Shown piece by piece: positions 1-64,000 of a DNA stretch of 64,000 nucleotides; positions within the stretch are counted from its first letter, which is position 1, and each line of letters starts with the position of its first letter. The DNA comes from Natrononativus amylolyticus (GTDB taxonomy: Archaea > Halobacteriota > Halobacteria > Halobacteriales > Natrialbaceae), in contig NZ_CP101458.1 in the NCBI RefSeq assembly GCF_024362525.1, positions 2,790,001 through 2,854,000 on the forward strand. The letters are read 5' to 3'. A program made the position numbers and the translations under genes. Under the pieces are notes generated by a model. The model made no database searches, was not told where the DNA came from, and saw only the letters and a list, made by a program, of their open reading frames with translations.

Positions 1-36
1 AAGGGCCCGCGCGCGACGAACGTCGAGCGCCTGTAA
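1..36 (+). CDS. cspA: C-terminal end of a cold-shock (CspA-type) protein, cut by the left window edge
   Basis: The first 36 bases read in one frame as 11 residues ending LKGPRATNVERL-like (KGPRATNVERL) followed by TAA. This tail is typical of haloarchaeal CspA-type cold-shock proteins, small OB-fold single-stranded nucleic acid binders of about 64 residues whose last strand is followed by a KGPRA-type ending. The RNP1 and RNP2 motifs would lie left of the window, so the call rests on the tail alone. Confidence 0.6.
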   Translation, partial: KGPRATNVERL

Positions 37-143
37 GGCGAATTCGCGGTAGTATCGGCACTTCACTGACTGTATTTCACACCCGGGAGTGGCGACGCGG
101 CCGATCCTGTCGGTTTTAGTACCACGACATCCCAGGTACGGCT

Positions 144-509
144 ATGGCCGAGCCACTGCTCCGACGGGGCGAGGAGATCGAGTACGAGTCAGTCGACGCC
201 GCAGACGGCCTCGAGAAGGGCGTCCTGATCGCCGAAGAACACGGCGCGCCGAACTTCGCGATCCGGCGGTTCACCCTCGAGCCGGGAACGGAGGTCCCGA
301 AACACACGAACGCCGTCGAACACGAGCAGTACGTCCTCGAGGGCGAGTACGTCGTCGGCATCGGAGACGAAGAGTACGCGGTCGAAGCGGGAGACTCGCT
401 GTTGATCCCCGCCGACACCGTCCACTGGTACCGAAACGAGGGCGACGAGGCGGGCGCGTTCATCTGTGCGGTTCCCAACGGCGACGACGAGATCGACCTG
501 GTCGAGTAG
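144..509 (+). CDS. Small single-domain cupin protein
   Basis: This 121-residue protein is one cupin beta-barrel with nothing added. Cupin motif 1 lies at about residues 48-72, with PGTEVPKH, His54, His60 and a following Glu before Gly72. Motif 2 lies at 83-98 (GDSLLIPADTVHWYRN, with His94). The histidines and glutamate are the usual metal ligands, so a metal-binding cytoplasmic protein is likely, but the substrate cannot be read from the sequence. A TTTTAGT box at 114-120 lies 24-30 nt before the ATG, which supports this start and a leaderless mRNA. It is monocistronic: the following helicase starts about 100 nt later. Confidence 0.85.
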   Translation: MAEPLLRRGEEIEYESVDAADGLEKGVLIAEEHGAPNFAIRRFTLEPGTEVPKHTNAVEHEQYVLEGEYVVGIGDEEYAVEAGDSLLIPADTVHWYRNEGDEAGAFICAVPNGDDEIDLVE

Positions 510-606
510 CGAGCGGCCGGCGGGTGAGCAGCTTCGGTCGGTGGTACCGGCGGGCGATATCACGAAGTCGAACCGCTCAAGTACGCCGCTCGAGTAGGTT
601 TTCCCA

Positions 607-2661
607 GTGTCGAAGCAGGTCCCAGACGTCGAGACGCTCTTCTGTCACGAGACCGGGTCGGACTACCTCGTGGTCGTCACCCGCGACGACGAGCGGCTGT
701 TCCGGGCGAAGCTGGGCCTCTCGGAGACCGCGGCCGGCCCCCGCCCGAGCAAGTTTCGCATCAAGCGCGGCTCCAGCGAGGAGCCCCGCCGACCCGACGA
801 GTTCGTCGAACTCGCCCGCCGGGCGGCCCGGATTCGGATCTCCGAGCAGACCTCGAAGCGGGGGCGACGGGAGCTCCAGGAGATGCTCGACGGCTACCAG
901 CTCGAGGCCAAGGTCGTCCGCACCTGTCGGTACTGCGCCTCGGCGGGCCGGTACTCCCCGGTGACGACCGGAACCGCCGTTCGGGACGGCGCAGACTGGA
1001 TCTGTACGGACTGCGCCGAGCGCGAGCTCGAGCGGGAACTCTCCTACGTCGGGAACGTCACCGGCGCCGCGAAAGAGCGCCTCGAGGAGCTGATGCTCGA
1101 GGTTCAGGACCTCGAGCGGATCGTCAACCTGCTCAAGGGTCGCCTCGACCCCGACCTGACGAAGTTCGATACGATTTCGGCGACGACCGACGAGGTCGAC
1201 CCCGTCCGGGTCGACTCGCTGAACCTCCATCCAGGCTTACAGGGGCTGCTCGAGGACCGCTTCGAGACGCTGCTCCCGGTCCAGAGTCTCGCGGTCGAAA
1301 ACGGCCTCTTTGACGGAGACGACCAGCTCGTCGTGAGCGCGACGGCGACCGGGAAAACGCTCGTCGGCGAGATGGCCGGGATCAACCGCGTGCTCAACGG
1401 GAAGGGGAAGATGCTGTTTCTCGTCCCCCTCGTGGCGCTCGCGAACCAGAAGTACGAGGACTTCCGGGAGGAGTACGGCCACTTGGTCGACGTCACCATC
1501 CGGGTCGGCGCGAGCCGGATCAACGACGACGGCAACCGGTTCGACCCCGGCGCGGACGTGATCGTCGGCACCTACGAGGGGATCGACCACGCCCTGCGGA
1601 CGGGCAAGGAGATGGGCGACATCGGCACCGTCGTCATCGACGAGGTCCACACCCTCAAAGAGGACGAGCGGGGCCACCGCCTCGACGGGCTCATCTCGAG
1701 ACTCAAGTACACCACGGAGCGACGCACCGCGCAGCGGGAGGAGTACGGCGGCGCACAGTGGATTTACCTCTCGGCGACCGTCGGCAACCCCGAGAAGCTG
1801 GCGGCGGCCCTCGAGTCAACACTCATCGAGTTCGAGGAGCGACCCGTCCCGATCGAACGCCACGTCACCTTCGCCGACGGCCAGGAGAAAGTCAACGTCG
1901 AGAACAAACTCGTCAGGCGGGCGTTCGACACCGAATCCTCGAAGGGGTACCGTGGACAGACGATCATCTTCACCAACTCCCGCAGACGGTGTCACGAGAT
2001 CTCGCGGAAACTCGAGTACTCGGCCGCCCCTTACCATGCGGGGCTCGACTACAGGCGCCGCAAGACCGTCGAGCGGAAGTTCGCCGACCAGGAGCTGGCG
2101 GCGGTGGTCACCACTGCTGCGCTCGCCGCCGGGGTCGACTTCCCGGCCTCGCAGGTGATCTTCGACTCGCTGGCGATGGGGATCGAGTGGCTTTCCGTCC
2201 AGGAGTTCCACCAGATGCTCGGCCGGGCCGGTCGCCCGGACTACCACGATCAGGGGACAGTGTACGTCCTCGTCGAACCCGACTGTGCCTACCACAACTC
2301 GATGGAGATGACGGAGGACGAGGTGGCGTTCAAACTGCTAAAGGGGGAGATGGAACCGGTGATGACCCGCTACGACGAGGACGCCGCGATCGAAGAGACG
2401 CTCGCGAACGTCACCGTCGGTGGTAAGGCGGCCAAACGGCTCAACGACCGGATGCTCGGAAACGTGCCGACGAAACACGCCCTCGGCAAGCTGTTACAGT
2501 ACGAGTTCATCGACGGCTTCGAACCGACGCCGCTCGGCCGAGTGATCACCCAGCACTTCCTCAATCCGGGTCAGGCGTTCACCCTCGTCGACGGGATTCG
2601 CAAGGAGGCCCACCCCTACGACCTGATCGCGGATATCGAGTTGCGAGATTCGGAGCTGTAA
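607..2661 (+). CDS. Archaeal Ski2-like superfamily 2 helicase with N-terminal zinc finger
   Basis: This 684-residue helicase starts at GTG. A four-cysteine zinc finger (C107, C110, C133, C136) precedes the helicase core. The core shows motif I SATATGKT (about 244-251), motif II DEVH (345-348), motif III SAT (389-391) and motif VI QMLGRAGRP (536-544). The order zinc finger then Ski2-type core fits the archaea-specific helicase family (COG1202, the group described as ASH-Ski2), implicated in RNA metabolism. A DNA-repair role like that of Hel308 is the alternative. A C-terminal segment after about residue 600 looks helical. No partner gene such as a ribonuclease lies next to it here. Confidence 0.87.
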   Translation: MSKQVPDVETLFCHETGSDYLVVVTRDDERLFRAKLGLSETAAGPRPSKFRIKRGSSEEPRRPDEFVELARRAARIRISEQTSKRGRRELQEMLDGYQLEAKVVRTCRYCASAGRYSPVTTGTAVRDGADWICTDCAERELERELSYVGNVTGAAKERLEELMLEVQDLERIVNLLKGRLDPDLTKFDTISATTDEVDPVRVDSLNLHPGLQGLLEDRFETLLPVQSLAVENGLFDGDDQLVVSATATGKTLVGEMAGINRVLNGKGKMLFLVPLVALANQKYEDFREEYGHLVDVTIRVGASRINDDGNRFDPGADVIVGTYEGIDHALRTGKEMGDIGTVVIDEVHTLKEDERGHRLDGLISRLKYTTERRTAQREEYGGAQWIYLSATVGNPEKLAAALESTLIEFEERPVPIERHVTFADGQEKVNVENKLVRRAFDTESSKGYRGQTIIFTNSRRRCHEISRKLEYSAAPYHAGLDYRRRKTVERKFADQELAAVVTTAALAAGVDFPASQVIFDSLAMGIEWLSVQEFHQMLGRAGRPDYHDQGTVYVLVEPDCAYHNSMEMTEDEVAFKLLKGEMEPVMTRYDEDAAIEETLANVTVGGKAAKRLNDRMLGNVPTKHALGKLLQYEFIDGFEPTPLGRVITQHFLNPGQAFTLVDGIRKEAHPYDLIADIELRDSEL

Positions 2662-2898
2662 CCGGCGTCCCCGTACCGATACCGCGAACCGCTGAAAACG
2701 AGCGACTGACACGGCCGCGCCGAAGCACAGAGTCTACCGATCCGGCGGGTGTGCCCGGCCGAATCGAGGAGGGAGACTCCGATCGGTCGGTGGTGATCGC
2801 ACTTCGGATGCTCGAGCGTCGCGACGACGCCCGACGGTCGCCGCTCCCGCGAGCACCGTTCGCCGGCCGTCGCCGTAGGGTTCGAACGACCCCCGCGT

Positions 2899-3198
2899 TC
2901 AGTCGTGTGTCTGCGTTTGGGGATCGTCCGCTCGAGAACCGGCGGTCGCGTTCTCTGCGGGAGTGACGGAAACGTCGCCGGAATCGCTAACGGTCACCTC
3001 GAACTCCTGGTACTCGAAGGTCACCGTGACGCTGTCTCCGTGACCCGACTGAAGGATCACGTTTAGCGCCTCCGGATCGATCGCCTCGTAGAGCGGCGGC
3101 GTCAGCTCCGCCGGAGTCGTCGACTTTGCCGCCGCGATCGCTTCGATAACCGTGAGGCTCATCGCGCCGCGTTCGGATGGAGGTGCAGACTCACTCAT
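2899..3198 (-). CDS. HalOD1 (halobacterial output domain 1) protein
   Basis: This 99-residue acidic protein has the hallmark of the HalOD1 family: a TVIEAIAAAKSTTPAELTPPLYEAIDPEAL helix-turn segment (about residues 16-47) followed by a short beta strand pair with EFEVTVSDSGDVSV (about 65-78). HalOD1 domains occur only in haloarchaea, alone or at the end of response-regulator-like proteins, and are regarded as signalling outputs of unknown target. The last 20 residues are disordered (TAGSRADDPQTQTHD). It runs towards the helicase gene, with about 240 nt of featureless sequence (2662-2898) between their 3' ends. Confidence 0.85.
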   Translation of the reverse strand: MSESAPPSERGAMSLTVIEAIAAAKSTTPAELTPPLYEAIDPEALNVILQSGHGDSVTVTFEYQEFEVTVSDSGDVSVTPAENATAGSRADDPQTQTHD

Positions 3199-3306
3199 CG
3201 CCTCGGGCTACCGGCGTGATGGGGTAAAAGCTGTCGTGGATCTAGCGTTTTCTCGCGGGTATATAGTACGTCCCGGAAAATTTCCACCAGCGGTCGGCCG
3301 GGTGGA

Positions 3307-3792
3307 TTACTCCCCGCTTTCGACCACGTACTTCTCCCCGAAGGCACCGAACGCCTGTGTGAACTCCGTTTTCAGCAGTTCCGTATCCAGCACCTCGATC
3401 TCGAGATCGTTCAGTTCCGCGATCGCCGCCTCGACGCCCTCCTGCGTCGGGCTGATGACCTCGACGAGCACGTTTCCCTCGTTGGTCACCAGTTCCCGGA
3501 GGGCGATGATGTTCGAGATCTCGATCGCGTTCTCGACGATCGAATCGCGGTCGTCGTCGGGGACGGTCGCTCTGATGAGCACGTGATGGTCGAACCCCGC
3601 GGCTTCGTAGTCGATGACCGGCGCGTAGCCGGTGATGATCCCCTCGTCCTCGAGCGCCCGTATCCGGGTGGCGACGGAACTGGACGAAAGTCCGACGCGC
3701 TCTCCGATCTCCTCGGTGGTGGCGTTTCGGGCGTCCGTCTGGAGCAGGTGGAGGATCGCCATGTCCGTGCGGTCGAGTTGGTCGGGCAGCAT
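3307..3792 (-). CDS. Lrp/AsnC family transcriptional regulator
   Basis: This 161-residue protein has an N-terminal winged helix (about residues 5-60: DQLDRTDMAILHLLQTDARN, then TTEEIGERVGLSSSSVATRI and DEGIITGY) and a C-terminal RAM ligand-binding domain (about 65-145). It is a cytoplasmic DNA-binding regulator of the feast/famine type that oligomerises and usually senses an amino acid; the ligand cannot be read here. A degenerate GATAAAG box on the minus strand near 3812-3818 lies about 20-26 nt before the start and supports a leaderless mRNA. A second Lrp homologue (49184-49681) in this window shares the architecture, not the flanking genes. Confidence 0.92.
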   Translation of the reverse strand: MLPDQLDRTDMAILHLLQTDARNATTEEIGERVGLSSSSVATRIRALEDEGIITGYAPVIDYEAAGFDHHVLIRATVPDDDRDSIVENAIEISNIIALRELVTNEGNVLVEVISPTQEGVEAAIAELNDLEIEVLDTELLKTEFTQAFGAFGEKYVVESGE

Positions 3793-3936
3793 CTACCTCG
3801 TACGGAGGACGCGTGCCTTTATCAGAACCGCGGTGGTCGGACGGTCTCGGAACGAGGGAGGCGTTCATCGGCGTGAGACGTCACAGCGCGGCACTTGACG
3901 ACCGTGTTCCGGCCCGGAGTCGACGGCGGGTCGCCA

Positions 3937-4194
3937 CTACGGGACGAACGCGATCTCGAACAGCGCGAGCAGGATCACCAGCAACGCACCGGGAAAGCCG
4001 CCGATCGCGACGATGACGAGTGCAACGACGGTGACGGCGACCTCGAGGCCGAAGATCGCTTCGGCCAGAAAGAGCGTAATCAGGCCGACGACCGTGTTAA
4101 CGATGAACGGCTGGACGGTTCGAATAATGCGGGTTGCGCCGACGAAGAAGGCGACAACGAGCAGTAAGAGCAGGATCTCGAGGCCGGTAACCAT
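3937..4194 (-). CDS. BofA-like small integral membrane protein
   Basis: This 85-residue protein is almost wholly hydrophobic with three likely membrane segments (about residues 4-20, 30-48 and 52-82). The pattern, with VQPFIVNTVVGLITLFLA in the middle and GGFPGALLVILLALFEIAF at the end, resembles archaeal members of the BofA family, named after the bacterial pro-sigma-K processing inhibitor. Archaea have no sigma-K, so the name says nothing about its job here. It is a single gene between an Lrp regulator and a tRNA. Confidence 0.7.
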   Translation of the reverse strand: MVTGLEILLLLLVVAFFVGATRIIRTVQPFIVNTVVGLITLFLAEAIFGLEVAVTVVALVIVAIGGFPGALLVILLALFEIAFVP

Positions 4195-4239
4195 ACGTTG
4201 AGCCAGGTGCTCGGGCCTGAAATCGGTTCCGTCACGGAA

Positions 4240-4256
4240 CGAAACCCTTTATATCG
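4240..4256 (+). promoter_or_regulatory. Promoter of tRNA-Pro
   Basis: A purine-rich BRE-like stretch GAAACCC runs into TTTATAT at about 4247-4253. The box is centred 27-28 nt before the first base of the tRNA at 4278, the canonical archaeal spacing. Confidence 0.75.
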
Positions 4257-4277
4257 TCCGTCCGGAAATGACGATGC

Positions 4278-4350
4278 GGGACCGTGGGTTAGCCTGGTAT
4301 ACTTCGGGCCTTGGGTGCCCGTGACCCCGGTTCAAATCCGGGCGGTCCCA
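4278..4350 (+). tRNA. tRNA-Pro (anticodon TGG)
   Basis: A full cloverleaf can be drawn. The acceptor stem GGGACCG/CGGTCCC is 7 perfect pairs. The D arm is GGTT/TACT with one mismatch. The anticodon stem CGGGC/GCCCG closes the loop CTTGGGT, giving anticodon TGG. The T stem is CCCGG/CCGGG around TTCAAAT, and the discriminator base is A. There is no intron and no encoded CCA. The downstream 110 nt carry inverted and direct fragments of its 3' end (separate entry). Confidence 0.95.
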
Positions 4351-4470
4351 CTATTCTGTGACGAACGGACGTGAGGAACGAATAGTGGAGAGTCCGGATT
4401 TGAACTAGACGGCGACGAACGAAGTGAGCCGACGGCGTAGTTCACAATCTGGGCGGTTCTCTAGTAGCCG
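4330..4470 (+). repeat. tRNA-Pro 3'-end repeat module (inverted plus direct copies)
   Basis: The segment 4330-4356, which is the tRNA T arm, acceptor 3' strand and six following bases, is mirrored at 4380-4405: the outer arms GTTCAAATCC/GGATTTGAAC (10 bp) and CACTATTC/GAATAGTG are perfect and only the middle 7-8 bases diverge. A degraded direct copy follows at about 4440-4463 (TTCACAATCTGGGCGGTTCTCTA). Between the mirrored arms lies the spacer 4353-4385, and before the direct copy lies CGAACGAAGTGAG at 4416-4428. Both of these recur beside tRNA-Arg at 51.2 kb. Confidence 0.85.
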
Positions 4471-4595
4471 CTGAACGTCACTGCACACCCGATCGCACAG
4501 CCACCGTTCGATCAGTGGGTAACTCGTTTCAGTCGGTACGATACTCTCTGTAACTGGATTTCATAGAGTGCAATAGACTCGAATTCACCGTGTAT

Positions 4596-4790
4596 TCACT
4601 CCCAACTCGCTTGAAGAAGCGATAACACAGTGGTATAATCCTCACGTTCAATAACCCCTCGTCGCTTGGTCTCACGTGCCCGCAAGGGCGTCAGAGGCAC
4701 CATCCCTGCCACCGGTTCACGGTCGACAGCGAAGACAATTACCCCACTCGTGACACCATTGCCATCCCTGTGGGGCACCCAACTCGTCAT
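4596..4790 (-). CDS. Possible small hypothetical protein of 64 residues
   Basis: I do not recognise this protein. It has a compact sequence with VIVFAVDREPVAGMVPLTP in the middle and an amphipathic C-terminal helix (EDYTTVLSLLQASWE). Its codon use is less GC-biased than neighbouring core genes. It sits alone in the accessory stretch after the tRNA-Pro repeats, and I see no strong promoter. It may be a remnant of a longer gene or a chance frame. Confidence 0.35.
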   Translation of the reverse strand: MTSWVPHRDGNGVTSGVIVFAVDREPVAGMVPLTPLRARETKRRGVIEREDYTTVLSLLQASWE

Positions 4791-5120
4791 GATACACCAG
4801 GGGTATCGGGGAACCGGTTCCCCCGTCTCACCCCCTGTCCGACCGTGGAACTATAAAACGAGCAACGGCGACTCCGCCGGACACCTGATGTCGTTTTCGA
4901 CCCGATGCTCTCGTCCCCCGTACTGACTCTCCACGGTCCGCTGCGGCGGTAGCGTCACGGTCGTCTCTGAACGGAACGTTGCCACCCGGTGTTATCGTTG
5001 GTCCCGACGCTCTCCCACACGTTCGGCTGCGTGGTCGAGGAACTCCACAAAGATGGAGTCCGATCCGACCGCTCACCACGCTCCTCGAACGAGAGATATC
5101 AACACGAGTGTGTAGAACCA
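4791..5120. other. Gene-poor stretch after tRNA-Pro
   Basis: Together with 4471-4595 this forms a stretch without convincing genes between the tRNA-Pro repeat module and the secreted His/Cys-rich protein. Base composition is mixed and no frame shows a recognisable motif. It is a natural landing zone for elements that enter the tRNA 3' end, but I see no integrase or transposase remains here. Confidence 0.5.
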
Positions 5121-5127
5121 TTATATA
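5121..5127 (+). promoter_or_regulatory. TATA box of the His/Cys-rich secreted protein gene
   Basis: TTATATA lies 29-35 nt before the ATG at 5156, preceded by the BRE-like GAACCA. This spacing supports the chosen start and a very short or absent 5' leader. Confidence 0.7.
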
Positions 5128-5155
5128 CCGAGACAAACTGTAACTACCCAGTTCA

Positions 5156-5971
5156 ATGGGAGCAGCGAATACACTCCGTCGACGGACACTTCTGGGTGCG
5201 GTCGGTGCCGCCACGGTCGGCACGATTGCCGGCACCGTGGCCGGAAACGACGGTGACGATGACGGCGACTACCCGCCGACGGCCGGCGGGCGCTACACCG
5301 ACGGCCGCGTCTGTACCTATCCATGTGGCACCGGCAAACCCGTGGGCTGTCGCGACGACGGCGTCTGCGACTGGGCACCCTCGAGCATCACGTTCCAGAA
5401 CTGCTCGGACTGCCCGCGTGAAGTGTACTTCGCCGCCAGCGGGAAGGTCAGCCTCGAGCGGTACATGCCACTCGAGGAGACCGAGTTCCTCGACAGCGAG
5501 ATCGGTCTCGAGATCCGGGGCGGCCAGCGCGTCACCGTCTTCTTTACCGGCAGCGTGACACACCTCGCGAACGAACACTGCGACCTCAACGTCGCCATCA
5601 GCCAGCGGTCGGCGGGGTACACCGGTTCGGACCCGTGTACACGCCACACCGAGCCCGAAACCGAGTCCGCCCCGCCCGCTCGGGTCGAGAAGAAACGCCG
5701 CGCCCGCCCGATCGAGCACCGGCACGAGCACATCCACGAGCACTATCACGAACACGACGTGCGGGTGACGGTCGAAGACGAGCGCGACGAAACCCGCGAG
5801 CACGACCCGGATCACGACTACGCGGCCGACGACGACTACGAGGTGACCCACCCCCACCGCACCAACTACTACCGCGACGACGGCACCTTCGACCGCGAAA
5901 CGTGCTTCGAAGAAGCCGAAACGTACGCCGAGTACGATAGCTGTCGCGACCACTGCGTCCCTGACTGTTGA
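5156..5971 (+). CDS. Tat-exported cysteine- and histidine-rich protein of unknown function
   Basis: I do not recognise a family for this 271-residue protein. It begins with a Tat signal (RRRTLLGAVGAATVG, about residues 8-30). A short Asp/Gly linker follows, then a cysteine-rich segment (about 50-90, with CTYPCGTGKPVGC, CDW and NCSDC) and a beta-rich region to about 165. A charged histidine tract (about 180-230) contains HRHEHIHEHYHEHD. The C-terminus carries four more cysteines (CFEEAE, YDSCRDHCVPDC). The pattern suggests an extracellular, disulfide-stabilised, possibly metal-binding protein; that function is inference. Three of the cysteine clusters could pair or bind metal. Confidence 0.75.
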   Translation: MGAANTLRRRTLLGAVGAATVGTIAGTVAGNDGDDDGDYPPTAGGRYTDGRVCTYPCGTGKPVGCRDDGVCDWAPSSITFQNCSDCPREVYFAASGKVSLERYMPLEETEFLDSEIGLEIRGGQRVTVFFTGSVTHLANEHCDLNVAISQRSAGYTGSDPCTRHTEPETESAPPARVEKKRRARPIEHRHEHIHEHYHEHDVRVTVEDERDETREHDPDHDYAADDDYEVTHPHRTNYYRDDGTFDRETCFEEAETYAEYDSCRDHCVPDC

Positions 5972-6068
5972 GCAACGACACAGCGAGTATCACGTACTAG
6001 AAACCGCTAACGAGGTTCGAACTCGACGGTGGTCGGCGATCAGGGGGCGGCGGTCGCATTGCTGGTAG

Positions 6069-6710
6069 CTAGCCGAGCACGGGTTCTCGAGTCACCTTCT
6101 CGAGTCGCGTTCGCGGGAAGACGTACACCCGGAGTGCGTCGGGGACGACGCCGTTTTTCGCGACGCGGGCGTGGGGGTAGATCGCGCCGACGACGGGGTC
6201 GTCGGGGTCGTAGCGGTCGTTGGTTCCGTAGTCGGCGACGGTCGTGTCGGCCGCGGTGATGTGGACCGCGTCGGCGCGCAGATCGGAGACGTCGACGACG
6301 GTGAGGTGGTCGCCCGTCTCGCGGTCGCGGACGGCGTCGCCGGGGAAGACGGTGTGTGCCGGACAGTAGAACGGCCCGCTGGCGTCCTCGGGAACGAAGA
6401 CGGTGCGTTCACAGTCCGTACAGGGAACCGCCCTCTCGCCCGGTGGCGGGGTGCGGCCTTCGGTGATCTCGATGGCGACCCGCCGGACGTGTTTACAGCG
6501 CACGTCGCGAAAGACGTGATCCGGACAGGTACACCGCCCGGCGTCCATATCGACGAGGTAGGTGCTGCCGCTGGCCGCTTCGACCTCGTAGAGGCCGTCG
6601 CCGAGTGAGAGCACCGACATCGGTTCGGTGCGTGCGCGGCGCGAGCGCTCGTCGAGGTGGCTGTCGATCGGCAGGGGTAGCGATGCTTTCGGTGACGCTC
6701 GTGTGTTCAT
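6069..6710 (-). CDS. SWIM zinc-finger protein
   Basis: This 213-residue protein contains a SWIM zinc finger with ligands C60, C62, C72 and H74 (GRCTCPDHVFRDVRCKHV). A second possible metal site follows: C97, C100, C116 and H119 (VPCTDC ... FYCPAH). The SWIM finger binds DNA or proteins. The C-terminal half (about 120-213) is a beta-rich region with no motif I can name. Haloarchaea encode many such short SWIM proteins of unknown target. The ATG at 6710 gives a 30-residue polar leader before the conserved core; a start at Met31 is the alternative. Confidence 0.85.
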   Translation of the reverse strand: MNTRASPKASLPLPIDSHLDERSRRARTEPMSVLSLGDGLYEVEAASGSTYLVDMDAGRCTCPDHVFRDVRCKHVRRVAIEITEGRTPPPGERAVPCTDCERTVFVPEDASGPFYCPAHTVFPGDAVRDRETGDHLTVVDVSDLRADAVHITAADTTVADYGTNDRYDPDDPVVGAIYPHARVAKNGVVPDALRVYVFPRTRLEKVTREPVLG

Positions 6711-6869
6711 GGGTTGCGTCGGAGGTGGGTGTGTGCGTTCGTCCGGCTATTCGAATACGGTAGGCGCTCGAGAGGCATAACGGGCCCGCCTGCGTGGTCC
6801 AGCCGCCGAAAATCGGCGGTACGGGGGGTTCGATACGCTTTTGGCGACCCCGAGGAAAGGCGTTGTATA

Positions 6870-7130
6870 ATGCTCGAGCGCGAGCGCATCATCGAAATCG
6901 TCGTCGCCGTCACCGCCGTGGCCCTGATGATCGGCGTCATGGTCGGCATCGGAACGAACTACACGGTGAACGACACCGAACTCACCGCCGAGGGTGGCGA
7001 GATGCTCGTCGGCGCGATCATCGGATTCATAATATTATTGACATTTATCGGCGTCGGGCTCGCCTACGCCCTGAACGATCCCGAAGACGGTCTCGAGGAA
7101 GAGGACGCCGAAACGAAGAACGCGGCCTGA
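6870..7130 (+). CDS. Small two-helix membrane protein
   Basis: This 86-residue protein starts MLERERIIEIVVAVTAVALM. It has two membrane helices (about residues 8-27 and 45-66) joined by a short polar loop (TNYTVNDTELTAEGGEM) and an acidic C-terminal tail (EDGLEEEDAETKNAA). I chose the ATG at 6870 because the upstream frame reads through GC-rich sequence without protein-like character, while the hydrophobic helix begins right after this Met. The function is unknown; it looks like a conserved haloarchaeal protein type. Confidence 0.75.
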   Translation: MLERERIIEIVVAVTAVALMIGVMVGIGTNYTVNDTELTAEGGEMLVGAIIGFIILLTFIGVGLAYALNDPEDGLEEEDAETKNAA

Positions 7131-7223
7131 GACGGGCCGCGGTACTACCCCCTCGGTCGGCACTCACCGGTAAACGTACACCAGGGCGGTCCGAGAGTGT
7201 GTTCTCGCGCGTATAGAAGGCGC

Positions 7224-8294
7224 TCAGGCGTCGCCGTCGACCGCGGTCTCGCGCCAGTCCTCGAGGTCGTCCTCGTCTGCGTCGTCGAGTCGGTTCTCGT
7301 AGTAGGCCATCGGGTGCGGAATGCGCTCACAGAGGTCGTCCTTGTTGACGCAGTCGCCGTAGGACTGCATCGTCGCACACGACGGCGGCGAGTAGTCCGT
7401 CGGCGAGGTGTCCCCGCGGATGTGGTCGGTCTGGTAGCGGGTCATCTCCTCGCCGAACGTCGAGTTCACCCGGTAGAGGTCGACGATGTCGTCCGTACTC
7501 ATCCCGATGCTCGTCAGGAAGGCGGTGATCGCAAAGCGGGAGTGATGTGGCAGGTGCTCGCCCTTCTGAATCGCATCGAGTAGGGCCTTCATGCACGGCG
7601 GGAACAGGTCAGGAACCACCGTGTCGATCTCCCGGGTCAGGTCCAGCTCGGCGAGCACCGCCCGGATCTCCTCGACGTCGTCCTCGAGGGCGGTCGCGAT
7701 CGCCGGCGGGACGTCGAACGGGAGTCCCTCCTGGACGCGCTCGCGGATCGCCTCCCGGAGCAGGGTTCGAAGCTCTCCCTCGTCGACGGGCACCTCGCCG
7801 CGGACGAGCGCCCGGTTGACCAGGCGCCACTCGTCCTCCCACAGGTCGGCCGCCAGCGGCAGGTAGGTGCCGACGGCGATCCCGTAGCCGGTTTCTGTTT
7901 CGACGACCGACTCGCGAAGATCGAACTCCGCGAGCAGCGCCTCGAGGTCGAGTTCCGCCGACTCGACGCTCTGGAGTTCGGTCGTCGTCTCGAGGTCGGC
8001 GGTGAACCGCTCGAAGGCGGCGCTCGCCTCGGCCCGGGCGTACTTCCGGACGAGGATCCGTTCGGCGACCAGCGAGACGAGCACGCGGGCGACCGGATAG
8101 GAGAGCAACTCGACGCGGACGTCCCGGTGGGGGTCGCCGATCTCGCCGTCCTCGAGCGCGCCCACCACGCGCTCTCGGGCGCGGTCGACGACGGCCCGAT
8201 CCTGTTCGACGACCGTCGCCAGATCGACCGTCTCCGAGGCGACGGCGTCCCGGGCGGCCGCGAGGAACGGGTAGCGAGCGTGCAGTCGCTGCAT
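7224..8294 (-). CDS. priL: DNA primase large subunit PriL
   Basis: This 356-residue protein is the regulatory large subunit of the archaeal/eukaryotic primase, working with PriS to make RNA primers at replication forks. The N-terminal half is helical. The C-terminal domain carries four cysteines in the family arrangement: C234 (FPPCMKAL), C306 (PPSCATM), C315 (YGDC) and C322 (LCERIPHP). These hold the 4Fe-4S cluster. HHSRFAI and the nearby GMSTDDIVDLY are also family signatures. The partner gene priS is not in this window. The start MQRLHARYPFL fits the usual N-terminus of haloarchaeal PriL. Confidence 0.95.
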   Translation of the reverse strand: MQRLHARYPFLAAARDAVASETVDLATVVEQDRAVVDRARERVVGALEDGEIGDPHRDVRVELLSYPVARVLVSLVAERILVRKYARAEASAAFERFTADLETTTELQSVESAELDLEALLAEFDLRESVVETETGYGIAVGTYLPLAADLWEDEWRLVNRALVRGEVPVDEGELRTLLREAIRERVQEGLPFDVPPAIATALEDDVEEIRAVLAELDLTREIDTVVPDLFPPCMKALLDAIQKGEHLPHHSRFAITAFLTSIGMSTDDIVDLYRVNSTFGEEMTRYQTDHIRGDTSPTDYSPPSCATMQSYGDCVNKDDLCERIPHPMAYYENRLDDADEDDLEDWRETAVDGDA

Positions 8295-8587
8295 CGGTAA
8301 TCAAATATTACTGCGTCGGGTTAAGCGTCGTGATTGGGCGGCGGTGACTCGTCCCCGCTCGAGACACCGCTCGTCGTCGCGAACGAACTCCCGCGAAGTA
8401 CCGTCGAGCGATGGCCGAGCGGCGCGGAAACCCGAACTCGAGCGGCGAGAAGAGAGCGCGGAGCCCGTCGCTAATACACTATTACTCGGTAGAGTTTTCG
8501 GCCGCGCTTATGTTGCGGTACGAGTAGGTTAGTGGCGGTAATGGTCGGGAACCACGAGTGTCCGTTCACGGTGCTTTTCGTACCAGT
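8295..8587. other. Intergenic region between divergent priL and deacetylase genes
   Basis: About 330 nt separate the two divergent starts and I see no gene. An AAATATTA box at 8303-8310 lies only 9-16 nt before the priL start, so it is oddly close. GCTTATGTTG around 8508-8517 is a weak plus-strand TATA candidate. Confidence 0.5.
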
Positions 8588-8594
8588 AATATAA
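8588..8594 (+). promoter_or_regulatory. TATA box of the deacetylase-like lipoprotein gene
   Basis: AATATAA lies 33-39 nt before the ATG at 8627. It supports starting at the Met that precedes the RR and lipobox signal rather than at an upstream in-frame Met. Confidence 0.6.
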
Positions 8595-8626
8595 CAATAC
8601 GGCGGCCTGTTGCGGGTCCGGTCGCC

Positions 8627-9874
8627 ATGAAACGACGCACCTACGTCGCGACGGCGGCCGCGATCGCGGTCGCTGGCTGTATGAGCGCCGACGACGACGA
8701 CCCAGGGAACGAGAGCCCGACGAACGACTCGGCGACCGACGACGAGCCGGTGGACGACGACACGGAGACGGAAACGGAGTCGACGGACGCCGAGACGGAC
8801 TCGTTCGACGACTTCGAGGATCTCGACGCCTGGTCGGCCGTCGTCGGTTCGCTGTCGGCCGACGAGGAGGAGTCGTACACCGGCTCGCAGTCGGCGCTGC
8901 TCGAGGCCGACGAGGAGGGCGATCAGGTTCGCATCGTCCGCGAACTCGACGACCCGACGGACTTCACCGACCGCCACCCCGGGCTGGCGATGGCGACGCC
9001 CGAGGGTGGCGAGACCCTGATCCAGCTGCTCGACGACGACGGGGGCCGAATCGACTTCCGCCAGTACGTCGGCGGCGGGCTACCGTTCGCCCGCGGCAAC
9101 TTCGGCATCGCCGAGGTCGACGACGACCCCGATCTGAGCGAAATCGTCGAGATCCAGATCGCCTTCTGGGTCGGCTCCGACGGCGGCGGCGAGCTTCGAG
9201 TCGACGACCTCCACACGGTCGACCGACCCAACGCGGGGCAGGTGATGATCCACCTCGACGGCGGCTACGAGACCCACCACACGTTCGCCCGGCCGCTGCT
9301 CGAGGAGCACGATTACCCCGCGGCGGCGTTCGTCCCGACGGGACGGCTCCCCGAGGAGGACGAACACGACGGCGATCGGCTCACCGAAGGCCAACTCGAG
9401 GAACTCGCCGACGACGGCTGGGTCGTCGGGAGCCAGGCCGCCCACGGCGACGACCTGACGGCGCTCGAAGACCGCAGCCAGGAGGACGAGATCGCCGACG
9501 CGCGCGATTGGCTCGCGGACAACGGCTACGACGCGGGCTACTTCTCGTATCCGGGCGGCAGGTACGACGAGGAGACGATCGCCCTCGTCGAGGAGCACCA
9601 CGACCTCGCGTTCGCCGGGCGTTACCCCGCACACGGGTACGTGACGAACCCGTATCTCTGTTCGCGAGTCTCGGACCCGACGGCCGACGACGCACGGCGG
9701 ATACTCGAGTTGACCGCCGAGTACGGCGGCATCACGACGCTCGCCTACTACCGCCTCGAGGAGGAAGAGTCCCGCGAGGCGTTCGAGGAGACCCTCGAGG
9801 CGGTGTCGGAACTCGAAGGGAACGATCTCGAGGTCATAACTCCGGCGGATCTCGAGAGTTCGTACGTCGTGTGA
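8627..9874 (+). CDS. Polysaccharide-deacetylase-family lipoprotein
   Basis: This 415-residue secreted protein starts MKRRTYVATAAAIAVAGC, a Tat-type signal with a lipobox whose Cys18 would be lipidated. An Asp/Thr-rich linker follows (about 20-65), then a beta-sandwich-like region (about 65-200) and a NodB deacetylase domain (about 205-400). NodB features are IHLDGG (208-213, in place of the usual TFDDG), a metal-ligand-like His273 in AAHGDD, and FSYPGGRYD. The first motif keeps one aspartate only, so activity may be altered. It would act on glycans at the cell surface; the substrate is unknown. Confidence 0.85.
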   Translation: MKRRTYVATAAAIAVAGCMSADDDDPGNESPTNDSATDDEPVDDDTETETESTDAETDSFDDFEDLDAWSAVVGSLSADEEESYTGSQSALLEADEEGDQVRIVRELDDPTDFTDRHPGLAMATPEGGETLIQLLDDDGGRIDFRQYVGGGLPFARGNFGIAEVDDDPDLSEIVEIQIAFWVGSDGGGELRVDDLHTVDRPNAGQVMIHLDGGYETHHTFARPLLEEHDYPAAAFVPTGRLPEEDEHDGDRLTEGQLEELADDGWVVGSQAAHGDDLTALEDRSQEDEIADARDWLADNGYDAGYFSYPGGRYDEETIALVEEHHDLAFAGRYPAHGYVTNPYLCSRVSDPTADDARRILELTAEYGGITTLAYYRLEEEESREAFEETLEAVSELEGNDLEVITPADLESSYVV

Positions 9875-9919
9875 ACCAGGAGCCGCCGGCGCTCCCCTGA
9901 CAGCTGGAGACGACCGGCT

Positions 9920-11002
9920 TCAATTCTCGAAGACGAACGTTCCGTCCTCCTGGACGCGCTCGCCGTCGACCTCGATGAACGAGTCCTCGCTCATGTCGAC
10001 GATCATGTCGACGTGAACGGCCGAGTCGTTCTGTTCGTTGCCCTCGCCCACGGTGTCGTCGTAGGCGCGACCGACGGCCATGTGGACGGTGTCGCCCATC
10101 TTCTCGTCGAACAGCATGTTGTACGTGAAGCGGTCGATGTCGCGGTTCATCCCGATACCGAGTTCGCCCAGCCGGCGGGCGCCGTCGTCGGTGTTGAGCA
10201 CCTCGGTGAGCAGGTCCTCGTTTTTCGCCGCGGAGTGGCTGACGACCTCGCCGCCGTCGAACTCGAGAGACACCTCGGTGATCTCCCGGCCCTGGTGGTA
10301 CAGCGGCATGTCGAACAGCACCTCGCCCTCGACGCTGTCGGGGACGGGCGCGGTGAACACCTCCCCGCCCGGCAGGTTGCGCTCGCCGTAGTCGTTGAGC
10401 GTGGGGTTGCCGTCAACGGACATCGTGACGTCCGTGGTGTCGCCGCTTTTGATCCGCACCTCGTCGGCGGGGTCTAAGATTTCGACCATGTTCGCCTGGT
10501 GGTCGCGCTGTTCGTCCCAGTCCTTGTTGACCGCGTCCCAGACGAAGTTCTCGTAGCCCTCGGTGCTCATCTCCGCGAGCTGGGCGTTCGCCGGCGCGGG
10601 GAACTGCGTGAGACACCAGCGCGTCGAGAGCCGCTCCGCGAGGATCGGCTGGTGGGCCTGGCTGTAGGCGGCCTGCGTCTCGGGGGAGACGTCGCTGGTC
10701 TGCGTGACGTTGTCGCTCGCGCGGATCGCGATGTAGACGTCGGTGTTCTCGATGAGCGCGAGCTCGTGTTCCGGCGTTTCGAACTCGCCATCCGACGCGC
10801 GGAGGTAGGCTCGCTGCTGGCGCTTGCCGGTTCGCTGGCTCGTGGTGATGGGGTGTGCGCCGTAGTCGCCGACGACCTCGTGGAGGGCGACGACCAGGTC
10901 CTCGGCGACCGGGTGGGCGTCGATGACGACGTTGTCGCCCTCCCGAAGATCCACCGAGTGGCTCGCGATGATTTCAGCGTGCTCGCGGATACGTGGGTCC
11001 AT
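9920..11002 (-). CDS. Aminopeptidase of the M29 family
   Basis: This 360-residue protein begins MDPRIREHAEIIASHSVDL, the usual beginning of M29 (AmpS/AmpT-type) aminopeptidases, whose members carry two metal ions and trim N-terminal residues from peptides in the cytoplasm. Family features include GDNVVIDAHPVAEDLV near residue 22, the central PDEVEGEVLFD-type strand with YHQG, GELGIGMN, and the late metal-ligand cluster HVDMIVDM. The reading frame stays open far upstream, but only because it runs antisense to the MscS gene; the ATG at 11002 is the conserved start. Confidence 0.9.
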   Translation of the reverse strand: MDPRIREHAEIIASHSVDLREGDNVVIDAHPVAEDLVVALHEVVGDYGAHPITTSQRTGKRQQRAYLRASDGEFETPEHELALIENTDVYIAIRASDNVTQTSDVSPETQAAYSQAHQPILAERLSTRWCLTQFPAPANAQLAEMSTEGYENFVWDAVNKDWDEQRDHQANMVEILDPADEVRIKSGDTTDVTMSVDGNPTLNDYGERNLPGGEVFTAPVPDSVEGEVLFDMPLYHQGREITEVSLEFDGGEVVSHSAAKNEDLLTEVLNTDDGARRLGELGIGMNRDIDRFTYNMLFDEKMGDTVHMAVGRAYDDTVGEGNEQNDSAVHVDMIVDMSEDSFIEVDGERVQEDGTFVFEN

Positions 11003-11137
11003 ACGTGGCAAATTCTGCGGGCGTGGCATACCGTTTTCGGATCGAAACGCCCGCAGACGCCGGCGTCGCCCCCTCACGGGCGGCGGCCGGCTACTGCCAC
11101 GTCGGGTTCTTTTCGCCCGTTCGTGAAAGCCCCGAGT

Positions 11138-12103
11138 ATGCACCCAGGACACTCCTCGGGCGGTGCGATCACGGCGGTCGGCGACGCCGTCTCCGAAACG
11201 CTCGCGACCTCGTGGTTTCTGGCGGTTCTCGTCGCACTCGCCGTCTGGTACGGCTCCGGACTGGCGGCCGATCGCGTCCGACCCACACTCGAGGAGCGAC
11301 TCCTCCGGCGAACCACCGCCAAAGCCGTCCTGTTGGTCGGCCGAGTCGTCCTCGTGCTGTACGCGCTCGTCCCCGTCGCGGGCGTGTTCGGCTTTCAGCC
11401 GCGGAACGTCCTGCTGTCGGTGACGGTGCTCTCCGTGATCGCCGGCGCGATTCTCGCGCCCGCGGCCCGGAGCTACGTCAGCGGCCTGTTCGTCCTGCTC
11501 AACCGTCCCTACGACATCGGCGACATGATCGAGTTCGTCGAGCAGGACGAGCGCGGCTACGTCGAGGACGTCACGCTCCGGTACACCAAGGTGTTCACCC
11601 TCGACAACGCGTTTCTGGTCGTCCCCAACGAGACGATGCGCGAACGCGACATCCGGAACCTCTCGGCCGAAGACGAGCGCGTCCGCGCCTCCGTCGAGGT
11701 GCTCGTCACCTACGAGAGCGACCTCGAGACGGCGCGCCAATTGCTCGAGCGAAGCGCCCGCGACGTCGAGGGCGTCATCACCGGCGGCCCCGACATCCGG
11801 GTGGGGCAGTCGCGGTTTACCGCCCAGCCGCGGGCGTTCATCCGCGAGTTCGCCGATCACGGGGTGTTGCTCGACCTGCGCTTCTGGGTCGAGCGCCCGT
11901 ACCTGCCGCTGCGGGTTCGCTCGGACGTCCAGGAACGCGCCTGGGAGCGCCTCGCAGAGGTCGACGTGGAGATCGCGTACCCGCACACCCACCACGTCTT
12001 CGACGAGACCAGCGGCCGGGTGCGGGTCGGCCTCGAGGACGCCGGTTCGGCGTCCGTCGACGGGGCGCTCGAGCGGGTTCGCGAGGAGCGAACGGCGGAC
12101 TGA
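11138..12103 (+). CDS. MscS-family mechanosensitive channel
   Basis: This 321-residue membrane protein has three N-terminal membrane helices (about residues 22-42, 65-87 and 90-115). They run into the MscS core: PYDIGDMIEFVEQDERGYVEDV, then FTLDNAFLVVPNETMRERDI. The cytoplasmic alpha/beta region to about residue 290 matches the MscS vestibule. It should open under membrane tension and release osmolytes during hypo-osmotic shock, relevant for a halophile. The start was chosen just before the first helix, since the upstream open frame is antisense to the aminopeptidase gene. Confidence 0.92.
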   Translation: MHPGHSSGGAITAVGDAVSETLATSWFLAVLVALAVWYGSGLAADRVRPTLEERLLRRTTAKAVLLVGRVVLVLYALVPVAGVFGFQPRNVLLSVTVLSVIAGAILAPAARSYVSGLFVLLNRPYDIGDMIEFVEQDERGYVEDVTLRYTKVFTLDNAFLVVPNETMRERDIRNLSAEDERVRASVEVLVTYESDLETARQLLERSARDVEGVITGGPDIRVGQSRFTAQPRAFIREFADHGVLLDLRFWVERPYLPLRVRSDVQERAWERLAEVDVEIAYPHTHHVFDETSGRVRVGLEDAGSASVDGALERVREERTAD

Positions 12104-12192
12104 CACGGTTTGCCGGAACTGACGGACAGGAGCCCGTCCGAGCGGCTGCCGTAAACGCCGCCTATATCTTCGCCCGCCCGCTACGGCCCCCC

Positions 12193-13209
12193 ATGATCGA
12201 CCTCCGCTCGGACACGGTGACGAAACCCGACGAACCGATGCGCCAGGCCGCCCTCGAGGCCGACGTCGGCGACGACGTCTACGAGGAGGACCCGACGGTG
12301 ATCGAACTCGAGTCCCGCGCCGCGGACCTCGTCGGAACGGAGGCGGCGCTGTACGTTCCGACGGGGACGATGGGCAACCAGGTCGCCGCCCGCGTCCACA
12401 CCGAACACGGCCAGGAGGTGCTCGCGGATCGCTCGAGCCACGTCGTGAAGTACGAACTCGGCGGGCTCGCCCAGCACGCCGGCCTGCAGGTTCGGGTGCT
12501 CGACACCGAACGCGGCGTGCCGACGCCGGAGCAGGTCGAGGCGGGGTACGTCGAGGAGGACCTCCACCGGCCGGGGACCGGCTTGCTCTGTCTCGAGAAC
12601 ACCCACAACGCCCGCGGCGGCCTCGCGATCGCTCCGGAGGAGATCTCGGCGGCGGCCGACGCCGCCCGCGACCGCGGCGTTCCCGTCCACCTCGACGGCG
12701 CGCGGGTGTTCAACGCCGCGACGGCGCTCGACGTGCCCGTCACCGAACTCACCGGGCCGGTCGACTCCGTGATGTTCTGTCTCTCGAAGGGCCTCGGCGC
12801 GCCCGTCGGATCGATGCTCGCCGGCAGCCAGGCGTTCATCGACCGGGCGCGGCGCACCCGCAAGCTGTTCGGCGGCGGAATGCGCCAGGTCGGCGTCCTC
12901 GCCGGGCCCGGACTCCGGGCGCTCGAGAACGTCGACGACCTCGAAACGGACCACGAGAACGCCCGGTATCTCGCCGCGGGACTCGACGAGATCGAGACGC
13001 TGTCGGTCCAGGAGCCGGAGACGAACATCGTCCTCGCGGACGTAACCGAGACCGGGCTGGACGTCGAGGGCGTCCTCGACCGACTGCGCGGGGTGGGCGT
13101 GCTGGCGACGCCGTTCGGTCCGACGACGATTCGATTCTGTACCCACCGGGACGTCGACCGCGAGGCGGTCGAGACGGCGCTCGAGCGCGTCGAAGAGGCG
13201 CTCGCGTAA
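12193..13209 (+). CDS. ltaE: Low-specificity threonine aldolase
   Basis: This 338-residue PLP enzyme of fold type I cleaves threonine or allo-threonine to glycine and acetaldehyde. It begins MIDLRSDTVTKP, the hallmark N-terminus of the family. The PLP lysine is K199 in FCLSKGLGAPVGS, with D168 (HLDGARVFNA) pairing with the pyridine nitrogen and R171 following it. VYEEDPTV and PTGTMGNQ are further signatures. It is transcribed in the same direction as the MscS gene with 89 nt between; co-transcription is possible but not shown. Confidence 0.95.
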   Translation: MIDLRSDTVTKPDEPMRQAALEADVGDDVYEEDPTVIELESRAADLVGTEAALYVPTGTMGNQVAARVHTEHGQEVLADRSSHVVKYELGGLAQHAGLQVRVLDTERGVPTPEQVEAGYVEEDLHRPGTGLLCLENTHNARGGLAIAPEEISAAADAARDRGVPVHLDGARVFNAATALDVPVTELTGPVDSVMFCLSKGLGAPVGSMLAGSQAFIDRARRTRKLFGGGMRQVGVLAGPGLRALENVDDLETDHENARYLAAGLDEIETLSVQEPETNIVLADVTETGLDVEGVLDRLRGVGVLATPFGPTTIRFCTHRDVDREAVETALERVEEALA

Positions 13210-13241
13210 GACGGCGCCCGGCCGGGAACGGCCGCCGAGGC

Positions 13242-13373
13242 TTACCGGCCGTCCATTCCGTCCCGGAACTCGAGAACCGTCCGCCGGAGCAGCAGGTACG
13301 AGAAGAAGATCAGCGAGAGCAGGATCAGGACGATCGCGATGATGATGGGATCGTCAGGGAGGAATCCGAGCAT
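13242..13373 (-). CDS. 43-residue single-pass membrane protein
   Basis: This small protein reads MLGFLPDDPIIIAIVLILL, continues as one membrane helix and ends in a basic then charged tail (RRTVLEFRDGMDGR). The composition and compactness look like a genuine conserved small haloarchaeal membrane protein. The frame stays open upstream to 13472, but the extra residues are polar and Cys/Arg-rich and do not look like part of it. The function is unknown. Confidence 0.65.
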   Translation of the reverse strand: MLGFLPDDPIIIAIVLILLSLIFFSYLLLRRTVLEFRDGMDGR

Positions 13374-13725
13374 TACCACGGGATACACAGGCGGTGTGCA
13401 AAACGGTTTCGGCAGTTCGAACCGCTCGCCACGTCGCCGGTCGCTGCCAAACGGGTTCCGACGCGAACCCACCGGAGCCGGCGGGCCGTAACGGCTTCTC
13501 GCTAGCTAAAAACGATCTTTTAGCTTGCGGTGACTACTTTTCATACCGGCTCGTAGCTTCGGGTGCACCCCGGTCTTCGGCCCTCCCCACGCACGCCGAG
13601 ACCGCGGGATCGCCCCCGACTATCCCCTCCCCCGGTCGGTGCCAGCCCCGGTTGCCATCCCACCGACCGCTTCGGGTATCTGGCCCCCGCTGACGTTCTC
13701 ACCCCTCGAGTCCGCGCCGTCGCCG
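13374..13725. other. Intergenic region of about 350 nt
   Basis: No gene is visible. The notable feature is a perfect 8-bp inverted repeat at 13504-13525 (separate entry), followed by ACTACTTTTCATA, a weak promoter-like stretch. The part from 13560 to 13725 is GC-rich and lacks motifs. Confidence 0.5.
13504..13525. repeat. Perfect 8-bp inverted repeat AGCTAAAA-6-TTTTAGCT
   Basis: The arms AGCTAAAA (13504-13511) and TTTTAGCT (13518-13525) are perfectly complementary around ACGATC. It could be an operator or a terminator. The AT-rich arms stand out against the surrounding GC-rich sequence. Confidence 0.6.
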
Positions 13726-14229
13726 CTACGCGGTCGCACGCTCGAGGAGCGTTCCGTCGGGTTCGAGAACCCGGACCGCGAGCCCGTCGGCTGTCGGCTC
13801 GAGGAGCGCGAACCCCGGTCGGTTTCCCCGCGGCTGGGCGTGGCTCCCCGGGTTGACCAGGAGCACGTCCTCAGTTTTCGTGAGCCCCGGCCGGTGCGTG
13901 TGTCCCGAGACGACGACGTCGGCGTCGCGGGAGCGTCCGAACATCGCCAGCCCCGTCTCGCCGCCGTTTCGACGGTGCGTGACCGCGATTCGGACGCCCC
14001 CCTCCTCGACGACCCGGTCGGTCGGCAGCCGCTCGCGGACCGCACTCGAGTCGGCGTTGCCGTGGACGGCGAACAGCACCGGACAGGTCCGCTGGAACGC
14101 CTCGAGAGCGGCGACGCTGGTGAAATCGCCCGCGTGGACGACGGCGTCGGCCTCGCGGGCGGCGACCAGCGCCTCGCCCTCGAGTTCGTGTCCGCCGCTG
14201 CTGTGAGTATCGGAGAAGACGGCGATCAT
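13726..14229 (-). CDS. YfcE/MJ0936-type metallophosphoesterase
   Basis: This 167-residue cytoplasmic enzyme has all the calcineurin-fold metal motifs of the YfcE/MJ0936 group: FSDTHS (D7, H9), HAGDF (D35), HGNAD (N58), a TH pair near residue 84 and SGHTHRPG near 109. Relatives hydrolyse phosphodiesters such as bis-pNPP in a metal-dependent way. The physiological substrate is unknown. The length is typical for the family, and no insertions are seen. Confidence 0.93.
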   Translation of the reverse strand: MIAVFSDTHSSGGHELEGEALVAAREADAVVHAGDFTSVAALEAFQRTCPVLFAVHGNADSSAVRERLPTDRVVEEGGVRIAVTHRRNGGETGLAMFGRSRDADVVVSGHTHRPGLTKTEDVLLVNPGSHAQPRGNRPGFALLEPTADGLAVRVLEPDGTLLERATA

Positions 14230-14363
14230 AGACGGTCCTCAACGCGCCGGGGTAAGGCGTTTTCGCCGGACGGATGCGCTCATCGAGCGCCGTCGGAACC
14301 GGGGCTGGCAGCGACCAGGCGGGGACGAAAGTGCGAGGCGATCAGCCCGAGCGCTGTGCGAGA

Positions 14364-14864
14364 TCAGTCGAAGATACCGCCATCGTCGTCGTCGTCATCA
14401 TCGTCGTCGTCGTCATCATCGTCGTCGTCGTCGTCGTCGGCAGCATCGTCATCGTCATCGGCGCCATCATCGTCGTCGTCGGCAGCATCGTCGTCTGCGC
14501 TGTCGTTGTCGTCGAAGTCGTCGTCCGCGCTGTCGTTATCGTCGAAATCGTCGTCCGCGCCGTCGTCGTCCTCGACGTCATCGCTCTCGTTGTCGGCGTC
14601 GTCGTCCTCCTCGGGTGGCTCCTCGTCCTCACCCTCGTCGGGATCCTGCCCGTCAGCCGGGTCCTGTCCGTCGGTGTCATCCGCTTCGTCCTCGTCGGTT
14701 TCGTCCTCGTCAGCACCGTCGTCGGCGTCCTCGGGCTGTTCGTCCGGGATCTCCTCGACCTCGAGGTCCTCGTCGTCGTCGACGACCGTGGTGACGACCG
14801 TTCCACAGCCGGCCAGCGCCACGGCTGCTGCGACGGCGAGTACGAGGAGTACGTTACGGCGCAT
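14364..14864 (-). CDS. Extremely acidic poly-aspartate lipoprotein
   Basis: This 166-residue protein starts with a clean lipoprotein signal (MRRNVLLVLAVAAAVALAGC, lipidated Cys20). After a short TVVTTVV segment, almost all of the rest is Asp, Glu and Ala. It includes DDFDDNDSADD tandem repeats and ends in an uninterrupted run of about 19 Asp just before GGIFD. The gene is a GAC/GTC triplet array near 14370-14470, prone to slippage. It is probably a surface-anchored disordered polyanion that could hold water and cations; this is inference. There are no catalytic motifs. Confidence 0.75.
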   Translation of the reverse strand: MRRNVLLVLAVAAAVALAGCGTVVTTVVDDDEDLEVEEIPDEQPEDADDGADEDETDEDEADDTDGQDPADGQDPDEGEDEEPPEEDDDADNESDDVEDDDGADDDFDDNDSADDDFDDNDSADDDAADDDDDGADDDDDAADDDDDDDDDDDDDDDDDDDGGIFD

Positions 14865-14958
14865 TGGCGTCCCTTTGGCCCGGAGGGGTATTACTAGGGC
14901 GCCGTTAAGCGCCGGTTTTCGCTCCGCCTAAGCGGGCCTCGATTCGGCGTTCCCGTCG

Positions 14959-15387
14959 TCACTCCTCGACGTCGACGACCGCGACCACCCACGTTCCCGA
15001 CAGGGGTTCGTCGGTCGTCGCGGCCACCCTCGCTTCGTCGAGGTCGACCTCCGAGGCGAGACGCTCGAGGCCGGCGTCCGTCTCGACGGCGACCGCAACG
15101 TCGGTCGGGCTCGCACCCGGCGGCAGCTTCGAGGGGTCGTACGAGAGCGCGATCCGGATCGCCTCGAGGCCCGCGACGTCCTCGAGGCCGACGATCTCGA
15201 TCGGGGGCGAGAGCGCACCCTCGGGCACGTCGTCGCGCTCGCGGAGTTCGAACCGTTCGGGGACGGCTTCGGCGGCGATCGACACCTCAGCGGCGTCCGC
15301 GGCCGCCGTCTCGTCTGCCGCGTCCGCGCCGACCGCCGCGAGCCTGGCCGCCTCGACGTCGTCGGGATCGTAGCCGGGGATCGTCAT
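14959..15387 (-). CDS. Hypothetical acidic protein with a beta-sandwich-like half
   Basis: I do not recognise this 142-residue protein. The first 50 residues are alanine-rich and helical (EAARLAAVGADAADETAAAD). From residue 55 on, the pattern EIVGLEDVAGLEAIRIALSYD, DPSKLPPGASPTDVAVAV and ATTDEPLSGTWVVAVV recalls the immunoglobulin-like module seen before the C-terminal sorting signals of haloarchaeal surface proteins. There is no signal peptide here. It is divergent from the XPD-type helicase gene, starting 93 nt away. Confidence 0.6.
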   Translation of the reverse strand: MTIPGYDPDDVEAARLAAVGADAADETAAADAAEVSIAAEAVPERFELRERDDVPEGALSPPIEIVGLEDVAGLEAIRIALSYDPSKLPPGASPTDVAVAVETDAGLERLASEVDLDEARVAATTDEPLSGTWVVAVVDVEE

Positions 15388-15450
15388 GTCCGAAGTCACG
15401 CGATCCGAGGTGGTAGTGGTGCGGCGTGCACCTGCCGGGCGAGCGAATCC

Positions 15451-15457
15451 TTTTATC
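15451..15457 (+). promoter_or_regulatory. TATA box of the XPD-type helicase gene
   Basis: TTTTATC lies 24-30 nt before the GTG at 15481, the canonical distance for a leaderless archaeal transcript. It helps decide that GTG is the start. Confidence 0.7.
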
Positions 15458-15480
15458 CGAGGAGTGACCACGAGTAGACA

Positions 15481-17652
15481 GTGTCCGAGACTGCCGGCTA
15501 TCTGCGGTTTTTTCCATACGAGCAGCCCTACGAGAACCAGGGTGAGGCGATGGATCGGATCTACAACGCCCTCTCGCGCGGCCAGAACGTCCTCTTCGAG
15601 GGAGCCTGCGGGACCGGAAAGACGCTCTCCTCGCTCGTCCCCGCCCTCGAGATCGCTCGCGAGCAGGACAAGACGGTCGTGATCACGACGAACGTCCACC
15701 AGCAGATGCGCCAGTTCATCGCCGAGGCGCGGGCGATCACCCGCGAGGAGCCCATCCGCGCGGTCGTGTTCAAGGGAAAGGCCTCGATGTGTCACATCGA
15801 CGTCGGCTACGAGGAGTGCCAGGCGCTGCGGGACAACACCCGCGCGCTCGTCGACGCCGAACGCGACCGGGCGCAGCTCGAGCGCCGCCAGGGCGCACTC
15901 CTCGAGGAAAGCCAGGGCGGCGACGGGAGCGCTGCCGACGCCCGCAGCGCGGTGATGGGCGAACTCGGCGACCTCGAGGAGCGCATCGAAGACCTAGCGG
16001 AACAGAACGTCTGTGACCACTACCGGAACAACCTCCTCGAGGACACCGACGCCTTCTTCGAGTGGCTGTTCGATGACGTTCGCACGCCGGACGACGTCTA
16101 CGAGTACGCCGACGAGCGCGAACTCTGTGGCTACGAACTCCTGAAAGAGGGAATGGAAGGGGTCGACCTCGTCGTCTGTAACTACCACCACCTGCTCGAT
16201 TCGGCGATCCGCGAACAGTTCTTCCGCTGGATCGGCCGCGAACCCGAGGACATCATCGCCGTCTTCGACGAGGCCCACAACGTCGAGGACGCCGCCCGCG
16301 AGCACGCCACCCGCACGCTCACGGAGCGAACGCTCGAATCCGCCCTCGACGAACTCGCCGAGAGCAGCGACCCGCGGGCCGAGGACGCGACCAACGTCCT
16401 TTCGGCCTTCGCAACCGCACTCGTCGACACCTACGAGGACTCGCTGGGTTTCGGCGACCGCGAGCGTGTCGGCGACAACTGGGAGGACGTGCCGATCTCG
16501 AACGAGGATCGCCGCGACGACCTCACGCTCGCCTTCCTCCAGCGCTACTCGGGCCAGGGAATCGAGGGCGACCTCGAGGCCGCGATGGCGCTGGGCCAGC
16601 AACTCGACGAGGAGTACGAGGAGGCCTACCGCGAGGGCGAGACGGCGACCCGCACCGAGTGCCAGACCCTCCAGGCGGCCGCGTTCGTCAGCGCCTGGAT
16701 GAACGAGGGCGGCAACGAGGGGCTCTACCCCGTCGTCTCGCTCCGCCGGGACCTGGGGACCGAGGAGGTGTACGGTCGCGCGGAGCTGTACAGCTGTCTC
16801 CCCCGGCACGTCACCGGCCGGCTGTTCGACGAGGTGTTCGGAACCGTCCTGATGAGCGCCACCCTCCAGCCCTTTGCCGTCACCGAGGACGTGCTGGGAC
16901 TCGAGGACGCGGTGACGATGGCCTACGGGCTCCAGTTCCCCGCCGAACGCCGCCGAACGTACGCCGTCGAGACGCCGGCGCTGTTCTCGAGCGACCGCGA
17001 GGACCCCGCGGTGCAGGCCGCCGTCGGCGACGCGATCGCCGACGCCGTCCGGATGACCCCCGGCAACACGCTCGCCTTCTTCCCGAACTACGGCGAGGCC
17101 GCCCGGTACGCGGAGTTGCTCGAGGGTCGAACCGACGCGACGGTGTACTGCGACGAGCCGGGGGTCGCCGTCGAGGACCTCCGAAAGCGGTTCGTCGCCG
17201 GCGACGAGGGCGTCCTCCTCACCTCGCTGTGGGGTACCCTCGCCGAGGGGGTGAGCTTCGACGGCGACGACGCCCACACGGTGCTCGTCGTCGGGGTTCC
17301 CTACCCGCACTTAGACGACCGTGCGGAGGCCGTCCAGGCCGCCTACGACGCCGCCTTCGAGGGGACCGAAACCGGCTGGCGCTACGCCGTCGAGATTCCC
17401 ACCGTCAGGAAGACCAGGCAGGCGCTCGGCCGGGTGATCCGCTCGCCCGAGGACGTCGGCGTGCGCGCGCTGCTGGATCGGCGCTACTCGAGGCGGGCGA
17501 AGTCCGACCTCGGCAAGTACAGCGTCAACGGCACCTTCCCGCACGAGGAGCGTGAGGAGTTGCTCGACATCGACCCCGAGAAGCTCAAGTTCGCGATGCT
17601 CAACTTCTACGGCGATCACGACGTCTACGACGGCGCGGCGCCCCAGCCGTAG
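15481..17652 (+). CDS. XPD/Rad3-type ATP-dependent DNA helicase with iron-sulfur cysteines
   Basis: This 723-residue superfamily 2 helicase starts at GTG. The Walker A motif is EGACGTGKT (40-48) and motif II is DEAH (263-266). Four cysteines between them (C104, C113, C178, C216) match the 4Fe-4S domain of XPD, the 5'-3' helicase of nucleotide excision repair. After a helical arch region come RFVAGDEGVLLTSLWGTLAEGVSFDG and the motif VI region QALGRVIRSPEDVG near residues 642-655. It probably acts in DNA repair. DinG-like naming is an alternative, but the cysteine layout favours XPD. Confidence 0.93.
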   Translation: MSETAGYLRFFPYEQPYENQGEAMDRIYNALSRGQNVLFEGACGTGKTLSSLVPALEIAREQDKTVVITTNVHQQMRQFIAEARAITREEPIRAVVFKGKASMCHIDVGYEECQALRDNTRALVDAERDRAQLERRQGALLEESQGGDGSAADARSAVMGELGDLEERIEDLAEQNVCDHYRNNLLEDTDAFFEWLFDDVRTPDDVYEYADERELCGYELLKEGMEGVDLVVCNYHHLLDSAIREQFFRWIGREPEDIIAVFDEAHNVEDAAREHATRTLTERTLESALDELAESSDPRAEDATNVLSAFATALVDTYEDSLGFGDRERVGDNWEDVPISNEDRRDDLTLAFLQRYSGQGIEGDLEAAMALGQQLDEEYEEAYREGETATRTECQTLQAAAFVSAWMNEGGNEGLYPVVSLRRDLGTEEVYGRAELYSCLPRHVTGRLFDEVFGTVLMSATLQPFAVTEDVLGLEDAVTMAYGLQFPAERRRTYAVETPALFSSDREDPAVQAAVGDAIADAVRMTPGNTLAFFPNYGEAARYAELLEGRTDATVYCDEPGVAVEDLRKRFVAGDEGVLLTSLWGTLAEGVSFDGDDAHTVLVVGVPYPHLDDRAEAVQAAYDAAFEGTETGWRYAVEIPTVRKTRQALGRVIRSPEDVGVRALLDRRYSRRAKSDLGKYSVNGTFPHEEREELLDIDPEKLKFAMLNFYGDHDVYDGAAPQP

Positions 17653-17956
17653 CGGTAGAATCGTCTGGTCAGCCAAAGCCGTCGGTGAAACTCACGGTCA
17701 GTACAGGTGAAGGACATACCACGTCAATCGGGGATTTGCTAGACGCCAGTCACGATCTGTGTGCTGAATAACGTGTGTCGCCTGGCACTACTGTGCCGTC
17801 TGCAGTGACGCTCTCGCTTACCGATGTGTCTGCGATACTGGGAGCGAAATATGCACGTAAATCTGTATCATCGCTTCCTACCCGCTGGATCGATTGTCGA
17901 GCGCGTCGGAATGGACTCACTAATCGAATTCGAGGAATATCTGTAAAAAAGATGAT
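17653..17956. other. Intergenic region before the DUF3494 protein
   Basis: About 360 nt separate the helicase stop and the next start. A 69-codon open frame at 17775-17984 has no protein-like features. GC content falls towards the right, ending in AAAAAAGATGATTTATTTATATAG. Nothing else is visible. Confidence 0.5.
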
Positions 17957-17968
17957 TTATTTATATAG
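17957..17968 (+). promoter_or_regulatory. AT-rich promoter of the DUF3494 surface protein
   Basis: TTTATTTATATA at about 17957-17968 is the only strong TATA region upstream. Transcription would begin near 17985-17993, downstream of the first in-frame ATG (17981). This favours the ATG at 18014. Confidence 0.6.
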
Positions 17969-18013
17969 AGGTAACTCAGCATGAACAATATAATCTATCA
18001 ATGGTTATTCGAT

Positions 18014-20740
18014 ATGGATTACTGTCCATCCAGAAGAACCGTCATCACATCGAGTGGGCTGCTCACAGCTGGTCTCGCCGGCTGTCTGGGTGCCGCCCAG
18101 GAAGGGAGCGACCCGGGAGACACGCCCCCGAACCAAATTCAACAAGTAGAAGGCCCAGCACCGGTCGATCTCGGGACGGCCTGTAACTTTTCGATCCTGG
18201 CAAAATCCGGGATATCGAGCGTTCCCAATTCCGACGTGGCAGGGGACATTGGCGTGAGTCCAATCGGGTCGACTGCCATAACCGGGTTCGATTTGACGCT
18301 GGATGAATCCGGCGTCTACTCGACATCGACGCAGGTGGACGGGAGAGTGTACGCGGCCGATTATGCGGAGCCGACCCCGTCCAGATTGACCACGGCAGTG
18401 AGCGATATGGAAGCCGCGTTCACCGATGCGTACGGCCGCGTCCCGCCGGATTTTACGGAGTTAGGCGGCGGCAATATCGGCGGGGAGACGCTCCCTCCCG
18501 GGATCTACAACTGGAGTACGGACGTCTTGATCGACGACGATATCACCATCGACGGTGGCCCGGACGACACCTGGATTTTCCAGATTGCGGGAGATCTCAC
18601 CGTGGCGAGCGGGGTGACCGTCAATCTGACAGGGGGCGCGCAGGTCGAAAACATCGTCTGGGTGGTCGCCGGCGGTGCCGGTGTCGAGATCGGAACGGAC
18701 GCGACCTTCGCGGGGATCGTGCTGGCCCAGACGGGGATCAACGTACTCACCAATGCAACGGTAGACGGCTGTTTGTACGCCCAAACCGACGTCAATCTTC
18801 AGATGGCGACGGTTACCGGGTGCGACTGCGATCTTGTAGACCTGCAAGTTGATTCGGCGTGTGTGGATGAGGAAGGGGAGATCACGGTAACGAACCCCAA
18901 CGACGTCTCGGTGATGGTAACCGTCACCGGCCCCGATGCGTACGAGGAGACGATGGAGGTTCCCGCCGGCGGTTCGGCGACGTGGGGGGATCTCGCGGAT
19001 GGAACGTACTCGCTCGAGACCGACCACACCGAGATCGGTCTCGATATCACAACGCTCGACATTAGTTGCGATCCGACCGTTCCTGACGTCGTAACGACGC
19101 CAGCGACGGACGTCAACGAATCGACGGCGACGCTCAACGGTGAGTTGACCGGCCTCGGTGACTTCGACTCCGTCGACGTCTTCTTCGAGTGGCGCGAACT
19201 CGGCGCCGAAGAGTGGAACACCACCGCGCCCCAGACGCTCGACGAACCCGGCCCCTTTAGCGCCGAGATCGACGGCCTCGAGCCGGGCACCACGTACGAA
19301 TTCCGGGCAGTTGGGCTGGCAAACGACGAACGGGTCGAAGGGGCCACGCTTCGCATCGTCATACCGATGCCAGGTGCACCGGATGTCGTCACATCGCCGG
19401 CGACGGACGTGAACGAATCGACGGCGACGCTCAACGGCGAACTGCTCGACCTCGGCGACTTCGACACGGTCGACGTCTTCTTCGAGTGGCGCGAACTCGG
19501 CGCCGAAGAGTGGAACGCCACCGCGCCCCAGACGCTCGACGAACCCGGGGACTTCAGCGCCGAAATCGCGGGCCTCGAACCCGGCAGCACGTACGAATTC
19601 CGGGCGGTCGCAGTGGCCGATGGCACGCGTGACGAGGGGGCTATTCTCTCGTTCACCAAAGCCGAACCCGGCGCCCCCATCGTCGAGACCCAGACGGCGA
19701 CGGACGTGAACGGATCGACGGCGACGCTCAACGGCGAACTGCTCGATCTCGGCGACTACGACGCCGTCGACGTCTTCTTCGAGTGGCGCGAACTCGGCGA
19801 GGACGACTGGATCGCCACCGAGACTCAGACGCTCGACGAACCCGGCCCCTTCAGCGCCGAGATCGAGGGCCTCGAACCCGGCAGCACGTACGAATTCCGG
19901 GCGGTCGCAGTGGCCAATGGTGAGCGCTACGAAGGAACCATCGTCTCGTTCACCAAAGCCGAACCCGGCGTCCCCAGCGTCGAAACCCAGCCAGCGACGG
20001 ACGTCAACGGATCGACGGCGACGCTCAACGGTGAGGTGATCGATCTCGGCGACTACGACGCCGTCGACGTCTTCTTCGAGTGGCGCGAACTCGGCGCCGA
20101 AGAGTGGAACGCCACCGAGCCCCAGACGCTCGACGAACCCGGCGCCTTCAGCGCAGAGATCGCGGGCCTCGAGCCCGGTTCCACGTACGAATTCCGGGCA
20201 GTCATGGTGGCGAACGACGAACGGTTCCTTGGAGCCACACTCTCGTTCACCAAACTGGAGCCGGGTGAGTTGGAAGTCGAGACGAGGCCGGCGACGGACG
20301 TCAACGAATCGACGGCGACGCTCAACGGCGAACTGCTCGCGCTTGGCGATGCAGAGGAGGTTTCCGTCTACTTCCTGTACCGCGTCAAGGGAACGGCGGT
20401 GTGGCTGTTTACGGACGAACAGATCCTCACCGAACCCGGGCCGTTCAGCGCGACGGCCACGAACCTCGAGACTGGCACAACCTACGAGTTCCAAGCGGTC
20501 GCCCAGGTGGGCGACACGGTTGTCTACGGCGATATTCTGGAGTTTACGAAGGAACCAGATGACAAGAAGGACAAGAAAAAGCGCGAATACGAGCGAGCAA
20601 AGCGCGAATACGAGAAGTATACAAAGAAATATGAGAAGGGGAAAGTGACCAAAAAACAACTAAAAAAGAAGAGGCACGACTACGAACGCGCAAAACGTGA
20701 GTACGAAGAGTACAAACAACAGTGTAAGAACGCGTCCTGA
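18014..20740 (+). CDS. Secreted DUF3494 (ice-binding-like) lipoprotein with five Fn3-like repeats and a basic C-terminus
   Basis: This 908-residue protein begins with a Tat/lipobox signal: SRRTVITSSGLLTAGLAGC, lipidated Cys24. Residues about 50-275 form a DUF3494 domain, the beta-helix fold of ice-binding proteins and many adhesins: VAGDIGVSPIGSTAITGF, then LPPGIYNWS, TWIFQIAGDLT and VWVVAGGAGVEIGT. An 80-residue beta segment follows. Then come five Fn3-like repeats of exactly 99 residues (about 355-850), each with ESTATLNGEL, VFFEWRELG and GLEPGSTYEFRAV. The last 58 residues are Lys/Arg-rich coiled coil (KREYERAKREYEKY). It is probably a surface adhesin; ice binding is not implied. An earlier ATG at 17981 lies before the likely transcription start. 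Confidence 0.88.
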   Translation: MDYCPSRRTVITSSGLLTAGLAGCLGAAQEGSDPGDTPPNQIQQVEGPAPVDLGTACNFSILAKSGISSVPNSDVAGDIGVSPIGSTAITGFDLTLDESGVYSTSTQVDGRVYAADYAEPTPSRLTTAVSDMEAAFTDAYGRVPPDFTELGGGNIGGETLPPGIYNWSTDVLIDDDITIDGGPDDTWIFQIAGDLTVASGVTVNLTGGAQVENIVWVVAGGAGVEIGTDATFAGIVLAQTGINVLTNATVDGCLYAQTDVNLQMATVTGCDCDLVDLQVDSACVDEEGEITVTNPNDVSVMVTVTGPDAYEETMEVPAGGSATWGDLADGTYSLETDHTEIGLDITTLDISCDPTVPDVVTTPATDVNESTATLNGELTGLGDFDSVDVFFEWRELGAEEWNTTAPQTLDEPGPFSAEIDGLEPGTTYEFRAVGLANDERVEGATLRIVIPMPGAPDVVTSPATDVNESTATLNGELLDLGDFDTVDVFFEWRELGAEEWNATAPQTLDEPGDFSAEIAGLEPGSTYEFRAVAVADGTRDEGAILSFTKAEPGAPIVETQTATDVNGSTATLNGELLDLGDYDAVDVFFEWRELGEDDWIATETQTLDEPGPFSAEIEGLEPGSTYEFRAVAVANGERYEGTIVSFTKAEPGVPSVETQPATDVNGSTATLNGEVIDLGDYDAVDVFFEWRELGAEEWNATEPQTLDEPGAFSAEIAGLEPGSTYEFRAVMVANDERFLGATLSFTKLEPGELEVETRPATDVNESTATLNGELLALGDAEEVSVYFLYRVKGTAVWLFTDEQILTEPGPFSATATNLETGTTYEFQAVAQVGDTVVYGDILEFTKEPDDKKDKKKREYERAKREYEKYTKKYEKGKVTKKQLKKKRHDYERAKREYEEYKQQCKNAS
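19103..20587 (+). repeat. Five tandem 297-bp repeats inside the DUF3494 gene
   Basis: The anchor GCGACGGACGT recurs at 19103, 19400, 19697, 19994 and 20291, exactly 297 bp apart each time. Units 1-4 are close to identical over long stretches; unit 5 has diverged (LGDAEEVSVYFLYRVKG). The exact period means 99 codons per unit with no indels, as expected of recent duplication or gene conversion. Confidence 0.9.
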
Positions 20741-21006
20741 TTCGGTCGAACAACCGATCCCGGGTCACGTTCGACCGCGTTGACCGTGGCGTCGCCTCGA
20801 AATTTTCGATGGCGGTCTACTATATGCCTGGACCTGTGACCCGGCCAGCATTATTGAGAACGGAGCAAATTGTGATGGTGATTTGAGGTGTACATCTATG
20901 TCCACGAAGACAATCACGAAAATCAATTGTTGCTCCCTGCTTGTGACGGAGAGTTCCTTACCGATGTTGAAGCCTTGCAGGGTCGTTAGAAGAATCGGCT
21001 CTGTAG
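20741..21006. other. AT-richer intergenic stretch
   Basis: No intact gene is visible. A short open stretch from about 20888 reads VYIYVHEDNHENQLLLPACDG and then stops; I cannot assign it. The stretch probably belongs with the IS remnant to its right. Confidence 0.4.
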
Positions 21007-21205
21007 TCTGGCCACGCCACTAGCGATTCGACTGGCTTCGACCGCGATTTGCCTAGCCGACACTACGCTAACCGCACCCACTACCGCGTTCGAGCATTGA
21101 AAGTCACTGCTCTCGTGGACGTCGAAACGCTGTGTATCACCGACATCCACTCAACCAGCTTGAAGACACACGACGCGAAAATCGGCCCGCAGGTTTCGAT
21201 TGCAG
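21007..21205 (+). pseudogene. IS5-type transposase remnant
   Basis: The frame reads SGHATSDSTGFDRDLPSRHYANRT, then RVRALKVTALVDVETLCI, ending near KTHDAKIGPQV. This is the central DDE region of haloarchaeal IS5-family transposases: the first catalytic Asp lies before STGFDRD. Upstream there is an in-frame stop (TAG at 21004), and after about 21205 the similarity ends, so both ends of the gene are missing. No terminal inverted repeats are seen. It is a dead fragment. Confidence 0.75.
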
Positions 21206-21250
21206 TGCAACCTCGGACGTGGCGCGTCACAATCGGTTTTCACATTCGAC

Positions 21251-21721
21251 TCAATAGTGCCCGCTCACTTCCACGGCGACGACCTCGCCGCGGGCGGTGA
21301 CCTCGCCGCCGGCGCGGATCTCGCTCGAGACCGTCACCCGCTTGCCGAGGTCGCCGTCGATCCAGGCGCGCACCTCGAGCGGTTCGTCGAGGGGCGTCGG
21401 CTTCAGGTACTCGGCGGACAGCGAGCCGGTGACGTACTCGAACCGGTGGTCCTCGAGCGGGGCGTCCGCCGCCTCGTGGGCGAAGGTGATGGCGGTCCAG
21501 ACGGAGTGACAGTCGATCAGACTCGCGAGGTAGCCGCCGTAGGCGACGTTTTCCGCCCCGGAGGTGTAGCGCGCGTCGGGATCGACGGTCGCGACGAGGG
21601 TCCGGCCGTCGTCGGCGAGGTAGCTCTTCAGTCGTATCCCGGCGTCGTTCGCCGGCCCGCAGCCGTAGCAGTCCAGCTCCGGCCACGCGTCCTGCACCGC
21701 TCCCGTCCGTTGCTCGAGCAT
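21251..21721 (-). CDS. Hotdog-fold thioesterase (PaaI-like)
   Basis: This 156-residue protein has the hotdog pattern of PaaI-like acyl-CoA thioesterases. A central helix follows AYGGYLASLIDCHSVWTA (about residues 59-77), with strands YVTGSLSAEYLKPTPL and KRVTVSSEIRAGGEVTARG. A CYGCGPAN segment near residues 18-25 is common in this haloarchaeal group. It would hydrolyse an acyl-CoA thioester in the cytoplasm; the acyl group is not predictable. It ends 40-odd nt after the IS remnant and converges with it. Confidence 0.85.
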   Translation of the reverse strand: MLEQRTGAVQDAWPELDCYGCGPANDAGIRLKSYLADDGRTLVATVDPDARYTSGAENVAYGGYLASLIDCHSVWTAITFAHEAADAPLEDHRFEYVTGSLSAEYLKPTPLDEPLEVRAWIDGDLGKRVTVSSEIRAGGEVTARGEVVAVEVSGHY

Positions 21722-21791
21722 ACCGCTACTAGACTCGGTTCGAATATCCGGGTTGCGTTCGGCGTGTAGCCGTCGGCAGAGCGGCCGCTGA

Positions 21792-22292
21792 TCAGGCTGG
21801 CAGCGAGATGCGGCTCACCGGGAGCCGGTAGGCGCCGTCGAAGAACTCGAGTTCGCGCACCGTCCAGGTGATCGGCTCGATCTCGCGGGCGGCGAGCCGT
21901 TCGGCGTCCGCGAGCGTGCCGCCGCGCGCGAGAGTCACGTGGGGGACGTAGTCGGCCCCCTCGAGCCCCTCGACGGTGCCGAACGCCTCGAGGAGGTCGG
22001 CGTGGATCGACTCGAGGCCGGGGCTCTCGACGGCGAGATAGACGACGGGGGCGCTGCCGAGCGGCGGGTCGGCGAAGTAGTCGATCTCCGCGATCCGGGC
22101 CTCGACGGCGGGGGCGCCCTCGAGCGCGCGGTGGGCGCGGTGCTGGAGCTGCGTGACGTGGTCGGCGTCGCCGAGGCGTTTGAGCAGCAGCGAGTGGTCC
22201 TCCCGGATCGTCTCGAACCCCTGAAGGGCGGGGTAGAGATCGGCGGCGAGCCCCCGAACGCGACCGGGAACCGGGACGTTGATGCTGTACAC
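21792..22292 (-). CDS. 2H phosphoesterase of the 2'-5' RNA ligase family
   Basis: This 166-residue protein carries two HxT/S-type motifs typical of the 2H phosphoesterase fold: H33-S-L in REDHSLLLKR and H118-V-T in VPHVTLARGG. The region between folds as two short alpha/beta lobes. Relatives process 2'-5' linked or cyclic phosphate RNA ends, or cyclic phosphodiesters. The first motif has Ser in place of Thr, which is tolerated in the family. The RNA substrate is unknown. It lies 70 nt downstream of the thioesterase start, so the two may share a transcript. Confidence 0.82.
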   Translation of the reverse strand: MYSINVPVPGRVRGLAADLYPALQGFETIREDHSLLLKRLGDADHVTQLQHRAHRALEGAPAVEARIAEIDYFADPPLGSAPVVYLAVESPGLESIHADLLEAFGTVEGLEGADYVPHVTLARGGTLADAERLAAREIEPITWTVRELEFFDGAYRLPVSRISLPA

Positions 22293-22367
22293 GCTGGCTG
22301 AACGTGGCAGCCCCGGCGTATGAGTGTACTGGTCGCGCGCCGATTCCCGACGCGGGCGAGCGTCCGC

Positions 22368-22562
22368 TCAGAGGCGGTCGACCAGCCAGAGGACGATCAA
22401 CACGGCGATCGCCAGCTGGATGACGAAGAAGAACGGGCCGAGCAGGCTGGCGATCCCGCTGATCAGCGCCTGCACGATCTGGAGGACGAGCAGTACGGCC
22501 ACGAGCGCGAGGACGATCTTCAACAGCGTTTCGACCTCGAGTTCGCCGCGAGTATCGAGCAT
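22368..22562 (-). CDS. Small two-helix membrane protein
   Basis: This 64-residue protein starts MLDTRGELEVETLLK and has two membrane helices (about residues 14-32 and 40-60) separated by ISGIASLLGPF. It ends VDRL. The function is unknown; it looks like a haloarchaeal conserved type. It is divergent from the membrane-anchored winged-helix gene, 86 nt apart. Confidence 0.7.
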   Translation of the reverse strand: MLDTRGELEVETLLKIVLALVAVLLVLQIVQALISGIASLLGPFFFVIQLAIAVLIVLWLVDRL

Positions 22563-22618
22563 ACGTTCGCGTAGGAGTGACTGTTTGAAAAGTACTCCGT
22601 AGCCGTGGTCGGAAAGAC

Positions 22619-22627
22619 CTATTTATG
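22619..22627 (+). promoter_or_regulatory. TATA box of the membrane-anchored winged-helix gene
   Basis: CTATTTATG lies 22-30 nt before the ATG at 22649. It excludes an upstream in-frame ATG at 22625, which overlaps the box. Confidence 0.65.
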
Positions 22628-22648
22628 CGGCCACTCCATCACCGTGTA

Positions 22649-23782
22649 ATGGATCAGAGGGGGCACCGGGTGCTGGTCTACGCACTTGTGGTGCTCATGT
22701 GTCTGTCTGTGGTGGTGCCGTCAGTCGTGGCTGACGATCCCGACGGCGAGCAGGCTACCGAAGAGCCGGCGGTCGACCCCACGGCGTTCGACGCGGTCGC
22801 ACAGGTCGAGGACGAGCCGTCGCTGAACGGGTACGACGACCTCTACGTGGCGATCGACCTCCAGCGGAACGGCTCGGCGACCTGGACGCTCGAGTACCGG
22901 TATCGTCTCGACGACAACGACGACAACGAGAGCGTCGACTGGGACGAACTCGAGGCCGACATCGAAGAGCGCCCCGACGAGTACGTCGCGATGATCGAAG
23001 AGCGGTGGTCGGGGGCCGCCGACGAGGCCGCGGCGGAGACCGGCCGGAACATGTCGACGTCGAACTACGGCATCGAAACCGACAGGAGCGAGACGCCACA
23101 GGAGTACGGCTACGTGCGCTTTACGTTCGACTGGAGTTCGTTCTCCCACGTCGAGGTCAACCGGATCGAAGCCGGCGACGCGCTGGTCGACTTCGACCTC
23201 GACGATCGGACGCGACTGATCGTCTCCTGGCCGGAGACGTACAACGCCACCGACGGCGGCATCGAGCCGGAGACCGACGACCGGCGGGAGTCGACGGCGA
23301 TCTGGGACGGCGAGGAGACCGACTTCCTCGAGGGCGAGCCGCGACTCGAACTCATCGAGACCGGCGGCGAGCCCGTTTCGCCGCCCCAGGAGTCCGAACC
23401 CGAGATCCCGCTCGGGTGGATCGCCGCCGGCGCCGCAGGCGCGCTCGCCGTCGGACTGCTCGCCGTCTGGTGGTACCGACGCGAAGACGAGGCACCGACG
23501 GAGCCGGTCGGCCCCGATCCGCCTCCGGCCGAGGAGCCGGTCGCCGACGACCCCGCGGCGTCGGCACCGCCGCTCGAGTTGTTGAGCAACGAGGAGCGGG
23601 TCCTGCGGCTGCTCGAGGAGCACGGCGGCCGAATCAAACAGCAAGAGGTCGTCGCCGAACTCGACTGGACGGAGGCGAAGACGAGCCAGGTCGTCGGCGG
23701 CCTGCGCGAGAACGACGAGGTCGAGGTGTTCCGGATCGGCCGCGAGAACGTTCTCACGCTCCCGGAAGACGACGAAGAGTAG
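22649..23782 (+). CDS. Membrane-anchored protein with extracellular domain and cytoplasmic winged helix
   Basis: This 377-residue protein has a signal segment (about residues 7-31: VLVYALVVLMCLSVVVPSVV), then an extracellular acidic beta-rich domain (about 35-245). One membrane helix follows (about 252-275: GWIAAGAAGALAVGLLAVWW), then a Pro/Glu-rich linker and a C-terminal winged helix (about 308-370: LSNEERVLRLLEEHGG, KQQEVVAELDWTEAKTS, VVGGLRENDEVEVFRIGREN). The layout suggests a one-protein sensor that binds DNA from the membrane, or one freed by proteolysis. Haloarchaea have many such proteins; targets are unknown. Confidence 0.85.
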   Translation: MDQRGHRVLVYALVVLMCLSVVVPSVVADDPDGEQATEEPAVDPTAFDAVAQVEDEPSLNGYDDLYVAIDLQRNGSATWTLEYRYRLDDNDDNESVDWDELEADIEERPDEYVAMIEERWSGAADEAAAETGRNMSTSNYGIETDRSETPQEYGYVRFTFDWSSFSHVEVNRIEAGDALVDFDLDDRTRLIVSWPETYNATDGGIEPETDDRRESTAIWDGEETDFLEGEPRLELIETGGEPVSPPQESEPEIPLGWIAAGAAGALAVGLLAVWWYRREDEAPTEPVGPDPPPAEEPVADDPAASAPPLELLSNEERVLRLLEEHGGRIKQQEVVAELDWTEAKTSQVVGGLRENDEVEVFRIGRENVLTLPEDDEE

Positions 23783-24053
23783 CCGTCGCGTCTCGTTCTG
23801 GTAACGTTTGCCTCGCCGAAAGCGTTTAATACGACGCTCGCTCTACTGCCTTCCAGATGAGGACAGCCGCGTCACTCGGCGTCGCTCTTTCCACGAGCGA
23901 CGCGGCTGTCCCGCGACGACGACCGCGACCGGGCCTCTGAGCCCATACTATACCCTTTCCCCCGACCCTTCGTGCCGTTGCAACCCCACAGCAGTGTTGC
24001 TACTTCCCGCGTAGCGTCCGCTCTCGAGATTATTTTCATATCTGGAATCGACG
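23783..24053. other. Intergenic region upstream of argG
   Basis: The 308 nt before argG hold no gene. They contain GTTTAATAC at 23824-23832 (TATA-like), a strong nested hairpin at 23872-23920 (own entry), a CTGAG at about 23936 and the AT-rich argG promoter region from 24028. Confidence 0.55.
23872..23920 (+). ncRNA. Nested hairpin, possible small RNA or leader element
   Basis: GACAGCCGCGTC (23872-23883) is the exact reverse complement of GACGCGGCTGTC (23909-23920). Within the loop, CGTCGCTC (23890-23897) pairs with GAGCGACG (23904-23911), which shares bases with the outer right arm, so the two stems compete. A TTTAATAC box lies about 45 nt upstream. The element could be a terminator for the preceding gene, a small RNA, or part of an argG leader; sequence alone does not decide. 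Confidence 0.4.
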
Positions 24054-24060
24054 AATTTAT
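24054..24060 (+). promoter_or_regulatory. Likely argG TATA box
   Basis: AATTTAT lies 31-37 nt before the ATG at 24091. A second AT-rich stretch (GATTATTTTCATAT, about 24028-24041) lies further upstream. Confidence 0.5.
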
Positions 24061-24090
24061 GTGCATCCCGCCGGTTTCCTCGAGTACGAC

Positions 24091-25338
24091 ATGAACCGCG
24101 TTGCACTCGCGTTCTCGGGCGGACTGGACACCACGGTGTGTGTGCCGCTGCTCGAGGAGGAGTACGGATACGACGACGTCATCGGCGTCACCGTCGACGT
24201 CGGCCAGCCAGAGTCAGAGTTCGAAGAAGCCGCAGAGACCGCCGAGGCACTGGACCTCGAGCACTACGTCGTCGACGCGCGAGACGAGTTCGCCGACCTC
24301 TGTTTCGACAGCGTTCGCGCGAACGCGACCTACCAGGGCTACCCGCTCGGGACGGCCCTCGCGCGCCCGGTCATCGCCTCGAAGATCCTCGAGGTCGCCG
24401 AGGAACACGACTGCACCGGCATCGCCCACGGCTGTACGGGCAAGGGGAACGACCAGCTTCGCTTCGAGGCGATCTGGCGCGACTCCGACCTCGAGGTGAT
24501 CGCGCCGATCCGCGAACTCGGGCTCACGCGCGAGTGGGAGAACGAGTACGCCGAAAAGAAGGAGCTGCCCGTCGAGGGCGGCGGCGGCGGCAAGTGGTCG
24601 GTCGACACCAACCTCTGGAGCCGCTCGGTCGAGGGTTCGGAGCTCGAAGACCCCAGCTACGTCCCCGGCGAGGAGATCTACGAGTGGACGACCGCGCCCG
24701 CGGGCGAGACCGAGACGATCGAGATCGAGTTCGAGGAGGGCTACCCCGTCGCCGTCGACGGCGAGGCGATGGCGCCCGTCGAACTGATCGAGTACCTGAA
24801 CGAACTCGCGGGCGCCTACGGCGTCGGCCGCACGGACTCGATGGAAGACCGCATGCTCGGTCTGAAGGTGCGCGAGAACTACGAACACCCCGCCGCAACC
24901 ACCCTACTGAACGCCCACGAGGCCCTCGAGGGGCTCGTCCTCACCCAGGAGGAACGCGAGTTCAAGCAGGGAATCGACGCCAAGTGGTCGAAGAAGGGCT
25001 ACGAGGGACTCGTCGACGCGCCGCTCGTAGGCGCCCTCGAGGCCTTTATCGACGAGACCCAGAGCCGCGTCACCGGCACGGTGACGGTCCGCTTCGAGGG
25101 CGGCCAGGCCCGCGCGGTCGGCCGCGACAGCGAGTACGCCGCCTACTCCGCCGAGCACGCCTCGTTCAACACCGAGGCCGTCGGCAAGATCGCCCAGGAG
25201 GACGCCACCGGCGTCGCCAAGTACCACGGCTTCCAGCGCCGTCTGGCCAACGAGTCGATCGCGGCGCTCGAGGACGACGACGAGCCAGTGTCGCTCGCGA
25301 CCGACGGCGGCGAAAGTGAGACGGACGGAGCGGAGTAA
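24091..25338 (+). CDS. argG: Argininosuccinate synthase
   Basis: This 415-residue enzyme joins citrulline and aspartate using ATP, the penultimate step of arginine synthesis. The N-terminal PP-loop ATP-binding motif is AFSGGLDT (residues 6-13). GIAHGCTGKGNDQLRFE and SVDTNLWSRSVEGSELEDP are family signatures. An extra in-frame ATG exists at 24061, but MNRVALAFSGG is the conserved start. The last 20 residues are acidic and disordered. argH follows 2 nt after the stop, so they form one transcript. Confidence 0.97.
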   Translation: MNRVALAFSGGLDTTVCVPLLEEEYGYDDVIGVTVDVGQPESEFEEAAETAEALDLEHYVVDARDEFADLCFDSVRANATYQGYPLGTALARPVIASKILEVAEEHDCTGIAHGCTGKGNDQLRFEAIWRDSDLEVIAPIRELGLTREWENEYAEKKELPVEGGGGGKWSVDTNLWSRSVEGSELEDPSYVPGEEIYEWTTAPAGETETIEIEFEEGYPVAVDGEAMAPVELIEYLNELAGAYGVGRTDSMEDRMLGLKVRENYEHPAATTLLNAHEALEGLVLTQEEREFKQGIDAKWSKKGYEGLVDAPLVGALEAFIDETQSRVTGTVTVRFEGGQARAVGRDSEYAAYSAEHASFNTEAVGKIAQEDATGVAKYHGFQRRLANESIAALEDDDEPVSLATDGGESETDGAE

Positions 25339-25340
25339 CC

Positions 25341-26795
25341 ATGACCGAGGAGGGAGCCGACGAGAGCGTGATCCGCCGCGACCGCTTCAGCGGCGGCCCC
25401 GCCCGGAGCTTCCTCTCCTCGCTCGCCGCCGACGAGCGGATCTTCGAGGCCGATCTCGCGGTCGACCGCGCGCACGTAGTGATGCTCGCGGAGCAGGGAA
25501 TCGTGGACGCCGACACCGCGGGCGAGATCCTGACCGCCCTCGACGCGATCGAGGTAGACGGCCACAGCTCGCTCCCCGCCGGCGAAGACGTCCACGAGGC
25601 GATCGAGACCGCGGTGATCGAACAGGTCGGCGCCGACGGCGGGAAGATGCACACCGCGCGCTCGAGAAACGACGAGGTGGCGACCTGCATCCGGTATCGC
25701 CTGCGCGAGGACGTCCTCCGCGCGCTCGAGGCGACGCTCGCGCTGCGCGCGTCCCTTCTCGAGGTCGCCGAGGCACACGCCGAGACGATCATGCCCGGCT
25801 ACACGCACCTCCAGCCCGCCCAGCCCACCACGGTGGCCCACTGGGCGTGCTCCTACGAGAGTGCGGTCCGCCGGGACACCGAACGCCTGCTCGAGGCCTA
25901 CGGCCGGATCAACCGCTCGCCCCTCGGCGGCGCCGCGTTCGCGGGAACGCCCTTTTCGATCGACCGCGAACGGACGGCACAGCTGCTGGGTTTCGAGGGC
26001 GTCGTCGAGAACTCGATGGACGCCGCCTCGAGCCGGGACTTCTTACTCGAGACGACGGGGGCGCTGTCGACGCTCGCGACGACGCTGTCGGGGCTCGCTG
26101 AGGATCTCGTCATCTTCGCGAACCGCGGCTTCGTCGCGCTGTCGGACGACTACTCCTCGACCTCGTCGATCATGCCCCAGAAGGTGAATCCCGACACACT
26201 CGAGCTGGTTCGGGCGGTCGCGGGCGACGCCGCCGCCGGCGTCCAGGGGCTCTCGACGACACTCAAGGGGCTTCCTCGCGCGTACAACCGCGACTTACAG
26301 CGGGCGACCCCCCACGCCTGGGAGACGGTCGACGCGGTGAGCGAGGCGACGCGGGTCACGGCGGGGGCCGTCGCAACGGCCACCTGGGACGAGGAGGCGC
26401 TGGCCGCCGAGGCCGGCGCGGGCTTCTCGACGGCAACCGGCGTCGCTGACGCCCTCGCGGCGGGCGGACTCCCGTTCCGCACGGCTCACGAACTAGTTGC
26501 GAGCGCGGCCGAAAACGGCGCCGACTACGCCGCCCTCGAGGCCGCTGCCGAAGACGTGTTGGGCGAACCGCTCGAGGCCCACGTCGATCCCGCCGCCGTG
26601 AAATCGGCGCTCGACCCCGCCGAGAGCGTGGCGAGTCGGGACTCGCAAGGCGGCCCCGCGCCGTCCGCGGTCGCGGATCAGCTCGAGTCGGCGACCGCCG
26701 CGCTCGCGGCCGACGAGGAATCCGTCGAGGCGCTCGAAGCGAGCCTCGAGGGCGCCCGCGAGACGCTCCGCGAGGAGGTGAACGGGTATGCGTGA
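25341..26795 (+). CDS. argH: Argininosuccinate lyase
   Basis: This 484-residue enzyme of the fumarase/aspartase superfamily splits argininosuccinate into arginine and fumarate. It shows TARSRNDEVAT (about residues 101-111), the conserved TPGYTHLQPAQPTTVAHW-type helix with HLQ near 155, and the signature loop SSIMPQKVNPD near 274-284 with its catalytic serine. It is translated directly behind argG. A stretch of 219 nt with its own promoter separates it from lysW, so argGH may be a separate unit from the LysW genes. Confidence 0.97.
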   Translation: MTEEGADESVIRRDRFSGGPARSFLSSLAADERIFEADLAVDRAHVVMLAEQGIVDADTAGEILTALDAIEVDGHSSLPAGEDVHEAIETAVIEQVGADGGKMHTARSRNDEVATCIRYRLREDVLRALEATLALRASLLEVAEAHAETIMPGYTHLQPAQPTTVAHWACSYESAVRRDTERLLEAYGRINRSPLGGAAFAGTPFSIDRERTAQLLGFEGVVENSMDAASSRDFLLETTGALSTLATTLSGLAEDLVIFANRGFVALSDDYSSTSSIMPQKVNPDTLELVRAVAGDAAAGVQGLSTTLKGLPRAYNRDLQRATPHAWETVDAVSEATRVTAGAVATATWDEEALAAEAGAGFSTATGVADALAAGGLPFRTAHELVASAAENGADYAALEAAAEDVLGEPLEAHVDPAAVKSALDPAESVASRDSQGGPAPSAVADQLESATAALAADEESVEALEASLEGARETLREEVNGYA

Positions 26796-26981
26796 CCGGA
26801 CTCGAGACGCCCGGCGACCGATCGCCGCGGTCGCGACTCCGCGGCCGGTCCCGCGACCGTCCCCGCCGGGGGACAATACATCACTCAACCGATAATGAGA
26901 ACGGAAAACACCGCTTGAATCGCCCGAGACACCGTTAGTTTCTACTTCAGGAATCATAATTTTTTAGACTAGTTCGATGGG

Positions 26982-26987
26982 TTTAAG
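26982..26987 (+). promoter_or_regulatory. Promoter of the lysW-argF unit
   Basis: TTTAAG, within GATGGGTTTAAGTCC, lies 28-33 nt before the lysW ATG at 27015. A second AT-rich stretch AATTTTTTAG lies at about 26959-26968. This indicates that the LysW-dependent genes can be transcribed separately from argGH. Confidence 0.55.
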
Positions 26988-27014
26988 TCCATCCGGCGTC
27001 GAGTGAGGAGTACA

Positions 27015-27179
27015 ATGGCAGAATGCGTCGAGTGTGGGGCCGAACTGACCCTGCACGAGGACCTGGAGGCCGGAGAGATCGTCGATTGTACCACTTGCGG
27101 CGCCGAACTGGAAGTCGTCGACACCGAGCCGCCAGTCCTCGAGCGAGCCCCGGAGCTCGAAGAGGACTGGGGTGAGTGA
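27015..27179 (+). CDS. lysW: LysW amino-group carrier protein
   Basis: This 54-residue acidic protein is the carrier that is ligated through its C-terminal glutamate to the amino group of glutamate (or aminoadipate) during arginine or lysine synthesis. It has a zinc ribbon with CVECGAEL (C4, C7) and CTTCGAEL (about C26, C29), and ends in the diagnostic EDWGE. A purine-rich GAGTGAGGAG just upstream could act as a ribosome binding site. Its stop overlaps the argX start. The setting among arginine genes, with argF and argGH, points to arginine rather than lysine. Confidence 0.95.
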   Translation: MAECVECGAELTLHEDLEAGEIVDCTTCGAELEVVDTEPPVLERAPELEEDWGE

Positions 27180-28060
27180 TCTTGCAAATAGGACTACTCT
27201 ACTCCCGGATTCGAAAGGACGAGAAGCTGCTTCTCGCGGAGCTGCGCGAGCGCGGCCACGACGTCGTGAAGATCGACGTCCGCAAACAGACGTTCGACAT
27301 CGGCGAATCTCCCGACGGGCTCGCCGACCTCGATATCGTCGTCGACCGCTGTCTGGCGACGAGCCGCAGCCTGTACGCCACGCGGTTCTGTGAGGCCTAC
27401 GGCGTTCCCGTCGTCAACAGTCACGAGACCGCCGACGTCTGTGCCGACAAGGCGAAAAACAGCCTCGCGCTCGAGGCCGCAGGCGTTCCCACGCCCGCGA
27501 CGAAGGTCGCGTTCACGAAAGAGAGCGCGCTCGAGGCGATCGAATCCTTCGGCTACCCCTGCGTGCTCAAACCCGTCGTGGGATCGTGGGGCCGCCTGAT
27601 GGCCAAGATCGACTCGAGAAGCGCCGCAGAAGCGATCCTCGAGCACAAAGCTACCCTGGGCCACTACGAGCACAAGGTGTTCTACGTCCAGGAGTTCGTC
27701 GAGAAGCCCGGCCGCGACATTCGCGTCGTCGCGGTCGACGGCGAGCCGGTCGCTGCGATGGTCCGCTCGTCGGATCACTGGCTCACGAACGCCGCCAAGG
27801 GCGCGAAGACGGAGCCGTTCGACCTCGACGCCGAGGCGAAGGCGTTGGTCGAGAAAGCCAGCGACGCCGTCGGCGGCGGCCTGCTCGGAGTGGACCTGAT
27901 GGAAACCGAGAACGGGTATACGGTTCACGAGGTCAACCACACCGTCGAGTTCAAGGCGCTGAACGACGCCGTCGAGACCGACGTCCCCGCGGCGGTCGTC
28001 GACTGGCTCGAGGCGAAGGGGGCTGAGATCGCGGGTGCGAAACTCGAGGTGACTGCCTGA
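27176..28060 (+). CDS. argX: Glutamate-LysW ligase ArgX (ATP-grasp)
   Basis: This 294-residue ATP-grasp ligase attaches glutamate to the C-terminus of LysW. It starts at GTG, overlapping the lysW stop (GTGA). Features are the N-terminal GLLYSRIRKDEKLL, the central KPVVGSWGRLMAKI ATP-binding loop, and the GVDLMETENGYTVHEVNHTVEFK metal and ATP site near the end. LysX/ArgX specificity for glutamate or aminoadipate depends on a short motif I cannot score by eye; HTVEFK near residue 262 and the arg context favour the ArgX role. argC overlaps its stop by 1 nt. Confidence 0.93.
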   Translation: MILQIGLLYSRIRKDEKLLLAELRERGHDVVKIDVRKQTFDIGESPDGLADLDIVVDRCLATSRSLYATRFCEAYGVPVVNSHETADVCADKAKNSLALEAAGVPTPATKVAFTKESALEAIESFGYPCVLKPVVGSWGRLMAKIDSRSAAEAILEHKATLGHYEHKVFYVQEFVEKPGRDIRVVAVDGEPVAAMVRSSDHWLTNAAKGAKTEPFDLDAEAKALVEKASDAVGGGLLGVDLMETENGYTVHEVNHTVEFKALNDAVETDVPAAVVDWLEAKGAEIAGAKLEVTA

Positions 28061-29148
28061 TGTCGACGGGGACACAGCAGTCAACCGGCGAGGACGGACC
28101 AGCGAGCGCCGAGACGGTCACCGCGAGCGTCGTCGGCGGCAGCGGGTTTACCGGCGGCGAACTGCTCCGCCTGCTCGCCGGCCATCCGGACTTCGAGATT
28201 CAGCAGGCGACCAGCCGTTCCTACGCCGGGAAAAGCGTCGGCTCGAAGCACCCGCCGCTTCGGGGCAGCGAGCTTCGCTTTTCGGAGCCCTCGGAGCTCG
28301 AGAGCGTCGACGTCCTGTTCACCGCGACGCCCCACGGCGTCTCGATGGGGCAGATCGACGAGTTCTTCGAGGTCGCAGACACCGTCGTCGACCTCTCGGC
28401 GGACTTCCGCCTCGAGACCGAGGCACAGTACGACGAGTGGTACGACGGCCACAGCGCACCCGAGTATCTCGAAAGGGCCGAGTACGCCCTCCCCGAAATC
28501 AACCGCGAGAACCTCGCGGGCGCGGAACTCATCGCCGGCGGGGGTTGTAACGCCACCGCGACGATTCTGGGACTGTACCCGCTGTTCGAACACGGGGTTC
28601 TCGACGGAGGAGAGCAGATCGTCGTCGACGTCAAAGTCGGCTCCTCCGAAGGGGGCGCCGGCGGCGGCGAGGCCTCGAGTCACCCCGAACGGTCGGGCGT
28701 CGTCCGCCCCTACGCGCCGACGGGCCACCGCCACGAGGCCGAAATCGAGCAGTTTCTGGGCACGTCGGTCGCGTTCACCTGTCACGCGGTGGACATGGTC
28801 CGCGGTGCGAGCGCGACGAGCCACGTGTTCCCGAGTTCGCCCGTGTCGAAGGGCGACCTCTGGAAAGCCTACCGTGGCTGCTACGAGGACGAACCGTTCG
28901 TCCGCATGGCCGCAGGGGGTTCGGGCGTCTACCGCTACCCCGAACCGAAGGCGGTCGCCGGGACGAATATAGCGGAGGTCGGCTTCGAACTCGACCCCTC
29001 CAATAAGCGCATCGTGGTTTTTTCGGCCATCGACAACATGATGAAGGGCTCTGCGGGACAGGCGGTCCACGCCGCCAATATCGCGCTCGGCCTGGAGGAA
29101 ACAGCCGGACTCGAGTTTACGGGACTCCACCCCGTGGGGGCACCCTGA
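28060..29148 (+). CDS. argC: LysW-gamma-glutamyl-phosphate reductase (ArgC/LysY)
   Basis: This 362-residue enzyme reduces the LysW-bound glutamyl phosphate to the semialdehyde with NADPH. The Rossmann motif VVGGSGFTGGEL is at about residues 24-35. The catalytic cysteine is C163 in GGGCNATATI. HGVSMGQI and HRHEAEIEQF are family features. The N-terminal 20 residues (STGTQQSTGEDGPASAETV) are a disordered extension that is unusual for the family. The reading frame joins argX (ATGA-type overlap) and precedes argB by 1 nt. Confidence 0.95.
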   Translation: MSTGTQQSTGEDGPASAETVTASVVGGSGFTGGELLRLLAGHPDFEIQQATSRSYAGKSVGSKHPPLRGSELRFSEPSELESVDVLFTATPHGVSMGQIDEFFEVADTVVDLSADFRLETEAQYDEWYDGHSAPEYLERAEYALPEINRENLAGAELIAGGGCNATATILGLYPLFEHGVLDGGEQIVVDVKVGSSEGGAGGGEASSHPERSGVVRPYAPTGHRHEAEIEQFLGTSVAFTCHAVDMVRGASATSHVFPSSPVSKGDLWKAYRGCYEDEPFVRMAAGGSGVYRYPEPKAVAGTNIAEVGFELDPSNKRIVVFSAIDNMMKGSAGQAVHAANIALGLEETAGLEFTGLHPVGAP

Positions 29149-29149
29149 G

Positions 29150-30043
29150 ATGACCGTCGTCGTCAAAATCGGCGGCGCCGAAGCCGTCGATCCGACCGGC
29201 GCGCTGGCCGACGTGGCACACCTCGCGGCCAACGGTGAGGAGGTCGTCGTCGTCCACGGCGGCTCGACGGCCGTCGACGAAACCCTGGCGGAACTCGGCG
29301 AGGAACCCACCTACGTCGAGACGCCCGGCGGCGTCGTCGGCCGGTTCACCGACGAGCGCACGATGGACGTCTTCACAATGGTGATGGCCGGCAAGCTGAA
29401 CACCGACCTCGTGACGGCGCTCCAGAACCAGGGCGTCGACGCCGTCGGTCTCTCGGGGGCGGACGGAAAGCTGCTCACGGGCAAACGCAAGTCCGCCGTC
29501 CGCGTCAAAGAGGGCGGCAAAAAGAAGATCAAGCGCGGCGATCACTCCGGAACCATCGAGGAGGTCAACGCGGACTTACTCGAGACGCTCCTCGGAGACG
29601 GCTACGTCCCCGTCGTCACCGCCCCGGTGCTGGGCGCGGAGAAAGACGGCGGCTACACCGCCGTCAACGCCGACGCGGATCGCACCGCTGCCGCCGTCGC
29701 GGGCGCGCTTTCGGCCGACCTCGTGCTCCTCACGGACGTCTCCGGGATTTACGAGGACCCCGACGACGAGACGACGCTGCTCCACTCTGCGAACACTGAA
29801 ACGGAGTTCGAAGCGGTCGAAGCGGCCGCCGAGGGCTTCATGACGAAGAAAGTGATGGCCGCCGAGGAGGCGCTTTCGGGCGGCGCGATGTCGGTGGTCG
29901 TCGCCGGCGCGAACGCCAACGATCCCGTGCTCAACGCGCTGTCGGGTCACGGAACCACGCTGACGCCGGGGGCGGTGGGGCTCGAGACGGGCGACGGCGG
30001 ACCCGAAACCGACAAGGACGAACTCGAGGTGTCGAGTCAATGA
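29150..30043 (+). CDS. argB: LysW-glutamate kinase (ArgB/LysZ)
   Basis: This 297-residue amino acid kinase phosphorylates the LysW-linked glutamate side chain. It begins MTVVVKIGGAEAVD, with the phosphate-binding lysine K6, and has VVVHGGSTAVDE (about 41-52). An NADADRTAAAVAGAL segment and VLLTDVSGIYEDPDDE follow in the C-terminal half. The KRKSAVRVKEGGKKKIKRGDHSG loop near residues 110-130 is unusually basic for this proteome and matches known archaeal LysZ/ArgB enzymes that dock the acidic LysW. Its stop overlaps argD. Confidence 0.95.
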   Translation: MTVVVKIGGAEAVDPTGALADVAHLAANGEEVVVVHGGSTAVDETLAELGEEPTYVETPGGVVGRFTDERTMDVFTMVMAGKLNTDLVTALQNQGVDAVGLSGADGKLLTGKRKSAVRVKEGGKKKIKRGDHSGTIEEVNADLLETLLGDGYVPVVTAPVLGAEKDGGYTAVNADADRTAAAVAGALSADLVLLTDVSGIYEDPDDETTLLHSANTETEFEAVEAAAEGFMTKKVMAAEEALSGGAMSVVVAGANANDPVLNALSGHGTTLTPGAVGLETGDGGPETDKDELEVSSQ

Positions 30044-31191
30044 GCGACAACAGTTTCGTCTTCTCCCAGAAGCCGATCACCATCGAATCGGGAGCGGGCG
30101 TCTATCTGACGAGCGACGACGGCACCGACTACCTCGATTTCGGTGCGAGCTACGCCTGTACGCCGACGGGCCACTGTCATCCCGACGTGGTGGAAGCGGT
30201 ACAGGAGCAGGCCGCCGAGTTGCTGTTCGTCCAGGGCTCCTATCCCGTCTCCGCGCGCGAGGAACTCCACGCAAAACTGGGGGCGCTCGCGCCGGGCGAC
30301 CTCGAGAAGGTCTGGCTCTGCAATTCGGGTACCGAAGCGAACGAGGCTGCCCTCAAGTTCGCCCGGAGCGCAACCGGCGGGACGAAGATCGTCGCCGCCA
30401 AGCGCGCGTTCCACGGCCGCACCGCAGGGGCACTCTCGGCGACCTGGAAACCCAAGTACAAGACGCCGTTCGAGCCGCTGCTCGAGGACGTCGAGTTCGT
30501 CGCCTACGGCGACGAGGTGGAGCTTGCGGACGCGGTGGACGACGACACCGCCGCGGTCATCCTCGAGCCGATCCAGGGTGAGGGCGGCGTCCACCCCGCT
30601 CCCGACGGATATCTCGAGGCGGCCCGCGAGATCACCGAGGAGACCGAAACGGCGCTCGTCTTCGACGAGATCCAGACCGGCCTCGGGCGTACCGGCGAGA
30701 CCTGGGCCTGCGAACACGAGGGGGTCGTCCCCGACATCCTCACGGCCGCGAAGGGCGTCGCCAGCGGCCTCCCGATGGGCGCGACCCTCTGTGCGGACTG
30801 GATCGCCGAGAGCGCGGGGCCGCACGGCTCGACGTTCTCCGGCAACCCGCTGGTCTGTGCCGCCGCCGGCGCCACCCTCGAGGTGCTCGCCGAGGAGGAC
30901 CTCGCGGCCAACGCGGCCGCAGTCGGTGACTACCTCCGGGAGGAACTCGCCGCGAGCGACCTCCCTATCCGCGAGATTCGCGGACAGGGGCTCATGCTCG
31001 GCCTCGAGGTCAAACGCGGCGCGAACCGCGTGCTGCGCGACCTCGCGCTCGAGCACCAGATACTCGCGCTGCCGGCCGGCCGCAGCGTCGTTCGTCTGCT
31101 GCCGCCGCTCGTCCTCAAGGAATCCCACGTCGACGAGCTACTCGAGGCGCTCACGGAGATGCTCGCGCCGACTGCCGACTCACAGTCATGA
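30040..31191 (+). CDS. argD: LysW-ornithine/lysine aminotransferase (ArgD/LysJ)
   Basis: This 383-residue class III PLP aminotransferase converts the LysW-bound semialdehyde to the ornithine derivative. The PLP lysine is K238 in TAAKGVASGLPMGA; LVFDEIQTGLGRTG supplies the conserved Asp; CNSGTEANEAALKFAR binds the phosphate. FVQGSYPVSAREEL is typical of this subgroup. The reading frame overlaps argB by 4 nt and lysK by 4 nt. Confidence 0.95.
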   Translation: MSDNSFVFSQKPITIESGAGVYLTSDDGTDYLDFGASYACTPTGHCHPDVVEAVQEQAAELLFVQGSYPVSAREELHAKLGALAPGDLEKVWLCNSGTEANEAALKFARSATGGTKIVAAKRAFHGRTAGALSATWKPKYKTPFEPLLEDVEFVAYGDEVELADAVDDDTAAVILEPIQGEGGVHPAPDGYLEAAREITEETETALVFDEIQTGLGRTGETWACEHEGVVPDILTAAKGVASGLPMGATLCADWIAESAGPHGSTFSGNPLVCAAAGATLEVLAEEDLAANAAAVGDYLREELAASDLPIREIRGQGLMLGLEVKRGANRVLRDLALEHQILALPAGRSVVRLLPPLVLKESHVDELLEALTEMLAPTADSQS

Positions 31192-32351
31192 ACACGACCG
31201 CCCGGGCCGACGACGGAGCCGCCGTCTCGCTCGAGGCGGCCCGCGACCTGCTCGTCGACCTCGTCTCGATCCCCTCGCCGTCGGGCGAGGAGGACGCCGC
31301 GGCGGAGCGCCTCGCCGCGTTCTTCGAGGCTCACGACCGCGAGGTGTGGCTCGACGCGGTCGGCAACGTCCGCGCCCCGGCTGACAACGCCGTCCTCCTG
31401 ACCTCGCACGTCGACACCGTCCCTGGTGAAATCCCCGTGCGCGTGGAGACCGCAGCGGAAGGCGATGCGGTCGCCGCGGCGGGCGAGGACGTGCTCTGGG
31501 GTCGGGGCAGCGTCGACGCCACCGGCCCGCTCGCGGCGATGGCCGCCGCGGCGGTTCGCACCGGCACCTCCTTCGTCGGCGTCGTCGGCGAGGAGACGAG
31601 TTCGCGGGGCGCCCGCCACCTCGTCACCGATCGCGACGAACCCGGCGCGGTGATCAACGGCGAGCCCTCCGGCGCCGACGGCATCACCCTCGGCTACCGC
31701 GGGATCGTCTCCGGGACGTACACCGCCGAAAGCGACTCCGGACACACCTCGAGGCCCGAACCCAACGCGATCCAGGACGCGATGTCGTGGTGGAGTCGCG
31801 TCGAAGCGGCGGTCGAACCCGACGGCGGAAGCGACGCGGATACGCCCGTCTTCGAGCGGGTGACCGCGAAACCCGTTTCCGTGACCGGCGGCACGACGGC
31901 GGACGGTCTCGCCGTCCGCGCGACCGTCGACTTTCAGTGTCGGGTGCCGCCGAGTCTCGAGCCCGCGGACGTTCGCGAGACCGTCGAAGCCGAATGCGGC
32001 GGTAGCGGCTGCGGCCTCGAGGGCGAGGGCTACGGCCTCGAGAGCGAGGGCCACGGCCTCGAGTGGACCGACGAAGTCCAGCCGGTAATGCAGAGCCCGC
32101 GAACCGACGTTGCACGGGCGTTTCGCGTCGCCATCCGCGCGGAGGGCGGCGAACCGCGCCTGCTTCGCAAGACCGGCACCAGCGACATGAACGTCTACGC
32201 CGGGGCGTGGGAGTGCCCGATGGCGACCTACGGCCCCGGCGATTCCGACCTCGATCACGCGCCCGACGAGCGCCTCTCGCTCGCGGAGTTCGACCGCTCG
32301 GTGGCGGTGCTCGAGCGCGTGGCGAGGTCGCTTTCGGAGGCCACCCAATGA
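31188..32351 (+). CDS. lysK: LysW-ornithine hydrolase (LysK/ArgE-like, M20 family)
   Basis: This 387-residue metallopeptidase-fold enzyme releases ornithine (or lysine) from LysW. Metal ligands follow the M20 pattern: H74 and D76 in SHVDTVPG, D110 in GRGSVDATG, and the catalytic pair E135-E136 in GEETSSRGARH. An odd feature lies at about residues 276-292: a 7-residue unit GLExEGx is repeated (GLEGEGY, GLESEGH, then GLE), encoded by 21-bp tandem repeats. LysK and ArgE/DapE are close relatives; the operon decides the naming. Confidence 0.93.
   Translation: MNTTARADDGAAVSLEAARDLLVDLVSIPSPSGEEDAAAERLAAFFEAHDREVWLDAVGNVRAPADNAVLLTSHVDTVPGEIPVRVETAAEGDAVAAAGEDVLWGRGSVDATGPLAAMAAAAVRTGTSFVGVVGEETSSRGARHLVTDRDEPGAVINGEPSGADGITLGYRGIVSGTYTAESDSGHTSRPEPNAIQDAMSWWSRVEAAVEPDGGSDADTPVFERVTAKPVSVTGGTTADGLAVRATVDFQCRVPPSLEPADVRETVEAECGGSGCGLEGEGYGLESEGHGLEWTDEVQPVMQSPRTDVARAFRVAIRAEGGEPRLLRKTGTSDMNVYAGAWECPMATYGPGDSDLDHAPDERLSLAEFDRSVAVLERVARSLSEATQ
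32013..32063 (+). repeat. 21-bp tandem repeat inside lysK
   Basis: Two units of 21 bp (32013-32033 and 32034-32054), each beginning GGCCTCGAG, are followed by a third partial copy (32055-32063). Because the unit is a multiple of three the reading frame is kept, giving a low-complexity insert in the enzyme. Confidence 0.8.
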
Positions 32352-33307
32352 CCCAGGAGATCGCTATGACGACACCCACAACCACGGACGAGACGAACGG
32401 CGCGCCCAGACACTTCCTCGACGTCGACGACCTCTCGCGGAGCGAACTGTTCGCCGTCCTCGACCGGGCGGCCGACTACAAACTCGCCCAGCAGCGAGGC
32501 GAATCCCACGCGGACCTCGCAGGCCAGACCCTGGGGATGCTCTTTCAGAAGGCGAGCACCCGTACTCGTGTGTCGTTCGAGACCGGAATGACCCAGCTGG
32601 GCGGCCACGCCGTCTTCCTCGGGGCAGACGACATCCAGCTGGGCCGGGGCGAGCCGCTGAAGGACACCGCCCGCGCGCTCTCGCGGTACGTCGACTGCGT
32701 GATGGCGCGGGTGTTCAAACACGAGAACTGTGAGGTGCTGGCCGAGTACGCCGAGGTTCCGATCGTCAACGGGCTCACCGACGACGCCCACCCCTGCCAG
32801 ACGCTGGCGGACCTGCTCACGATCCGGGAGTGCTTCGGCGACCTCGAGGAGGTGTCGGCGACGTGGGTCGGCGACGGCAACAACGTCGCCCAGTCGTTCG
32901 TGCTGGGCTGTGCGCTCGCCGGCATCGATCTCACCGTCGCGACGCCCGCAGAGCACGGCGTCGACGAGGGGGTTCTCGAGCGGGCGGCCGACATCGGCAC
33001 CGCACCGACGATCACGACCGATCCAGTTGAGGCGGTGTCGGACGCGAACGTCGTCTACACCGACGTCTGGATCAGCATGGGTCAGGAGGACGAACGCGAC
33101 ATGCGCCTTCGGCGCTTCGACGGCTACCAGCTCAACGACGAACTGCTCGCCCACACCGACGACGCCGCCGTGCTGCACTGCCTGCCCGCCCACCGCGGCG
33201 AGGAGATCACGGACGCGGTGCTCGAGGGCGAGAATTCGGTCGTCTGGGACCAGGCCGAGAACCGGCTGCACGCCCAGAAGGCGCTGTTGGGCTGGCTGCT
33301 CGAGTAG
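32348..33307 (+). CDS. argF: Ornithine carbamoyltransferase
   Basis: This 319-residue enzyme makes citrulline from ornithine and carbamoyl phosphate. The carbamoyl phosphate loop STRTR is at 70-74; HPCQTLADL, FLGADDIQLGRGE and HCLPAHRGEEI near the C-terminus are the other diagnostic motifs. The start at 32348 overlaps the lysK stop by 4 nt. A second ATG at 32366 is an alternative that removes six residues. It is the last gene of the cluster and is followed by a strong hairpin. Confidence 0.97.
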   Translation: MTQEIAMTTPTTTDETNGAPRHFLDVDDLSRSELFAVLDRAADYKLAQQRGESHADLAGQTLGMLFQKASTRTRVSFETGMTQLGGHAVFLGADDIQLGRGEPLKDTARALSRYVDCVMARVFKHENCEVLAEYAEVPIVNGLTDDAHPCQTLADLLTIRECFGDLEEVSATWVGDGNNVAQSFVLGCALAGIDLTVATPAEHGVDEGVLERAADIGTAPTITTDPVEAVSDANVVYTDVWISMGQEDERDMRLRRFDGYQLNDELLAHTDDAAVLHCLPAHRGEEITDAVLEGENSVVWDQAENRLHAQKALLGWLLE

Positions 33308-33326
33308 CGCGGCGCGTAGCGCCGCG
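33308..33326 (+). terminator. Hairpin after the arginine gene cluster
   Basis: CGCGGCGC (33308-33315) and GCGCCGCG (33319-33326) pair perfectly around GTA, directly after the argF stop codon. There is no following T run, so it may end or stabilise the transcript rather than act as a classical terminator. Confidence 0.6.
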
Positions 33327-33486
33327 AGAACGTGAACGGGGAGTGCGAGGCGCTCGCTCCGATCGTGCCTCGACGATCCGAACGGGGAGGAACGACCCGT
33401 GAGCGATGTGAGTGGGTCCGAGCGACACACGGCAGCATCGGCGGTAACCCGCCCACTTTTCTCCGTCGCCCGCCTTCGCCCCGCTA

Positions 33487-34752
33487 ATGAGTCTCAGCCT
33501 CTCTTCCGAGCGTCCGACGCCGCCGGCCGTCGCCGTCGACGGCGCCTGGCTCGAGTGTATCGACTGCGCCGACAGCTACGCCCCGTTCGAGGCCGTCCGG
33601 TACACGTGTGACGCCTGCGACGGCCTGCTCGAGGTGCGTTACGCCGACCTGCCGACGTTCGACGACTTCGATTCGGACGCGACCGGCGTCTGGCGCTACG
33701 CCGACGCCCTGCCCCTCGAGTCGGGCGTCTCGATTCAGGAGGGCGCAACGCCGCTGTACGAGGTGCCCCGCCTCGAGGACGAGCTGGGTCTCGAGGCCCT
33801 GCGGATCAAACACGAGGGAATGAACCCGACCGGGAGTTTCAAGGACCGCGGCATGACCGTCGGCGTCGCGGTCGCCCGCGAACTCGGCGTTTCCCGCCTC
33901 GCGTGCGCCTCGACGGGGAACACGAGCGCCGCGCTCGCCGCCTACGGCTCGCGGGCGGGGATGGAGACGCTCGTCCTGCTGCCGGCGGGGAAGGTCGCCG
34001 CCGGCAAGGTCGCCCAGGCGAGCCTCCACGGCGCCCGAATTCTCGAGGTCGACGGCAACTTCGACGCCTGTCTCGACGTCGTTCAGGAACTCGCGGCGAG
34101 GGGCGAGGCCTACCTGTTGAACTCGCTGAATCCCTTCAGACTCGAGGGCCAGAAGACGATCGGCCTCGAGATCCTCGAGGCCTTCCGCGAGGACTACGAC
34201 GCCTGGCCCGACCGAATCGTCCTTCCAGTGGGGAACGCGGGCAACACCGCCGCGCTGTACAAGGCGTTTCGCGAACTCGTCCAGGCCGGCGACCTCGACC
34301 GCGAGGACGTCCCGACGCTCACGGGCGTCCAGGCCGAGGGCGCCGCGCCGATGGTCGAGGCGATCGAAAACGGCGCCGACGAGGTCCGCCGCTGGGCGGA
34401 CGTCGAGACGCGAGCGACGGCGATCCGGATCGGGAACCCGGTCAACGCGCCGAAGGCGCTGCCGGGAATCCGGGAGACGGGCGGAACCGCCGTCGCCGTC
34501 TCCGACGCGGAGATCACGGCCGCCCAGCGCGACCTCGCAGGCGAGGGGATCGGCGTCGAACCGGCCTCCGCGGCGTCGATCGCCGGTCTTCGAAAGTTAC
34601 GCGAGGTGGGCGCCGTCGACGCCGACGAGCGGGTCGCCTGTCTCACGACGGGCCACCTGCTCAAAGACCCCGACGCCGCGGCCGCCGCGGGCGCCGAACC
34701 CGAACCGGTCCCGGCAGACACCGACGGCGTCCTCGAGGCCCTCACGGAGTGA
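33487..34752 (+). CDS. thrC: Threonine synthase
   Basis: This 421-residue PLP enzyme of fold type II converts O-phosphohomoserine to threonine. It opens with a zinc-ribbon-like segment (C24, C27, C41, C44), common in archaeal members. The PLP lysine is K119 in NPTGSFKDRGM. STGNTSAALAAYGSRAG and the phosphate-binding PVGNAGNTAAL follow. The C-terminal 25 residues are acidic and disordered. It is preceded by about 180 nt without other genes and is not part of the arginine unit. Confidence 0.95.
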   Translation: MSLSLSSERPTPPAVAVDGAWLECIDCADSYAPFEAVRYTCDACDGLLEVRYADLPTFDDFDSDATGVWRYADALPLESGVSIQEGATPLYEVPRLEDELGLEALRIKHEGMNPTGSFKDRGMTVGVAVARELGVSRLACASTGNTSAALAAYGSRAGMETLVLLPAGKVAAGKVAQASLHGARILEVDGNFDACLDVVQELAARGEAYLLNSLNPFRLEGQKTIGLEILEAFREDYDAWPDRIVLPVGNAGNTAALYKAFRELVQAGDLDREDVPTLTGVQAEGAAPMVEAIENGADEVRRWADVETRATAIRIGNPVNAPKALPGIRETGGTAVAVSDAEITAAQRDLAGEGIGVEPASAASIAGLRKLREVGAVDADERVACLTTGHLLKDPDAAAAAGAEPEPVPADTDGVLEALTE

Positions 34753-34832
34753 TCGCCGGGTCGAACCCGTCGTCTGCTCGCACGCGAAACCCGTCTCTCC
34801 ACGAACGCTCGAGCGACGAAGATACCCGATAC

Positions 34833-34876
34833 GAATATGTATATTCCATTCCCAATGGAAATATTTTTAATATATA
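34833..34876 (+). promoter_or_regulatory. tfb: tfb promoter with two palindromes
   Basis: GAATATGTATATTC (34833-34846) is a perfect palindrome, and TTCCATT-CCC-AATGGAA (34844-34860) is a second one that overlaps it by three bases. The TATA box TTTTTAATATATAG follows at about 34864-34877, 21-34 nt before the ATG at 34898. The palindromes sit exactly where a regulator would touch the BRE/TATA complex, so autoregulation or control by a dimeric factor is likely. Confidence 0.65.
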
Positions 34877-34897
34877 GATGATAAGTAGCCAACAAGA

Positions 34898-35800
34898 ATG
34901 CGCGGGAAGCAGCCAGGAACTGACTCAGGGCGAGCCGCGGTCTGTCCCGAATGTGAGGGACGCCTCCGCCCGGTAGGCGTACAGACGATCTGTGAGGACT
35001 GCGGTCTCGTCGCCGCCGAGGACCCGATCGACCGTGGTCCCGAGTGGCGGTCGTTCGCCGACGATGACACCGATCGACGACGAACCGGCGCGCCGCTGAC
35101 CCGGTCGCGCCACGACCGAGGACTCTCGAGCGAGATCGGATACGGATACGGCTCGCGGCTCAGAGTGAGCGGGCGCAAGCGCCGCCGGATCGCCCGCATG
35201 CGAAAGGAGCACAACCGGGCTCGGCTCTCCTCGAAGCGAGCGCGCAACCAGAAGTACGCCTTCACGGAGATACGTCGAATCGTCGCCCAGCACGCCCTGC
35301 CCGTGGACCTCTGCGAGCAGGCGTGTACCCTGTTTACCTCGGCCCAGTCGAACGACCTGCTCACCGGGCGGTCGGTCGAGGGGTTCGCCGCGGCCGCGGT
35401 CTACACGACCTGTCGGACGCGCTCGCTCCCCCGGACGATCGACGAAATTGTCACGGTCGCACGCGCCAGCGAGAGCGAACTCAAGGTGGCATACGACGCG
35501 CTCAATCGCGAGCTCGGACTCCAGACCGGACCGATCGATCCGGCCGACTACCTCCCGCGGTACGCGACCAAACTCGACCTCGGGACGGCCGCCGAGCGCG
35601 ACGCGCGGGAGTACGTCGAGGCGCTCCTCGAGGCGGGGGCACTCTGTGGTCGCAATCCCAGCGGCGCCGCCGCGGCCTGTCTGTACCTCGCGGCTACTAC
35701 TCGTGACGACTGTGAACCGATCACGCAGGCCGCAGCAGCGGACGTCGCCGGCGTCTCGACGGCGACGATCCAGTCGACGGTTTCGCTCCTCTCGCCTTAG
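34898..35800 (+). CDS. tfb: Transcription initiation factor TFB
   Basis: This 300-residue protein is a TFIIB homologue that bridges TBP, the BRE element and RNA polymerase. The N-terminal zinc ribbon has C16, C19, C32 and C35 (CPECEG ... CEDCGLV). A B-reader/linker follows with WRSFADDDTDRRRTGAPLT and basic RKRRRIARMRKEH. Two cyclin repeats then run about 105-200 (GFAAAAVYTTCRT) and 205-298 (PSGAAAACLYLAATT). Haloarchaea have several TFB paralogues with different promoter preferences; which one this is cannot be decided. It converges with the unknown gene on the other strand, overlapping by 4 nt. Confidence 0.95.
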   Translation: MRGKQPGTDSGRAAVCPECEGRLRPVGVQTICEDCGLVAAEDPIDRGPEWRSFADDDTDRRRTGAPLTRSRHDRGLSSEIGYGYGSRLRVSGRKRRRIARMRKEHNRARLSSKRARNQKYAFTEIRRIVAQHALPVDLCEQACTLFTSAQSNDLLTGRSVEGFAAAAVYTTCRTRSLPRTIDEIVTVARASESELKVAYDALNRELGLQTGPIDPADYLPRYATKLDLGTAAERDAREYVEALLEAGALCGRNPSGAAAACLYLAATTRDDCEPITQAAAADVAGVSTATIQSTVSLLSP

Positions 35801-36168
35801 CGGTCGTAGAGGATCGTCCGTTTGCGCATCGCGTCGGCGGATGGATGGTCGGTCCCGGCCGCGAACTTCGGGTACGGCGTACGATCGTTGTCGCGACCGG
35901 CAAACGCGAGTGAGGCTTCACGAGCTCTCCTGTAGCGCCGGTGGTGTTCGTCGACCGGCGCGGTTCTGACGATCTGTACCGCCTCGCCGTGTTTCGCTCG
36001 CAGCCAGAACGCGAGAAACGCGCCGAACTCGGTCGGTGCGAACACGACCGCCCTGCCGAACCGCCGGAGAACCGTCTCCCGGTGCGTTTTACAGATGTTC
36101 TTGACCGTTTCTCGAGCCTTCGAACTGTCCGCAACGACGAAAAACGCGTTCCTGAGGACCTCCCGCAT
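35797..36168 (-). CDS. Conserved protein of unknown function next to mcm
   Basis: I do not recognise this 123-residue protein beyond a feeling that it belongs to a family confined to haloarchaea. Visible features: FFVVADSSKARETVKNICKTH at the start, RFGRAVVFAPTEFGAFLAFWLRAKHG in the middle, and a C-terminal YPKFAAGTDHPSADAMRKR. It has no membrane segment and no metal motif. It lies 54 nt downstream of mcm on the same strand and is probably co-transcribed with it, which hints at a replication-linked role. Confidence 0.7.
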   Translation of the reverse strand: MREVLRNAFFVVADSSKARETVKNICKTHRETVLRRFGRAVVFAPTEFGAFLAFWLRAKHGEAVQIVRTAPVDEHHRRYRRAREASLAFAGRDNDRTPYPKFAAGTDHPSADAMRKRTILYDR

Positions 36169-36222
36169 GTGTAGACAATCCTACCAATCCGATGCTGAAA
36201 AGTGTTTCTTATCTAACTGGAG

Positions 36223-38325
36223 TTACGTCGTCCGAAGGTTGTCGGTGCTCGGCTCGTACACCTCGCCCTTCTGTTTGAGCTTCTCGATCTCGTGTTCGGC
36301 CTTCGACTCGTCCAGTCCGATCTCCGCTGCGCGCTCGAGAACGACGTCGACGGGCGCACCCTCGTCGTACTCCTCTTCGATGTCGCTGATGAGCTGTTTA
36401 ATGTTCTTGATCCGGTCGCGCTGGGATTTCGAGGTGCCGGCCTCGACGATGTCGGCGTCGAACTCGCCCGTCTCGGGGTCGACCCCGATGTCCTGCAGAC
36501 AGGAGCGGACGATCTCGATAACGCGCTCCGCGTCGTCGATTTCGACCGTATCCGACAGGCGAACCCGCGCGCTCGCCTCCGAGAGCCGGACCAGCCCCTC
36601 GAGTTTGCGAGCCGTCACGGGGACCGGTGCGTCCTCGTCGGTCCCCTTCGAACGCAGATCGACGTAGAAGTCGCGGATCGCCTCGCGGGCCTCCTCGGTC
36701 ATCCGGGGGTGGCAGTTCTGCTTGGCGTAGGCGATGTACTTCCGGAGGAGTTCGGCGTCGATCGCCGGATCGACCTTCTCGGTCATCTCGTCGATCTCCT
36801 CGGTGCTGACCTCGATCGTGTTCATCTCCCGGCGCTGGGTCGTCAGCTCCCCCGCGTAGTTCGTGTTCAGGATGTGCTCTGCGAGGCTCCGGTCTTTCTC
36901 CTCGTTGGGCTGGTCGGTCACCGTAAAGATCAGGTCGAACCGGGAGATGAGCGCCGGCTCGAGGTCGATCTGCTCGCCGATCGGTTCGTACTGGTCGAAC
37001 CGGCCGTACTTGGGGTTCGCCGCGCCGAGAAGCGAACACCGGGACTTGAGGGTGGCGTTGATCCCTGCCTTCGAGACCGAGATCCGCTGTTGCTCGAGGG
37101 CTTCGTGCATCGCCGAGCGGTCCTCCGGGCGCATCTTGTCCAGTTCGTCGACGGCGGCGATCCCCTGGTCGGCGAGGACGAGCGCGCCGGCCTCGAGAGT
37201 CCACTGCTGGCCGTCGCCGAAGTCGTCGCGAACCGCGGCCGCGGTGAGACCCGCACTCGAGCTCCCCTTCCCGGAGGTGTAGACGGAGCGAGGGGCGATG
37301 TTCTGGATGTACCCCAGCATCTGCGATTTTCCGGTTCCCGGATCACCTATCAGCAGCATGTGGAGGTCGCCGCGGATCCTCGAGCCGTCGGGCAGCTGTT
37401 TCGTCACGCCCGAGAAGAGCTGGAGGATCATCGCGAGCTTCTCCTGGTCGTAGCCGTAGATCGAGGGGGCGATGGAGGCGACCATCTGCTCGTAGACGTC
37501 CGCCTCGTTCGAGATCCGGTAGATCAGCTTTTTGTCCTCGTCGGTGATGTCCATGTCCTCGAACTGCTCCTCGTCGATGTCGACGGAGATTCCCTCCATG
37601 TAGAAGTCGAAGATCGGGGATTTCTCCTGCTGGTTGCCCTGTTGTTCGAGCCTGAGGACGCCGACCGCGGAGACGTGATCGCCGGGCGTGACCTCGCCCG
37701 TGATGTCGTCTTCGACGTTGACGTCGAGGGCCTGGGGGGTTTCGCCGCCGCGGAGCCCCTCGGGGCTCTCCTGGATGCGGAGCTTCTGTGCGTCGACGAA
37801 CTCGGACTGGTCGAAGTTCACCCGGAAGGGGCCCTGGCGCTCACACCCCTGGCACTCGTGGGGCTCCTGAAAGTCGCCGGTCGACTGGGGGACCCGGGTC
37901 AGGGTGCCACAGAGCTGACACTCGAAGGCCGCCTCCTCGATCTTCGGGCGGACGTCGGTCGCCTTCCGGACGATCCCGTGGACCTGGACCAGCGAGTTCA
38001 TGTCCCGGGCGCGGATCTCGCGGATCTCCGGCGACTCGGTTTCGGGCAGGTTTCGAATGCGGACGTGGGCCTGCCCGAGACTGACGTCGATCGGCAGGTC
38101 GTAGAGCCGGAGCGCCTCCTCGGCGTACCGCTGGAGCTGTTCGGGCTGGTTGATGTAGTCGTCCGCCAGGTCGGGGTCGAACCGGTAGAGATCCTGCCAG
38201 TCGACGTACAGCGACCGCTGTTCGTTCGGGTACCGCTGCGCAAGCTGCTTGACCTCGTTGTCGTAGTAGTTGCGGAAGAACTGCTCGAACGCGTCGACGA
38301 GTTCGGAATTTCCCGCTTGCGCCAT
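36223..38325 (-). CDS. mcm: Replicative DNA helicase MCM
   Basis: This 700-residue protein is the archaeal minichromosome maintenance helicase that unwinds DNA at the replication fork as a hexamer. The N-terminal domain holds a zinc finger (CQLC ... CQGC) and an OB fold. The AAA+ core has Walker A GDPGTGKS with K333, VDELDKM as Walker B, and SRFDLIF with the arginine finger. A C-terminal winged helix (about 625-700) ends the protein. The start MAQAGNSEL fits a TATA box (plus-strand 38352-38357). The gene is uninterrupted: no intein, which is common at this locus in other haloarchaea. Confidence 0.97.
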   Translation of the reverse strand: MAQAGNSELVDAFEQFFRNYYDNEVKQLAQRYPNEQRSLYVDWQDLYRFDPDLADDYINQPEQLQRYAEEALRLYDLPIDVSLGQAHVRIRNLPETESPEIREIRARDMNSLVQVHGIVRKATDVRPKIEEAAFECQLCGTLTRVPQSTGDFQEPHECQGCERQGPFRVNFDQSEFVDAQKLRIQESPEGLRGGETPQALDVNVEDDITGEVTPGDHVSAVGVLRLEQQGNQQEKSPIFDFYMEGISVDIDEEQFEDMDITDEDKKLIYRISNEADVYEQMVASIAPSIYGYDQEKLAMILQLFSGVTKQLPDGSRIRGDLHMLLIGDPGTGKSQMLGYIQNIAPRSVYTSGKGSSSAGLTAAAVRDDFGDGQQWTLEAGALVLADQGIAAVDELDKMRPEDRSAMHEALEQQRISVSKAGINATLKSRCSLLGAANPKYGRFDQYEPIGEQIDLEPALISRFDLIFTVTDQPNEEKDRSLAEHILNTNYAGELTTQRREMNTIEVSTEEIDEMTEKVDPAIDAELLRKYIAYAKQNCHPRMTEEAREAIRDFYVDLRSKGTDEDAPVPVTARKLEGLVRLSEASARVRLSDTVEIDDAERVIEIVRSCLQDIGVDPETGEFDADIVEAGTSKSQRDRIKNIKQLISDIEEEYDEGAPVDVVLERAAEIGLDESKAEHEIEKLKQKGEVYEPSTDNLRTT

Positions 38326-38351
38326 TGCACTGGCATAGGGACCCCAACGGG

Positions 38352-38357
38352 TATAAA
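38352..38357 (-). promoter_or_regulatory. mcm: mcm TATA box
   Basis: On the minus strand TTTATA lies 27-32 nt before the ATG at 38325, within CAGTTTATACCC. It supports a leaderless start for MCM and excludes the much longer upstream open frame. Confidence 0.7.
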
Positions 38358-38547
38358 CTGTCGTATACCACACCGAAAGTGGTCGTCCGCCCGAGACGCC
38401 CTGAAAGTGCAAGTTTATCCACTGATTAGTCAGTTCGCGTCGAAGTTCAGCCGGATTATCGTCTCTTTCAGCCGGCGAACGGTCACCCGCTATAATTCGA
38501 CGGTCGGTGTAGTGGCGCTCCCGGTGTCCCCCGACACCAGATCCACC

Positions 38548-39216
38548 ATGAGTGCGCTCACCGAATTTGTCATTCCGGCGACGGCGCTCGCGCTCGAGGA
38601 CGCGTTCAAACGAGCACCCGCGCTCCGGGTCGAACTCGCGCGCACCGTCACGCACGACGAGCGCCTTTCACTGCTCTGGGGCGCGGGCGTCTCCGCCGCG
38701 ACGGCGACGGCCGCCCTCGAGGCCGATCCGACCGTCGAATCGGTACGCCGACTGTCCGAGGGGCCTCCCGAGACGACCCGGCGGAGCCTGTACACCGTCG
38801 ACTGGGACGACGGTCCCGGGCCCGTCCTCGAGTCGCTGGCGACGGGCGGTGGAATCCTCGAGGCGACCGCGACCGGCAGTCAGTGGCACGTTACGACGGT
38901 GTACCCCGACCACGACGCGATGGCGGCGGCCTACCACTCGTGTGAGGTCCCGCTCGAGGTCCGGTCGGTACGGGACCTCTCAGAGCAGCCGCCGCGGATG
39001 AACGGCGAACTCACGGACAGTCAGTACGAGGCGCTGTCCTCCGCCCTCCGGAACAACTTCTACGAGATCCCGCGAGACGTGACGCTCTCGGACCTGGCGA
39101 ACGAACTCGGCGTCTCCCACCAGGCGGTCTCGGAGCGACTCCGGCGCAGCCACCGGAAGCTGGCGAAAGACGCGGTCGAGGGGGACGGACAGGCAGACAG
39201 CGAGCGAACCGGGTAG
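38548..39216 (+). CDS. Bat-type helix-turn-helix (HTH-10) regulator
   Basis: This 222-residue protein ends in an HTH-10 domain, the DNA-binding domain first seen in the bacterio-opsin activator Bat. It spans about 148-212: LTDSQYEALSSALRNNFYEIPR, then TLSDLANELGVSHQAVSERL and RRSHRKLAKDA. The N-terminal half is the short beta-rich sensor-like segment common to the family (FVIPATALALEDAFK ... LEVRSVRDLSEQP). There is no PAS or GAF domain, so the input is unknown. It is divergent from mcm with 222 nt between the two starts. Confidence 0.88.
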   Translation: MSALTEFVIPATALALEDAFKRAPALRVELARTVTHDERLSLLWGAGVSAATATAALEADPTVESVRRLSEGPPETTRRSLYTVDWDDGPGPVLESLATGGGILEATATGSQWHVTTVYPDHDAMAAAYHSCEVPLEVRSVRDLSEQPPRMNGELTDSQYEALSSALRNNFYEIPRDVTLSDLANELGVSHQAVSERLRRSHRKLAKDAVEGDGQADSERTG

Positions 39217-39426
39217 CACGGATCGGTGCCGACGAACGCCCCGAGGAGCGACCGGCGAATCGCGTCGCCGCCGGGCGATTTTGGACAGAAAACCGGAGCG
39301 TTCTCCCGGACCTTATGTACGACCTGACTACGCAGGCTCAGCCCGTTCGTGTCCGTGCCCGGTAGACAGTTTTCCACGGGACACAACGGCCCCGAGCGGC
39401 GACGACGTGGGCCGCCCGACCCAATC

Positions 39427-40500
39427 ATGAAAACCAGCATCGAGGTGGAGTACTGGATCGTCGACGACAACGGCGATCTCGTCCCACCCACAACGCTGCT
39501 CGACGTCTCCGACCAGGTCGAACCGGAGTTCGTCGAGCCGATGATCGAGATCAAGACGACGCCGTGTGAGTCCGCGACCGAACTCCGCGAGGAGTTCGTC
39601 GGTCGCATCCGACGGGTCGTCGACGCGGCTCGCGGAGAGGGAAAGCGGCTCGTCCCGCTGGGAACGCCGCTCCACGCGGCTCCGGCGGAGATCCCGTACC
39701 GGGAGAAGACGGGGACCGACCTCCAGCGACAGATCATCGGTCCGTCGTTCGACGACGCGCGGTTCTGTGCGGGCACGCACGTCCACCTCGAGCAGTCGAG
39801 CGTCGTCGACCAGCTCAACACGCTGACCGCGCTCGATCCGGCGTTCGCGCTGATCAACAGCTCGTCACACCACCGGGGTGAGCGACTCGCCGCCTGTGCG
39901 CGGCCGTACCTCTACCGAAAGAGTTGCTACGAGGCGTTCCCCGATCAGGGACAGCTCTGGCCGTACGTCGGCAGCGTCGACGAGTGGGAGGAGCGCCTCG
40001 GGCGGTCGTTCGCGGCGTTCCGGGACGCCGCCCGCGAGCGGGGTGTCGGGGCGGACGCGTTCGACGAGCAGTTCGACCCCTACGACGCGGTCTGGACGCC
40101 GGTCCGCCTCCGCGAGTCGTTCCCGACCGTCGAGTGGCGCTCGCCCGACGCCGCCCTGCCGAGTCAGGTGCTCTCGCTGGCGACGGAGATCCGCGCGATC
40201 GTCTCGCGCGCCGACGCCCGCGGCACCGTCGTCTCGCCCGACGAGCCCGCCGGCGACCGGGTCCGACTCCCCGACTTCGGGACCGTCGACGAGACGGTGT
40301 CGACGGCGATAGAGCACGGGCTCGCGGACTCGAGCGTCACGAACTACCTGCGAGGCGTCGGCCTCAACCCCGACCGGTATCGGCCGCTCGCCGACCGCCT
40401 GCCGGACCGACGAGTATCGCGAAACGAGGCCCGACGGCTGCGCCTGCGGGCGGCCGACTGGCTCGAGGCCGACCTCGAGCGAGCCGTCGCCCGTCCCTGA
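39427..40500 (+). CDS. Glutamate-cysteine ligase-like (GCS2 family) carboxylate-amine ligase
   Basis: This 357-residue protein belongs to the GCS2/YbdK group of ATP-dependent ligases that join the gamma-carboxyl of glutamate to an amine such as cysteine. Features: MKTSIEVEYWIVD at the start, PEFVEPMIEIKTTPC near residue 37, FCAGTHVHLEQSS (about 117-129) and INSSSHHRGERLAACARP. Haloarchaea use gamma-glutamylcysteine as their main thiol. This could supply it, but a second GCS2 paralogue elsewhere may do so, so the substrate is unsure. The start was set at the Met before the conserved strand. Confidence 0.82.
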   Translation: MKTSIEVEYWIVDDNGDLVPPTTLLDVSDQVEPEFVEPMIEIKTTPCESATELREEFVGRIRRVVDAARGEGKRLVPLGTPLHAAPAEIPYREKTGTDLQRQIIGPSFDDARFCAGTHVHLEQSSVVDQLNTLTALDPAFALINSSSHHRGERLAACARPYLYRKSCYEAFPDQGQLWPYVGSVDEWEERLGRSFAAFRDAARERGVGADAFDEQFDPYDAVWTPVRLRESFPTVEWRSPDAALPSQVLSLATEIRAIVSRADARGTVVSPDEPAGDRVRLPDFGTVDETVSTAIEHGLADSSVTNYLRGVGLNPDRYRPLADRLPDRRVSRNEARRLRLRAADWLEADLERAVARP

Positions 40501-40515
40501 GACGATCCGCCGTCG

Positions 40516-41658
40516 TCACTCTGCTTTCGGCGTGAGGTCCAGGTCCGTCGAGACGGCGCTGCGCTCGAGCCACTGCGCGCCGGTTCGCAGCGGTTCGGGG
40601 ATCTCCTCGCCGATCGCACAGGACACCGGCTCCGTCTCACAGGGCGTGTTGAGCGCGAGTTCGATCGTCTGCGAGCCGCCCTCGAACACCGTTGCGCTCG
40701 CCGTCGTGAGCTGTTCGAACGCGTACGGCGCCTCCGTGTCGGGCTCGCGGTGACGACAGATCGAGTCGTCGCCGGGCCCGTTCTCGTGATCGCGGGCGAC
40801 CGTCCACAGGCGGTCGCGGCCGATCCGATCGTCGCCCTCGAGCAGCGCCAGCGCCCGTTCGCGCCGGCGAAGCGAGCTCTCCGCCTCCGGAGACGACGAG
40901 TTGACGAAGTGGTTCGTCCGGACCACGAGCGGGCCGTCGTCGGCCGTGATCCGTTCTTCGACCGGATCGACCTCGAGCAGGACTGTGTCGGTCTCGTCGG
41001 CGAGAAACAGCGTCTGGGCCGCGAGCCGTCGGACGGGGTAAGACTCGAGGACCGTCCGGGCGTCGGCGACCGTGGCGCACTCCTCGAGCAGGATTCGGAT
41101 GACGGTGCCGTTTCGGACCCGCTCTTCGGGCTCGACGTCGTCGCGTTCGACGTCGATGTTCGTGTTCGCGGCGACCAGCCCCCGGTCGTTGACGCCCTTG
41201 AACAGCATCACCGTGCCGCAGGTGTCGACGGTCAGAAAGCCGCGGTAGTCGCCGATCGCGGGCTGCTGGTAGACCGCCTTCGGCCGGACGCCGCGGCCGG
41301 CGATGTCGCGGTTCTTGAGCACGAGCGAGCCGTCCGCGTCGGTGTGTGGCGGGGCGACGAGGACGTTGGTACAGCCGTTCGCCGCCGTGTTTCCGAGCTC
41401 GTCACAGAGTTCGGAGAACGCGAAGACGTACACCTCGTAGAGCGCGTCGTCGACGTCGAGGACCTCTTTCATCCCGTCGTAGGCGGCCAGGTGCCTGTCG
41501 GGGAGGCTCTGACGGCTCCGCCGGGAGTACTCGAGCAGCGCCTCGAGGTCGACGTCGCGTTCGGTACACAGCTCCCCCAGCGTCGACACCGCCCACTCGA
41601 GAACCGCGCGTTCGTCTCGGCCGCGTCGTTTCCCGTGCTCGTAGAACGCCTCGTCCAT
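40516..41658 (-). CDS. C45-family autoproteolytic acyltransferase/hydrolase
   Basis: This 380-residue protein belongs to the Ntn-hydrolase group related to acyl-CoA:6-aminopenicillanic acid acyltransferase (peptidase family C45). The likely nucleophile is C96 in NGCTNVLV, followed by SLVLKNRDI, the usual NRD-type continuation. Such enzymes cut themselves before the Cys and then hydrolyse or transfer an amide-bound acyl group. It has no signal peptide, so it acts in the cytoplasm. FKGVNDRGLVAANTN and RNGTVIRILLEECATV are other family features. The substrate is unknown. Confidence 0.85.
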   Translation of the reverse strand: MDEAFYEHGKRRGRDERAVLEWAVSTLGELCTERDVDLEALLEYSRRSRQSLPDRHLAAYDGMKEVLDVDDALYEVYVFAFSELCDELGNTAANGCTNVLVAPPHTDADGSLVLKNRDIAGRGVRPKAVYQQPAIGDYRGFLTVDTCGTVMLFKGVNDRGLVAANTNIDVERDDVEPEERVRNGTVIRILLEECATVADARTVLESYPVRRLAAQTLFLADETDTVLLEVDPVEERITADDGPLVVRTNHFVNSSSPEAESSLRRRERALALLEGDDRIGRDRLWTVARDHENGPGDDSICRHREPDTEAPYAFEQLTTASATVFEGGSQTIELALNTPCETEPVSCAIGEEIPEPLRTGAQWLERSAVSTDLDLTPKAE

Positions 41659-41749
41659 GGACGCGCTACGGGGGCGACGGGTTTGTAGCCACGGGGCGCT
41701 CCTGCCGGGTCACCGGGCGCGACGACGTCGAACCGTCGGCTCGACCCTC

Positions 41750-44725
41750 TCAGTCGTCCCCGGCGACATCCTGACCGCGACCGATGCCGCGTCCGTGGCC
41801 CGGTCCTTCCGATCCGACACCGTCCTCGGAGTCGTAGGCGTCGAACAGCGGGAACGACTCGGTGAACGCGTCCGTCTCGAGCACCGTCGGCTCCTCGAGG
41901 TAGCGCCCCTCGTCGAGGAGCGCGTCGTCGTTCAGCCGGAGGTCGGTGTTCAGCCGGCTGGCGAGGTGGTTGAGGTTCCGGGTGTGTTCGGTCGTCGCGT
42001 CGGCGCTGCCGAGCAAGACGACGGCGCCGCCGTCGGCGCGGAGTTGCCGGAGCGCGATGATCTCCTCGGTCTCGAGTTCGCGAGCGGGCGCCGAGACGAT
42101 GACCGCGCGCGGCGTCTCCTCCTCGGCCGGCAACGTCCCCGCGAGGTCGTTGACCTGGCGGAGTCGAAGGCCGACGCCCTCGAGGTACCGCAGGAAGAAC
42201 TGACAGCGCTCGAGCGAGAGCGAGCCGGCGGCGTTGAACTGACCCTGGCCGCCGGCGATGAAGACGTCGCCGCGGGTGTCGGCGAGGTAGTCGATCAGGT
42301 TCGCGAGGAACGGGAAGTTACCGTACTCGCTCGTGTCGGCGAAGCCCTCGCTCTCCTCGTACTGTTCGTGGATGGTGAGCCCGCCGACCGCCGCGATCCG
42401 ACGCACCTCGTCGACGCCAACGAGCGGGACGTCGTCGTAGGCGACGCCCTCCTCTCCGAGCCGTTGTTCGGCCGTTTCGGACGCGTAGACCGGGACGCGG
42501 TTCTCGCTGAGCCGGCCGCCGTTCCGGTCGCGGTCGCTGTAGACGCTGCGGGCGTTCGGCACGAAGAGCGTCTCGACGGGGTCGTTGCGGATCTCCTCGA
42601 GGGCGTCGAAGTCCGCGGCCGACCAGATGCCACGGCCGTCCGCGAGGGCCTCCTCCTCGAGGGCCGACCACTCGTCGTGGGTCGAAAAGCCCGACGAGTA
42701 GACGCGGGCGTACCCCTTCTCGACCGTTTCGCGGTTGTAGTTCACCGAGAAGTCGCCGGTCTCGAAGCCGGCGTCGAACTCGTCGGGGTCGTAGTACATG
42801 TTCATCAGCAGGCGGCCGTAGTTCCCTCGAAGCGGCTCTGCGGGATCGAACGTCATCCTGACGTGACGGCCCTCGAGGTCCGTCTCGCCGGCCTCGGCGT
42901 CCCCGGGGGCCATGACCTCGAGGGAGAACTCCGTCGCCTTCGCTCCCCACTCGTAGAGGTGTTCGTCCTCCCACTCGGGGACGCCGAACCACTCCTCGGA
43001 GTCGTTCTCGGCGGGCGGCGTCTCGGCGGTGTCGATCCCGATGTGGCGGATCGTATCGCGGTAGCCGAACTCGGAGTCGAACTCGACCTCGAAGGTGTCG
43101 CCGTCGAACACCCTGACGACTTTTCCGTAGTACTCCTCGCCGGCTTCGAACTCGATGCCGACCCCCTGGCGATCCTCGAAGAACGCCGCGAGGCCGTCGA
43201 ACTCGGTCGCGAGCGGGACGTACTCGGGACCGTCGTTCTGGACCTCGTCTTCGACCTGCCCGCCGTTGAAGCGGAACGCGAGGTCGAGTTCCTCGGCGAG
43301 GGCGTTCAGGTTCTCGGTGCGGTCGTGGCCGCCGAAGTCGGACTGATCGAACAGGAACAGCGCGCCGCCGTCGGCGACGAACTCGCGGACGGCCTCGAGT
43401 TCCGACTCCCAGAAGTCGTACTGCGGCGTCGTGATGACGAGGCCGTCGGCGTCCTCGAGACCGACGTGCCCGGTGCCGTCGCCGACGTACGCCTCGTCGA
43501 CGGCGGTCGTCGTGAACACGAAGTCACTCCAGCCCGTCGCGTCGTCCTCGACCTGATCGGCGTTGAACCGGAACGCGAGATCGAGTTCCGCGGCGATTTC
43601 GTTCAGGTTGTCCGTCTCGTGGTGACCGCCGAACTCGGACTGGTCGTGGAGGAACACCGCGCCGCCGTCGTCAACGAAGTCGACGAGGGCCTCGAGTTCG
43701 TCGTCGGTGAACGCCCGCTCCGGCGTCGTGACGACCACCGCGTCCGTCTCGCCGTCGCCGAGCGTCTCGAGGAGGTCGTCGGTCGCCGACACGTCGTACC
43801 CCTCGTCTTCGGCCTCGGCGATGAAGTCCGTGAACTGCCCGGCGTCGTAGTACTGGTCGTGGCTCTCGTCCCAGACGACCGTCTCGCCGTCGATCAGGTC
43901 GTCCCAGAGCGCGAGGACGAACGCGTCGTTCTCGCCGTGGGAGTTGTCGTCGTCGACCAGTGGGGCGCCGAGGCCGACGACGCTGCCGTCGCGCGAAACG
44001 AGCGGAATCCGCTCGTCCTCGCCGTACAGGTACGCGCCGTCGTCGTTCTCGTCGACGTTCGTCGCCGTCTCCTCGGCCCAGACGAGGACGTGCCCGTCGT
44101 CGGTGAGCGGGCCGCCGTCGGCGTTGATCTGGGAGGCCGTCGAGTAGAACTCGAGGCCGTCGTAGCCGTCGTCGAACGACTCGAGGGCCGCGAGTTCGTA
44201 GCCGTGGGCCTCCGCGTAGTTCTGGAAGGTTCGGTGCCGGGAGAGGTCCCAGTGCTGGTTCTGCGCCTCGCTCCAGAGGACGGTGCTGTCGGGACCCATT
44301 AGCTCGTCCCAGACGTTGAGCAGGAACTGCTCGTTTCCGTGGGCGAACCCCCCGCGCTCGTCGCTGACGAACCCCGCCGAACCGACGCCGACCACGTTTT
44401 CGTCCCGACTGATCAGCGGAATGCGGTCGTCCTCGTAGAAAACGACGTCGTCCTCGTCGGTCGAGTCGTCCGCGATCATCACGTAGGCGTCCGCCGACGC
44501 CCACGCGATGACGTGCTCGTCGTCGGTGAGCGGACCGCCGTCGGCGTCGATCTGAGAGGCCGTCGAGTAAAACGAGAGCGCCTCGAGCGCCGCCTCGTCC
44601 GCTTCGGAATCCGCCGCCGAAACGCCCGGAACGCCGGTCGCCAGCCCGCCTGCGGCGACGCCGAGCGCCGACAGAACCGATCGTCGTCGAACCAGGTACT
44701 CCCCAGTGGTGGTATCGCCTGCCAT
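41750..44725 (-). CDS. Tat-exported multidomain protein with a staphylococcal-type nuclease
   Basis: This 991-residue secreted protein starts MAGDTTTGEYLVRRRSVLSALG, a Tat signal. Two copies of a FYSTASQI-containing module lie at about residues 49-190 and 190-325. Two DUF4350/glutaminase-like alpha/beta modules follow (about 332-410 and 415-490), each with a DGGAxFLxDQSxFGGH core. A thermonuclease domain spans about 530-697, and a third alpha/beta module lies at about 868-942. The nuclease residues appear intact: DGDTF, RHIGIDTAE with Arg, Asp and Glu, and YGRLL. Haloarchaea eat extracellular DNA, so a nutritional nuclease is likely. The C-terminus GRGIGRGQDVAGDD is disordered. Confidence 0.85.
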   Translation of the reverse strand: MAGDTTTGEYLVRRRSVLSALGVAAGGLATGVPGVSAADSEADEAALEALSFYSTASQIDADGGPLTDDEHVIAWASADAYVMIADDSTDEDDVVFYEDDRIPLISRDENVVGVGSAGFVSDERGGFAHGNEQFLLNVWDELMGPDSTVLWSEAQNQHWDLSRHRTFQNYAEAHGYELAALESFDDGYDGLEFYSTASQINADGGPLTDDGHVLVWAEETATNVDENDDGAYLYGEDERIPLVSRDGSVVGLGAPLVDDDNSHGENDAFVLALWDDLIDGETVVWDESHDQYYDAGQFTDFIAEAEDEGYDVSATDDLLETLGDGETDAVVVTTPERAFTDDELEALVDFVDDGGAVFLHDQSEFGGHHETDNLNEIAAELDLAFRFNADQVEDDATGWSDFVFTTTAVDEAYVGDGTGHVGLEDADGLVITTPQYDFWESELEAVREFVADGGALFLFDQSDFGGHDRTENLNALAEELDLAFRFNGGQVEDEVQNDGPEYVPLATEFDGLAAFFEDRQGVGIEFEAGEEYYGKVVRVFDGDTFEVEFDSEFGYRDTIRHIGIDTAETPPAENDSEEWFGVPEWEDEHLYEWGAKATEFSLEVMAPGDAEAGETDLEGRHVRMTFDPAEPLRGNYGRLLMNMYYDPDEFDAGFETGDFSVNYNRETVEKGYARVYSSGFSTHDEWSALEEEALADGRGIWSAADFDALEEIRNDPVETLFVPNARSVYSDRDRNGGRLSENRVPVYASETAEQRLGEEGVAYDDVPLVGVDEVRRIAAVGGLTIHEQYEESEGFADTSEYGNFPFLANLIDYLADTRGDVFIAGGQGQFNAAGSLSLERCQFFLRYLEGVGLRLRQVNDLAGTLPAEEETPRAVIVSAPARELETEEIIALRQLRADGGAVVLLGSADATTEHTRNLNHLASRLNTDLRLNDDALLDEGRYLEEPTVLETDAFTESFPLFDAYDSEDGVGSEGPGHGRGIGRGQDVAGDD

Positions 44726-44892
44726 GCACTCCAGTTCGGAGTCTCGAATAAAAATCTTGGTAATAGAACTCGTCCGAACTATATAACTGGACAGATACGT
44801 AGAGTATTGTCCAGCGAACCAGCGAGCGCGGACAGTACAGGTCACACAAGCGGCGGAGTGGCGGTCGATGTCACCGAGAGCGCGTCGAGACC

Positions 44893-45342
44893 TCACCGTT
44901 CCAGTTCGCCCGATCGAACACCGGCGAGAAACGCCCTCGAGGCCCGAAACAGGACGGCGAGCGCCGCGAGGGCGACGAGCGCACCGAGTGCGATCCGTGT
45001 CGGTTGCGATTCAGCGTGTGCGACCGTGATTCCAGCCCAGGCGGCGCCGACGAGCACGCCGGCCGCAGCCACCGCGAACACCAGATACCGCACGAGTGCG
45101 ATCCGCGGTGACCCGCGCCCGAGCGCGTCGATCCCGCCCAACTGGAGTGCAGCGGCTTCGACGGCCAGTTGCAACCCGAGGACGAGCGAGACTGCGAGGA
45201 CGAGGATCGAACCGGGGACGGTCGCCAGGGCCTCCAGACCGAGGGTTTCGGCCGCGGCGCCGAGAACCGCAGCGAGAACCGTCGCGACCGGAAAGCCGAT
45301 CAGGATCACGGCACCGAGGTACGTCGCGGTGGCGGTCACCAT
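44893..45342 (-). CDS. Four-helix membrane protein of unknown function
   Basis: This 149-residue protein starts MVTATATYLGAVILIGFPV and has four predicted membrane helices (about residues 5-30, 40-65, 82-108 and 115-135). An amphipathic end RASRAFLAGVRSGELER follows. I see no catalytic motif and cannot name a family. The frame stays open much further upstream but that part is not hydrophobic and lies before a plausible start. It is a single gene between the secreted nuclease and the accessory zone. Confidence 0.7.
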   Translation of the reverse strand: MVTATATYLGAVILIGFPVATVLAAVLGAAAETLGLEALATVPGSILVLAVSLVLGLQLAVEAAALQLGGIDALGRGSPRIALVRYLVFAVAAAGVLVGAAWAGITVAHAESQPTRIALGALVALAALAVLFRASRAFLAGVRSGELER

Positions 45343-45543
45343 GGATCGGCTCGAGACGGACACGTGCGACGGTTCGACCGGCAACCAAATATTCGTTCCG
45401 CGATGGGCGGCCCCTCGGCCGGACGTCGCCGGCGCTCCGGTTACGGCCGGACCGCAGACCGCCACGATCTCGACCGAGCCATCGTGAGGGATGACCGTGA
45501 ACCGGAGTAAGCGAGCGAACCACTTCGGTACGTGCGAGAAGGA

Positions 45544-45874
45544 ATGGCGAAGAAGCGGCGGTTCTTCCTCGAGCGGGCGAGCTGGCACGATGCCCGCTTT
45601 GGGAACGGAACGCCGGTCGAAATCAAGAGCACGATGCTCGAGCACTCGAACGGCCAGCCGGGAATTTCGAGGTGTACAAGGCGTATCACGACCGTCTCCG
45701 CCGGGCGAACGGCTGGTACTGTTTCGTCGTTTATCGACCACACGGCCGCTCCGGGTGTACGGTTCTGAAAGACCGGATGTGCAAGGCCTCGAGTCTCCCG
45801 CTGCTCCGTTGGCATGGGGGCGGCGACCACCGAGACACTGAGCAGGCGAAAATAGCGATTTCGACGTATTCTAG
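45544..45874 (+). pseudogene. Frameshifted haloarchaeal nuclease-like protein
   Basis: The first frame gives MAKKRRFFLERASWHDARFG, then TPVEIKSTMLEHSNGQPG. At about 45661-45664 the protein-like reading jumps one frame and continues FEVYKAYHDRLRRANGWYC, FVVYRPHGRSGC and LLRWHGGGDHRDTEQAKIAIST. Near 45866 one base is again missing: restoring it gives an expected IF-stop ending at 45874. The EIK triplet followed by a conserved core recalls PD-(D/E)xK nucleases; I infer that from the motif only. Two one-base deletions suggest decay, though sequencing error is possible. Confidence 0.65.
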
Positions 45875-45878
45875 GCGG

Positions 45879-46094
45879 TTATGGTTCCTCGGTTCTCCGC
45901 GTCCAGCGCCTGATTGCCCAGTTCCGTATGAAAAACAGTACCACTGCCGCAACGAGTACAAACAGCATCGCAGCAATCCCGACCATCGTTGTCTGTGGTT
46001 TTCCTCCACTCCTAATAAAATCAGACAACCAGCTGCCAAGTCCACCAAGCTTATGATATTGTGTTATAACCTTCAGTAAATGAATTCCCGTCAC
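45879..46094 (-). CDS. Possible small single-pass membrane protein
   Basis: This 71-residue frame has one strong membrane helix (MLFVLVAAVVLFFIRNWAI) and a basic tail (RRWTRRTEEP). Its start overlaps the start of the next gene on the other strand by 15 nt, so a shorter form beginning at an internal Met (about 45986) is more plausible. GC content is low here. The function is unknown. Confidence 0.4.
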   Translation of the reverse strand: MTGIHLLKVITQYHKLGGLGSWLSDFIRSGGKPQTTMVGIAAMLFVLVAAVVLFFIRNWAIRRWTRRTEEP

Positions 46095-46883
46095 ATCGCA
46101 GGTATCGCGATCGGAGTGCTCGCACTGCTTTGCGTTGGTCTCGTTCTTTCGGTTGTATATCCCTTCTCAACGATGGAATCTCAATCAACAAATCCAGCAG
46201 AGGATCGGTTTTCCGGGATAGACTCGGATGAGTACAGTATTACTGCGAGCTACGACGGCGAGGGCGGAACTAACATCGAACTCAGGGATGTCAAATCCGC
46301 TGATGGTGAGCGATACCATCTGCTCGGAACGGATTCGAACACCTATGAAGAGTACCAGGAACACGAGGGTGCCCCGGTCTATCAGCGTTTCCTCTCCCCT
46401 GATCGAACGTACATTGACCACGTAGTCGACCGGGCGAACGACGATGAGAGTCTGCAAATCCTCGAGGAAAAACAGAGCGATGAGACAATTACCTTGATTT
46501 TGAAAGAGGAGAGGTCCGGCGTTTACGAGAATAGCGCCACATCGGAGTCGTCAGTATTCATCCGAAGCTTCTTTGTCGCAAGTTATGCTCAGGTTGAGCA
46601 GACGGACGAAACTAATACGTACAGACCAGAAAACGGTTGGTACGGCACGTATCGAATTACGAACTCATCCGGTGAAGTGCATGCTGAACCCGATACCAAT
46701 GTGGTTAGATCCGCAAACGTCTCGTTTGACCTCACGCAATCTGCCGAGTCATATGCAGAGTACCTGGTAGCGACAGTTGTCTCAGATGAGACGGTAACGA
46801 TCGAGATCATGTACGATGCGGAGACCGAAAATGTCGAAGTCGAAATCCCAGAATGGGCTGAAGAAGCACGTAGCGACCAATAG
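46080..46883 (+). CDS. Membrane-anchored extracellular protein of unknown function
   Basis: I do not recognise this 267-residue protein. It begins MNSRHIAGIAIGVLALLCVG with one N-terminal membrane anchor (about residues 6-28), and the rest is polar, beta-rich and likely outside the cell. It contains ITASYDGEGGTNIELRDVKS and several Asn-x-Ser/Thr sequons, and ends ANVSFDLTQSAESYAEYL ... EVEIPEWAEEARSDQ. GC content and codon use are clearly lower than in flanking genes, suggesting recent acquisition. A GTTATAAC box at about 46052-46059 lies 21-28 nt before the ATG. Confidence 0.65.
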   Translation: MNSRHIAGIAIGVLALLCVGLVLSVVYPFSTMESQSTNPAEDRFSGIDSDEYSITASYDGEGGTNIELRDVKSADGERYHLLGTDSNTYEEYQEHEGAPVYQRFLSPDRTYIDHVVDRANDDESLQILEEKQSDETITLILKEERSGVYENSATSESSVFIRSFFVASYAQVEQTDETNTYRPENGWYGTYRITNSSGEVHAEPDTNVVRSANVSFDLTQSAESYAEYLVATVVSDETVTIEIMYDAETENVEVEIPEWAEEARSDQ

Positions 46884-46925
46884 TCGTTGATTTGATCAGG
46901 GCAGCTGAAACGTCTCGTAGTTGTC

Positions 46926-47456
46926 TCACCCGCCCCACTGCATCAGCACTGACGGGAGCACTTCGGCCTCGAGCGCCAGATGCCCCCATGTCCTGCGGAG
47001 ATCGTGTGGCCCAACGTACAGCCACCGGTCATCGGTATCGTCCTCAGCGAGTTCCGCAGCTGCACTCCCGACCCACCGTCGAACCGTCCGCGGTGTGCCC
47101 TCGAGGACGCGATCGTCGGGCTCGAGTCCCTGCGAGAGAACGCGAACCATTCCGGCGAGCGCCGTGGGCATGGGCGTCTGGCGTTCCTTCTCGCCCGGCA
47201 TCCGCAGGAACCACTGGCCGGTTTCGTCGCCCTGGTAGACGTCTCGAGGGCGGACGTCGGTCGCTTCGCGAACGCGGCAGCCACAGCGAGCCACGAACGC
47301 CAGCGCGACCTGTTTCGTCGGTTCGTCGTCGTACACCGCCAGGAGTCGATCGCGTTCCGTTTCGGTCAGTCGAACTCGTCGACCGTCGGCGGTGTCGTCC
47401 GTCCCGAGTTGCACGTTCTGGTTTCGCCACAGACCGGACGTAAAAGGGTCCCGCAC
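46926..47456 (-). pseudogene. Truncated tyrosine recombinase (integrase)
   Basis: The 176-residue reading keeps the catalytic core of haloarchaeal phage-type integrases: the first arginine in CRVREATDVRPRDV, then the second motif GPHDLRRTWGHLA with H and R. It ends at WGG followed by a stop just where the tyrosine-bearing tail should begin; after the stop, DNYETFQ still looks like the continuation. The N-terminal core-binding domain is also short. Lack of the nucleophilic tyrosine means it cannot recombine, so it is probably a relic of the element that entered tRNA-Arg. Confidence 0.7.
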
Positions 47457-47692
47457 GAGCCGATCAGTGGGGATTCGGCGCCGAACGGTGCAGGTTTTGT
47501 CCGAGAACCATCGATTCTCAGACAGCAGCCCCTCCCATCTTGAACAGTCATGCCTCTTCGATTATCTCTGAACAGACCGGTATAGAACGTGTGAACTGAC
47601 TAGAAGTCTAATTCACCCAGTTAATCAAAACTCGATCCCGAATGAAATGTTGGTGGGTATAAGAGGACAGCGAGTGTACACTGCACTCAAAC

Positions 47693-48019
47693 ATGAAAGA
47701 CGTTCATGATAGGTTATACGCTGTCCTATCGAACGCACATCGGCGGCACCTGTTATTTACGTTACTGGAGAACAACCCCCATACAGAGGTACCGAGTGAC
47801 CTCGACGCACCACCTGACGCTGCCCTCGCTGATGACATGAGCCGTATCAAATATCACCACATTCATCTACCCAAATTAGCCGACAATGGATTTATCGAGT
47901 GGAGTCCCGGTACGGACCGCGTCGAACGGGGGCCGCGATTCGACGAAATCAAACCTGCCTTGGAACTGCTGGCTGCACATCACGAGGAACTCCAAAACAG
48001 CGAAGTACTCAAAAAGTAA
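47693..48019 (+). CDS. Small winged-helix protein, DUF7344-like
   Basis: This 108-residue protein begins MKDVHDRLYAVLSNAHRRHLLFTLLENN. The helical RRHLLFTLL stretch and the IKYHHIHLPKLADNGFIEW wing pattern are those of a haloarchaeal family of small winged-helix regulators. A similar protein at 56392-56697 shares HRRxLL, HxHLPxL and ERGxxFDEI. It has no ligand domain. A TATA-like GGGTATAAG lies around 47654-47662. It sits in the low-GC zone, so it may belong to the decayed element. Confidence 0.7.
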   Translation: MKDVHDRLYAVLSNAHRRHLLFTLLENNPHTEVPSDLDAPPDAALADDMSRIKYHHIHLPKLADNGFIEWSPGTDRVERGPRFDEIKPALELLAAHHEELQNSEVLKK

Positions 48020-48086
48020 TCCTCACTGTCTCACATATCGACGGTGGGAACAGTTCCCTGATCGTTTCAACTCCTGACGGTGCTGG

Positions 48087-48923
48087 TTAGTCCCCCTCGG
48101 ATATCGTGGGGTCATCACCTGTCTCCAAGCCCGTCGCCATCAGCCGCCGGGCAATGACGACCAAGCCATTGGTGAAGCCCCTGCCGAACACTGCTCTCTC
48201 AGTTTCAGCCGCCTCCGAGGCAGCCTCGTGTACCGAACTGACCAGAATCGTGTTGCGGTCGATCAGGAGCAGCCGGCTGATCGTCGTGTTGTCTGTGCTA
48301 TCAGTCGGCGTACTGCTCAGCCACTCCAGTTCGGAGACGAATACGTTAGCGTCGGGGAGCGCCTGCTGAACGGCATCATGGAGGCGTTCAGAGACGGCCC
48401 CGACGACGACCGTGATGCCCGTCTCCTGGGCCGCTTGGAGGTGCGTGAACAACTCCTCTGTGAGAACCTCTTCACGGCCCACGACGAACACGATCTCCTC
48501 TCCAGCCCCATCGATGAGTTGCTGGGTGCGAGTTGCGATCGCCATATGCCCCGTCAGCGCCCAGACCTCGTGTGACACTTCCTCGTCGTCGTCTGCTGGT
48601 GCTGGGTCAATCCCTTTGACTGCCTCGACGAGTGTCTCCATCCGTGATTCGTACTCTTGACGCAGTGTCTCGGCCCCCTCATCGATCGGGACGGCCCGAA
48701 ACTGCTGGGGGTTCGAGTGCTGGATCTCCACGAGTCCTTTCGTTTCCAGCACACGAACCGCATCGTACACACGCGTTCGAGGAACCTCAGAGGTTTCGCT
48801 GATCTCTTTGGCCGTTCCCTTCGGCATCCGCGATAAGGCGACGAAGCACTTCGCCTCGTATTCTTTCAGGCCCAGTTGCTGCAGCAATTCGACCGCTCGT
48901 TGGTGATTAGATAATTCGTTCAT
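48087..48923 (-). CDS. TrmB-family transcriptional regulator
   Basis: This 278-residue protein has an N-terminal winged helix (about residues 12-75: ELLQQLGLKEYEAKCFVALSR, TAKEISETSEVPRTRVYDAV and ETKGLVEI), an adjoining helical linker (LRQEYESRMETLVEAVKG), and a C-terminal domain of about 150 residues. The TrmB family often senses sugars, but the C-terminal part here (EEIVFVVGREEVLTEEL) is of the haloarchaeal type with unknown ligand. The start MNELSNHQRAVELL is preferred over an upstream Met at 48983, whose extra residues are not conserved-looking. Confidence 0.88.
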   Translation of the reverse strand: MNELSNHQRAVELLQQLGLKEYEAKCFVALSRMPKGTAKEISETSEVPRTRVYDAVRVLETKGLVEIQHSNPQQFRAVPIDEGAETLRQEYESRMETLVEAVKGIDPAPADDDEEVSHEVWALTGHMAIATRTQQLIDGAGEEIVFVVGREEVLTEELFTHLQAAQETGITVVVGAVSERLHDAVQQALPDANVFVSELEWLSSTPTDSTDNTTISRLLLIDRNTILVSSVHEAASEAAETERAVFGRGFTNGLVVIARRLMATGLETGDDPTISEGD

Positions 48924-49183
48924 GGGTCCCAACCATGGTACCAGCGTGATCGGTACTCTCTCCGGTGTTGTTTCGGCACGCACAAGAGCGTTCTTGTGAA
49001 GCCGATCGATCTCGACTGCGTTCCATACTGACTTCGAGTCGCTCAGTACCTATGAATCCTATTTGAATGCCAGCGATTAGTTTGCACTTACAGCAGAGAT
49101 AGTGGTAACCAATCCTGGAAAGTCGAATTTATTGGTGTGGAAATCGGAAAATTGGTGGGTATGAGTGCGGATATAACACCTAG

Positions 49184-49681
49184 CTACTCACCGGTGGCGT
49201 CTGTGGTTCCCTCGTCCAACTCGGTAAACTGGAAGTGATTGAACGGTTGCATCTGTCGTCGTTTCATAAGTTCGGAGCTCTCGATTTCGAGCCCCAGCTC
49301 GTGGATCGCATCTGAAATACGGGAAATATCGGTCGTACCCGTTGCGACGATCTCGATGTGGACGTTTCGCCGTCCGGTCATCATTTCGCGGACATCAACC
49401 ACGCCCTGGACGTTCATGACTTCGTTTGTTAACTCCCCCCGTCTGGTTGCCGGGGCGGTACAGACGAAGACCACGCGTAAGGGGAGATTCGCCGCCTCGT
49501 AATCGATTTCTGGGTGATACCCCCGGATGACGCCATCAGATTCGAGCTGGTCGATTCGATTGCGAACGGTGCTGGGTGAGACGCCGATCGTCTTACTGAT
49601 CTCCTGCGCGGTCGTGTTGCGAGCTTCCCGTTGTAGCATGTATAGGATGCCTTTGTCGATTTCGTCCAGTTCTCGGCCCAT
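49184..49681 (-). CDS. Lrp/AsnC family transcriptional regulator
   Basis: This 165-residue protein opens with MGRELDEIDKGILYMLQREA, then TAQEISKTIGVSPSTVRNRI and DGVIRGYHPEIDYEAANLPL, the Lrp winged helix. A RAM domain follows (about 70-150: NEVMNVQGVVDVREMMTGRRN). It differs clearly from the Lrp at 3307 in the RAM part, so the two probably respond to different ligands. It is a single gene, with 260 nt of AT-richer sequence before TrmB and no obvious neighbour pathway. Confidence 0.9.
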   Translation of the reverse strand: MGRELDEIDKGILYMLQREARNTTAQEISKTIGVSPSTVRNRIDQLESDGVIRGYHPEIDYEAANLPLRVVFVCTAPATRRGELTNEVMNVQGVVDVREMMTGRRNVHIEIVATGTTDISRISDAIHELGLEIESSELMKRRQMQPFNHFQFTELDEGTTDATGE

Positions 49682-49801
49682 AGCGCTCCTACGATGCCAC
49701 GGCCTATGTATCCCGATGCCACCGGTTTAACGCAGAACAGCTAAGCAGTGCTAGTACCAGTGAATTAGTCACCCATATGATCACAGTAAGACTATACCGG
49801 A

Positions 49802-50294
49802 CTACTTCGTACGCTCATGTGGCACGGAGTTCAATCGGGTCCCAACCATTGATTCTCCGTGCCACTGCTGTACAACCGCCTCAGTTTCTACACACTTCGA
49901 GACGATGGCCGACAGTGAGTCTACTGCATCGAAAAAAGACAACGATGGATCAGTGTTGAGTTCGCAACCAGACTTTGCAAACCGATCGTTCATTCTCGGC
50001 GGTGCCAGCTGCTCGGCGAGGCCGTCGACGGTGGCTCCTCCGTCGGTCGCGACCGTCTCCGTGACGTCCCACGCCGTCTCGCCCAGATCGTGCAGCGTCG
50101 TCAACAGCAGGTGGTCGGCTTTCGCCTCGAGGCGCGGCGTCGGGTCCTCGTAGAGTTCGACCGGTTCGTCTCGAGGGACCGCATCGACGGCCTCCCTCCT
50201 CGTCCTCGCTGTCTCTCTCGACGGGATCGGCACCGCAGTCGCTACAGCGGTAGACCTGCGAACTTCGCTCGCAACAGACCGGGCAGAACGTCAC
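49802..50294 (-). pseudogene. Frameshifted zinc-ribbon protein of provirus type
   Basis: The minus strand starts MTFCPVCCERSSQVYRCSDCGADP with a two-CxxC zinc ribbon. Near 50192-50196 there is one extra base in a G run: before it the frame reads DSEDEE, after it EAVDAVPRDEPVELYEDPTP and RLEAKADHLLLTTLHDLGE follow. The two pieces together make one protein of about 163 residues. Its type recalls haloarchaeal provirus or plasmid proteins. A single indel disables it, if it is not a sequencing error. Confidence 0.6.
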
Positions 50295-50396
50295 ACTGAC
50301 TCACCCCCAAACCCGGAGGAACTGGAAAGGATATACCAGAAAAGCTTGAAATATAATGCTAGTTTAATGTAGCTCCGGAATAGCTGTCCATGGACA

Positions 50397-50528
50397 TTGA
50401 CTAGAGGAAGATGTCCAAGCTGTCTTTCCGACCAGAGTGAAGTAGTAGACCGAACACTGGCTAATCCGGGTGTCCGGGTGGATTTTCGATGCAGCGCTTG
50501 CGACCACGAATGGGCGGTAACCTTCTGA
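50397..50528 (+). CDS. Possible 43-residue zinc-ribbon protein
   Basis: The frame reads TRGRCPSCLSDQSEVVDRTL and then RCSACDHEWAVTF before TGA. It has CxxC pairs at residues 6/9 and 32/35, the usual small zinc ribbon of haloarchaea. No ATG is present in frame: the start would have to be TTG at 50397, or an upstream part has been lost. It may therefore be a relic in the decayed element. Confidence 0.45.
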   Translation: MTRGRCPSCLSDQSEVVDRTLANPGVRVDFRCSACDHEWAVTF

Positions 50529-50779
50529 GATCACCCTTTCGAGACACTACGGTTCACGCCGACTCACCCCCCGAGACGACCTCGAGCGCTCGGCAAACGT
50601 CGGCACCGCCGGCCTGCGTTGCAGGGTGGGCTATGGGCGTCCGACTCGGAACGTGATACAGCCGACTCGCGCGGCCGGACTCGAGCGGTTTCGACGTGTC
50701 GCGAGGCTCGAGAGCAACCCCTTCGCTTCGGGTCGAGTTCTCAGCTTCTGAAAAACCGCGCTCGGAAGCGACGTGCGGG
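50529..50779. other. Gene-poor stretch in the accessory zone
   Basis: This stretch between the zinc-ribbon frame and the next candidate gene is GC-rich and shows no protein-like frame on either strand. With 51032-51213 it forms the inner flank of the tRNA-Arg repeats. Confidence 0.45.
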
Positions 50780-51031
50780 TCATCGGTCCGTCCCGCCTCC
50801 GTCTGTGAGCATGGGCGCGGTTCGGTAGCTCCCGGTCCGCCGCAGTCGTCGCGGACAGTTCCGCCAGTTCCCGGTTTCCGAAACGCCGTCGGCCAGCCGA
50901 GTACATCGGCTGTTACAGACCGGACAGCGGAACTCCCGCGACGTCCTGGGCTGTGGGCGCGAGCGGATGCACCGCTCGAGTTCGTCGACGTCGATCTCCC
51001 CGAGCAGCTGCTCGAGAGTCGCGCAGACCAC
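50780..51031 (-). CDS. Possible zinc-ribbon protein of 83 residues
   Basis: The frame contains LEQLLGEIDVDELERCIRS and then SREFRCPVCNSRCTRLADGVSETGNW followed by CPRRLRRTGSY. The cysteine spacing (CPVCNSRC, then C) suggests a small zinc-binding fold like those of haloarchaeal provirus proteins. I cannot name the family, and the ending is rich in Thr and Gly. It lies on the side of the tRNA repeats that faces the decayed element. Confidence 0.45.
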   Translation of the reverse strand: MVCATLEQLLGEIDVDELERCIRSRPQPRTSREFRCPVCNSRCTRLADGVSETGNWRNCPRRLRRTGSYRTAPMLTDGGGTDR

Positions 51032-51213
51032 CTCCGACGGTCAGCCGGACGGCCAGATCCGGGAACGAAAACCGCCCGGCTGCGAAGGGGGGACGTTCAC
51101 CTGCTGAACGAACTCCCGGATCACAGCGTCGGTTTCACATCTCGATTCTGCCGATTCCGTCGTCGCGGGCGCGACGGTGCGATCTACGGAAAGGTACGAA
51201 ACCGGTTGTGTAC

Positions 51214-51475
51214 GGGCACGATGGGATTCGAACCGAACCCAGGCGGTCGGCCTCACTTCGTTCGGCCGCTGCGACTGGTAGGCTTCGAATCCCACGCGTT
51301 ACGCTGTTCGCTCCTCACCTTCGTTCGTCGCAGAATCACGGGCACGATGGGATTCGAACCACCGGAACTGCGCTCGCTTGCGCTCGCTCGTTCCGTCATT
51401 CGAACCCATCTCGTCCGATTGCGGTCGCTCACATCCGTGAGCGACACCCAATACGGGCACGATGGGATTCGAACC
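51214..51475 (-). repeat. tRNA-Arg 3'-end repeat array
   Basis: The 21-base sequence GGGCACGATGGGATTCGAACC (plus-strand) occurs at 51214-51234, 51340-51360 and, within the tRNA, at 51455-51475. All three copies are also preceded by AC, so 23 bases match. Spacing is 126 and 115 bp. Each spacer contains a partial inverted copy: TTCGAATCCCA at 51284-51294 and TTCGAACCCATC at 51399-51410. The left spacer carries the 33-nt block 51304-51336 and CTCACTTCGTTCG at 51252-51264, both shared with the tRNA-Pro module. Confidence 0.9.
51424..51445 (-). terminator. Hairpin 9 nt beyond tRNA-Arg
   Basis: GTCGCTCAC (51424-51432) and GTGAGCGAC (51437-51445) pair perfectly around a 4-base loop, 9 bases beyond the 3' end of tRNA-Arg. 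It could serve as a transcription end or processing signal, and it is also the palindromic core of the first repeat unit. Confidence 0.55.
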
Positions 51476-51528
51476 CACGACCGTCGGATTAGAAGTCCGA
51501 CGCTCTATCCGGACTGAGCTACGTGCCC
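51454..51528 (-). tRNA. tRNA-Arg (anticodon TCT)
   Basis: The minus strand forms a full 75-base cloverleaf. The acceptor stem GGGCACG/CGTGCCC is 7 perfect pairs. The D stem is GCTC/GAGC. The anticodon stem TCGGA/TCCGA closes CTTCTAA, giving anticodon TCT for AGA codons. The T stem GTGGG/CCCAT encloses TTCGAAT. The discriminator is G. No intron is seen. A GCATAAGC box at about 51553-51560 (plus) is well placed as its promoter. Confidence 0.95.
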
Positions 51529-51590
51529 TCGAGTACTCACTCGTCGACCGATCGGCATAAGCGATTGGGATTTCCCGCCTCGAGACACAG

Positions 51591-51597
51591 TCCTTAT
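51591..51597 (+). promoter_or_regulatory. TATA-like box of the UPF0200 gene
   Basis: CCTTATG at about 51591-51597 lies 27-33 nt before the ATG at 51624. It excludes an in-frame start at 51609, which lies too close to the box. Confidence 0.5.
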
Positions 51598-51623
51598 GCA
51601 CGCCTCGCGTGTACCCCGGTACA

Positions 51624-52184
51624 ATGCACGTCATCGGAACCGTGGGGCTACCCGGCAGCGGAAAGGGCGAGGCCGCGACGGTCGCACGCGAGGAGGGCAT
51701 TCCGGTGGTGACGATGGGCGACGTCGTTCGCCAGGAGACCGCCGACCGCGGCCTCGATCCGACGAAGGATCACGGCACCGTCGCCCAGGCGCTCCGCGAG
51801 GAGAACGGACCGGCGGCGATCGCCGAGCGCTCGCTGCCGATGATCGACGACCGCCTCGAGGATCACGACGCCGTCCTGGTCGACGGCATCCGTTCCGGCA
51901 CCGAGGTCGACGTCTTCTGTGAGCGCTTCGGCGAGGCGTTCACGCTCGTCAGCATCGAGGCGCCGTTCGACGTTCGCGCCGAGCGCATCGACGACCGCGG
52001 GCGGGACGTCACGGCCGAGGACGGCGGCGAAGGACTCGAGGCCCGCGACGAGCGCGAGCGCGGGTTCGGGATGGACGACGCGATGGACCGCGCCGACGCC
52101 GTCGTCGAGAACACCGACAGCCTCGAGGCGTTCCACGACCGGATTCGAACTATCATCCGAAAGCGCAAGCAGGCACAGCGATGA
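51624..52184 (+). CDS. UPF0200-family P-loop nucleotide kinase-like protein
   Basis: This 186-residue protein has a Walker A GLPGSGKGE (about residues 8-16), then GIPVVTMGDVVRQE, and a lid-like DDRGRDVTAEDGGEG, resembling dephospho-CoA and adenylate kinases. UPF0200 is an archaea-wide family of uncharacterised kinase-like proteins. The substrate is unknown. Its stop overlaps the start of the UPF0201 gene by 4 nt, a pairing I know as conserved in archaea, so the two probably work together. Confidence 0.88.
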   Translation: MHVIGTVGLPGSGKGEAATVAREEGIPVVTMGDVVRQETADRGLDPTKDHGTVAQALREENGPAAIAERSLPMIDDRLEDHDAVLVDGIRSGTEVDVFCERFGEAFTLVSIEAPFDVRAERIDDRGRDVTAEDGGEGLEARDERERGFGMDDAMDRADAVVENTDSLEAFHDRIRTIIRKRKQAQR

Positions 52185-52594
52185 CGGACGTCTACCGCAT
52201 CACCGCCGAGATCACCGCTCCGGTGTACGACACGGAGGTCACCGCCCGCGTGGCCGACGCCGTCGCGAACGTCTTTCCGAACGCCGACTTAGCGGAGGGC
52301 CACGGCGAGATCAGGGGAACGGTACACTCCCTCGAGCACTTCTCCGAACTCCTCCACCGCCAGGAGATCCTCGACACCGCCCGCGGCGAGTTCTTCGGCA
52401 ACCGGGAGGGGGACACGTTCAGCTTCGCGCTGAAGAAACAGGCCGCCTTCGAGGGGCGGGTGAACTTCGCGGTCGGCGAGACCGACGAACTCGGAGAGAT
52501 CGCGGTTCGAGTCCGCGTCGACGACCCGGACGTCCCGACCTACATCGACGCCGTCGCCCCCGAGACCGAGGACGGAAAACCGATCGGCGCCTGA
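52181..52594 (+). CDS. UPF0201-family (COG1325) protein
   Basis: This 137-residue protein matches the archaeal UPF0201 group, an alpha/beta fold predicted to bind RNA and often described as exosome-related. Features are YRITAEITAPVYDTEVTARVADAV at the start, SLEHFSELLHRQEILDTAR in the middle and KKQAAFEGRVNF near residue 86. The last part (DDPDVPTYIDAVAPETEDG) is acidic. Its ATG overlaps the UPF0200 stop by 4 nt, so both come from one mRNA. Confidence 0.85.
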   Translation: MTDVYRITAEITAPVYDTEVTARVADAVANVFPNADLAEGHGEIRGTVHSLEHFSELLHRQEILDTARGEFFGNREGDTFSFALKKQAAFEGRVNFAVGETDELGEIAVRVRVDDPDVPTYIDAVAPETEDGKPIGA

Positions 52595-52609
52595 GTCGCC
52601 GTTCGCTTC

Positions 52610-53602
52610 TCACACGCAGTCGTCGGCCGCCTCGAGCGCCGCCGCCCCCGCCTCCTCGTGGCGGGCGGCGCCGGTCGGATCGCGCTCGTCGAGCGCGCGG
52701 GCCGAGTCGGCGAACTCGAGGGCCGCCTCCTCGAGGTGTACGCTCTGACAGCGGGTCGTCTCCGCGTACGTCCCCACGCCACCCGGCGCGTCCAGCGCGT
52801 CGTCCGAGTGCGCCGTCGCCGCTTCGTAGTGGGCCGCCGCCTCGTCGAACGACGCCGCCGCCTCGTCGTATCGCTCCGCCTCGGTTTGCTCCTCGCCCCG
52901 CTCGAGACACCGGTGGCCGTCGACGGTCGCCGCGAGCGCCGCCCCGAGGTTCGAGAGCCCGACGACGACCTCGTCGAGCAGCCGAAGGCCCTCCTCGATC
53001 GGCTCGAGGTCGACGACGGCGAGTCCCTCGAGACGGTCGCGGTCGAGTTCCGGGAGCGTCTCGAGGGCGGGATCGAGCTCGTCCCGCGCGGTCGCGAACC
53101 GCGCGCGGAGGCCGGCGACGGTCGTTTCCGCCGCCTCGAGCCGGCGGGCGTCGATCTCCTCGGAGAGAGCGTCGATCGCGTCCGGGATCGCGTCGTCGGT
53201 GACGGCAGCGGTCGTCTCGACGACGCCGGCGAGGACGTCGGCGAACGATCGCAGCGCCGCGACGGCGGCGGCCGTCCCCTCGTCGGTCGCTTCCGCGTCC
53301 TCGAGGTGCGTCCGGGCGTCGGCGAGTCGGTCGCGCGGTTCGTCGAACTCGACGGAGACGTTTCCGGTGTCCTCGAGCTCCGTCGCTAGCGGTCGAAGCG
53401 CGAGTGCGGCCCGGTTCAGCTGTCCGACGGCGCGCCTGCGGTCGCGGTCGGCCTCGCGGTAGCTGCGGGTCATCTCGACGGTCGGCTCGCGCTGGGTGCC
53501 GACGCTCGAGGCGTCCCGGAGCCCGGAGAGATCGTCGAGACAGCCCGCGAGCGCACCGGTGCCGAGTACGGAGAGAGAAGCGAGGTACTGCCGGCGGTTC
53601 AT
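52610..53602 (-). CDS. Helical lipoprotein of unknown function
   Basis: This 330-residue protein starts MNRRQYLASLSVLGTGALAGC, a Tat signal with lipobox; Cys21 would be lipidated. The mature part is almost entirely alpha-helical and Ala/Glu/Arg-rich, with heptad-like repeats such as LADARTHLEDAEATDEGTAAAVAALR, ERYDEAAASFDEAAAHYEAATA and ARHEEAGAAALEAADDC. It looks like a bundle or TPR-like array on the cell surface. No family is recognised. It converges with UPF0201, leaving 15 nt between stops. Confidence 0.75.
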   Translation of the reverse strand: MNRRQYLASLSVLGTGALAGCLDDLSGLRDASSVGTQREPTVEMTRSYREADRDRRRAVGQLNRAALALRPLATELEDTGNVSVEFDEPRDRLADARTHLEDAEATDEGTAAAVAALRSFADVLAGVVETTAAVTDDAIPDAIDALSEEIDARRLEAAETTVAGLRARFATARDELDPALETLPELDRDRLEGLAVVDLEPIEEGLRLLDEVVVGLSNLGAALAATVDGHRCLERGEEQTEAERYDEAAASFDEAAAHYEAATAHSDDALDAPGGVGTYAETTRCQSVHLEEAALEFADSARALDERDPTGAARHEEAGAAALEAADDCV

Positions 53603-53697
53603 GGGGGAGGATTCGTCTAGAGACGTATTACTGTGCTGGAAAATACACTATCTGAGAACGAGGAGGCCGCGGTGCGGAGCCGAAAGACGGCCGCGGG

Positions 53698-55080
53698 TTA
53701 GCCGAACGGACCGCCCATACCGCCACCGCCGCCGCCCTGTTGCATCTGCTGCATCATCCGCTGCATCTCCTTCTCCGAGCCCATGCCCTGGAACTGCTTG
53801 ATGGTGCGCTCCATCATCTTGAACTGCTGGAGCAGTTCGCGCACTGACTCCTCGTCGGTGCCCGAACCGCGGGCGATGCGCTCGATCTGGCTGGCGCCGA
53901 TGGCGCGGGGGTACTCCTTTTCGGCGTCGGTCATCGAGTCCATGATGACCTCGAAGGTGCGCATCCGGTCCTGGGTGACGTCCATCGCGTCGTCGGGCAG
54001 CTGGTCCTTGATCCCGCCGCCGAAACCGGGGATCATGTCGAGCACCTGATCCAGGGGACCCATGTTGTTCATCGCCTCCATCTGTTTTTGCATATCGTTG
54101 AGGGTGAAGTTGCCCTGGAGCATGTCCTCGGGGTCCCAGTCCTCCTCCTCGAGCTGGGTCTGCTCCATCGCGCGCTCGACGCGCTCGGCGAGCTGGCCGA
54201 GGTCGCCCATCCCCAGCAGCCGGGAGATGAAGCCGTTGGGCTCGAAGCGCTCGACGTCCTCGACCTCCTCGCCGGTGCCGAGGAAAGCGATCGAGGAGTC
54301 GGTCTGATCCACCGCAGTCAGGGCACCGCCACCCTTCGCCGTCCCGTCGAGTTTCGTGATGACGACGCCGTCGATCCCGACGGACTCGTTGAACTGCTGG
54401 GCCTGCTCCTTGGCGCCCTGGCCGATCGCCGCGTCGAGTACCAAAAGCGAGGTGTCGGGCTGGACAACACCTTCGATCTCCTCGATCTCGTCGATCAGGT
54501 CGTCCTCCAAGGCGTGTCGGCCGGCCGTGTCGACGATGTGGACTTCGGCCTCGCTCGTCGCCTCGAGCCCCTCGCGGGCGATCTGGACCGGATCCTCCGC
54601 GTCGGGGTCGCCGTAGAAGTCGACCTCGGCGCGTTCGCACATCTGCTTGGCCTGGTCGTAGGCGCCGGGGCGGAACGTGTCCGTCTGGATCACGGCGGGG
54701 CGCAGCCCCTTCGTCGAGAACCACCACGCCATCTTCGCCGCGGAGGTGGTCTTCCCGGACCCCTGGAGGCCCGCGAGCATGATCGTCTGGTCTTCGAGCG
54801 GGAGTTCGGTCGACTCGCCGATGAGGGCGACCAGCTCCTCGTAGACGATGCGGAGGACGAAATCGCGCGCCGGCGTCCCGGCGGGCGGCTCCTCCTCGAG
54901 GGCTCTCGTCTTGATGTTATCGGAGAGCTCCATGACGAGCGAGACGTCGACGTCGGCCGAGAGCAGCGAGCGCTGGATCTCTTTGACGACCTCCTCGACG
55001 TCTTCCTCAGAGATGCGTGACTTTCCGCGAAGTTTATCGAGAGTGCCTCGCAGAGAACTGCCGAGATCGTCGAGTACCAT
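53698..55080 (-). CDS. srp54: Signal recognition particle GTPase SRP54
   Basis: This 460-residue protein binds signal sequences on nascent membrane and secreted proteins and, with 7S RNA and FtsY (at the right edge here), delivers them to the translocon. The N domain (about 1-85) precedes the G domain with [14 protein letters not shown] (about 106-119), VDTAGRH and [12 protein letters not shown]. The methionine-rich M domain ends in [16 protein letters not shown] and a Gly-rich tail. A minus-strand TTTAAC box near 55105-55110 lies about 25-30 nt upstream, supporting this ATG. Confidence 0.97.
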
Positions 55081-55257
55081 TTGCACGATGTACGGGCCGG
55101 CGGCGTTAAAGGCTTTTTCTCGGGCGGTCGTCCGCCCGCGGGACCGAGAGCGATCGTCAACGACCGGCTTCGAGTCCGCGCGGGTCGTCGATCCGCGGAC
55201 GACGCGGCGCGAAGAAATTGTCAACGTATTTCACTCGAGGGCCGAAACGGGAACGCG

Positions 55258-55461
55258 ATGAGCGGCGACCCCAAGGGCGAGGGCGTCTTCTGGCTCGAGA
55301 TGCTGTGTCTCCTGTTGGTCCCCCCGGTGGTCATGGGACTCGCCATCGGGGCGCTGAGCGGCGTCGAGGACGGCGCCTGGGGAACGATCATCGGCGGAAT
55401 CGTGGGCGTCAGCGCCGCGAAGCTCCGCATGGAGGTGCGGGCGATGCGTCGGGCGGACTGA
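55258..55461 (+). CDS. Small membrane protein of 67 residues
   Basis: This protein reads MSGDPKGEGVFWLEMLCLLL and has two likely membrane segments (about residues 11-30 and 38-53, GAWGTIIGGIVGVSAAKL), ending RMEVRAMRRAD. The Gly-x-x-x-Gly pattern suggests helix packing. It is divergent from srp54, and its function is unknown. A small gap (about 50 nt) separates it from the aldolase gene downstream. Confidence 0.65.
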   Translation: MSGDPKGEGVFWLEMLCLLLVPPVVMGLAIGALSGVEDGAWGTIIGGIVGVSAAKLRMEVRAMRRAD

Positions 55462-55509
55462 CGCGGTGAGGTGACAGTACTTATGGCCGTCATCGTCCCA
55501 CTGGCGAGT

Positions 55510-56160
55510 ATGCCAGACAAACTCGAAACCTACGGGCGGATCGTCGACGCCGGCGTCGTCGCCGTCATGCGCGGGATCGACCCCGACGACGCGGTTCCCG
55601 TCGCGGAGGCGCTGTACGAAGGGGGCGTCGAGGCCCTCGAGATCACCGTCGACGCCCCGCGTGCGACGGAGATGATCGCGGACGTCGACCGCGCGCTCGC
55701 CGACACCGACGCGGTCGTCGGCGCGGGGACGGTCCTCGACGAGGCGATGGCCGTCAACGTCATCGAGGCGGGCGCGGACTACCTGCTCGCGCCCCACTTC
55801 GATCGGGGAATGGTCGAGGCCTGCAACCGCTACGGGAAGGTCGCCATACCGGGCGTCGCGACGCCCACCGAGGCCGTTCGGGCCGCGGAGGCGGGCGCGG
55901 ACATGCTGAAGGTGTTTCCCGCCTCGGATCTCGGGCCGGGCTACATCAGCGCGATCCAGGGGCCGCTGGGTCAGCTCCCCATCGTCGCCACCGGCGGCGT
56001 CAGCCCCGACAACGTCGCCGACTTCTTCGCGGCCGGCGCGGCCGCCGTCGGCGCGGGCTCCGCGATGATCGACTACGACGCCATCGACCGCGGCGACATG
56101 GCGGGGGTCCGTGAGCACGCCGCGACGTTCGCCGAGGCCGTCGACGAGGCGCGGTCCTGA
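55510..56160 (+). CDS. eda: KDPG aldolase (bacterial Eda-type)
   Basis: This 216-residue class I aldolase splits 2-keto-3-deoxy-6-phosphogluconate into pyruvate and glyceraldehyde 3-phosphate in the semi-phosphorylative Entner-Doudoroff pathway that haloarchaea use for glucose. The Schiff-base lysine is K134 in DMLKVFPASDLG. VVAVMRGID gives the active-site Arg, GVEALEITVDAP the Glu. YLLAPHFDRGM and TGGVSPDNVADFF complete the TIM barrel. The start codon at 55510 was chosen because the upstream residues are not part of the barrel. It may act on KDPGal as well. Confidence 0.93.
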   Translation: MPDKLETYGRIVDAGVVAVMRGIDPDDAVPVAEALYEGGVEALEITVDAPRATEMIADVDRALADTDAVVGAGTVLDEAMAVNVIEAGADYLLAPHFDRGMVEACNRYGKVAIPGVATPTEAVRAAEAGADMLKVFPASDLGPGYISAIQGPLGQLPIVATGGVSPDNVADFFAAGAAAVGAGSAMIDYDAIDRGDMAGVREHAATFAEAVDEARS

Positions 56161-56359
56161 ACCCACCGGAAAACGCGACCAGCCCTTTTTCCAATCAGTT
56201 TCGTCGGGAAACGAACGAAAGCGACGTGCTTCGTCGGCCGCTACCCCGAGGTAAATACGTCGCGAGAACGGCCGATTATCCTCGAAATCCGAAACGCGGT
56301 TCGTGCCGCCACGGCGCGTTAGACCCCTGCATACGGCGTGTTCAACCGTCTCACGGAAC

Positions 56360-56366
56360 GGTTATT
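56360..56366 (+). promoter_or_regulatory. TATA box of the small winged-helix gene
   Basis: TATTAAT in GGTTATTAATTTCC lies 26-32 nt before GTG at 56392. It decides against the upstream GTG at 56338, which precedes the promoter. Confidence 0.55.
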
Positions 56367-56391
56367 AATTTCCGTGAAGACAACTTTTATA

Positions 56392-56697
56392 GTGCTTGGA
56401 CAGACGTTTCAAATTCTGGCAAACAAACACCGCCGTCGGTTACTCACGGAGTTGTTACACTCGCGTGGCGACGGGAGCATCTGCGTTCCCGAAGAAGTCG
56501 TCGACGAGGAGCAGACGCTCGAGAACGCGGACGTGGCGCTCCGTCACCAACACCTGCCGCTCCTCGAGGAGGCGCAGTTCGTCCGCTGGAACACGGACAC
56601 GCAGACGGTCGAGCGGGGGGCGAAGTTCGACGAGATCTGCCCGCTCCTCACGCTGCTCACGGCCAATTCGCAGACGCTCCCCGGCGAGTGGGTCTGA
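56392..56697 (+). CDS. Small winged-helix protein, DUF7344-like
   Basis: This 101-residue protein begins LGQTFQILANKHRRRLLTELLH after a GTG start. A wing-like LRHQHLPLLEEAQFVRWN and ERGAKFDEICPLLTLL follow. It is the same type as the protein at 47693 (shared HRRxLL, HxHLPxL and ERGxxFDEI). The family is probably DNA-binding, and it has no sensing domain. The start was chosen from the TATTAAT box. It is a single gene between the aldolase and the oxidoreductase. Confidence 0.7.
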   Translation: MLGQTFQILANKHRRRLLTELLHSRGDGSICVPEEVVDEEQTLENADVALRHQHLPLLEEAQFVRWNTDTQTVERGAKFDEICPLLTLLTANSQTLPGEWV

Positions 56698-56751
56698 GCG
56701 CCGGGAAAGAGACACGGCGGTGAGGTAGAGCGGATCTCGACGGCCCAGCCC

Positions 56752-56758
56752 GATTTAT
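56752..56758 (+). promoter_or_regulatory. TATA box of the disulfide oxidoreductase gene
   Basis: TTTATAC, within CGATTTATACTACC, lies about 31-37 nt before the ATG at 56789. Confidence 0.6.
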
Positions 56759-56788
56759 ACTACCGCCCGTGGTCGGTTCGCTGAACCC

Positions 56789-58207
56789 ATGACCGATTTC
56801 GACATCATCGTTCTCGGCGGCGGCTCCGGCTCGCAGGTCGCCACCGCGGCCGCCGAAGAGGGGCTCGAGGCCGTCGTCGTCGAACCCGGGCCGCTCGGCG
56901 GCGCCTGCGTCACCCGGGGCTGTGTCCCCTCGAAGGCGCTGATCCACCGCGCCGACGTGCTCGAGGAGATCCGCGGCGCCGAACGGTTCGGCATCGACGC
57001 CGCGGTGAGGGGAATCGACTACGCCGCGATCACCGACGCCATCCACGACACCGTCTACGAGAAGGCCGACGCGCAGGCCGAGAGCCTCGAGGAGAACGAG
57101 CACGTCACGCTCTACCGGGGAGCGGGACGGTTCCTCGACGACGAGACGGTCCTCGTCGAGCGCGAGGACGACGAGGACGTGGAGATCCGTGGCAAGACGA
57201 TCGTCGTCGCCGTCGGCTCGAGGCCCGTCGAGCCGCCGATCGACGGCCTCGAGGCGGTCGACTACTACACGAGCGACGACGTCCTGTATCTCGACGACCC
57301 GCCCGAGAGCCTGCTGGTCGTCGGCGGCGGGTACATCGGCGCGGAGATGGGATACTTCTTCGACGCGGTCGGCACCGCGGTCACGATGGTCGGCCGCAGC
57401 GACCGGCTGCTCCCTCGCGAGGACGAGGCTGCGAGCGAGGCGGTGACCGACGCGCTCGCCGAACGGTTCGACGTCCACGCCGGCCACGAGGTGACGGCGG
57501 TTTCCGAGCGAGACGGCGGGATCGCCGCCGTCGTGGAATCCGACGACGAGACGATCGAACTGACCGCCGATGCGCTGCTTCTCGCGACCGGGAGACGGCC
57601 GAATACCGACACCCTCGACCTCGAGAACGCCGGGATCGACACCGACGACGGCGGCGCCGTCGACGTCGACGAGTTCTGCAAGACCAGCGCCGACGGCGTC
57701 TGGGCGCTCGGCGACGTCATCGGCGCCCAGCCGTACAAACACGCCGCCGACTACGAGGCGCGCTGCGTGACGGTAAACGTCCTCGAGGACACCCAGCAGG
57801 CCGTCGACTACGACGCGGTGCCCCACGCGGTGTTCACGAGGCCGCGGGTCGCGAGCGTCGGCCGGACGGAAGAAGAACTGGCCGAGGAGGGCCTCGAGTA
57901 CGAGGCGGCGACGGTGAGCTACGACGCGGCGCCGCTGGGGCTGCTCCTCGAGAGCGACGGCTTCGTGAAAGTGCTCGCCGAACCCGACGGCGGCGAAATC
58001 CTCGGCTGTCACGTCGTCGGACCCGAGGCGCCGACGCTGATCCAGGAGGTCGTCGTCGCGATGGAGCGGGCCGGCGGCCGGGTCGACGATGTCGTCGCCG
58101 CCGTTCACGTCCACCCGGCGCTCTCGGAGGTGATACTGGCGGCGTTCGACGAGCTCTCTACGCGACCGTACTCGACGGCCCCGGACTGGCGGGACGTCGG
58201 CGAGTGA
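56789..58207 (+). CDS. FAD-dependent pyridine nucleotide-disulfide oxidoreductase (LpdA/Gor/MerA group)
   Basis: This 472-residue flavoprotein has the FAD motif VLGGGSGSQ (about residues 8-16), a redox-active disulfide C40/C45 in GGACVTRGCVPSK, the NAD(P) motif VVGGGYIGAEMGYF (about 173-186) and the C-terminal HVHPALSEV pair. No lipoyl-dehydrogenase complex genes are nearby. In Halobacterium the enzyme that reduces bis-gamma-glutamylcystine is from this group and had been annotated as mercuric reductase, so that role is a candidate here; a lipoamide or mycothione-type substrate remains possible. Confidence 0.85.
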   Translation: MTDFDIIVLGGGSGSQVATAAAEEGLEAVVVEPGPLGGACVTRGCVPSKALIHRADVLEEIRGAERFGIDAAVRGIDYAAITDAIHDTVYEKADAQAESLEENEHVTLYRGAGRFLDDETVLVEREDDEDVEIRGKTIVVAVGSRPVEPPIDGLEAVDYYTSDDVLYLDDPPESLLVVGGGYIGAEMGYFFDAVGTAVTMVGRSDRLLPREDEAASEAVTDALAERFDVHAGHEVTAVSERDGGIAAVVESDDETIELTADALLLATGRRPNTDTLDLENAGIDTDDGGAVDVDEFCKTSADGVWALGDVIGAQPYKHAADYEARCVTVNVLEDTQQAVDYDAVPHAVFTRPRVASVGRTEEELAEEGLEYEAATVSYDAAPLGLLLESDGFVKVLAEPDGGEILGCHVVGPEAPTLIQEVVVAMERAGGRVDDVVAAVHVHPALSEVILAAFDELSTRPYSTAPDWRDVGE

Positions 58208-58305
58208 CGGGCGACGGGTCGATCGCTTGCGAGCGATGGGCGGGCGTTTTTCCCGCTCATTGTGGACGATGGGCAGGACGGACTTCAGTCCGAACACACC
58301 AGACA

Positions 58306-60546
58306 ATGTCCGACGACGAGCCATCCACCGACGACGGAGTACCGCGAGAGAACTCGACTGCCGACCGGCCGGCGGCGACCGACGGCGGATCGGAGTCCGG
58401 AACCAGCGGCAACGAGGTCGACGAGAACAGCAAACGGGACCAGCTCGAGGAGGTGACCGAAAACCCCGAGGGCGAGGAGCTGACGACCGACCACGGCGTC
58501 AAGGTCACCGACACGGACAACTCCCTGAAGGCGGGCGAGCGCGGCCCGACGATCATGGAGGACTTCCACTTCCGGGAGAAGATGACCCAGTTCGACCACG
58601 AGTCGATCCCGGAACGGGTCGTCCACGCCCGCGGCACCGGCGCCCACGGCTACTTCCAGCCCTACGAGGATCCCGATCTCGGCGACGAATACGACGATCT
58701 CGAGGAGGTGACCAAGGCGAAGGTGCTGACCGATTCCGACCAGAAGACGCCCGTTTTCGTTCGGTTCTCGACGGTCGTCGGCTCGCGGGGCTCGTCCGAC
58801 ACCGTCCGGGACGTCCGCGGGTTCGCGACGAAGTTCTACACCGAGGAGGGCAACTGGGACCTCGTCGGGAACAATATGCCGCCCTTCTTCATCCAGGACG
58901 CGATGGACTTCCCGGACCTGGTTCACGCGATCAAGCCCGAGCCCGATAACGCGATTCCGCAGGCCTCGGCGGCCCACGACACGTTCTGGGACTTCGCCTC
59001 GCTGAAACCGGAGACCACGCACATGCTCATGTGGGTGCTCTCCGGACGAGCCCTCCCGCGAGCCTACCGCATGATGCAGGGCTTCGGCGTCCACACCTTC
59101 CGGCTGGTCAACGACGACGGCGAGTCGGTGTTCGTCAAGTTCCACTGGACGCCCAAGCTCGGGGTCAACCAGCTCGTCTGGGACGAGACCACGAAGCTCT
59201 GGGGGAAGAGTTCGGACTTCAACCGGAAGGGACTCTACGACGTCATCGAGGAGGGGTACGACCCCGAGTGGGAGCTCGGAATTCAGATCTTCGACGAGGA
59301 GCGGGCCGAGGAGTTCGACTTCGACGTGCTCGACCCGACGAAGATCGTTCCCGAGACCGAGGTTCCGGTGCGGCCGATCGGAAAGATGGTGCTCAACGAG
59401 ACCCCCGACAACTTCTTCGCCGAGGTCGAACAGGTCGCGTTCCACCCCGGCAACGTCGTCCCCGGCATCGACTTCTCGAACGACCCGCTCCTCCAGGGCC
59501 GGCTGTTCTCCTACCAGGACACCCAGCTCAACCGCTTCGGGAGCGCCAACTGGGACGAGATTCCGATCAACCGCCCGATCGCCGAGCGCCACAACAACCA
59601 GCGCGCCGGCTTCATGCGCCAGGAGATCAACGAGGGGAAGGTATCCTACAAGCCGAACTCGATCGGCGACGACGACCCACAGGAGGTCCCCGAGGAGGAG
59701 GGCGGCTACGAACACTACGCCGAGAAGGTAGACGGAAAGAAGATCCGCAACCGCAGCGAGAGCTTCGAGGACCACTTCACGCAGGCGCGGCTGTTCTGGA
59801 ATTCGATGAGCGAACCCGAAAAGCAGAACATCGTCGACGCCGCCCACTTCGAACTCGGCAAGGTCGGTCGCATGGAGATCCGCGAGCGGATGGTGTACGA
59901 CCTGTTCAACAACGTCGACCACGAGTTCGCCAAACGCGTCGCCGAGGGGATCGGGGTCGAACCGCCCGAGGAACCCGGCGACCAGCTGCCGGATCACGAC
60001 CGGGAGGATCCGTCGCTCAGCATGGAGAACCGGACGCCGGACACGATCGAAACCCGCAAGATCGCGGTGTTGCTCGACGACGGCTTCGACGACGACCACG
60101 TCTCGAAACTCCAGTCGGCGCTCGAGGATGAAGGCGCTCGAGTCAAGATCATCTCGAAGGTCCTCGGCGAGAAGTCGGGCGCCGACGGCGAGACGGTCGA
60201 CCCCGACCAGCACCACGTCGCGGCGGCCTCGGTCGCCTTCGACGCGGTCGTCGTCCCCGGCGGGAGCGAGAGCGTCGACGCGATGGGCGGGCAGGGCACT
60301 CCGAAACACTTCGTCGCGGAGGCGTTCAAGCACTACAAGCCGGTCGCCGCCCTCGGCGAGGGCGTGGACCTGCTCGAGGCCGTCGAGCTACCGGGCGTCG
60401 ACCTCTCCGACGGCGACTTGGTCTCGGATCAGGGCGTCGTGACGAGTCGGGACGGCGAGGACCTCGAGTCGTTCCTCGAGGCGTTCGTCGACGCGGTCGC
60501 CGCCCACCGCCACTGGGAGCGCGAGCCGGCGGAAGTGCCCGCGTAG
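58306..60546 (+). CDS. katE: Large-subunit monofunctional catalase KatE
   Basis: This 746-residue protein is a clade 2 (HPII-type) haem catalase. The catalytic His108 lies in VVHARGTGAHG; FVRFSTVVGSRGS and GNNMPPFF (active-site Asn) follow; the haem-ligand tyrosine is in RLFSYQDTQLNRFG. A C-terminal flavodoxin/DJ-1-like domain (about 580-746: KIAVLLDDGFDDDHVS, VVVPGG) gives the large size. The 60-residue N-terminal extension is acidic and disordered. Many haloarchaea rely on KatG instead, so this copy may be acquired. The start at 58306 follows the disordered extension typical of the family. Confidence 0.95.
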   Translation: MSDDEPSTDDGVPRENSTADRPAATDGGSESGTSGNEVDENSKRDQLEEVTENPEGEELTTDHGVKVTDTDNSLKAGERGPTIMEDFHFREKMTQFDHESIPERVVHARGTGAHGYFQPYEDPDLGDEYDDLEEVTKAKVLTDSDQKTPVFVRFSTVVGSRGSSDTVRDVRGFATKFYTEEGNWDLVGNNMPPFFIQDAMDFPDLVHAIKPEPDNAIPQASAAHDTFWDFASLKPETTHMLMWVLSGRALPRAYRMMQGFGVHTFRLVNDDGESVFVKFHWTPKLGVNQLVWDETTKLWGKSSDFNRKGLYDVIEEGYDPEWELGIQIFDEERAEEFDFDVLDPTKIVPETEVPVRPIGKMVLNETPDNFFAEVEQVAFHPGNVVPGIDFSNDPLLQGRLFSYQDTQLNRFGSANWDEIPINRPIAERHNNQRAGFMRQEINEGKVSYKPNSIGDDDPQEVPEEEGGYEHYAEKVDGKKIRNRSESFEDHFTQARLFWNSMSEPEKQNIVDAAHFELGKVGRMEIRERMVYDLFNNVDHEFAKRVAEGIGVEPPEEPGDQLPDHDREDPSLSMENRTPDTIETRKIAVLLDDGFDDDHVSKLQSALEDEGARVKIISKVLGEKSGADGETVDPDQHHVAAASVAFDAVVVPGGSESVDAMGGQGTPKHFVAEAFKHYKPVAALGEGVDLLEAVELPGVDLSDGDLVSDQGVVTSRDGEDLESFLEAFVDAVAAHRHWEREPAEVPA

Positions 60547-60614
60547 CTCGCCGAGACACCTCGGTTTCCGACGTCGCTGACGGCTCGAAAACGGTCGGTA
60601 CCGGCCCGAAGCCG

Positions 60615-61643
60615 CTAGCGGGACTCGAGTCCGACGCCCTCCGCCAGCAGCTCGTGCGAACGCAGCGCGCTCTCGTGGTCCGGCGTGACGTGCTGGATCA
60701 TCACCTCGTCGACGCCGACGCGGTCGGCCAGTTGCTCGAGCAATCCCGCGAGGGTCTCCGGGCTGCCGGAGATCGCCCGCGGCCACTCGTCGGCGTCGAG
60801 TCGAACGGGCGTCGGCTCGGGAACGCCGCCGAGTTCGTCGATCGCCTCCTCGACGGAGGGTGTCGAGCCGACGATTCCCCGCTGGAGCCGCTGGAACGAC
60901 GCCTCGGCGACCGCGCGCAGCCGCGCCGCCGCCTCGTCAGTTTCAGCGCAGACGGCGTTCACCGCGACGATTCCGTGGGGGTCGGCGGCCCCGCCCGCAG
61001 ACGCCGAGGGGGAAAACGCCTCGCGATAGGTCTCGACGGAGTGGGCGGCGAACTGCGGCCGGATGAACGCCGCGAAGCAGTACCGCAGCCCGAGGTCGGC
61101 CGCGATCTCGGCGCTCGAGGGACTCGAGCCGAGCAGCCAGGGGACCGGCGGGGAGTCGCTCGAGCGCGGGATCTCGAGGTCGGCGTAGGCGTGACCCTCC
61201 GAAAACTCGTCGTAGAGGTGGCTGACGACCGCCTCCACCTTCTCTGCGTGGTCCTCGTCGGGGTTCTCGACGTATCGGTCGGTCTCGAGGGCGCTGTCGG
61301 ATGCAGGCGAGCCGTTCGCCCGTCCCAACCCCGCGTCGATCCGGCCGGGGGCGAGGCCGTCGAGCGCCCCAAAGATTTCGGCGACCTTGAACGGGCTGTA
61401 GTGGTTGAGCAGGACGGCACCCGAACCGAGCCGGATCGAGTCCGTTTCGGCGGCGAGGTGGCCGAGCAGCACCTCGGGCGTCGTCCCGGCGAGTCGGCTC
61501 GCCATCCCGTGGTGTTCGGCCACCCAGAAGCGGGTGTAGCCGAGCCGCTCGGCCTGTCGTGCGGCCTCGACGGTGTTGGCGTACGCCTCCGTCGCGCTGG
61601 CGCCGTCGGGAACCGGCGAGAGGTCGACGACTGAGAGTTCCAT
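60615..61643 (-). CDS. LLM-class flavin-dependent oxidoreductase
   Basis: This 342-residue TIM-barrel protein matches the luciferase-like monooxygenase superfamily of the short-chain MsnO8 type. It begins MELSVVDLSPVPDGASATEA, with TRFWVAEHHGMASRLAGTTPEV near 37-56, LGSGAVLLNHYSPFKVAEIF and GRIDAGLGRANGSP following, then a typical C-terminal ALRSHELLAEGVGLESR. The substrate and whether it uses FMN or F420 are unknown. It faces katE; only 68 nt separate the stops. Confidence 0.88.
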   Translation of the reverse strand: MELSVVDLSPVPDGASATEAYANTVEAARQAERLGYTRFWVAEHHGMASRLAGTTPEVLLGHLAAETDSIRLGSGAVLLNHYSPFKVAEIFGALDGLAPGRIDAGLGRANGSPASDSALETDRYVENPDEDHAEKVEAVVSHLYDEFSEGHAYADLEIPRSSDSPPVPWLLGSSPSSAEIAADLGLRYCFAAFIRPQFAAHSVETYREAFSPSASAGGAADPHGIVAVNAVCAETDEAAARLRAVAEASFQRLQRGIVGSTPSVEEAIDELGGVPEPTPVRLDADEWPRAISGSPETLAGLLEQLADRVGVDEVMIQHVTPDHESALRSHELLAEGVGLESR

Positions 61644-61731
61644 GCTCGAGTTCGGCGACTGCGAGGGATAACGGTTAGGCCCCCGGCGATTCGTCCGGAG
61701 CTAACAGGATCGTGCCTGATAGCGCGATGGG

Positions 61732-62577
61732 TTACCACTCTCGAGCCAGATACTCCTCGAGCCGGCTGAACACCACGTGGTGATCCGCCTGGAGGTCGTC
61801 GAGCGGCGACTCGTAGCCGGCCTCGTTGAACCACTCGAACATCACGGCGTACTCCTCGCCCTGGCTCTCCTCGACCTCGTCGATAGAGAGGTGCTGCGCT
61901 CGCACTTCCGTCCCGAGAACGTCGGCGAAGCGCACCGCCATCGACCGCAGCGTGAGTTCGTCGCTCGCGAGTTCGTACGCCTCGCCCAGGTGCCGGTCGG
62001 GGTCGGCGAACACAGACGCGACGAACGCGCCCAGGTTCTCGATGTCGAGCACCTGCAGCGGCTCGCGGGGCTCGAGGCCCATCGCCAGCGTGCCGTCTTC
62101 GATCGACTCCCGGAAGCCCTCGAAGTTCTGCATGAAGAACACGGGGCGGACGACCGTCGCGGGGAGCCCCAGGTCGTCGATTCGCTCCTCGAGTTCCCAC
62201 TTGGAGTCGAAGTGGGAGATGCCGGTGTCGCGCTCGGCTCCCCCCACAGAGGAGAAGACGAGGTGGTCGATTCCGACCTCGTCGGCGAGTTCGAGGACGT
62301 TCGTGCCCTGGGAGACCTCGCCGTCGTAGCCGTGCTCCCAGAAGTTGGTGACCAGGAAGACGCCGTCGGCCTGTTCGACCAGCGGCTCGAGGCTGTTCTT
62401 CTCGGCGAGGTCCGCCTGGACGACTTCCGCGCCTCTCTCGGCGAGTTCGTGCGCTTCGGGCTTGTTCTGATCGCGGGTGAGCGCGAGGACCTCGACGTCG
62501 CGCTCGAGGAGTGCGTACGCGACCGAGCCACCCTGGGTGCCGGTCGAACCGGTAACGAGGACAGTGTCTGCGGACAT
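61732..62577 (-). CDS. NmrA/HSCARG-like NAD(P)-binding protein
   Basis: This 281-residue Rossmann-fold protein starts MSADTVLVTGSTGTQGGSVA with the GxxGxxG nucleotide motif, then the NmrA-like strand order: VLALTRDQNKPEAHELA, QADLAEKNSLEPLVEQADGVFLV. SSVGGAERDTGISHFDSKWELEE is typical of the HSCARG group, which senses NADPH/NADP and lacks an active-site tyrosine-lysine pair. It is therefore more likely a redox sensor or a weak reductase. It lies about 90 nt after the LLM gene start on the same strand, so a shared transcript is possible. Confidence 0.85.
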   Translation of the reverse strand: MSADTVLVTGSTGTQGGSVAYALLERDVEVLALTRDQNKPEAHELAERGAEVVQADLAEKNSLEPLVEQADGVFLVTNFWEHGYDGEVSQGTNVLELADEVGIDHLVFSSVGGAERDTGISHFDSKWELEERIDDLGLPATVVRPVFFMQNFEGFRESIEDGTLAMGLEPREPLQVLDIENLGAFVASVFADPDRHLGEAYELASDELTLRSMAVRFADVLGTEVRAQHLSIDEVEESQGEEYAVMFEWFNEAGYESPLDDLQADHHVVFSRLEEYLAREW

Positions 62578-62635
62578 AGCGGGACACCTACCAGCGGGAG
62601 CCACAAGAAGCTGATACCCTCGAGTGCAGCGGGGG

Positions 62636-63280
62636 TCACTCGAAGCACTCGAGTGCCTCGCCTTCGAAACGTGGGTCCGGCTCGAATTCGGGGTCTGGAG
62701 AGGCGCGGTCGCTCTCCGCCCTGAGGACGACCCGGTCGTCGACGGAGTACGTGACTCGCGTCTCCCACTCGTCGCCAGCAGATTGGGAGCCGTCGTCGTG
62801 GTGGATGGCGCTTGCGATATCGTAGACGAGCGAGACGACGACGCGTTCCTCGCCGTTTCCAACCGCACCGACTTGCGCCGCGGTGGGTTCGAATCCGAAC
62901 CCGGCGGCGTCCTCTCGGTGGTAGTCGACGAACGCGTTTCGGCGGTGAGCCTCCTCGTACCGCGTCACGTACTCGAGGACGTCCTCGTGCGAGAGCGATG
63001 CGGGCGGCTCGGGATACTCGAGCGGCGGTATCGCCTCGTCGTCGGCCGGGGCCGACGGCGGTTCCGGCGGCGTTACCGGGCAATCGTAGGTGAATTCGAC
63101 CGACGACTCGAGCGGCGGCTCGGAGGCGGTATCGAACTCCGGCGGCGTCGCGTACTCGGTCTCGGGCGTCGCGTTCGCCCGGGAGGGGTCGTCGTCGGAT
63201 TCGATACTCGAGACGCAGCCGGCGACGCCGACGGACGCGAGTGTCACGAGGAGGGCGCGACGAGAGGGGGGACGGGACAT
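62636..63280 (-). CDS. Secreted lipoprotein of unknown function
   Basis: This 214-residue protein begins MSRPPSRRALLVTLASVGVAGC, a Tat/lipobox signal with Cys22 lipidated. A Pro/Glu-rich disordered segment follows to about residue 90, then an alpha/beta region (SHEDVLEYVTRYEEAHRRNAF, ERVVVSLVYDIAS, WETRVTYSVDDRVVLRAES). It ends EALECFE. I do not recognise the fold with confidence. It lies 54 nt from the ftsY 3' end and is read in the same direction. Confidence 0.75.
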   Translation of the reverse strand: MSRPPSRRALLVTLASVGVAGCVSSIESDDDPSRANATPETEYATPPEFDTASEPPLESSVEFTYDCPVTPPEPPSAPADDEAIPPLEYPEPPASLSHEDVLEYVTRYEEAHRRNAFVDYHREDAAGFGFEPTAAQVGAVGNGEERVVVSLVYDIASAIHHDDGSQSAGDEWETRVTYSVDDRVVLRAESDRASPDPEFEPDPRFEGEALECFE

Positions 63281-63333
63281 ACGTTACCACCGTTCCGCCG
63301 CGAGAAAAGGTTCAGGGGATCGAACGGTTTCGA

Positions 63334-64000
63334 TCAGTCGTTTTCCTCGAGCAGCCGGTCGATCATCTCGTCGGGGTCGAAGCGCTCGATGTCGTCGTAG
63401 CCCTGGCCGACGCCGAGGAACAGAATGGGTTTGCCGGTGACGTGGGCCACGGAGATGGCGGCCCCGCCGTTCGAGTCGGCGTCGGCTTTCGTCAGGATCG
63501 CGCCGTCGATCGACGCGGCCTCGTCGAACTCGCGGGCGCGGTTGACGGCGTCCTGGCCCGCGACGGCCTCGTCGACGAACAGCGTCATGTCGGGACCGAC
63601 GACCCGGTCGATCTTCTCGAGCTGGTCCATCAGCCCCTCGTTGGTGTGCAGGCGGCCGGCGGTGTCGCCGAGGACGACGTCGACGTCGTTGGCCTCGGCG
63701 TACTCGACGGCGTCGTACAGCACCGCGGCGGGGTCGCCGCCCTGCTGGTGGGTGATAAGCTTCGTGTCGAGCGCCTTCGCGTGCTCTGCGATCTGCTCGT
63801 TGGCGCCCGCGCGGTAGGTGTCGCCGTTGGCCATCACGCACGAGTAACCGCGCTCCTCGAAGTAGCGGCTGAGTTTGGCGATGCTCGTCGTCTTCCCGAC
63901 GCCGTTGACGCCGGTGAAGACGATCACCAGCGGTTTGTCCTCGACCGCGATCCGCTCGTCGAAGTCGAACTGGCCGACGCTGATCACGTCGTAGATCGCG
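63334..64000 (-). CDS. ftsY: SRP receptor GTPase FtsY, cut by the right window edge
   Basis: The visible 222 residues cover the C-terminal NG part of FtsY, the membrane receptor that docks SRP54-ribosome complexes. They contain VFTGVNGVGKTTSIAKLSRY (Walker A and first switch), GDTYRAGANEQI, GDTAGRLHTNEGLMDQL, and TKADADSNGGAAISVAH, then GVGQGYDDIERFDPDEMIDRLLEEND at the C-terminus. The frame runs on past position 64000, so the acidic N-terminal region is outside. SRP54, its partner, lies about 8 kb to the left. Confidence 0.96.
   Translation of the reverse strand, partial: AIYDVISVGQFDFDERIAVEDKPLVIVFTGVNGVGKTTSIAKLSRYFEERGYSCVMANGDTYRAGANEQIAEHAKALDTKLITHQQGGDPAAVLYDAVEYAEANDVDVVLGDTAGRLHTNEGLMDQLEKIDRVVGPDMTLFVDEAVAGQDAVNRAREFDEAASIDGAILTKADADSNGGAAISVAHVTGKPILFLGVGQGYDDIERFDPDEMIDRLLEEND

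Follow-up and report, generated by a model that had tools for sequence, protein, structure and literature searches.

The GIFT-type module of a family of haloarchaeal nucleases probably grows by recursive self-insertion, either at the same core loop of the module, up to three levels deep, or at the loop behind the catalytic Glu of the nuclease (SNase) domain, and would in this way form a rigid branched scaffold whose modules could gate the active site or steer what reaches it. The family member described here is encoded in the window, the whole 64,000-nucleotide stretch of DNA that was analysed, from a Natrialbaceae haloarchaeon with a 3.99 Mb genome in three contigs. We consider it likely that this protein is a Tat-exported, probably Ca2+-dependent extracellular SNase nuclease held between rigid, very acidic, probably ligand-binding GIFT modules, one of them nested.

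Architecture of the window protein

The gene and the parts of its product are located in the window as follows, with the evidence for each in brackets:

41750..44725, minus strand: whole gene, protein P0001, 991 amino acids plus stop (single open frame, ATG at 44725)
44597..44725, minus strand: putative Tat-type signal region, residues 1-43, with RRRSV at 13-17 (motif)
44180..44578, minus strand: N half assigned to GIFT-A, residues 50-182 (half-module profile; 45% identity to the N half of GIFT-B)
43454..44164, minus strand: GIFT-B, complete, between the GIFT-A halves, residues 188-424 (Pfam, self-comparison, profiles, predicted model)
43853..43870, minus strand: H-x-Q motif of GIFT-B, DESHDQ, residues 286-291 (sequence)
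43247..43450, minus strand: C half assigned to GIFT-A, residues 426-493 (half-module profile; 61% identity to the C half of GIFT-B)
42620..43144, minus strand: SNase (thermonuclease) domain, residues 528-702 (Pfam, predicted structure, profile alignment)
43022..43099, minus strand: catalytic residues D543, R560, D565, T566 and E568 (alignment to S. aureus nuclease; conservation)
42812..42814, minus strand: R638, corresponding to R87 of S. aureus nuclease (alignment; conservation)
41828..42592, minus strand: GIFT-C, complete C-terminal module, residues 712-966 (Pfam, profiles; pLDDT mostly >90 over 720-960)
41753..41827, minus strand: Gly-rich acidic tail, residues 967-991 (sequence; pLDDT about 30)

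The protein contained Pfam matches above cut-off to DUF4350, ABC_transp_aux, IFT52_GIFT and SNase, as well as a match to OST48_N below that profile's own cut-off. DUF4350 (PF14258) was matched in three stretches (E 1.2e-19, 71.8 bits against a cut-off of 30.4), and IFT52_GIFT (PF23355) reached an E value of 1.4e-11 (44.4 bits against 27.2). The profile search proposed beforehand for each module led to DUF4350 and the GIFT fold of IFT52 and GldG, in agreement with the alpha/beta modules of DUF4350 type described in a first-pass annotation of this DNA; by eye, no amidotransferase-type nucleophile motif was seen, as its description of modules lacking clear catalytic residues would have it.

The number of modules had to be revised. 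The first-pass annotation counted five, with the FYSTASQI and DGGAxFLxDQS repeats as separate modules, and self-comparison ruled out five independent units. When the protein's own pieces were compared by BLAST, residues 48-182 aligned to 189-316 of the contiguous module 186-424 (45% identity), residues 425-494 aligned to 326-395 of that module (61%), and the C-terminal module 715-970 aligned with the whole of it (29%); in the self-comparison, the E values were 3e-35 for N1/N2 (45%) and 5e-29 for C1/C2 (61%). The two repeats are thus the N half and the C half of one module, both aligning to the contiguous GIFT-B. Scanning with profiles for the two module halves and for the SNase parts (SN1 ends just past the catalytic Glu; SN2 is the remainder) resolved the protein into N N C C SN1 SN2 N C, that is, three modules made of three N halves and three C halves, with the SNase domain between NNCC and NC.

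A twin-arginine stretch, RRRSVLSALG, was found near the N-terminus, where the NCBIfam model TAT_signal_seq scored 11.7 bits against a cut-off of 16.7. In 103 of 127 ORFs of the family, an RR motif lies no more than 60 residues ahead of the first module, and no lipobox was seen by eye in residues 1-43 of the window protein. The motif at residues 13-17 is the evidence for the secretion that had been predicted earlier, and it suggests that the protein leaves the cell already folded, through the Tat pathway. An antisense open frame of 881 codons lies over the nuclease gene (window 41657-44302, plus strand) and has a similar counterpart in 24 of 40 relatives' loci; it is most likely a codon-bias shadow.

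Nesting of GIFT modules in the window protein and its relatives

The full-length predicted model (pLDDT 77.9, pTM 0.54, 39 sequences) left the N half of GIFT-A poorly defined, with block means of 36-61 near residues 147-188. The model of residues 44-522 reached a pLDDT of 89.0 and a pTM of 0.73, from an alignment in which each three-level row had been divided into an N1-N2 and a C2-C3 piece and rows of the base form were aligned on N2-C1. Here GIFT-B appears as one domain built from N2 and C1. It superposed on the IFT52 GIFT domain (5fmr_A) with a Z score of 8.6 over 128 residues at 1.9 A, and on residues 93-288 of the O-glycopeptidase IMPa with a Z score of 12.1 over 170 residues at 3.1 A. 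By exclusion, N1 and C2 would form GIFT-A, whose strands (model residues 105-109 and 134-138, then 385-389, 412-416 and 441-450) follow a strand/helix order that mirrors GIFT-B. The insertion point is best explained as the loop that separates core strands two and three of GIFT-A.

The modules resemble the GIFT domains of IFT52, GldG and Wbp1/OST48 in profile and, for GIFT-B, in fold, but differ from them in an added N-terminal beta part, the fusion to a nuclease and the self-nesting. The IMPa region is the closest solved match to the entire GIFT-B, beta part included, although the two share 9% identity and IMPa is a metallopeptidase; our literature search found no role for this region. Human FASN (8vle), ranked first by Foldseek for the N-terminal arm (prob 0.63), superposed poorly (TM 0.14) and was rejected, and a PDB sequence search with the full window protein gave no meaningful match.

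Relatives were collected in a census of Halobacteria that combined the loci of a scan of GTDB contigs (69 loci, six of which, L135-L140, carried SNase without GIFT) with stretches from family and class searches, the class search contributing the strongest places among the matches listed; ORFs were picked by search hits and are not a random sample. Among the matches listed, at least 151 distinct ORFs contained at least one GIFT half. The base form NC-SNase-NC accounted for 71 of the 151, the two-level form NNCC-SNase-NC for 15, including the window protein, and a form with three nested levels (NNNCCC-SNase-NC) for 11. A GIFT module was located inside the SNase domain, as NC-SN1-(NC)-SN2-NC, in 15 of the 151, and two more carried two GIFT modules there. 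An additional C-terminal GIFT occurred in two ORFs, SNase-NC in seven and NC alone in 14, the rest being truncated or broken pieces. The identities between N1 and N2 and between C1 and C2, together with the recurrence of the window order in 15 of 151 ORFs, indicate that this arrangement is not due to chance.

Linkers had median lengths of 7 residues for N-C, 7 for N-N, 33 for C-C and 37 for C-SN1, and of 12 for SN1-SN2 in domains without an insertion; these lengths suggest that the insert takes the place of one particular loop. In the SNase domain, the insert directly follows the DTPE motif, beside the catalytic Glu, at what is presumably the Omega loop adjoining E43. Each of the 19 GIFT modules within SNase was more like an N-terminal than a C-terminal module.

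Further variants were observed in the census. Some three-level proteins have another insertion level, an extra Ig-like stretch of about 120-165 residues located between N2 and N3 or within N3 (L044, L045, L051/L082, L050/L081 and L057). Secreted-looking single GIFT proteins of 273-276 amino acids, in ORFs without a nuclease, were found in L141 (7193-8020), L142 (7097-7915) and L143 (7217-8035) and could be free binding modules. SNase-GIFT without an N-terminal GIFT was present in L144, L145, L147, L153, L201, L202 and L203, with Ig-like repeats after it in L144 and L145. Copies spread over at least two frames or cut at contig ends (L055/L083, L066, L130, L134 and L146, Natrialba asiatica included) represent broken genes or sequencing errors.

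The N N C C order would be equally expected if the half-modules were separate small domains that had been duplicated singly and stood in tandem without nesting, and the pairing tests (mirror-tree, coupling and base similarity) are silent or slightly contrary to nesting in the two-level clade. Of six pairings, a coupling score put the nested one first in 12 of 13 three-level proteins, and it favoured nesting in seven of 15 two-level proteins, the window protein being among the seven by a small margin; in hold-out tests this score succeeded in 80-100% of cases, depending on the identity bin, a rate that is due in part to shared ancestry, and the nested proteins are mutually related. Among three-level proteins, C3 was closest to the base modules in 10 of 13. 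For the two-level proteins, the half closest to the base module matching N1 was C1 rather than C2 in 14 of 15, with ties assigned to C1; the margins were mostly of a few per cent and the references distant, and C2 was closer in the window protein alone. Mean identity to base modules in this clade was higher for the inner halves (N2 53.0%, C1 65.9%) than for the outer ones (N1 48.6%, C2 63.2%), which fits two units and proves little. Best hits from two-level to three-level proteins joined N1 to N1 and C2 to C3 in all 15 cases and N2 to N2 in 14 of 15, but C1 found C2 in just two of the 15 and C3 in 12, which speaks against simple colinearity. The correlations of half-module distances in the mirror-tree analysis do not favour the N1-C2 pairing. 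As a guess, exchange between near-identical C halves may have blurred the pairing record.

Independent duplication of halves is nevertheless very unlikely in our judgement. Every full-length census row has as many N as C halves, with the exception of L102, in which two separate hits cover the C-terminal N half; the split point falls within the Pfam DUF4350/GIFT matches, and the modelled N2+C1 unit corresponds to a single IFT52 GIFT fold. In addition, complete N-C units are found inside SNase, and both N1 and C3 of a Natronosalvus protein correspond to one Halostagnicola module.

This last comparison is the clearest sign of nesting. A quick tree of 90 proteins, based on SNase and the C-terminal GIFT with SH-aLRT support only and a midpoint root, gathered 27 nested proteins into a single group (100) that contains the two-level window type (98), and put GIFT-inside-SNase sequences in at least two places. 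The three-level Natronosalvus protein L057 was located beside two base-form Halostagnicola-type proteins (99). Compared with the base-form L062 and L063, L057 and L066 showed 67-71% identity in N1 and 62-65% in C3, and 37-50% in the inner halves. N1 of L057 ends at residue 187 and C3 starts at 827, with about 640 residues between them, where L062 has a 6-residue loop. At the level of sequence, one GIFT module thus appears to have been split by a block that is itself nested. The records concerned are large plasmids (Natronosalvus halobius, N. rutilus and Halostagnicola larsenii). The insertion in sister lineages, the order of the halves and their recurrence are read directly from the sequences, and nesting in the two-level clade of the window protein is suggested by half order together with predicted structure.

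Nuclease domain and gene neighbourhood

The SNase domain was identified by PF00565 on residues 558-702 (E 7.1e-7, 30.1 bits against a cut-off of 21), and residues 528-702 of the full-length model superposed on S. aureus nuclease with a Z score of 17.4 over 133 residues at 2.2 A. In a profile-to-PDB alignment, D543, R560, D565, T566, E568 and R638 aligned with D21, R35, D40, T41, E43 and R87 of that enzyme, which we take to be its Ca2+-binding and catalytic residues. The profile match, the superposition and the presence of all six positions confirm the complete thermonuclease recognized in the first-pass annotation. Loss of the nuclease residues in all homologues had been named as evidence that would count against it; across the SNase pieces of the census, the catalytic positions were unchanged wherever aligned, Thr aside. 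The D21 and R35 positions were kept in 131 of 131 pieces, D40 and E43 in 130 each (one gap each) and R87 in 129 (two gaps, both in truncated rows), and the T41 position was Thr in 127, Ala in two, Ser in one and a gap in one. The window nuclease is probably Ca2+-dependent.

Fold and active site are alike in the window protein, S. aureus nuclease and EcnA, although the EcnA profile NF047969 (NCBIfam) scored 76.4 bits against an equivalog cut-off of 180. The S. aureus nuclease used for comparison has no GIFT modules, whereas 17 relatives of the window protein have SNase split by one or two. The window protein was the sole SNase-family match in its own genome (1 of 1).

Two neighbouring genes recur beside the nuclease gene:

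window 40516-41658: AAT-family (acyl-CoA:6-APA acyltransferase-like) gene, beside the nuclease gene
window 39352-40497: glutamate-cysteine-ligase-family (GCS2) gene, near the nuclease gene

Among 12 loci of the window type (L032-L043), the GCS2 gene was common to nine and the AAT gene to six. These shared neighbours most likely indicate shared descent and not function.

Proposed roles of the modules and the enzyme

The role of the modules was considered from motif conservation, charge and the domains of relatives. An H-x-Q motif was kept in 97 of 111 modules of the N-terminal-labelled training group and in 120 of 147 others; in nested proteins, it was kept in N1 (27 of 28), N2 (13 of 28) and N3 (13 of 13). 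The window protein has the His in GIFT-B only, with Q-x-Q in GIFT-A and GIFT-C. Retention of the motif in most positions suggests a ligand site, and sugar binding has been proposed for GIFT domains (PMC7226087). The modules are most likely non-enzymatic and would bind a ligand and position the nuclease; our guess is that the ligand is a surface or matrix glycan. A match to a known binding domain had been listed beforehand as an argument against a new kind of module: GIFT was indeed matched, and its sugar binding is itself put forward as a proposal (PMC7226087).

The modules might instead bind DNA, as the first-pass annotation suggested, and pass it on to the nuclease. They flank the nuclease and are placed inside it, near the loop of the catalytic Glu, in 17 of 151 ORFs, but GIFT-B has four Lys/Arg against 64 Asp/Glu, and mean net charge per 100 residues is -17.1 for N halves and -15.0 for C halves. 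This acidity makes DNA binding unlikely; the argument is weakened by the SNase parts, which are equally acidic (-15.3).

The C-terminal parts of relatives vary (LTD, PKD, CARDB, PPC, a weak dockerin match or Gly-rich tails), and the GIFT pair flanking the nuclease is nearly constant. Attachment of the enzyme to the S-layer was the other role that the first-pass annotation offered for the modules, but the changeable tails look like better candidates for anchors. We infer that the tails do the anchoring, whereas GIFT positions the nuclease or binds a ligand. In public plasmid records, members are named 'PKD domain-containing', 'lamin tail domain-containing' or 'thermonuclease family' protein.

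The function of the enzyme is proposed by analogy with Hvo_1477 (COG1525), a surface nuclease of Haloferax volcanii with SNase and a lamin-tail domain, which the organism requires to grow normally on DNA (PMC3929857). Hvo_1477 is an exported haloarchaeal SNase-family enzyme like those of the window family, and a lamin-tail domain also occurs in some GIFT-SNase-GIFT relatives (L087). It differs as a lipoprotein of 327 amino acids with a single lamin-tail domain and no GIFT in its feature table (PMC3929857); the window protein had no LTD match in Pfam and no lipobox by eye, and so is not of the Hvo_1477 type. Ca2+ dependence, if real, would keep the exported enzyme silent inside the cell. Outside, it may degrade extracellular DNA for phosphorus, nitrogen and carbon, or loosen the DNA of biofilms. 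Its nuclease would be carried between GIFT modules, with an N-terminal arm of GIFT-B inside GIFT-A; joined by two short linkers, these two modules would be held rigidly in relation to each other, as a single flexible link could not do.

Alternatively, the protein could be mainly a structural component of the surface or matrix, with a nuclease that guards against incoming DNA from viruses or competitors and does not serve feeding. Its large, acidic and modular form, the LTD, PKD, CARDB and other extracellular domains of relatives, and the several copies on large plasmids are in line with such a role. No defence-type genes were seen among the window neighbours, where the glutamate-cysteine-ligase-family gene, the AAT-family gene and MCM adjoin, and we regard a chiefly protective role as distinctly unlikely compared with extracellular DNA degradation.

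The first-pass annotation knew of no defined system of this type. The module itself is common, with profile matches in 106 of 242 Halobacteria genomes (E <= 1e-8); as to the architecture, our literature search, which covered subscription journals thinly, found no paper joining DUF4350 with a nuclease or describing this layout, nothing on an IFT52 structure with carbohydrate or on nested homologous domains, and no experiments on any family member. Domains nested within domains are known from the SI3 region of cyanobacterial RNA polymerase beta', with recursive insertions up to six levels (PMC13114784). Unlike SI3, which has another fold and function, GIFT is inserted both into itself and into an enzyme domain.

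These findings reduce a confusing series of repeats to one simple rule, that of balanced halves, and the family provides natural before/after pairs of domain self-insertion that can be traced between close relatives. The 17 ORFs with an insertion beside the catalytic Glu and an intact active site offer a natural template for domain-insertion engineering. For haloarchaea without other SNase-family genes, the protein is a clear candidate for the use of extracellular DNA, and its doll-inside-doll design may help to find and digest DNA outside the cell.

Follow-up and report, generated by a model that had tools for sequence, protein, structure and literature searches.

The repeated tRNA ends behind tRNA-Arg(TCT) in the window, the 64,000-nucleotide stretch of the Natrononativus amylolyticus genome that we analysed, are one case of a much larger, genome-wide arrangement. 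The chances are about even that this array consists of two copies of a tRNA-anchored haloarchaeal DNA hairpin element, a reading that includes precise insertion and names no enzyme.

The original prediction accurately placed three copies of the tRNA-Arg 3' end at 51211-51234, 51337-51360 and 51452-51475, spaced 126 and 115 bp start to start. The copy at 51452-51475 is the genuine 3' end of tRNA-Arg(TCT) on the minus strand, and the copy at 51337-51360 has 1 mismatch in 24. A 22-mer of this end has three matches in 64 kb, where dinucleotide shuffles give an expectation of 0.00. Along its own strand, the tRNA is followed by the unit 1 insert, T' copy 1, the unit 2 insert and T' copy 2 (Table 1), and each spacer holds the inverted T-arm fragment that had also been claimed, at 51399-51410 (one base short) and at 51284-51296. 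When folded as single-stranded DNA the proximal unit gave z = -5.85 and the distal unit z = -1.78. Arrays resembling this one are present at tRNA-Arg(TCT) in two other genomes (G010 and G020), and the type E core of unit 1 is also found at tRNA-Arg(CCT) in locus L094 and at tRNA-Val(TAC) in locus L100. A search of the array with Rfam 15 returned the tRNA alone above gathering score and no described RNA family. The window also contains a partly decayed unit behind tRNA-Pro(TGG), where the T-loop copy (within 4278-4460) has one extra base (TTCACAATC); this extra base recurs in the tRNA-Phe and tRNA-Lys copies of the same genome.

Table 1. Positions of the tRNA-Arg(TCT) array and of the tRNA-Pro(TGG) unit in the window
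Feature	Position	Strand	Basis
tRNA-Arg(TCT) gene; nt 54-73 at 51454-51473	51454..51528	-	ARAGORN; Rfam RF00005 73.4 bits; coordinates
Unit 1 insert, 95 nt: HP1 + linker + aT + hairpin core	51359..51453	-	DNA fold z -5.85
Unit 1 HP1, stem GTCGCTCAC/GTGAGCGAC, begins right after tRNA end	51423..51448	-	Coordinates, DNA fold
Unit 1 aT, inverted T-arm fragment GATGGGTTCGAA	51399..51410	-	Coordinates, DNA fold
Unit 1 hairpin core, type E, TGACGGAACGAGCG...GTTCCGGTGG	51359..51398	-	Core comparison
T' copy 1, exact tRNA-Arg nt 54-73	51339..51358	-	Sequence match
Unit 2 insert, 106 nt	51233..51338	-	Coordinates
Unit 2 HP1 (TGATTCTGCGACGAACG...)	51305..51338	-	Coordinates
Unit 2 aT, inverted T-arm fragment CGTGGGATTCGAA	51284..51296	-	Sequence match
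Unit 2 hairpin core, type C, CCAGTCGCAGC...GACCGCCTGG	51233..51283	-	Core comparison
T' copy 2, exact tRNA-Arg nt 54-73	51213..51232	-	Sequence match
Further unit, partly decayed, behind tRNA-Pro(TGG); aT 4392-4404	4352..4460	+	Sequence comparison

The plan of a unit is constant across the family. Over about 100 bases without genes, a first hairpin (HP1) is followed by a linker, the inverted T-arm fragment (aT), a core and finally T'. HP1 begins at the tRNA end, most HP1s are stems capped by GARC..GYGA, and the GA-capped hairpin is strand-specific, with 182 occurrences in the sense of the tRNA strand vs 9 antisense. The T loop and the 3' strand of the T stem have their reverse complement in aT, which pairs with T' such that T' forms an arm of the second hairpin. 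Beyond the universal 8 nt, aT follows its own tRNA, with 1.54 mismatches of 4 as compared to 2.37 upon shuffling (minimum 2.21). Cores, which were sorted by eye, fall into a few recurring types.

The T' segment is a copy of nt 54-73 of the tRNA that the unit follows. Specifically, the own tRNA was strictly the best fit for 89 of 91 copies, with a mean of 0.1-0.5 mismatches of 13 vs about 7 for other tRNAs. The left edge of the duplication is abrupt: nt 42-52 are at background, G53 is invariant and nt 54-56 match at 100%. When the core pattern was located without use of the acceptor part, 48 of 79 T' copies were perfect over nt 62-73, where random pairing gives about 7 mismatches. The mismatch rate of T' is 15-19% at nt 71-73 vs 0-10% at nt 62-70, as is expected if the hairpin arm alone is maintained.

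The GARC-N-GYGA cap (for example GAGCGAAGCGAG and GAACGAAGTGAG), with its tandem G-A mismatches, is likewise found in flanking DNA beyond the units; possibly this hairpin motif is general among haloarchaea. Readings of HP1 or the core by eye as a K-turn or as an H/ACA or C/D guide RNA were rejected, since the loop position pairs (GARC..GYGA) and no ACA or box D is apparent. In the second tRNA-His unit at locus L100 the type C core lies between aT and T' in reverse orientation, which would fit a flip of the hairpin loop.

Copies of a tRNA's own 3' end are frequent downstream of tRNA genes. Counting matches with at most 5 edits in 20 within 230 nt of the tRNA, a rule under which a few counted matches are weak (4-5 edits), we found such a copy behind 24 of 43 scored tRNA genes in the Natrononativus amylolyticus genome, 26 of 40 in G010 and 22 of 41 in G027, all three being complete sets, as well as behind 10 of 24 sampled tRNAs in G140. 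Control windows 600-2700 nt downstream contained a copy in 9 of 452 cases. The copies at the 24 tRNA genes of the Natrononativus amylolyticus genome lie 55-190 bp 3' of the tRNAs; an own-end search of this genome placed those of many tRNAs at 75-190 bp, with almost none farther off. One further copy, at tRNA-Asn, is not in the score, as this tRNA does not pass the T-loop filter. Membership of the GTDB and 'rel' sets, which were scored in the same way, was decided by matches, and their counts are not frequency estimates. The number of units per tRNA ranges from 0 to 5, the maximum being at tRNA-Gly in G010 (L087). Overall, about half of the tRNA genes carry a unit in the complete sets examined.

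The family appears to be haloarchaeal. The pattern of the type A core matched at least 120 stretches in GTDB genomes; among those listed, all are haloarchaeal by title except for one (L176), which comes from a metagenome-assembled genome labelled only as Euryarchaeota. At 80 loci that were examined, all matches with sufficient upstream DNA follow a tRNA gene on the same strand. These tRNAs represent many isotypes in many genera, T' usually fits the tRNA in question, and different genera can have identical cores at different tRNAs. A phylum survey with this pattern gave matches in 15 of 43 haloarchaea, a lower bound as the type A pattern is blind to other core types, and in 0 of 204 other genomes. 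A viral origin of the units was discarded upon finding no match to the type A and C core patterns among 2.9 million viral contigs. The methanogen that we checked has just adjacent tRNA genes and no units, and in one haloarchaeon with a GC content of about 48% (G033) none of the 30 scored tRNAs has a unit.

Comparison of related genomes shows the tRNA end to be the exact point at which a unit is present in one genome and absent from another. For example, tRNA-Val(CAC) is followed by 0, 1 or 2 units among 29 genomes of one genus. At empty sites (L331 and the site in the Natrononativus amylolyticus genome) the flank comes directly after the tRNA, and at a filled site (L309) the tRNA is followed by a unit, T' and 13 nt before the flank that is shared with empty sites over 150 bp. 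These 13 nt resemble the tail of another copy. Such filled and empty pairs fit gain or loss alike. The part of the original prediction that made the tRNA 3' end the site of the event stands, and it is whole units that are gained or lost precisely there.

Units also change within arrays. Unit types alternate in G010, Natribaculum and Natronobiforma (L087, L152 and L238), as is expected from recombination between T copies, and recent exact tandem duplications of units were observed at four loci (L086, L114, L169 and L179). A nearest-neighbour comparison had indicated strong spread of cores within a genome, which proved to be a bias from unequal numbers; with equal sampling the effect became small for cores and was reversed for HP1. 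Specifically, the likeness of HP1 was 0.69 for the same tRNA across genomes vs 0.63 within a genome, and cores scored about equally with other tRNAs of the same genome (0.72) and with orthologous tRNAs (0.70). HP1 being nearer at the same tRNA across genomes indicates that much of the family is vertically inherited. From these sequence comparisons, HP1 appears to track the locus and cores appear to be exchanged. The genomes compared contain no direct case of a unit transposing to a new tRNA. Near-identical units stand behind tRNA-Lys(TTT) and tRNA-Lys(CTT) of the Natrononativus amylolyticus genome (L050 and L053), where the tRNA 3' ends are identical, which suggests that these units were exchanged between the two loci.

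We also considered whether the conserved stems are maintained as DNA or as RNA. Mismatches in unit stems are G·T and A·C in a ratio of 88:76 overall, as compared to 70:6 in the tRNA-stem control. By stem, the ratios are 17:13 in HP1, 60:38 in aT:T' and 11:25 in the inner stems, such that a lean to G-U is seen in aT:T' taken by itself (p 0.03) and the opposite lean in the inner stems (p 0.03). Stems kept as RNA would tolerate G-U over A-C, so the missing G-U excess favours a DNA-level structure. Pairing is nevertheless kept as the sequence changes, as seen for HP1 at tRNA-Val(CAC), where GTCGC/GCGAC, GCGCC/GGCGC, GCTGC/GCAGC and GCCGC/GCGGC are all found. These sequence patterns point to a structure maintained at the DNA level, where either selection would act on a folded strand or template switching would mend quasi-palindromes; the missing G-U excess would also arise if template switching during replication keeps quasi-palindromes perfect.

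One alternative, which we regard as unlikely, is that a unit is a functional RNA, the structured 3' trailer of the tRNA transcript, in which pairing of aT with the T arm or with T' could check folding, terminate transcription or switch 3' processing. The units do lie directly downstream of tRNAs on the tRNA strand, HP1, which has a strand-specific motif, begins at the tRNA end, and the strand bias of this GA-capped motif would equally suit RNA. In addition, unit stems are kept through sequence change, aT, T and T' co-vary (at L168 and L304 TCTGCC is changed to TCCGCC in the tRNA, aT and T'), and hairpins can end transcription in haloarchaea (PMC7237163). However, the mismatch ratios given above differ from those of tRNAs, units are patchy at tRNA-Val within one genus and absent from all scored tRNAs of one haloarchaeon, and core types are interchangeable, with one even inverted.

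We consider it similarly improbable that the arrays are products of neutral mutation around the T arm, in which tandem slippage and template switching would give rise to duplications and quasi-palindromes and keep them uniform, with neither a dedicated enzyme nor a function. The DNA-type mismatch pattern, the exact recent tandem duplications and the alternating unit orders all count in favour of such a process. It does not readily account for an edge at nt 54 that is sharp in every tRNA, for the recurrence of core types at unrelated tRNAs across genera or for the confinement of units to haloarchaea among the genomes tested.

In regard to how a hairpin element could arrive behind a tRNA, we favour a site-specific event at the DNA level, which would recognise the universal T loop, insert a unit and duplicate the 20 bp up to the tRNA end. 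Targeting of the T loop together with a 20-bp duplication would make any tRNA a possible target, leave the tRNA intact, ensure that the copy is always its own and allow arrays to grow. By analogy with known systems, the likely substrate would be a folded single strand in which T' is paired with aT, and tandem arrays would lengthen or shorten via recombination between T copies. We tentatively propose, as a possibility that we hold to be somewhat improbable in this full form, a putative dedicated recombination system of haloarchaea whose substrates would be folded single-strand DNA cassettes and whose insertion sites would be tRNA 3' ends, with the T loop as target, a 20-bp duplication and CRISPR- or integron-like tandem arrays in which the tRNA end serves as repeat. 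Our searches gave no enzyme, free form, autonomous relative or terminal inverted repeats for the units, and Cas1 (PF01867) is absent from the Natrononativus amylolyticus genome under a search in which control genomes gave matches; an enzyme of this kind may have been present in the past.

Several known systems share features with the units. Casposons and CRISPR-Cas1 resemble them in a tRNA 3'-end target, target duplication and the possibility of tandem growth. Casposon duplications are 14-15 bp and, at tRNA-Leu in M. mazei, take in no more than the final 4 bp of the tRNA (PMC6977970). The filled and empty sites and the 20-bp duplication of the units would fit such an insertion, but this duplication has another length and covers another part of the tRNA, and the units show no terminal inverted repeats. 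Integron attC cassettes and IS200/IS605 ends are folded single-strand substrates, with the IS200/IS605 ends containing a guide, a hairpin and a cleavage site. The units resemble these in being an imperfect hairpin with a site in its foot, a variable core and an array behind a fixed site; specifically, the aT:T' foot with its variable core folds as an imperfect hairpin with a presumed crossover position. In contrast to these systems, the units have no linked integrase or transposase and no cargo gene, and the repeated site is the tRNA itself. This likeness is offered as an analogy and not as membership. Like MITE, REP and ERIC sequences, the units are short, non-coding, palindromic and present in many copies per genome. 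Unlike these, they occur only behind tRNAs, among matches with adequate upstream DNA, and contain a tRNA-specific copy. The pattern matches revealed no shared terminal repeats, autonomous parent or dispersed sites. The mechanism is putative, and a MITE-like heading could yet prove right for the units.

Searches of the open-access literature gave no description of this unit family, with passing remarks alone on duplicated haloarchaeal tRNA ends. One such remark notes partial tRNAs adjoining full copies in Haloferax gibbonsii (PMC7921747) and is probably a sighting of the same copies, but the main text of that paper does not deal with unit structure, the inverted piece, breadth or dynamics. We rank the unit family as a new kind, because each known class that we considered and that was open to testing fails in a defining feature. 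If a dedicated enzyme is involved, the units would represent a new route of site-specific DNA insertion, and if a host RNA or DNA structure is involved, they would represent a new layer at tRNA genes. This question is directly testable, since sister species provide both occupied and unoccupied sites.

Mobile DNA classically integrates at the ends of tRNA genes, and the usual annotation for a copied end is a scar left by a virus or island. Our results mean that many haloarchaeal tRNA-end copies are something other than such scars, and that the units will be misread by tools in which repeated tRNA ends serve to call integrated elements. The att repeats of tyrosine-integrase elements (pHK2/SNJ2-type haloarchaeal elements and genomic islands) likewise consist of a direct repeat of a tRNA 3' end, leave the tRNA intact and can occur in tandem, and genuine integrase elements are common at the tRNAs that carry units (L124 and L332-L335). 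The units differ from these repeats in measuring about 100 bp without genes, in their fixed nt 54-73 and in their hairpins and inverted T-arm piece. Intact elements at tRNA-Val (L333, L334 and L335) have distal copies of 26-34 nt that start well 5' of nt 54, extending into the T stem or beyond, and are preceded by an integrase reading frame; no HP1, aT or core stands beside their att copies. This agrees with the earlier remark that serial integration into attB leaves the inverted fragments unexplained. An older copy in the Natrononativus amylolyticus genome (L332, tRNA-Ala) begins near nt 55, so the boundary alone cannot tell old scars apart.

Integrase elements are also found between a tRNA and its unit or unit remnant (L124, L332 and L335, and apparently L003 in G020), which places the element between the tRNA and the array. 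For example, a 3-kb integrase element parts the tRNA from its unit in Haloterrigena salina (L124). The suggestion that the copies are att ends of serially integrated elements was not supported, given the fixed nt 54-73 and the lack of an adjoining integrase at most units; nor did the distal copy that had been sought as the other att turn up, as there is no further copy of the tRNA-Arg 3' end in the 64-kb window. With unit size and plan constant at tRNAs of many identities, we regard serial integration of tyrosine-integrase elements into attB followed by loss of their interiors as very improbable, even with a truncated integrase 3.7 kb from the window array.

This truncated tyrosine recombinase reading frame (46926-47456) matches PF00589 with an E-value of 1.2e-5, just under the curated cut-off, and has no distal att copy in the 64-kb window. 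The L332 element (G000:C1:2465600-2475000) is 8.2 kb long and separates tRNA-Ala(CGC) from an orphan unit with tRNA-Ala ends. At L003 in G020 (contig C1) a two-unit tRNA-Arg array lies 20.3 kb from tRNA-Arg(TCT), as if a large element had inserted. Finally, about a dozen tRNA-like genes are clustered within 2.7 kb in G027 (G027:C1:2635124-2637763), looking like a virus- or element-borne tRNA set.
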